Assembly (NCBI GenBank): GCA_945982465.1 | Contig: CAMFSB010000010.1 | Span: 1 to 14,940 of the forward strand | From: an uncultured Faecalibacterium sp. | Lineage (GTDB): Bacteria > Bacillota > Clostridia > Oscillospirales > Ruminococcaceae | Reading direction: 5' to 3' | DNA: 14,940 nucleotides | Shown here: piece by piece, positions 1-14,940 of the stretch | Numbering within the stretch: position 1 is the first letter of the stretch | How the letters are laid out: the number at the start of each line of letters is the position of its first letter | Made by a program: the position numbers and the translations under genes | Notes under the pieces: model-generated | The model's input: the letters and a program-made list of their open reading frames with translations, nothing else | Database searches by the model: none | Told to the model about the DNA's origin: nothing

Positions 1-319
1 CTCCTTGCGCGTCGTGCATCAGGGCCGGGTCGCTTTTGCCGGCGTGCGGCACGCCGCATTTTGCCTCCACCGGGCGGAAATCCCCCTCCGGCGCGGTGCC
101 GGGGTCCTCGGTCAGGCCCTGCAGCCAGGCCGGCGAACAGCCGAACAGCTGCGAAAGCCGCAGCAGCTTTTCGGCGGGGATGGTTTTGACAATGTCGGCC
201 TCATATTTGTAAATGGCCTGCTTGGTGGTGCCCAGCTGGGCGGCCACATAATCCTGCGTATAGCGCTTTTGCAGCCGCATGGTGCGGATGCGCTGGCCCT
301 GGGTCATTTTCTGCGGCAT
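1..319 (-). CDS. XRE/cI-like helix-turn-helix repressor, C-terminus cut by window edge
   Basis: Reading the minus strand from an ATG at 319-317 gives 106 residues with no stop before the window edge, so the C-terminus is missing. Residues 20-40 form a classical XRE helix-turn-helix: YTQDYVAAQLG, then TTKQAIYKYE as recognition helix. They are followed by a helical segment ending LFGCSPAWLQG (58-68), as in phage cI-type and SinR-type regulators. A good ribosome-binding site (AAGGAGG, minus strand, 333-327) lies 7 bases ahead of the ATG. The gene is divergent from the late operon, with two promoters and probable operators between them. The likely role is a DNA-binding repressor of the rightward promoter and of its own gene. 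Residues 69-106 are not recognisable. Whether a peptidase-like (LexA/cI) C-terminal domain follows cannot be seen. The family call is solid; the lysogeny role is inferred from position. Confidence 0.88.
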   Translation of the reverse strand, partial: MPQKMTQGQRIRTMRLQKRYTQDYVAAQLGTTKQAIYKYEADIVKTIPAEKLLRLSQLFGCSPAWLQGLTEDPGTAPEGDFRPVEAKCGVPHAGKSDPALMHDAQG

Positions 320-345
320 GGGGGAGCCTCCTTTTGGAAATGAGC

Positions 346-361
346 GTTGACTTTGGTCAAC
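346..361. promoter_or_regulatory. Inverted repeat, candidate repressor operator in the repressor leader
   Basis: GTTGACTTTGGTCAAC is a perfect 6-bp inverted repeat around a 4-base centre. It lies just downstream of the predicted leftward transcription start, where a bound repressor would block its own transcription. The half-site GTTGAC occurs again at 441-446, overlapping the rightward -35 box. That recurrence supports an operator role, but binding is inferred. Confidence 0.5.
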
Positions 362-372
362 CTGGTAGCCTG

Positions 373-401
373 AGTATACCAAACCGGCCCGGTCTGCGCA
401 A
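373..401 (-). promoter_or_regulatory. Leftward promoter of the repressor gene
   Basis: On the minus strand, TTGCGC (401-396) and TATACT (378-373) are separated by exactly 17 bases, a good sigma-70-type promoter. The predicted start is near 366, giving a leader of about 47 bases before the repressor ATG at 319. Confidence 0.65.
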
Positions 402-441
402 GAGAAAACAGGCGGAATGGTTTCGGAAAGAAACTCAATAG

Positions 442-470
442 TTGACAAAATGAGTTACTTGTGCTATCTT
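442..470 (+). promoter_or_regulatory. Rightward promoter of the packaging/late operon
   Basis: A perfect -35 box TTGACA (442-447) is followed by a 17-base spacer and TATCTT (465-470). The predicted start is near 477, giving a leader of about 48 bases before the first gene at 525. This is the strongest promoter-like sequence in the window, in an AT-rich pocket of otherwise GC-rich DNA. Confidence 0.75.
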
Positions 471-479
471 ATGAGTTAC
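450..479. repeat. Direct repeats ATGAGTTAC x2, candidate operators
   Basis: ATGAGTTAC occurs at 450-458, inside the -35/-10 spacer, and at 471-479, just after the -10 box and over the predicted start. The 21-bp period is about two helical turns. A partial inverted copy (AACTCA, 432-437) sits just upstream of the -35 box. The placement is what one expects of repressor half-sites occluding polymerase; the binding protein is presumably the divergent XRE regulator. Confidence 0.55.
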
Positions 480-524
480 AAATGAAACTTTACGAGAACT
501 TGTCACGCATAGGAGGAGGCAGCC

Positions 525-668
525 ATGGAATACGGAGAAGCCCTGCGTCAGGCGCAGCAGCGCCAGCTGGAGCAGGCACTGGCCCAGTCGATGCAAAAGA
601 GGGAGACGGCCGAAAGTGCCCAGCGCGAGCCGGACAGCGGGCTGCGCGCCAAACGGGTGGGCGCATGA
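525..668 (+). CDS. Small hypothetical protein, first gene of the late operon
   Basis: This 47-residue protein begins with ATG at 525 behind a strong purine-rich ribosome-binding site (AGGAGGAGG, 511-519). It is Gln-, Glu- and Arg-rich (for example EALRQAQQRQLEQALAQSM, residues 5-23) and probably one amphipathic helix with a basic tail ending KRVGA. I recognise no family and assign no function. Its TGA overlaps the ATG of the next gene as ATGA (665-668), so the two are probably translationally coupled. A different frame is also open across this stretch (from 482), but its Gly/Ala/Pro-rich product looks like a shadow. The start here is chosen for its ribosome-binding site and the ATGA coupling. 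Confidence 0.65.
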   Translation: MEYGEALRQAQQRQLEQALAQSMQKRETAESAQREPDSGLRAKRVGA

Positions 669-946
669 GCCGGCCCGGCCGGCAGGAGCACGCGGCGGAA
701 CTGGAGGATCTGCGCGCTGCGGCCCGGACGCTGAGCAGCATGCTGGCCGCAGCGGTGGACGACGCGCGGCAGCGCCAGAACAGCGCGCCGGGCGGCGAAC
801 GCGCCGCCGCGAGCCGGGAGCTGAAAGAGCTGACCAGCGTGCTCAAGGATATTGCGGGCGTGGTTAAAACGCTGGAGGAAGATGGCGGAGAAGAAGCTGT
901 AACCGGTGTGGTGGTGCTGCCGGAGGTGATGCACAACGAAAGCTGA
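665..946 (+). CDS. Probable small terminase subunit (TerS-like)
   Basis: This 93-residue protein starts at the ATG of an ATGA overlap with the preceding gene. It is mostly predicted helix: residues 8-36 (EHAAELEDLRAAARTLSSM and onward), then a second helix around SRELKELTSVLKDIAGVVK. It ends with the hydrophobic motif TGVVVLPEV. Small terminases often carry a short hydrophobic strand of this kind near the C-terminus, and the gene lies directly before the large terminase, so DNA recognition for packaging is the likely role. It is shorter than typical TerS proteins and has no clear N-terminal helix-turn-helix; part of that job might fall to the 47-residue protein upstream. Its last codons contain a perfect ribosome-binding sequence for the next gene. 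The call rests on position and general character. Confidence 0.5.
   Translation: MSRPGRQEHAAELEDLRAAARTLSSMLAAAVDDARQRQNSAPGGERAAASRELKELTSVLKDIAGVVKTLEEDGGEEAVTGVVVLPEVMHNES
922..930 (+). promoter_or_regulatory. Perfect Shine-Dalgarno GGAGGTGAT with no canonical start downstream
   Basis: GGAGGTGAT matches the full anti-Shine-Dalgarno of 16S rRNA over nine bases. It lies inside the end of the small terminase gene. At the ideal distance, in the large terminase frame, there is ACG (936-938) instead of ATG. The frame is open from 930 through the terminase. Confidence 0.6.
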
Positions 947-1019
947 ACGGAAACGCCCGGCGGCGCCGGCCAGCCCCAACCCCGGCGCGGGCCTGCAAAG
1001 CGGCACGCCGGCGGCCAAT

Positions 1020-2444
1020 GTGATCTGGCAGCCCCAGCCCAAGCAGGCGGTGTCTCTGGCCCGGCCGGAGCAGGAGGTACTGTACGGCGGGGCGGCAGGC
1101 GGCGGCAAAAGCGACGCGCTGCTGGCTGAGGCGCTGCGCCAGGTGCACATCCCCCATTACCGGGCGCTGATTTTGCGCAAGACCTTCCCCCAGCTGACCG
1201 ATCTGGTGGACCGCAGCCAAACGCTGTACGGCGGCAGCTTCCCGGGGGCGGAGTACAACGCCTCGGCCCACTGCTGGACCTTCCCTTCGGGGGCGAAGAT
1301 CTACTTTGGCAGCATGCAGTACAAAAAGGACCGCACCAACTATCAGGGCAAGGCCTACGATTATATTGCCTTTGACGAGCTGACCCATTTTGAATGGGAC
1401 GAATACAGCTACATGCTCAGCCGCAATCGGCCCAGCGGCCCGGGCACGCGGGTGTACATCCGGGCGGCCACCAACCCGGGCGGCGTGGGCCACGGCTGGG
1501 TGCGCCAGCGGTTTATTGCACCGGCCCCGCCGCTGACGCCGGTGGTGGAGCACTACACCGTAAAAGGGCCGGACGGCAGCCCCATCCAGCTGCAGCGCAG
1601 CCGGGTATTCGTGCCCAGCACCGTGTTCGACAACCAAAAGCTGCTGGAAAACGACCCCCAGTACCTGGCAAGTCTGGCAGCTTTGCCCGAAGCGGAACGG
1701 CAGGCACTTTTGTATGGCCGGTGGGACAGCTTTGAAGGCCAGGTGTTCACCGAATGGCGGGATGACCCGGCCCACTACAAGGACCAGCGCTGGACCCATG
1801 TGATCGAGCCGTTTGCCATCCCCTCGTGGTGGAAGATCTGGCGCGGGTATGATTTTGGCTATTCCCAGCCGTTTTCGGTGGGATGGTACGCGGCCGATGA
1901 CGACGGCCGGCTGTACCGCATCCGGGAATATTACGGCTGTACCGACACGCCCAACACGGGCCTGCGCATCGACCCGGCGGAGCAGGCCCGCCGCATCCGC
2001 GAGATCGAGGCCACCGACCCGCTGCTAAAGGGGCGCAGCATCCAGGGTGTGGCCGACCCGGCTATTTTTGACGAGAGCCGGGGCGAGAGCATCGCCGCCA
2101 TGATGGAGCGCAGCCCGTACTTTGTGCACTGGTACCCGGGCGACAACACCCGGCTGGCCGGCAAAATGCAGTTCCACTACCGGTTTGCGTTTGACCCGGA
2201 CGGCCGGCCCATGTTCCAGGTGTTCAACACCTGCCGGCACTTTATCCGCACCATCCCGAACCTGGTGTACGATACCGCCGACGTGGAGGACATCGACACC
2301 CGGCAGGAGGACCACATTTACGACGAATGCCGCTATGTGCTGATGGAAAACCCGCTATCACCCCGGGCGCGGGCCGCCCCGCCGCCCCGCACCGATGACC
2401 CGCTGGAGCTTTCGCCCCGGGCGGTGCGGTTCTTCCGGCTGTGA
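1020..2444 (+). CDS. terL: Phage terminase large subunit (packaging ATPase/nuclease)
   Basis: This motor translocates DNA into the procapsid and cuts it. The ATPase domain has Walker A GGAAGGGKS (23-31), Walker B YIAFDE (115-120) and coupling motif AATNPGG (149-155). The nuclease domain shows acidic residues in GYDFGYS (D278), GVADPAIFD (D346) and QEDHIYDECRY (D431, D435). All key residues are present, so it should be active. The coordinates use GTG at 1020, the only canonical start before the Walker A motif, but it has no ribosome-binding site. The frame is open back to 930 with the strong G/C third-position bias of coding DNA, and a perfect ribosome-binding site (922-930) precedes an in-frame ACG at 936. 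The true protein may therefore start near 936 and carry 28 more residues. It is followed by the portal gene after a 72-base gap. Confidence 0.95.
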   Translation: MIWQPQPKQAVSLARPEQEVLYGGAAGGGKSDALLAEALRQVHIPHYRALILRKTFPQLTDLVDRSQTLYGGSFPGAEYNASAHCWTFPSGAKIYFGSMQYKKDRTNYQGKAYDYIAFDELTHFEWDEYSYMLSRNRPSGPGTRVYIRAATNPGGVGHGWVRQRFIAPAPPLTPVVEHYTVKGPDGSPIQLQRSRVFVPSTVFDNQKLLENDPQYLASLAALPEAERQALLYGRWDSFEGQVFTEWRDDPAHYKDQRWTHVIEPFAIPSWWKIWRGYDFGYSQPFSVGWYAADDDGRLYRIREYYGCTDTPNTGLRIDPAEQARRIREIEATDPLLKGRSIQGVADPAIFDESRGESIAAMMERSPYFVHWYPGDNTRLAGKMQFHYRFAFDPDGRPMFQVFNTCRHFIRTIPNLVYDTADVEDIDTRQEDHIYDECRYVLMENPLSPRARAAPPPRTDDPLELSPRAVRFFRL

Positions 2445-2516
2445 ACAGCGGCAGGCAAAAACTGGCTGGCGGCACGGCGGCTGTACAAGAGCTGAAATCT
2501 GAAAGGAGCGTACAAC

Positions 2517-4445
2517 ATGAAAAAAGAGCGTGACATTCTGGAACAAATACAGGCAGCTGCCGGGGAACTGGCCCGGCAGCAGGGCGGTCAGCCGGGCGGC
2601 GGGCAGGCGGCCGCCCGCCCTGCCGACGAAGCGGCTGTGCAGCAGGCAGACGATTCTTCCGGCGCCCGGCGGGGTATTACCCTGGCGCAGGCGCTGGCCG
2701 AACCGGAAAAGCCGCCCATCGGCACCGACGAGGTGGCCAGGGCCGCGCTGGTGCTGCAAAAGTACCGGCAGGGCAAAGCCGCGCTGGACCGCCGCATCGT
2801 GGACAACGAGCTGTGGTTCAAAATGGCCCACTGGAAGCAGTATAAAAACCGCCTGATGGACGGCAAAGCCCAGCCGGCGTCCGGCTGGTTGTTCAACTCC
2901 ATCGCCAACAAGCACGCCGACGCGATGGACAACTACCCCGAACCCACCATCCTGCCCCGGGCGGCGGACGACGAGGCCACGGCGCGGCAGCTTTCCAGCG
3001 TGCTGCCCGCTTTGCTGGAGCGCTGCGACTACGAGCAGGTGTACAGCGATACCTGGTGGTACAAGCTCAAGCAGGGCACCGGCGTCAAGGGCGTGTTCTG
3101 GGACAGCACGGCCTACGGCGGCCTGGGCGAGATCGCCATCCGCAAAATGGACCTGCTGATGCTGTTCTGGGAGCCGGGCGTGACGGATATTCAGCAAAGC
3201 CCCCACTTTTTCAGCCTGGCGCTGATGGACAACGACGAGCTGTGCGCCCGCTGGCCCCAGATGAAAGGCCACACCGGCCGCACGGTGGATGTGGCCACCT
3301 ATGTGCACGACGACGCGGTGGACACCAGCGACAAAAGCGTGGTGGTGGACTGGTACTACAAGGTGCTGCGGGGCGGCCGCACGGTGCTGCACTACTGCAA
3401 GTTTTGCAACGATGTGGTGCTGTATGCCAGCGAGAACGACCCGGCCCTGTACGACCGCGGCTACTACGACCACGGCCGGTACCCCTTTGTGTTCGACACG
3501 CTGTTTGTGGAGGAGGACACCCCGGCGGGCTTTGGCTACATCGATGTGATGAAGGACTGCCAGACCGCCATCGACCAGATGAATCATGTGATGCAGGAAA
3601 ATGCCATCCTGGCGGCAAAGCCCCGGTATTTTCTGGCCGACAACAGCGGCGTGAACGAGGATGAGCTGGCGGATTTCTCCCGCGATATCGTCCACTTTAC
3701 CGGCCGCCTGACCGAGGAGAGCTTCCGCCAGCAGTCCACCAAGCCCATGGACGCGGCCTGCCTGACCTATCTGAATAACCGCATCGCCGAGCTGAAAGAG
3801 ACCTCCGGCAACCGGGACTTTTCCCAGGGAGGCACAGCGGCCGGTGTAACGGCGGCATCCGCCATCGCCGCTTTGCAGGAGGCGGGCACCAAGCTTTCGC
3901 GCGATATGCTCAAAAGCGCCTACCGCGCGTTTGTACGGGAATGCTACCTGTGCATTGAACTGATGCGCCAGTTTTACACCGAGCCGCGCATGTTCCGCAT
4001 CACCGGCGAGGGCGGCGGGCTGGCCTTTGCCAGCTTTTCCAACGCAGGGCTGCAGCCCCGCGCCGTGGACGCGGCGTTTGGCCAGCAGGCGGGCCTGCGC
4101 AGCCCGGAGTTCGACATTGCGGTGTCGGCGGCCAAAAAGAGCACGTTCAGCCGCCTTTCGCAGAATGAAAACGCCACCACTCTGTATAAACTGGGCTTCT
4201 TTGACCCGGCCAACGCCCAGCAGGCGCTGACCGCGCTGGAGCTGATGGAGTTCGACGGCATTGAAAAGGTGCGCGCGCGGGTGGAGCAGAACGCCGCCCG
4301 GCGGCAGCTGCTGGAAACGGCGCTGGCCGCCCAGGCCGCCGCCCGCCCGGCCAGCGCGGACGCCGGGGCCGGCGCCATGCCGGCTGCCGCCCGGCCTGTT
4401 TCGCCCGATACCGCCAGCCGCCGGGCCATGGCCGCGGCACTTTAA
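2517..4445 (+). CDS. Phage portal protein, P22-like
   Basis: This 642-residue protein starts with ATG behind AAAGGAG. It follows terL, as portals normally do. The middle is typical of the large portals in short-tailed phages with N4-gp56 capsids: a conserved KQGTGVKGVFWD segment, an acidic YDRGYYDHGRYPFVFD segment near residue 310, then IDVMKDCQTAIDQMNHVMQE. The C-terminal third is helical, with a GGTAAGVTAASAIAALQEAG stretch likely to be in the stem/wing region, and an Ala-rich tail. Portals form the dodecameric ring at one capsid vertex, through which DNA enters and leaves, and dock terminase and neck proteins. The N-terminal 60 residues are Gln/Ala-rich and probably disordered. Length fits P22-type portals (about 700 residues) better than HK97 types (about 400). 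Confidence 0.9.
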   Translation: MKKERDILEQIQAAAGELARQQGGQPGGGQAAARPADEAAVQQADDSSGARRGITLAQALAEPEKPPIGTDEVARAALVLQKYRQGKAALDRRIVDNELWFKMAHWKQYKNRLMDGKAQPASGWLFNSIANKHADAMDNYPEPTILPRAADDEATARQLSSVLPALLERCDYEQVYSDTWWYKLKQGTGVKGVFWDSTAYGGLGEIAIRKMDLLMLFWEPGVTDIQQSPHFFSLALMDNDELCARWPQMKGHTGRTVDVATYVHDDAVDTSDKSVVVDWYYKVLRGGRTVLHYCKFCNDVVLYASENDPALYDRGYYDHGRYPFVFDTLFVEEDTPAGFGYIDVMKDCQTAIDQMNHVMQENAILAAKPRYFLADNSGVNEDELADFSRDIVHFTGRLTEESFRQQSTKPMDAACLTYLNNRIAELKETSGNRDFSQGGTAAGVTAASAIAALQEAGTKLSRDMLKSAYRAFVRECYLCIELMRQFYTEPRMFRITGEGGGLAFASFSNAGLQPRAVDAAFGQQAGLRSPEFDIAVSAAKKSTFSRLSQNENATTLYKLGFFDPANAQQALTALELMEFDGIEKVRARVEQNAARRQLLETALAAQAAARPASADAGAGAMPAAARPVSPDTASRRAMAAAL

Positions 4446-4488
4446 CTGATACGCGGCAGAACAAAGCCGCAGAAAAGGAGACGATCCC

Positions 4489-4887
4489 ATGACAACGGTA
4501 CAGATCCGAACCACGCCGGTGCAGCTGCCCGACGCCCCCGGCCCCACCAGCGAGCTGCGGGTGATCGTGGCCGGGCACGCCTGCTTTGGCGAAAAAGGCA
4601 AAGACATCGTATGCGCGGCCGAGAGCATCCTGGTGCAGAGCCTGGCCTGCGCGCTGACCCAACTGGATCGCGCCCAGCTGCACGACCTGGCTGTGGACGG
4701 CGTGGCGGGCAGCGGCTGCGTGGCCATCACCGCCGTGCCCACCCCGCAGGGGTTTGAGCGCGTGCGCGGCATGTTTGAAAGCGCCTGCGCGGGCTTTTGC
4801 CTGCTGGCCGAAGCCTACCCGCGCAATGTGCGGGTGCTGCGGGTGCCGGCGGACGAGCAGTCTGCCGCACCAAAGCCCGCCGCCTGA
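4489..4887 (+). CDS. prp: Prp-family cysteine protease, probable capsid-maturation protease
   Basis: This 132-residue protein starts at ATG behind AAAAGGAG. Residues 29-46 read GHACFGEKGKDIVCAAES, the signature of Prp, the ribosomal-processing cysteine protease of Firmicutes. The probable catalytic pair is His30 and Cys42, 12 residues apart as in the bacterial enzyme, with Asp39 between. Host Prp removes the N-terminal extension of ribosomal protein L27, and staphylococcal Prp also trims scaffold and capsid proteins of phage 80alpha. Here the gene lies directly before scaffold and capsid genes, whose products both carry the LQ-F-A/G target motif. The inferred role is processing those two proteins during assembly. 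It is slightly longer than usual (about 110), with a 20-residue Pro-rich N-terminal extension and a Pro/Ala tail. Family call is firm; substrates are inferred. Confidence 0.9.
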   Translation: MTTVQIRTTPVQLPDAPGPTSELRVIVAGHACFGEKGKDIVCAAESILVQSLACALTQLDRAQLHDLAVDGVAGSGCVAITAVPTPQGFERVRGMFESACAGFCLLAEAYPRNVRVLRVPADEQSAAPKPAA

Positions 4888-4905
4888 GCCTGCCGGGCGC
4901 AAAAA

Positions 4906-4934
4906 TTGGCAAAAACTCCCCAAAACTGTAATAT
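4906..4934 (+). promoter_or_regulatory. Possible internal promoter before the scaffold and capsid genes
   Basis: In the AT-rich gap after the protease gene, TTGGCA (4906-4911) and TAATAT (4929-4934) are 17 bases apart. The match is reasonable, but a start near 4941 would fall inside the scaffold ribosome-binding site. It could serve to boost capsid transcripts; it could also be chance. Confidence 0.3.
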
Positions 4935-4951
4935 TTCGGAGGGATTATACA

Positions 4952-5890
4952 GTGAGTGATCAAACGATCCTTATGCTTCCTGCGCTTTGCTGTGCGAAGC
5001 GCTGTAATACCCGCATGCTGGAGCTGCAGCTGTTCGGCGCGGAGGGCGGCGCGGCAGACGCCGCCCCGGCCGCACAGCCCGGCCCTGCGGGAGCTTTTTC
5101 GGGCGATGCAAAACCGGCGCGCACGGCGGCAGGCCGCCCCGATGCCGCCGGCGCCACGGGGCGGGACGCCGCCGCCCCGGTCCTCTCTGCCGCGGAGCAG
5201 CCGTCAGCCGAACAGGACAAACGCGCGGCGTTTGACCGCCTGATCCGCGGCGAGTACAAGGCCGAATTTGCCGAGCGCACCCAGAACATCATCGACCGCC
5301 GGTTCCGGCAGGCCAAGGCGCTGGAGGAAAAATATCAGCAGAGCGAACGCCTCATCCGCACCCTGGCCGTCCGGGAGGGCGTGCCCGCTGACGACCTGGA
5401 CGCGCTGGCCCGGGCTGCGGGCAAGCCCGCGCAGGCCGGCGCGGCGCAGCCCCAAACGGGGCCGCAGCCGCCCGCCCCGGCCCAAACACAGCCCCCGGCC
5501 CGGCAGCTGGCGCAGCAGGCCGCCCGGCGCACCTGCGCACGCTGGCTGTACGAGAGCGAGGGCATGAAGCAGACCTACCCGCAGTTTGACCTGCGGGCAG
5601 AAGTAAAAAACCCGGATTTTGCCGGGATGCTCAAAAGCGGTGTTTCGCTTCGCACCGCGTACCAGGCCTGCCATCTGGACGAGCTGCTGGGCGGCGCGAT
5701 GAAATACGCCGCCGACAAAGCGGCGGAAAACGTGGCCGCCCGCGTGGCGGACCGCGCCCGCCGCCCGGCCGAAAACGGCGCTGTCCCCCGCGCGGCAGCC
5801 GTGATCAAGACCGAGCTGGCCGGCCTGACCCGCGCCGAGCGCGAGCGCATCGAGCGCCGCGCCGCGCGGGGCGAGCAGATTTTGTTCTGA
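4952..5890 (+). CDS. Phage scaffolding protein with N-terminal Prp-type cleavage motif
   Basis: Starting at GTG 4952, eight bases after GGAGGG (4938-4943), the protein has 312 residues. The core (about 86-140) contains FDRLIRGEYKAEFAERTQN and IIDRRFRQAKALEEKYQQSE, typical of scaffolds next to capsid genes in Firmicute phages. It is flanked by Pro/Ala/Gln-rich disordered segments, and the C-terminal part is basic, as scaffold capsid-binding ends often are. Residues 25-29 read LQLFG, matching the Prp target motif, so cleavage would remove about 28 residues. Scaffold directs capsid shell assembly and leaves before packaging. An in-frame ATG at 5015 would start the protein at MLELQLFG, more like related proteins. 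The 21 codons before it use CTT, CCT and TGT unlike the rest and contain a hairpin, but that ATG has no clear ribosome-binding site. Confidence 0.85.
   Translation: MSDQTILMLPALCCAKRCNTRMLELQLFGAEGGAADAAPAAQPGPAGAFSGDAKPARTAAGRPDAAGATGRDAAAPVLSAAEQPSAEQDKRAAFDRLIRGEYKAEFAERTQNIIDRRFRQAKALEEKYQQSERLIRTLAVREGVPADDLDALARAAGKPAQAGAAQPQTGPQPPAPAQTQPPARQLAQQAARRTCARWLYESEGMKQTYPQFDLRAEVKNPDFAGMLKSGVSLRTAYQACHLDELLGGAMKYAADKAAENVAARVADRARRPAENGAVPRAAAVIKTELAGLTRAERERIERRAARGEQILF
4982..5002 (+). promoter_or_regulatory. Compact RNA hairpin between two candidate scaffold starts
   Basis: GCGCTTTGC and GCGAAGCGC pair over nine positions (one G-U) around a UGU loop, ending 12 bases before the ATG at 5015. 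No T-run follows, so it is not a terminator. It may tune start choice or translation of the scaffold message. Confidence 0.45.
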
Positions 5891-5914
5891 CCTATCATAC
5901 AAAGGAGGAAATCC

Positions 5915-6952
5915 ATGCAGAACCTTTGCGAGATCCGCGCACTGGGCTTTGACCTGCAGCTGTTTGCCACCACGCTGGACACCACCGCCTCGGCGGGTAT
6001 GTCGGCCGAAATGAAAACGTTTTACGAAAAACGCCTCATCGACCAGGCCGAGCCCAAGCTGGTGCACGACCAGTTCGCCGATTTTTACCCCATCCCCCAG
6101 GGCAACGGCAAGACCATCGAATTCCGCAAGTACGACAGCCTGCCCAAGGCCACCACGCCGCTGACCGAGGGCGTGACCCCGGACGGCCAGAACCTGAACG
6201 TTACTGCTGTTACCGCCACGCTGGCCCAGTACGGCGGCTGGACGCCCGAAAGCGACCTGCTGTGCATGACCGCCATCGACAACCACATCGTCAATGCCAC
6301 CAAGGTGCTGGCCAGCCAGGCCGGCCGCACGCTGGACACCGTGACCCGCGATGTGCTGGCGGGCGGCACCAACGTGCTGTACGCCCCGGCCGTGGCCGCC
6401 GACGGCACCGAGACCGAGGTGACCAGCCGCAGCGCCCTGACCATGAACAGCAAGCTGACCCCGCAGCTGTTCTTCCGCGCGGCGGCCCAGCTGGGCGCGA
6501 TGAACGCCGATACCATCGGCGACAGCTATGTGGCCATCATCCACCCCTACGCCGCATACGATCTCAAGACCAATAAGGACTTCATCGAGGTGTCGAAATA
6601 CGCCAACCCCGATGCGATCTTCAACGGCGAGATCGGCAAGCTGGGCAACATCCGCTTTGTGGAGACCAGCGAGGCCAAGATCTGGAAGGACGATACCTGC
6701 CCGGCCAACGGCTCGGGCCGGTACGCGGTATTCGGCACCCTGGTGCTGGGCGCCCACGCCTACGGCGTGACCGAGCTGGAGGGCGGCGGCCTGCAGCACA
6801 TCGTCAAGCAGCTGGGCTACGGCGACGACCCGCTGAACCAGCGCGCCTCCATCGGCTGGAAAGCCCTCAAGGCTGCCGAGCGCCTGGTGGAGCAGTACAT
6901 GGTGCGCATCGAGAGCCTGTCGAGCTATTCGGCCACCGCCGCGGCCAACTGA
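5915..6952 (+). CDS. Major capsid protein, N4-gp56 family
   Basis: This 345-residue protein starts at ATG behind a strong AAAGGAGG. It has the features of the N4-gp56 family of HK97-fold coat proteins: an early helical MKTFYEKRLIDQAEPKLVHD, then QGNGKTIEFRKYD, PLTEGVTPDGQ, and a later region GDSYVAIIHPYAAYDLK followed by IGKLGNIRFVETSEAK. Hundreds of copies would form the icosahedral shell. Residues 14-18 read LQLFA, the same motif as in L27 of clostridia, so the Prp-like protease encoded two genes upstream probably removes about 17 residues. It follows the scaffold gene by 24 bases. Codons are strongly biased to C/G endings, suiting high expression. Family and role are secure; the cleavage is inferred from the motif and gene order. 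Confidence 0.95.
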   Translation: MQNLCEIRALGFDLQLFATTLDTTASAGMSAEMKTFYEKRLIDQAEPKLVHDQFADFYPIPQGNGKTIEFRKYDSLPKATTPLTEGVTPDGQNLNVTAVTATLAQYGGWTPESDLLCMTAIDNHIVNATKVLASQAGRTLDTVTRDVLAGGTNVLYAPAVAADGTETEVTSRSALTMNSKLTPQLFFRAAAQLGAMNADTIGDSYVAIIHPYAAYDLKTNKDFIEVSKYANPDAIFNGEIGKLGNIRFVETSEAKIWKDDTCPANGSGRYAVFGTLVLGAHAYGVTELEGGGLQHIVKQLGYGDDPLNQRASIGWKALKAAERLVEQYMVRIESLSSYSATAAAN

Positions 6953-6953
6953 T

Positions 6954-6987
6954 CCGCCCGGGCCCGCGGCAGCGGGCGGGTGGGCGG
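6954..6987 (+). other. GC-rich hairpin after the capsid gene
   Basis: Immediately after the capsid stop codon, an outer stem (CCGCCC with GGGCGG) and an inner stem (GCCCGC with GCGGGC, loop GGCA) can form 12 G-C pairs around a small internal loop. No T-run follows, so it is not a classical terminator. It might protect the capsid message 3' end or reduce read-through. Confidence 0.45.
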
Positions 6988-7011
6988 GCAGGGAACAGAA
7001 AGGAGAACCCC

Positions 7012-7266
7012 ATGACAGAAAACAAAAAGCAGACGGCAAAGGCGGGCGCAGCGGCCCAGCCGATGGTCAAGATCCGCCTGTTCAAGGACAACGGCCGCTA
7101 CAAGGGCGATGTGTTCGTCAGCGTGAACGGCCGCAATTACCAGATCCGCCGCGGCGAGGAGGTGGAGGTGCCGGCCGAGGTGGCCGAGGTGCTGGAGCAT
7201 TCCGCCGCGCAGGACGAGATCACCGCCCGGCGCATCGAGGCGGCCGCGGCCGGCGCCGCTCAGTAA
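7012..7266 (+). CDS. Small conserved protein following the capsid gene
   Basis: This 84-residue protein has a good AAAGGAG site. After a Lys/Ala-rich start, residues 18-60 (MVKIRLFKDNGRYKGDVFVS, then VNGRNYQIRRGEEVEVP) suggest a small beta-rich domain, followed by a helix (AEVAEVLEHSAAQDEITARR) and an Ala-rich tail. Proteins of this kind commonly follow N4-gp56 capsid genes in Firmicute phages, but their role is not established as far as I know. The gene's place between capsid and neck suggests a virion or assembly role, for example a capsid-stabilising or neck-associated protein. The call of family resemblance is good; function is open. Confidence 0.75.
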   Translation: MTENKKQTAKAGAAAQPMVKIRLFKDNGRYKGDVFVSVNGRNYQIRRGEEVEVPAEVAEVLEHSAAQDEITARRIEAAAAGAAQ

Positions 7267-7300
7267 ACGCCGCGCCGCGGCACGAAAGGAGAGGATGCGT

Positions 7301-7684
7301 GTGACCATTCGGGAAGCCATTGGCCGGGCAGATATGCTGCGGCCCAATGCGCTGAGCCAGCAGACCAAGGTGCTGTGGCTGCGGCAGCTGGACGCGGGGC
7401 TGCGCCGCAGCGTGACGGCCCTGCACGAGCCGGACGATGTGGAGTACGATGGCCTGCCCGCGCCCGGCGCAGACCTGGCCACAGACTGCGAGGGCGAGCT
7501 GCTGGCAGGCGAGCCGGACAGCGCCCTGTACATTTACTGGCTGATGGCCCAGGCGGACCTGGCCGAGGGCGAAATCGCCCGCTATGCCAACAGCATGCAG
7601 CTGTACAACGCGGCACTGGCTGATTTTACCGCCCACTACAAGGCCGCGCACCGGCCGCTGCCGCGCGGCCAGTTCCGGCTGTGA
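7301..7684 (+). CDS. Neck / head-tail joining protein (probable)
   Basis: A GTG at 7301, 9 bases after AAAGGAG, is preferred over an ATG at 7295 that is only 3 bases from it. The 127-residue product begins with TIREAIGRADMLRPNALS. It is helical with conserved-looking LWLRQLDAGLRRSV, then a short acidic segment around VEYDGLP, and ends with IARYANSMQLYNAALADFTA, followed by HYKAAHRP. This pattern is seen in small head-completion proteins encoded just after the capsid genes of Firmicute phages. Position between capsid and the gp10-like tail protein suggests it binds the portal ring and starts the short tail, analogous to P22 gp4. That analogy is inference; no catalytic residues (as in gp4 lysozyme-like activity) are evident. 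Confidence 0.65.
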   Translation: MTIREAIGRADMLRPNALSQQTKVLWLRQLDAGLRRSVTALHEPDDVEYDGLPAPGADLATDCEGELLAGEPDSALYIYWLMAQADLAEGEIARYANSMQLYNAALADFTAHYKAAHRPLPRGQFRL

Positions 7685-7697
7685 AAGGAGAGCTGCC

Positions 7698-9440
7698 ATG
7701 AAACTGCCGGCATTGTACACGCTGCCCCGCAGTCAGGTGGTGATCCGCTCCTTTGGCGGCTACAACCACACCACCGCCTGCGAGGAAGGCGAATATTTCA
7801 ACGGCGAAAACCTGTCGGCCCGCAGTTGGCCCGCTTTGTGCCCGCGGCTGCCGCGCCGGCGGCTGGCCCAGCTACAGCAGCCCCACGGCCTGTACGCGAA
7901 AAACGGTCTGATCTGGGTGGACGGCGATACGCTGTACTACAAAGGCATGCCGATGGGTACGGTGCAGGATAATGACAAAACCTTTTGCGGCATCGGCGCC
8001 AAGGTTCTGATCTGGCCGGATAAGCTCTGTTTTGACACCACCGACGGCACCCTGCGCCCGCTGGGCGCCCAATGGACGTCGGCACAGGCGGTGCGCTTTG
8101 CCCCGGCCCGCATCGACAGTACCGAATACACTGTGCGCTTTGCCGGCCCCGACGAGCCGGAAGCGCCCGAAAACGGCGATTACTGGCTGGACACTTCGGG
8201 CGAAGCCGATGTGCTGCGGGTATATGCGGCTGCCAGCGCAAGCTGGGCGGCGGTGTCCACGCCCTATGTGCGCATCGAAGCGGCCGGCATCGGCAAAGGC
8301 TTTGCCAAGTACGACGCCGTAACGCTGAGCGGCATCCGGGCCGATGTGCTGGGCCAGCGGGCCGCCGCGCTGAACACCGACTGCGTGATCTGGGATAAAG
8401 GCGAGGACTTTATCACGGTGACCGGCCTGATCGACAAGGGCGGCGAGCAGACGGCGGAACAGGGCGTCATCACAGTGGAACGCTGCATCCCCGACCTGGA
8501 TTTTCTCACCGAGTGCGACAACCGGGTGTGGGGCGTGGCGCGCGGCGGTCACGAGATCCACGCCTGCAAGCTGGGCGACCCCACCAACTGGTACTGCTAC
8601 ATGGGCACGGCGGCGGATTCGTACACCGTGTCCGTCGGCTCGGACGGCGACTTTACCGGCGCGGCCACCTGCATGGGCTATGTGCTGCTGTTCAAGGAGA
8701 ACACGCTGCACCGGGTGTACGGCTCCAAGCCCGCCAACTACCAGGTGGTCACCGTGCCCTGCCAGGGCGTCAAAGCCGGGTGCGAAAAAAGCCTGGCCAA
8801 CGTGGATTCCACGCTGTGCTACTATTCGCCCGACGGGCCGATGGCCTGCGACGGCGGCCTGCCCGAAGCCATCGGCCGGGCGCTGGGCGCCTCGCCCGGC
8901 AGGCTGGCCGCCGCCGGCGCGGCGCATGGGTGCTACTATCTTTCGATGAAGGGCGGCCGGCGGGAGGAATGGAGCCTGTTCTGCTATGATATGACGCGCG
9001 GCATCTGGCACCGGGAGGACGGCGTGCACGCGCTGTACTTTGCGGCCGACGGCAGCGAACTGCTGTTCCTGAACGCCGAGGGTGAGATCTGGGTGGTGGG
9101 CAGCGAGACCTCTGCTTTGCGGGGCGGCGCGGGCGAAGGGCTGGTGAGCTGGTACGCGGAGACCGGCAAGCTGGGCCTGCGCGAGCCGGGCCACCAGTTT
9201 GTCCCCCGCGTGGAGCTGCGGCTGGAGGCCGCAGCCGGGGCCACGGCCCAGATCTCGGTGCAGTACGACTCCACCGGCCGCTGGGTGCCGGCCGCCGTGC
9301 TGCCGGCCGGGCCGCGGCGCAGCGCCACGGTGCCATTGTCGCCCCGCCGGTGCGAGCAGTTCCGGCTGCGCATCGAGGGCCGCGGCCAGGTAACGCTGCA
9401 CGCGCTGACGCGCACTTATGTAAAGGGGAGTGAGCTGTAA
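7698..9440 (+). CDS. P22 gp10-like tail hub / DNA-stabilisation protein
   Basis: This 580-residue, beta-rich protein starts at ATG behind AAAGGAG. Repeats of short strands throughout suggest a beta-propeller. A conserved central stretch contains CDNRVWG (273-279), LGDPTNWYCYMG (292-303), SVGSDGDFTGAATCMGYVLL and FKENTLHRVYGSKP, then CEKSLANVD and a later WSLFCYDMTRGIWHRED. The NR-W and LGDP-NW pattern resembles the P22 gp10 class of proteins, which cap the portal channel, hold packaged DNA in and anchor the fibres. The C-terminal 130 residues form a separate beta domain. The stop overlaps the next gene's ATG (TAATG). The large size and position make it the main tail component in this window. 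The homology call is from motif memory, so moderately sure. Confidence 0.7.
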   Translation: MKLPALYTLPRSQVVIRSFGGYNHTTACEEGEYFNGENLSARSWPALCPRLPRRRLAQLQQPHGLYAKNGLIWVDGDTLYYKGMPMGTVQDNDKTFCGIGAKVLIWPDKLCFDTTDGTLRPLGAQWTSAQAVRFAPARIDSTEYTVRFAGPDEPEAPENGDYWLDTSGEADVLRVYAAASASWAAVSTPYVRIEAAGIGKGFAKYDAVTLSGIRADVLGQRAAALNTDCVIWDKGEDFITVTGLIDKGGEQTAEQGVITVERCIPDLDFLTECDNRVWGVARGGHEIHACKLGDPTNWYCYMGTAADSYTVSVGSDGDFTGAATCMGYVLLFKENTLHRVYGSKPANYQVVTVPCQGVKAGCEKSLANVDSTLCYYSPDGPMACDGGLPEAIGRALGASPGRLAAAGAAHGCYYLSMKGGRREEWSLFCYDMTRGIWHREDGVHALYFAADGSELLFLNAEGEIWVVGSETSALRGGAGEGLVSWYAETGKLGLREPGHQFVPRVELRLEAAAGATAQISVQYDSTGRWVPAAVLPAGPRRSATVPLSPRRCEQFRLRIEGRGQVTLHALTRTYVKGSEL

Positions 9441-10186
9441 TGGCGGATATCGCATCCATTCGCCTGCCGTCGGATCTTTCGGGCGGCGGCATCAGCAGCG
9501 CCGAGGCCAAAAAGCTCAAAAACTACCTCTACCAGCTCACCGAGCAGCTGCGCTATGTGCTGACCAACCTGGACGACGAAAACATGAGCGCCGCCTACAG
9601 CGCCGGCCTGGCGGGGCAGAGCGTGCAGCTTACCGCCCTGACCGAGGCCCAAAAAACCGATATGGAAGCCCTGCAGGCCAGGCTCGTTTCCACCGCCAAC
9701 GGCATCGCCCACGACTATCAGACGGCCATCGCCGCCGAAAGCGCCGCTCTGCACGCGCTGGTGCGGCAGGAGGACGCCGCCGCGAACGAGAGCGTGCGCG
9801 CCGGGCTGGAAAGCCGGCTGCAAGCGCAGGCCGGGCAGGCCGGCCGCGCGCTGGGCAAAGCCGCCGCCGGGCAGCAGCAGGGCCTTGCCCGGCTGGCCGA
9901 AGCGGTGGACGGTCTGTGCGCCTGCCAAGCAGCCTGGGCCCGCCCGGCCGGCGATGCGCTGGAGCTGGGCGCGGCCGGCGGGCCGTACCGCCTGCGCATC
10001 GCCGGCGACCGGCTGAGCGTGGAGGCCTGGGGCGTGCCGGTGGCCTGCGTCCGGGACGGCCGGCTTTACGCCGCCGCCGCGGAAACGGCGGGCCGCATTG
10101 CCCTGGGCGGCGCCGACGCGGGCGGCTATTACGACCTGGTCCCCACGGCGGCGGGCCTGGGCATTCAATGGAGGGCGGACGCATGA
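9440..10186 (+). CDS. Coiled-coil tail/fibre-associated protein
   Basis: ATG overlaps the previous stop (TAATG). The 248-residue product has an N-terminal segment, SSAEAKKLKNYLYQLTEQLR (about 19-38), then YVLTNLDDEN, common in Firmicute phage tail proteins, where it likely forms a trimeric coiled coil. A long Ala/Gln-rich helix (about 70-165) follows. The C-terminal 80 residues are beta-rich (GGPYRLRIAGDRLSVEAWG and a final YYDLVPTAAGLGIQWR). The order helix-stalk-then-beta-domain fits a fibre stalk or adaptor joining the hub protein to the DUF859-type fibre encoded next. Its stop overlaps that gene as ATGA (10183-10186), so the products are probably made in matched amounts. I do not recognise an enzymatic domain. 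Confidence 0.65.
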   Translation: MADIASIRLPSDLSGGGISSAEAKKLKNYLYQLTEQLRYVLTNLDDENMSAAYSAGLAGQSVQLTALTEAQKTDMEALQARLVSTANGIAHDYQTAIAAESAALHALVRQEDAAANESVRAGLESRLQAQAGQAGRALGKAAAGQQQGLARLAEAVDGLCACQAAWARPAGDALELGAAGGPYRLRIAGDRLSVEAWGVPVACVRDGRLYAAAAETAGRIALGGADAGGYYDLVPTAAGLGIQWRADA

Positions 10187-11649
10187 CATTTGATTTCGGC
10201 ATTGCCTTTGCCGAGCCGTATTTCACCATCGACGGCACCTCGGCGCTGCACCTGAACGTGACCAGCGGCGCGGCGGCGTCGGCCGAGGCCCGGTATCACT
10301 TTGAGGTGACGCTGTGCTCCACCAGCGGCCGCTACAGTCAGAGCTTTGCGGCCGATATGCCCGCCGGCCAGAGCAGCCTGATCCTTGCATACACGGTGCC
10401 GCTGGTATGGGCCGATGACTTTGCGGTGAACCTTGCCGACAGCGCCTGCCCCGACGCCTGTGGCCTGTTCACCGCCGCCATGACAGTGCAGTGCACCAGC
10501 GCTGCCGGCGCGCAGACCGCCCGGTACGAGCTGACCGGCTACCAGGCGCAGCTGCCCGCGACCGTGGCGGCGGACATCCTGCCCAGCGCGGGCGGCCTGA
10601 CCGCCCAGGCCGTGGACGGCCGCGTGCCCGCCGGCTGGGGCGTGTGGGTACAGGGCATCTCGGTGGCGCGGATCACCTGCACAGGGGCGCGCGGGGCGCA
10701 CGGCAGCACCATCCTTGCCTACGAGTTTGGCGGCAAGGCGCAGCAGCAGAACACGGCCGACCTGTGCCTGAGCGAAAGCGGAACGGTCACCATCCCGGTC
10801 ACGGTGGTGGACAGCCGGCTACGCCGGGCGCAGCAGCAGCTGACGCTGGAGGTGCAGCCCTATGCCGCGCCGGCACTCACCCGCCTGGCCAGCCGCCGGT
10901 GCGACGCATCCGGCGCGGCAGACCCGGCGGGGGACTGCCTGGCCGCGTGCTGCACGGCGGCGGGCAGCACGCTGGGCGGCAAAAATCCGCTGACCGTGCA
11001 GTGCGCCTGGAAAAGCGCCGCCGCGGCCCACTACGGCGAGGCGGTGACGCTGGCCGCGCCGGAAACGCCGCAGATCCTGGCAGCTTGGCTGACAGGGGAT
11101 ACCGGCTTTGATGTGAAGTACACCGTTGCCGACGCGTTTTACACGGCGGAATTCTGCGACTATGTGCCCGGCACAGCGTATCTGCTGCATTTCCGCAAGG
11201 GGGGCGGCGGCGTTGCGGTGGGCAAGGCCGCCGAGCACGCCGGATTGTTTGACGTGGCCTACCCCGCCCGGCTGCGCGGCGGCGCCGCGGTGGACGGCGG
11301 CCTGACGGTGGACGGGGCGGACGTGGGCAGCGCGCTGTGCCAGAGCACGGCTGCCTTTGCGCTGGAGCCGGAAAACACCGCCGAAGCGGCGGAAAACCTG
11401 ATCGTAAAATGCGGGCGCGCGCTGCTGTTCCGGCTGCAGTGCACCCTGAACGCCCCTGCGGCGGGCGCGGCGGTGCGGCTGGCGGCGGCGCCGGCCGGCT
11501 ACTACAGCACGGCCTGGCCGCCGGCGGTCACCGCCCTGCAGAACGGGGTGCCCTGCAAAGGCTGGATTGACCGGGACGGATACGCCTGGATCACGCCGAA
11601 CGCCGACGGCCTGCAGAACGCGGAGCTGTACGGCTTTGGCCTGGTATGA
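10183..11649 (+). CDS. DUF859-like tail fibre / receptor-contact protein
   Basis: The start is the ATG of an ATGA overlap, seven bases after GGAGGG. The 488-residue protein has the layout of the DUF859 group of Firmicute phage proteins: a beta-sandwich N-terminus; a central repeat with GVWVQGISVARITCTGARG (from about 153), GSTILAYEF and VTVVDSRLRRA (about 206-215), then a PYAAPALTRL hinge. Next comes a region ending FRKGGGGVAVGKAAEHAGLF (about 337-356). That GK-(G)-VA-GK-AE segment typically precedes the distal tip, here residues 360-488 with a Gly-rich linker (DGGLTVDGADVG) and a WIDRDGYAWITPNADGLQNA beta domain. It is probably the fibre that touches the host surface. Family membership is judged by motif; receptor binding is inferred. 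Confidence 0.75.
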   Translation: MTFDFGIAFAEPYFTIDGTSALHLNVTSGAAASAEARYHFEVTLCSTSGRYSQSFAADMPAGQSSLILAYTVPLVWADDFAVNLADSACPDACGLFTAAMTVQCTSAAGAQTARYELTGYQAQLPATVAADILPSAGGLTAQAVDGRVPAGWGVWVQGISVARITCTGARGAHGSTILAYEFGGKAQQQNTADLCLSESGTVTIPVTVVDSRLRRAQQQLTLEVQPYAAPALTRLASRRCDASGAADPAGDCLAACCTAAGSTLGGKNPLTVQCAWKSAAAAHYGEAVTLAAPETPQILAAWLTGDTGFDVKYTVADAFYTAEFCDYVPGTAYLLHFRKGGGGVAVGKAAEHAGLFDVAYPARLRGGAAVDGGLTVDGADVGSALCQSTAAFALEPENTAEAAENLIVKCGRALLFRLQCTLNAPAAGAAVRLAAAPAGYYSTAWPPAVTALQNGVPCKGWIDRDGYAWITPNADGLQNAELYGFGLV

Positions 11650-11670
11650 CACAAAGGAGAGGAGAAACCG

Positions 11671-12843
11671 ATGGCACTGAAAAAGGACGAGGAAGAGCTG
11701 CAGCTTTACACGGACCCGGCGGCCGAACCCAGCGAAGCGGCCCAGCCCGCCGGGCAGGCCGCGGCGGGCGGTAACAGCGCGCTTTTGAACAGCATCACCT
11801 CCAGCGCCGACGCCGCGGCCGCGCTAGACCAGCTGCGGTATGAAAAATCGGGCGCTGTGCTGGCCGCCGAACAGGCGCTGGCCGACTACACGGCGCAAAA
11901 GCCCGCGGCCTACGAAAGCAGCTACCAGCAAAAGATCGACGCCTTGCTGGACGAGATCCTGGCGCAGGGGGCGTTCCAGTATTCGTTCGACGCGGACCCG
12001 CTGTACCAGCAGTACAAGGATCAGTACGCCCGCAGCGCGCAGCTTGCCTTGCAGAACAGCATGGCCAATGCCGCGGCCGCCACGGGCGGCTACGGCTCCA
12101 GCTACGCGGCGTCGGCGGGCAGCCAGGCGTATCAGGAGCAGATCGCCGCGCTGAACGATGTGCTGCCGGAACTGTACGATGCGGCCCTGACCCGCTGGAA
12201 CACCGAAAGCAGCGCCCGCCGCGGCCGGCTGGAGGATCTGACCGCCCTGGAAAAGAACGCCCAGGCCGCCTACGCGGCCCAGATGGACGACTACTACACC
12301 GGGCTGAAGGCTTACACAGAAGCGGCCGAAAACGCATATAGTAAGGACTACGAGGCTTACACCGACCTGCGCGGCAGCCTTGTCGATCTGCGCGATTACT
12401 ATGCGGCCCAGGAGCAGCAGAGCATCCAGAACGCTCAAAAACAGGCCGAGTACGAGCTGGCGCTGAAAAAGTACGAGGAGAGCGTGCGCCAGTGGGAGGC
12501 CGAGCAGGCCGCGGCACAGGCAAAGCTGGCCTGGGAGCAGGCGCAGTACCAGCAGCAACAGGCCGCAAAGCAGGCGCAGGCGACCCAAAGCAGCACGGCA
12601 TCGTCGTCCGGCAGCAGCTCTCAGCCGGCCACCAGCAGCACGCTGAGCGCGGCGGCGGTGCAGGTGCAGCAGGCCCTTACACAGCGCGCCGCCGCGCTGG
12701 CCAGCCGTGTGGGGACGAAGGCCCTTACGGCCGCGCAGCGCACCGCGCAGATCGCGGCGATGCTGCGCAGCTACTATCAGGCCGGCACGATCACAAAAGC
12801 CGAGGCAAACAAGATCGGTGCACAGTGGGGCGTGTCGGTATAA
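11671..12843 (+). CDS. Helical Ala/Gln-rich virion protein, candidate ejection protein
   Basis: This 390-residue protein follows AAAGGAGAGGAG. Residues 102-165 hold a segment I recognise from many clostridial phages: FQYSFDADPLYQQYKDQY, then TGGYGSSYAASAGSQAYQEQ and LNDVLPELYDAALTRW. Around it are long coiled-coil helices rich in Ala, Gln, Tyr and Glu (about 175-305), a Ser-rich linker (about 308-325) and a small helical C-terminal domain (AAMLRSYYQAGTITKAEANK). The function is not established. As there is no tape-measure gene and the virion looks short-tailed, a role as internal protein ejected with DNA, as in P22 or T7, is plausible. Residues 9-13 read ELQLY, near the Prp motif of scaffold and capsid. 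A fibre or baseplate accessory role is the alternative. Confidence 0.65.
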   Translation: MALKKDEEELQLYTDPAAEPSEAAQPAGQAAAGGNSALLNSITSSADAAAALDQLRYEKSGAVLAAEQALADYTAQKPAAYESSYQQKIDALLDEILAQGAFQYSFDADPLYQQYKDQYARSAQLALQNSMANAAAATGGYGSSYAASAGSQAYQEQIAALNDVLPELYDAALTRWNTESSARRGRLEDLTALEKNAQAAYAAQMDDYYTGLKAYTEAAENAYSKDYEAYTDLRGSLVDLRDYYAAQEQQSIQNAQKQAEYELALKKYEESVRQWEAEQAAAQAKLAWEQAQYQQQQAAKQAQATQSSTASSSGSSSQPATSSTLSAAAVQVQQALTQRAAALASRVGTKALTAAQRTAQIAAMLRSYYQAGTITKAEANKIGAQWGVSV

Positions 12844-12859
12844 CCGAGGAGGAAACGAC

Positions 12860-13708
12860 ATGCAGGGGATCGATGTTTCGCGCTTCCAGGGCGCAATCAA
12901 CTGGCAGCGGGTGAAAAACGCGGGCAAGGAATTTGCCATTGCGCGGGCCGGGTACGGCCGGCTCATCAGCCAGAAAGATCCGTATTTTGACCGCAACTAC
13001 AACGGCGCCAATGAGGTGGGGCTGCCGGTGGGCTGCTACTGGTACAGCTATGCCACCGATGTGGCCGGCGCCGAGGCGGAGGCCGACGCCTGCCTGGAGG
13101 TGATCGCGGGGCTGGAATTTCCGCTGGGCGTGTGGTTTGACCAGGAGTACGAGCCGGCCATTGTGGCGCTGACCAACACCCGGCGCACGGCCATTATCCA
13201 GACATTTCTGGAGCGCATCAAGCAGGCGGGCTTTATCGCGGGGCTGTACTGCTCGGCCGACTGGCTGCGTACAATGGTGAACTACAGGGACCTGACGGAC
13301 GAAAACCTGTGGATCGCCCAGTACGGCGCAACGCTCAACGCGCCGCTGCCGGTCAATCTCTGGCAGTACTCCGACACCGGCCGCGTCAGCGGCATCCAGG
13401 GGAATGTGGATCTTGACCAGCTGTTCACCCCGCCCACCGGCGGCAGCACCCAGGGCGGCATGCTGCCGCTGGGCACCGAGACGCTGCGCCGGGGCGACAC
13501 CGGCGTGTATGTGCGGAATCTGCAGATCATTCTCACCGAGCTGGGCTATGCGCCCAGCGCCATCGACGGCATTTTCGGCGCGTTTACCGAAAGCGCCGTC
13601 ATGGCGTTCCAGCGCGCGGCCGGCCTTACGCCCGACGGCGTGGTAGGCCCGCAGACCCGCGCCGCACTGGAACAGGCCTGGAACCAGATCACCTGCCAGC
13701 AAAAATAA
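12860..13708 (+). CDS. Endolysin: GH25 lysozyme with peptidoglycan-binding domain
   Basis: This 282-residue enzyme starts at ATG behind GAGGAGG; the frame is open further upstream but that part overlaps the previous gene. Residues 1-190 form a GH25 muramidase that cuts the glycan chain of peptidoglycan. Asp5 (GIDVSRFQG), Asp94 and Glu96 (VWFDQEYE) are the expected active-site acids, with YWYSYA and a late NLWQYSDTGRVSGIQGNVD also conserved. After a Gly/Thr-rich linker, residues 208-276 form a PG_binding_1 domain (LRRGDTGVYVRNLQIIL, IDGIFGAFTESAV, GLTPDGVVGPQTRAAL). There is no signal peptide, so export depends on the holin encoded two genes downstream. Complete and probably active; releases progeny by lysing the host. 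Confidence 0.95.
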   Translation: MQGIDVSRFQGAINWQRVKNAGKEFAIARAGYGRLISQKDPYFDRNYNGANEVGLPVGCYWYSYATDVAGAEAEADACLEVIAGLEFPLGVWFDQEYEPAIVALTNTRRTAIIQTFLERIKQAGFIAGLYCSADWLRTMVNYRDLTDENLWIAQYGATLNAPLPVNLWQYSDTGRVSGIQGNVDLDQLFTPPTGGSTQGGMLPLGTETLRRGDTGVYVRNLQIILTELGYAPSAIDGIFGAFTESAVMAFQRAAGLTPDGVVGPQTRAALEQAWNQITCQQK

Positions 13709-13718
13709 GGAGGATGGC

Positions 13719-14018
13719 ATGGATGCGACCATTGCTGCGCTTTTGATCAGCCTGGCCGCGTGTCTGGCAAACGTTCTGGGCGTTGCGCTCAGCCGTGACC
13801 GCCGCACCGAGGAGGATGCGATCTGGCGCGGGGAAGTAAACGGAAAGCTGGACGTTGTATGCGGTATCAAGACCGACGTGGAGCATTTGAAAGAGGAGTG
13901 CCGCCAGAACGCCAAAAACGTGGCGGTGGCGGACGCCGGCGTAAAAAGCGCCCATCACAGGATCGACGAACTGGCCCGGCAGCTGCAGGCAGACGCCGGC
14001 CGCCTGCAGCGTGGATGA
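13719..14018 (+). CDS. Membrane-anchored coiled-coil protein of the lysis cassette
   Basis: This 99-residue protein has a strong TAAGGAGG site that overlaps the endolysin stop codon. Residues 4-24 (TIAALLISLAACLANVLGVAL) form one membrane segment, followed by a basic-acidic stretch and a helical coiled-coil C-terminus (IKTDVEHLKEECRQNAK, then KSAHHRIDELARQLQ). The KSAHHRID element resembles small membrane proteins found beside holins in Firmicute phages, similar in layout (though reversed in order) to XhlA-type proteins. It probably helps the holin or regulates lysis timing. No enzymatic motif is seen. The family is not firmly recognised; the location between endolysin and holin supports a lysis role. 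Confidence 0.6.
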   Translation: MDATIAALLISLAACLANVLGVALSRDRRTEEDAIWRGEVNGKLDVVCGIKTDVEHLKEECRQNAKNVAVADAGVKSAHHRIDELARQLQADAGRLQRG

Positions 14019-14046
14019 CACAAAACCGCAAAAGGGGGAAAACGGG

Positions 14047-14328
14047 ATGAAGATCAACTGGAAGCTGCGGCTGCGCAACAAAACAACGCTGACTGCGCTG
14101 GTCGCCTCGGCGATCAGCCTGGCGTACATCGTGCTGGGCATTTTTGACATCGTGCCCGGCGTGACCCAAAGCCAGCTGACGGACCTGGCCGCCGCCGCGC
14201 TGAACGCGCTGGTGCTGCTGGGCGTGGTGGTGGACCCCACCACCGACGGCGTGAGCGACAGCATGCGCGCGCTGGGCTACACCGAGCCGGCCCTGAACGC
14301 GAACGAGACCGGCAGCGAAACACCCTGA
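14047..14328 (+). CDS. Phage holin, phi LC3 family
   Basis: The chosen ATG (14047) gives a 93-residue protein beginning MKINWKLRLRNKTTLTAL, the usual start of this family; the frame is open a little further upstream but without a better start. Two membrane segments (14-33 and 44-62) are followed by the signature VVDPTTDGVSDSMRALGY (61-78) and a short polar tail. Phi LC3-type holins form membrane holes at a set time and let the endolysin reach the wall. A G-rich stretch (AAGGGGGAAA) lies ahead of the start as ribosome-binding site. It is the last gene of the operon, 16 bases before a strong terminator. Family assignment is clear. Confidence 0.93.
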   Translation: MKINWKLRLRNKTTLTALVASAISLAYIVLGIFDIVPGVTQSQLTDLAAAALNALVLLGVVVDPTTDGVSDSMRALGYTEPALNANETGSETP

Positions 14329-14343
14329 CGCGCCGGCCAAAAC

Positions 14344-14382
14344 AAAAAAGCGCCGGGGGGCCTGCGCCCGCAGGCGCTTTTT
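14344..14382 (+). terminator. Rho-independent terminator ending the late operon
   Basis: AAAAAAGCGCC (14344-14354) can pair with GGCGCTTTTT (14373-14382), giving a stem with an A-run on one side and a T-run on the other, so it could work in both directions. The interior can alternatively fold as GCCTGCG/CGCAGGC. It lies 16 bases after the holin stop codon and separates the phage operon from the next gene. Confidence 0.85.
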
Positions 14383-14408
14383 GGCGCTTGCCCAAACTGT
14401 GCCAATCA

Positions 14409-14437
14409 TGGACTTTTTGCCGAAAACGTGCTATTGT
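14409..14437 (+). promoter_or_regulatory. Promoter of the trigger-factor-like gene
   Basis: TGGACT (14409-14414) and TATTGT (14432-14437) are 17 bases apart, and TG-C just before the latter makes an extended -10. The pocket is AT-rich and follows the terminator, which supports a separate transcription unit. The predicted leader is about 35 bases. Confidence 0.5.
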
Positions 14438-14478
14438 ATAAAAGCCTATAAGCCGATGCGGAGAGAGGGGGCTTTTTG

Positions 14479-14925
14479 ATGGAAGCAGAACGTCCGGGCA
14501 CGGCCGCCGTGCTGGGGGAATATAAGGGCCTGGCCGTGACGCGCCGGTACATCCCGGTGCGCTTGCTGGATGTGGAGCGCGAGGTGGACGTGCGCCGCCG
14601 CCGCGCCGCCGTTTTGTGCCCGACCGATCAGCCCGCCGCCCGGCGGGACGAGGTCTGCGTGGATTTCGCGGGCTATGCCGCTTCGGGCGCGCCGATCCCC
14701 GACAGCAGCATGCAGAACATAACGCTGGTGCTGGGCAGCGGCCGGCTGCTGCCCGGGGCCGAGGACGCCATTGCCGGCCACAAAGCGGGCGAAACGTTCC
14801 GGTTTGCGTTCCGCTATCCGGAGGAGTTCCGCGTGCCTGCGTTAAGCGGGGCGCCCCGGGCGGCGGACGGGGGGCAGGGGGAGGGCGGTTGTCGGCGGGT
14901 GCCCGGGTTCCGGGGGCGCGCGTAA
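14479..14925 (+). CDS. Trigger-factor-like FKBP-type prolyl isomerase, without ribosome-binding domain
   Basis: From ATG 14479, behind GAGAGAGGGGG, the frame runs 148 residues. EYKGLAV (14-20) matches the linker of trigger factor, and residues 57-128 match its FKBP-type peptidyl-prolyl isomerase domain: RRDEVCVDFAGYAASGAPIP, then LVLGSGRLLPGAEDAIAGHK, AGETFRFAFRYPEEF and RVPALSG. Such enzymes speed cis-trans isomerisation of proline bonds in folding proteins. The N-terminal ribosome-binding domain of trigger factor is absent, as is the C-terminal chaperone domain. The last ~25 residues (Gly/Arg-rich) do not fit the family and may reflect base errors in a G-rich stretch, so the true reading frame may run past 14925. 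It lies outside the phage operon and is probably a host gene beside the element, although cargo is possible. Confidence 0.65.
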   Translation: MEAERPGTAAVLGEYKGLAVTRRYIPVRLLDVEREVDVRRRRAAVLCPTDQPAARRDEVCVDFAGYAASGAPIPDSSMQNITLVLGSGRLLPGAEDAIAGHKAGETFRFAFRYPEEFRVPALSGAPRAADGGQGEGGCRRVPGFRGRA

Positions 14926-14940
14926 CGGCGCGAGATAGCG

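Follow-up and report, generated by a model that had tools for sequence, protein, structure and literature searches.

Gene-transfer-agent-like elements, FpGTA I and II, have been described in Faecalibacterium, where particles packing random host DNA have been published (Borodovich et al. 2026, PMC12946183). Neither 'Prp' nor 'protease' appears in the main text of that report, although its authors allowed for maturation genes still to be identified. In S. aureus, the host-encoded Prp (SaPrp) acts on ribosomal protein L27 as well as on the capsid and scaffold proteins of phage 80alpha (PMC9405229, PMC5744158). For 80alpha this cleavage was reported to be dispensable, the scaffold peptide alone being needed (PMC5744158). 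A phage-encoded maturation protease of the Prp family is also already known: the Cp-1 enzyme (MEROPS C108, clan CR) shortens the major capsid protein at its N-terminus (PMC12445089). Here we describe a Prp encoded in the capsid cluster of a bacterium of the Faecalibacterium genus; the window, that is, the whole stretch of DNA analysed, comprises 14,940 nucleotides. Taken as a whole, the best explanation, and in our judgement a very probable one, is that this Prp is the capsid maturation protease of an FpGTA-like element and cuts LQLF-G/A sites in both scaffold and capsid.

Table 1. Features of the window and the basis for their assignment
Feature	Coordinates	Strand	Basis
Helix-turn-helix regulator, runs off contig; host or element gene	2..319	-	PF01381
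Possible small terminase, start uncertain (ORF opens at 461)	482..946	+	position; homologues in relatives
Large terminase	1020..2444	+	PF03237, PHROG 979
P22-like portal protein	2517..4445	+	PF16510, PHROG 156
Prp cysteine protease, 132 aa	4489..4887	+	PF04327, active-site alignment, AF2 fold match 7kld
Predicted catalytic His30	codon 4576-4578	+	in Prp ORF
Predicted catalytic Cys42	codon 4612-4614	+	in Prp ORF
Scaffold-position protein, 312 aa, GTG start	4952..5890	+	gene order; PHROG 13908; SD GGAGG 5' of GTG
LQLFG, scaffold residues 25-29, predicted cut F28/G29	5024..5038	+	homologous position in L151, L152, L013
N4-gp56 family major capsid protein, 345 aa, ATG 5915	5915..6952	+	TIGR04387
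LQLFA, capsid residues 14-18, predicted cut F17/A18	5954..5968	+	alignment of capsid proteins
Further cluster genes: 84, 129, 580, 248, ~490, ~390 aa	7012..12843	+	homologues in relatives' clusters
Lysis genes	12860..14328	+	profile matches PF01183, PF04531
GH25 lysin	12860-13708	+	PF01183
99-aa protein	within 12860..14328	+	listed with lysin and holin
Holin	14047-14328	+	PF04531
Flanking trigger-factor-like gene (FKBP part)	14479..14925	+	PF00254; TIGR00115 below cut-off; synteny

The initial annotation had placed a protein with a Prp signature, including His30 and Cys42, directly before the scaffold and capsid genes, and this proved right. The gene follows that of the portal protein, and its product, with His30 lying within GHACFGEKGKDIVCAAES, belongs to Peptidase_Prp (PF04327, MEROPS C108; 46.7 bits, cut-off 27; second profile match, PHROG 4478 'peptidase') and is predicted to be proteolytically active. 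The active site is intact: G29, H30, A31, G37, D39, C42 and S46 are invariant among 19 aligned homologues, and the set known from SaPrp, a His-Cys dyad together with Gly, Asp and Ser (reference residues from PMC9405229), is complete. The AF2 model (pLDDT 89.5) suggests the same fold as SaPrp, whose structure (7kld) is the top Foldseek match in the PDB (E 1.7e-6), and the best 13 matches are all Prp-family structures. The NCBIfam equivalogs for ribosomal-processing Prp score at most 31.9 bits, below their cut-off of 166. The Prp domain evolves under purifying selection (median dN/dS 0.27).

Both LQLF motifs reported at first also appear in the translations at the same residues. The capsid protein is a member of the N4-gp56 family (TIGR04387, 309.9 bits, cut-off 60), and Q15, F17 and A18 of its site are invariant in seven aligned capsid proteins. 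The scaffold protein is so called because of gene order; no Pfam family matched it, and its only profile match is to a PHROG family of function unknown. A similar N-terminus in relatives L013, L151 and L152 supports the choice of its GTG start. Inside proteins, LQxF[AGS] occurs at 9.7e-5 per residue, and about 0.4% of 45-residue N-termini would be expected to contain it by chance; in the collected loci it is found at the N-terminus of 47 of 1283 SD-led ATG ORFs, a figure that, these loci being rich in capsid loci, shows concentration rather than a genome-wide rate. For two given neighbouring proteins, the chance expectation falls to about 1.6e-5 (0.4% squared).

We propose that the window Prp recognises the L27-like LQLF-G/A sequence near both N-termini and, by analogy with the action of host Prp on 80alpha, would remove about 28 residues of the scaffold and about 17 of the capsid protein. 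On comparative grounds, the predicted cleavage of both proteins by this enzyme is well supported. Genes, motifs, active-site residues, predicted fold, flanks and covariation come directly from sequence or computation; cleavage and its timing, the release of the fused protease in relatives and gene-transfer activity are inferred. Alternatively, the chief function of Prp might be that of a chaperone or docking partner for the N-terminal peptides during assembly, with proteolysis secondary. A chaperone role has indeed been proposed for SaPrp with L27 (PMC9405229), and 80alpha, which needs the scaffold peptide but not its cleavage (PMC5744158), could be read in the same way. However, neither the Cys nor the His predicted to be catalytic varies among the 19 homologues or among 13 Prp-scaffold fusions, and a small residue follows Phe in both window sites. 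We consider a predominantly non-proteolytic role rather improbable and favour a maturation protease.

The genome of the host bears on whose protease this might be. No second PF04327 match was found in the draft genome, which is 90% complete, so that an 80alpha-style reliance on a host Prp seems unavailable. A ribosomal-processing Prp would be expected between L21 and L27 and accompanied by a long L27; in the host, L27 follows L21 directly, without an intervening Prp, and shows no LQxF extension. With L27 short and no other Prp found, no substrates other than the capsid proteins are apparent. The genus looks alike: Prp lies beside L27 in none of the 26 genomes in which both genes were matched, and the L27 copies examined, on the plus strand of the genus loci, are short and without a cleavable extension. 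The motifs might still be relics of processing by a host Prp, with the element's own Prp redundant or serving L27. For this speak the 80alpha precedent (PMC5744158) and the Lactococcus and Enterococcus phages that carry Prp in groups with a known cellular Prp (Lactococcus lactis being the control). Against it stand not only the missing second Prp and the short L27 but also related phages in which the two sites have drifted to LRLFD/LRLFD or LHLFA/LHLFE, pairs that would fit no LQxFA enzyme. Relic motifs thus appear highly improbable, and a dedicated enzyme for the capsid proteins remains our preferred reading.

In 20 of the 30 Prp-bearing genus genomes, Prp is fused to the scaffold. The joint has the form M-x-(D/E)-LQ(L/M)F(A/G), and its M, L, Q and F are invariant in the 13 aligned fusions (G258, G263, G272 and G274 were left out of this reading). 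From the model of a fusion (mean pLDDT 68), the Prp part alone was used. A protease fused to the scaffold with a site at the joint suggests that the scaffold would carry Prp into the procapsid, where Prp would probably release itself at the joint. Internal initiation as a source of free scaffold in the fusions lacks general support: of 17 joints, 9 (8 of 16 once the broken L144 is removed) have a loosely defined SD-like sequence ahead of a start codon. The fusions, like the short L27 of the host, had escaped the initial annotation.

How far do Prp and motif go together elsewhere? The initial annotation would have been refuted by the absence of any such correlation, but within this capsid family it is found, although a tree-based test for independence, with 5 pairs, adds nothing to it (loci without Prp and with less than 3 kb upstream were left out, and nine controls added). 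These controls, phages with a same-family capsid but no Prp, picked for host spread from 241 matching records, have no motif; a tenth record, L334, has Prp and a drifted site, LNLFD. All six isolated phages looked at have Prp together with LQxF(A/S) in both scaffold and capsid. Five viral loci carry the capsid motif with no Prp found upstream, in a count that took 57 of 83 loci, the others having at most 3 kb upstream of the capsid gene. A first scan of viral contigs with a single Prp as query found no relatives. The two sites drift together: among 73 loci, Gln at P3 is present in both in 65, in neither in 5 and mixed in 3. In the enzyme, the Asp at Cys-3 is retained by 56 of 56 loci whose capsid site has Gln at P3 but by 2 of 8 whose capsid site lacks it, and loss of this active-site Asp is confined to loci whose site Gln is lost. 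This comparison of Asp and Gln covers 64 rows (near-copies and L270 removed by hand, L334 added; for L253, L275, L300 and L316 the active-site strings were trimmed or re-cut manually), and the covariation rests perhaps on two or three independent events.

The pairing of Prp with the motif does not look universal. Among the matches listed for the order (L187-L220, of which L196 gave no Prp match), 30 Prp loci lie away from L27; nine of them (L197, L202, L206, L207, L209, L210, L211, L215 and L219) are followed within 6 kb by an SD-led ORF with LQxF[AGS] in its N-terminus, and 21 have none in that range, several of the latter also being without the GH...D..C signature. We also rejected the idea that a phage Prp occurs solely in compensation for the loss of the host's own. 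Eight Prps away from L27 with the motif in scaffold and/or capsid (the nine above except L197) occur in genomes that also have a cellular Prp adjacent to L27 (L061, L159, L163, L166, L168, L169 and L171), and Prp is likewise found in phages of Lactococcus and Enterococcus. In the Prp tree (83 rows, 116 columns), phage and L27-linked sequences largely separate, needing 3 label changes where shuffled labels need about 26; the tree is weakly resolved, with 40 of 80 inner branches open. Given this separation, evolution need not have run from a ribosomal enzyme to one recruited for capsids. The initial annotation had regarded a ribosome-maturation enzyme at work in capsid maturation as a distinct assembly system; a phage-encoded maturation protease of the Prp family has an experimental precedent in Cp-1, and the six isolated phages have the same arrangement of Prp and motifs.

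Other parts of the initial annotation are supported: the Prp identity, the intact active site, both motifs and a role in the capsid. The word 'phage' fares less well, since the cluster is probably FpGTA-like and inherited with its host. It comprises TerS, TerL, portal, scaffold and capsid genes, and no integrase or replication genes were seen among the window proteins scanned with profiles, the contig ending near the left border. The possible small terminase has no match in a Pfam scan and is in part 37-46% identical to ORFs preceding TerL in relatives; downstream, the 580-aa protein matches PHROG 511 (internal virion protein) and the frame 10165-11646 matches PF05895. Of 31 genomes in the genus, 30 have the Prp. 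Distances between the hosts agree with those between the clusters, with a Mantel r of 0.90-0.95 for 23 genomes and 0.81-0.93 for the 20 left once three with a separate Prp are removed, which for the fused-Prp group is strong evidence that the cluster is inherited vertically and keeps its place in the host genome. The host tree has very long outgroup branches, two outgroups being mostly gaps, a weak branch above G000 (83/42) and an unsure rooting.

Might the window nevertheless be a piece of an ordinary prophage, in which the protease mechanism would be unchanged? The lysin and holin genes, the nearness of the contig end to the first cluster gene (about 0.5 kb to its left), prophage-like genus loci with a related capsid (L147, L150) and fused Prp versions in viral contigs of 27-39 kb (L250, L251, L254, L256) all speak for this. 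So does the kinship of the window capsid, which does not track that of the host: host genes are nearer G269 (0.85) than G199 (0.81) or G271 (0.77), whereas the capsid shows the reverse (0.78 for G269, 0.84 for both others). Yet it is with G199 and G271 that the window shares its trigger-factor-like right neighbour. This shared neighbour, the near-ubiquity of Prp in the genus, the agreement of distances and the lack of integrase and replication genes among the scanned proteins all argue against a prophage, which we regard as unlikely. Architecture, host-gene neighbours and genus near-ubiquity indicate that the element is probably FpGTA-like rather than an ordinary phage, with putative gene-transfer activity and a packaging cluster that would be passed on with the bacterium.

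For the genus as a whole, it seems reasonably likely that the GTA maturation protease is Prp, in most species examined part of one chain with the scaffold and self-freed at the LQLF-A joint, and that L27 is made already short, leaving the capsid enzyme as the sole Prp. This would name the likely maturation protease for the GTA of an abundant human gut genus. Exact new N-termini are predicted, and existing particle proteomics could decide. The drifted enzyme/site pairs of related phages offer a natural test of Prp specificity, and the findings bear on whether Prp originated as a phage or a ribosomal enzyme.

Compared with known systems, the locus resembles FpGTA in the order of its TerS, TerL, portal, scaffold and capsid genes and in being podovirus-like, near-ubiquitous in the genus and without a visible integrase, a likeness judged by architecture and genus rather than by alignment to the published sequence. 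It differs in having Prp as a separate gene and lysis genes adjoining the capsid cluster, whereas the second operon of strain APC918/95b is reported about 125 kb away (PMC12946183). Like Cp-1, it would combine an element-encoded Prp-family enzyme with N-terminal capsid trimming; in Cp-1, however, the protease gene is not adjacent to the capsid gene, the profile match is weak (E 0.0055) and the cut follows residue 48 (RINH/AT, counted on the sequence) with no LQxF site. S. aureus Prp shares the predicted fold, the active-site set, LQxF-A type sites and the capsid and scaffold targets, but is host-encoded and serves the ribosome, unlike the window Prp, which lies in a capsid cluster of a host in which no extended L27 was found. 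The same arrangement is seen in phages of lactic acid bacteria (Oenococcus S13 and Krappator27, Enterococcus phiFL3A, Lactococcus PLgT-1 and TP712, Lactobacillus Lj965), with Prp after the portal gene and LQxF(A/S) near the scaffold and capsid N-termini; they differ in capsid type as annotated and are isolated phages or a prophage with a separate Prp. Finally, protease-scaffold fusions are found in phage lambda (C/Nu3) and in herpesviruses. As in the Faecalibacterium fusions, protease and scaffold there share one chain, but the proteases are of the serine type and unrelated to Prp, so that the fused Prp would be a cysteine-protease counterpart of the same design.

The protein encoded between the portal and scaffold genes is confidently a member of the Prp family: it exceeds the Pfam Prp cut-off in a profile search, and in an alignment of 19 sequences its residues G29, H30, A31, G37, D39, C42 and S46 are invariant, which bears out the Prp signature (His30, Cys42) noted in the initial annotation. 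These seven residues match G21, H22, A23, G29, D31, C34 and S38 of Staphylococcus aureus Prp (SaPrp; PMC9405229), and the loop from Gly to Asp is 11 residues long in both proteins. The predicted model has the Prp topology, with loop 31-40 poorly fixed (pLDDT 65), and the solved structures nearest to it are Prps, 7kld first. Since the protein falls well short of the NCBIfam cut-offs that define ribosomal-processing Prps, it should not be filed as one. The LQLFG and LQLFA motifs, reported earlier near the N-termini of the two downstream products, are indeed present and fit the published description of Prp substrates, in which P4 is Leu, P3 is Gln, P1 is Phe and P1' is small (PMC9405229); the chance expectation for such a motif is about 0.4% of N-termini. 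No integrase or replication genes were found among the scanned window proteins, and the window has no tRNA or Rfam matches.

Gene order in the window; from possible TerS to holin the genes form a single run
Feature	Coordinates	Strand	Remark
Helix-turn-helix gene		opposite	left flank, runs off contig
Possible TerS		+	
TerL		+	
P22-like portal		+	
Prp	4489-4887	+	132 aa
Scaffold-position protein		+	LQLFG, residues 25-29
N4-gp56 capsid protein		+	LQLFA, residues 14-18
Further virion genes		+	
GH25 lysin		+	
Holin		+	
Trigger-factor-like gene			right flank, truncated by contig end

Are Prp genes and the motif linked in other phages, as a survey suggested in the initial annotation would ask? Of the 57 viral loci that have a close capsid relative and upstream sequence exceeding 3 kb, all related loci being counted, 40 carry Prp together with the strict capsid motif, 11 only Prp, five only the motif and one neither; several of the Prp-only loci show near-motifs such as LQWFT, LQFFV and LHLFA. 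Both are absent from nine phages of the same family, from Bacillus, Paenibacillus, Stenotrophomonas, Streptomyces (two), Pseudomonas, Escherichia, Achromobacter and Tunturiibacter. With these nine controls included, 112 rows divide into 81 with both, 16 with Prp only, five with the motif only and 10 with neither (Fisher p 1.3e-4, uncorrected for shared descent; a tree-based test was uninformative). Prp follows the portal in six isolated phages, all with the motif in both scaffold and capsid protein. What speaks against the generality of the pairing is that at 21 of 30 Prp loci away from L27 in other genomes of the host's order the motif was not seen in the 6 kb downstream.

The two sites also tend to drift together. 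Drifted capsid/scaffold pairs are LRLFD/LRLFD (L273), LRMFD/LQLFD (L259), LHLFA/LHLFE (L298), LNLFA/LHLFE (L300), LNLFD/LHLFE (L316) and IDLFE/LTLFE (L268), and the capsid site is altered alone, at P1', in LQFFV/LQYFG (L265) and LQLFV/LQLFA (L301). Where both sites were read, P3 Gln is present in both at 65 of 73 loci, in neither at five and in one at three (Fisher p 8e-6). In SaPrp, this Gln is held by the Asp three residues before Cys, together with Gly29 (PMC9405229). That Asp is retained at 56/56 loci with capsid P3 Gln versus 2/8 without it (hand-thinned rows); because related phages are among the rows, independent covariation events may be as few as two or three. A host Prp is bound to LQxFA through L27, and site drift therefore fits a phage-owned enzyme. 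The six phages with drifted pairs also have altered Prp active-site loops and are natural specificity variants.

In relatives, Prp and scaffold are often a single chain. Among the 30 Prp-bearing genomes of the genus, the joint was read in all but G258, G263, G272 and G274 (open frames 316-388 aa), and 20 have a fusion in which the joint carries the motif. G278 (L144) has the fusion, but its frame breaks shortly after the joint motif; Prp is separate in five genomes, the window's own (G000), G199, G270, G271 and G275. Neither the active-site residues nor the joint's M, L, Q and F vary among 13 aligned fusions. In a fusion model (mean pLDDT 68) the Prp part is folded and is followed by a joint and linker of low confidence and then by helices. 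The fused genomes group as a single clade (96/93) on the host tree, with G199, G271 and G000 outside, the rooting and the branch above G000 being weak. Four changes of the fused label are needed on the capsid tree, one due to the broken G278; therefore, the history may be either a single fusion that was later split or several fusions. Fusions are carried by viral contigs of 27-39 kb (L250, L251, L254, L256) as well. G264 and G237 each have, beside the conserved copy of the cluster, a second, prophage-like copy (L147 and L150, respectively) with its own fusion and further phage-type genes upstream.

The window protein is the sole PF04327 match in its genome, where L27 directly follows L21 and has no LQxF extension. 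The L27 frame reads MAH, after which come two TAA codons and several residues that are unusual (L002:1499-1515), probably a draft-assembly fault; all 12 other genus genomes read start with an intact MAHKKG. PF04327 matches occur in 30 of 31 genus genomes and L27 in 27, and none of the 26 with both has them adjacent. Among seven carriers outside the genus (G002-G008), taken from a homologue search, six have a single Prp, five of these with an L27 (open frame 87 aa); the one L27 read there (L051) starts MAHKKG. The seventh, G007, has two Prps, one of them adjoining a long L27. At order level 65 of 245 genomes lack a PF04327 match, which may reflect loss of cellular Prp in several families. Divergent PF04327 loci away from L27 in genomes of the order (L187-L190, L192-L195, L220) lack the usual GH...D..C signature, and no motif-bearing neighbours were found. 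In Spirochaete MAGs (L021-L038), Prp adjoins an L27 that starts MGR(T/S)KGG without the LQxF extension, in agreement with the literature on this group. The Prps of Lactococcus phage PLgT-1 (H20) and Enterococcus phages phiFL3A and phiFL3B (H22, H24) are labelled 'ribosomal protein' in GenBank, probably carried over from the L27 neighbourhood.

The clusters lie in partly shared surroundings: the 187-aa host gene downstream of region L142 is common to ten more regions (L139, L141, L143-L146, L148, L149, L156, L157), in L140 the 467-aa host gene alone is shared, and L154, L155 and L158 match none of the L142 host genes. G199 and G271 have a trigger-factor-like neighbour in common with the window. 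Median dN/dS is 0.12 for TerL, 0.21 for portal, 0.17 for capsid protein, 0.27 for the Prp domain and 0.72 for the linker. Host and cluster distances correlate across 23 genomes (Mantel r 0.90-0.95) and across the 20 with a present or former fusion (0.81-0.93), with 0/999 permutations as high in either set. By host genes, the window is nearer to G269 (0.85) than to G199 (0.81) or G271 (0.77), whereas by capsid protein G199 and G271 (both 0.84) are nearer than G269 (0.78). Host and cluster kinship thus agree across the relatives and disagree for the window itself.

Our full-text literature search, with most subscription papers outside its scope, turned up no paper recognised as describing either a Prp that a phage encodes and that acts on LQxF sites in its own scaffold and capsid, or a Prp-scaffold fusion; this scope means that novelty is not proven. 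MEROPS assigns the Cp-1 maturation protease to the Prp family (PMC12445089), following a 1998 paper. The window's architecture, compared by published description, fits FpGTA I of the gene-transfer-agent-like element of Faecalibacterium, a 10.5-kb operon present in all twelve Faecalibacterium genomes that its authors examined; they also describe a second operon with lysis genes, and particles measuring about 40 nm that contain about 9 kb of DNA (PMC12946183).
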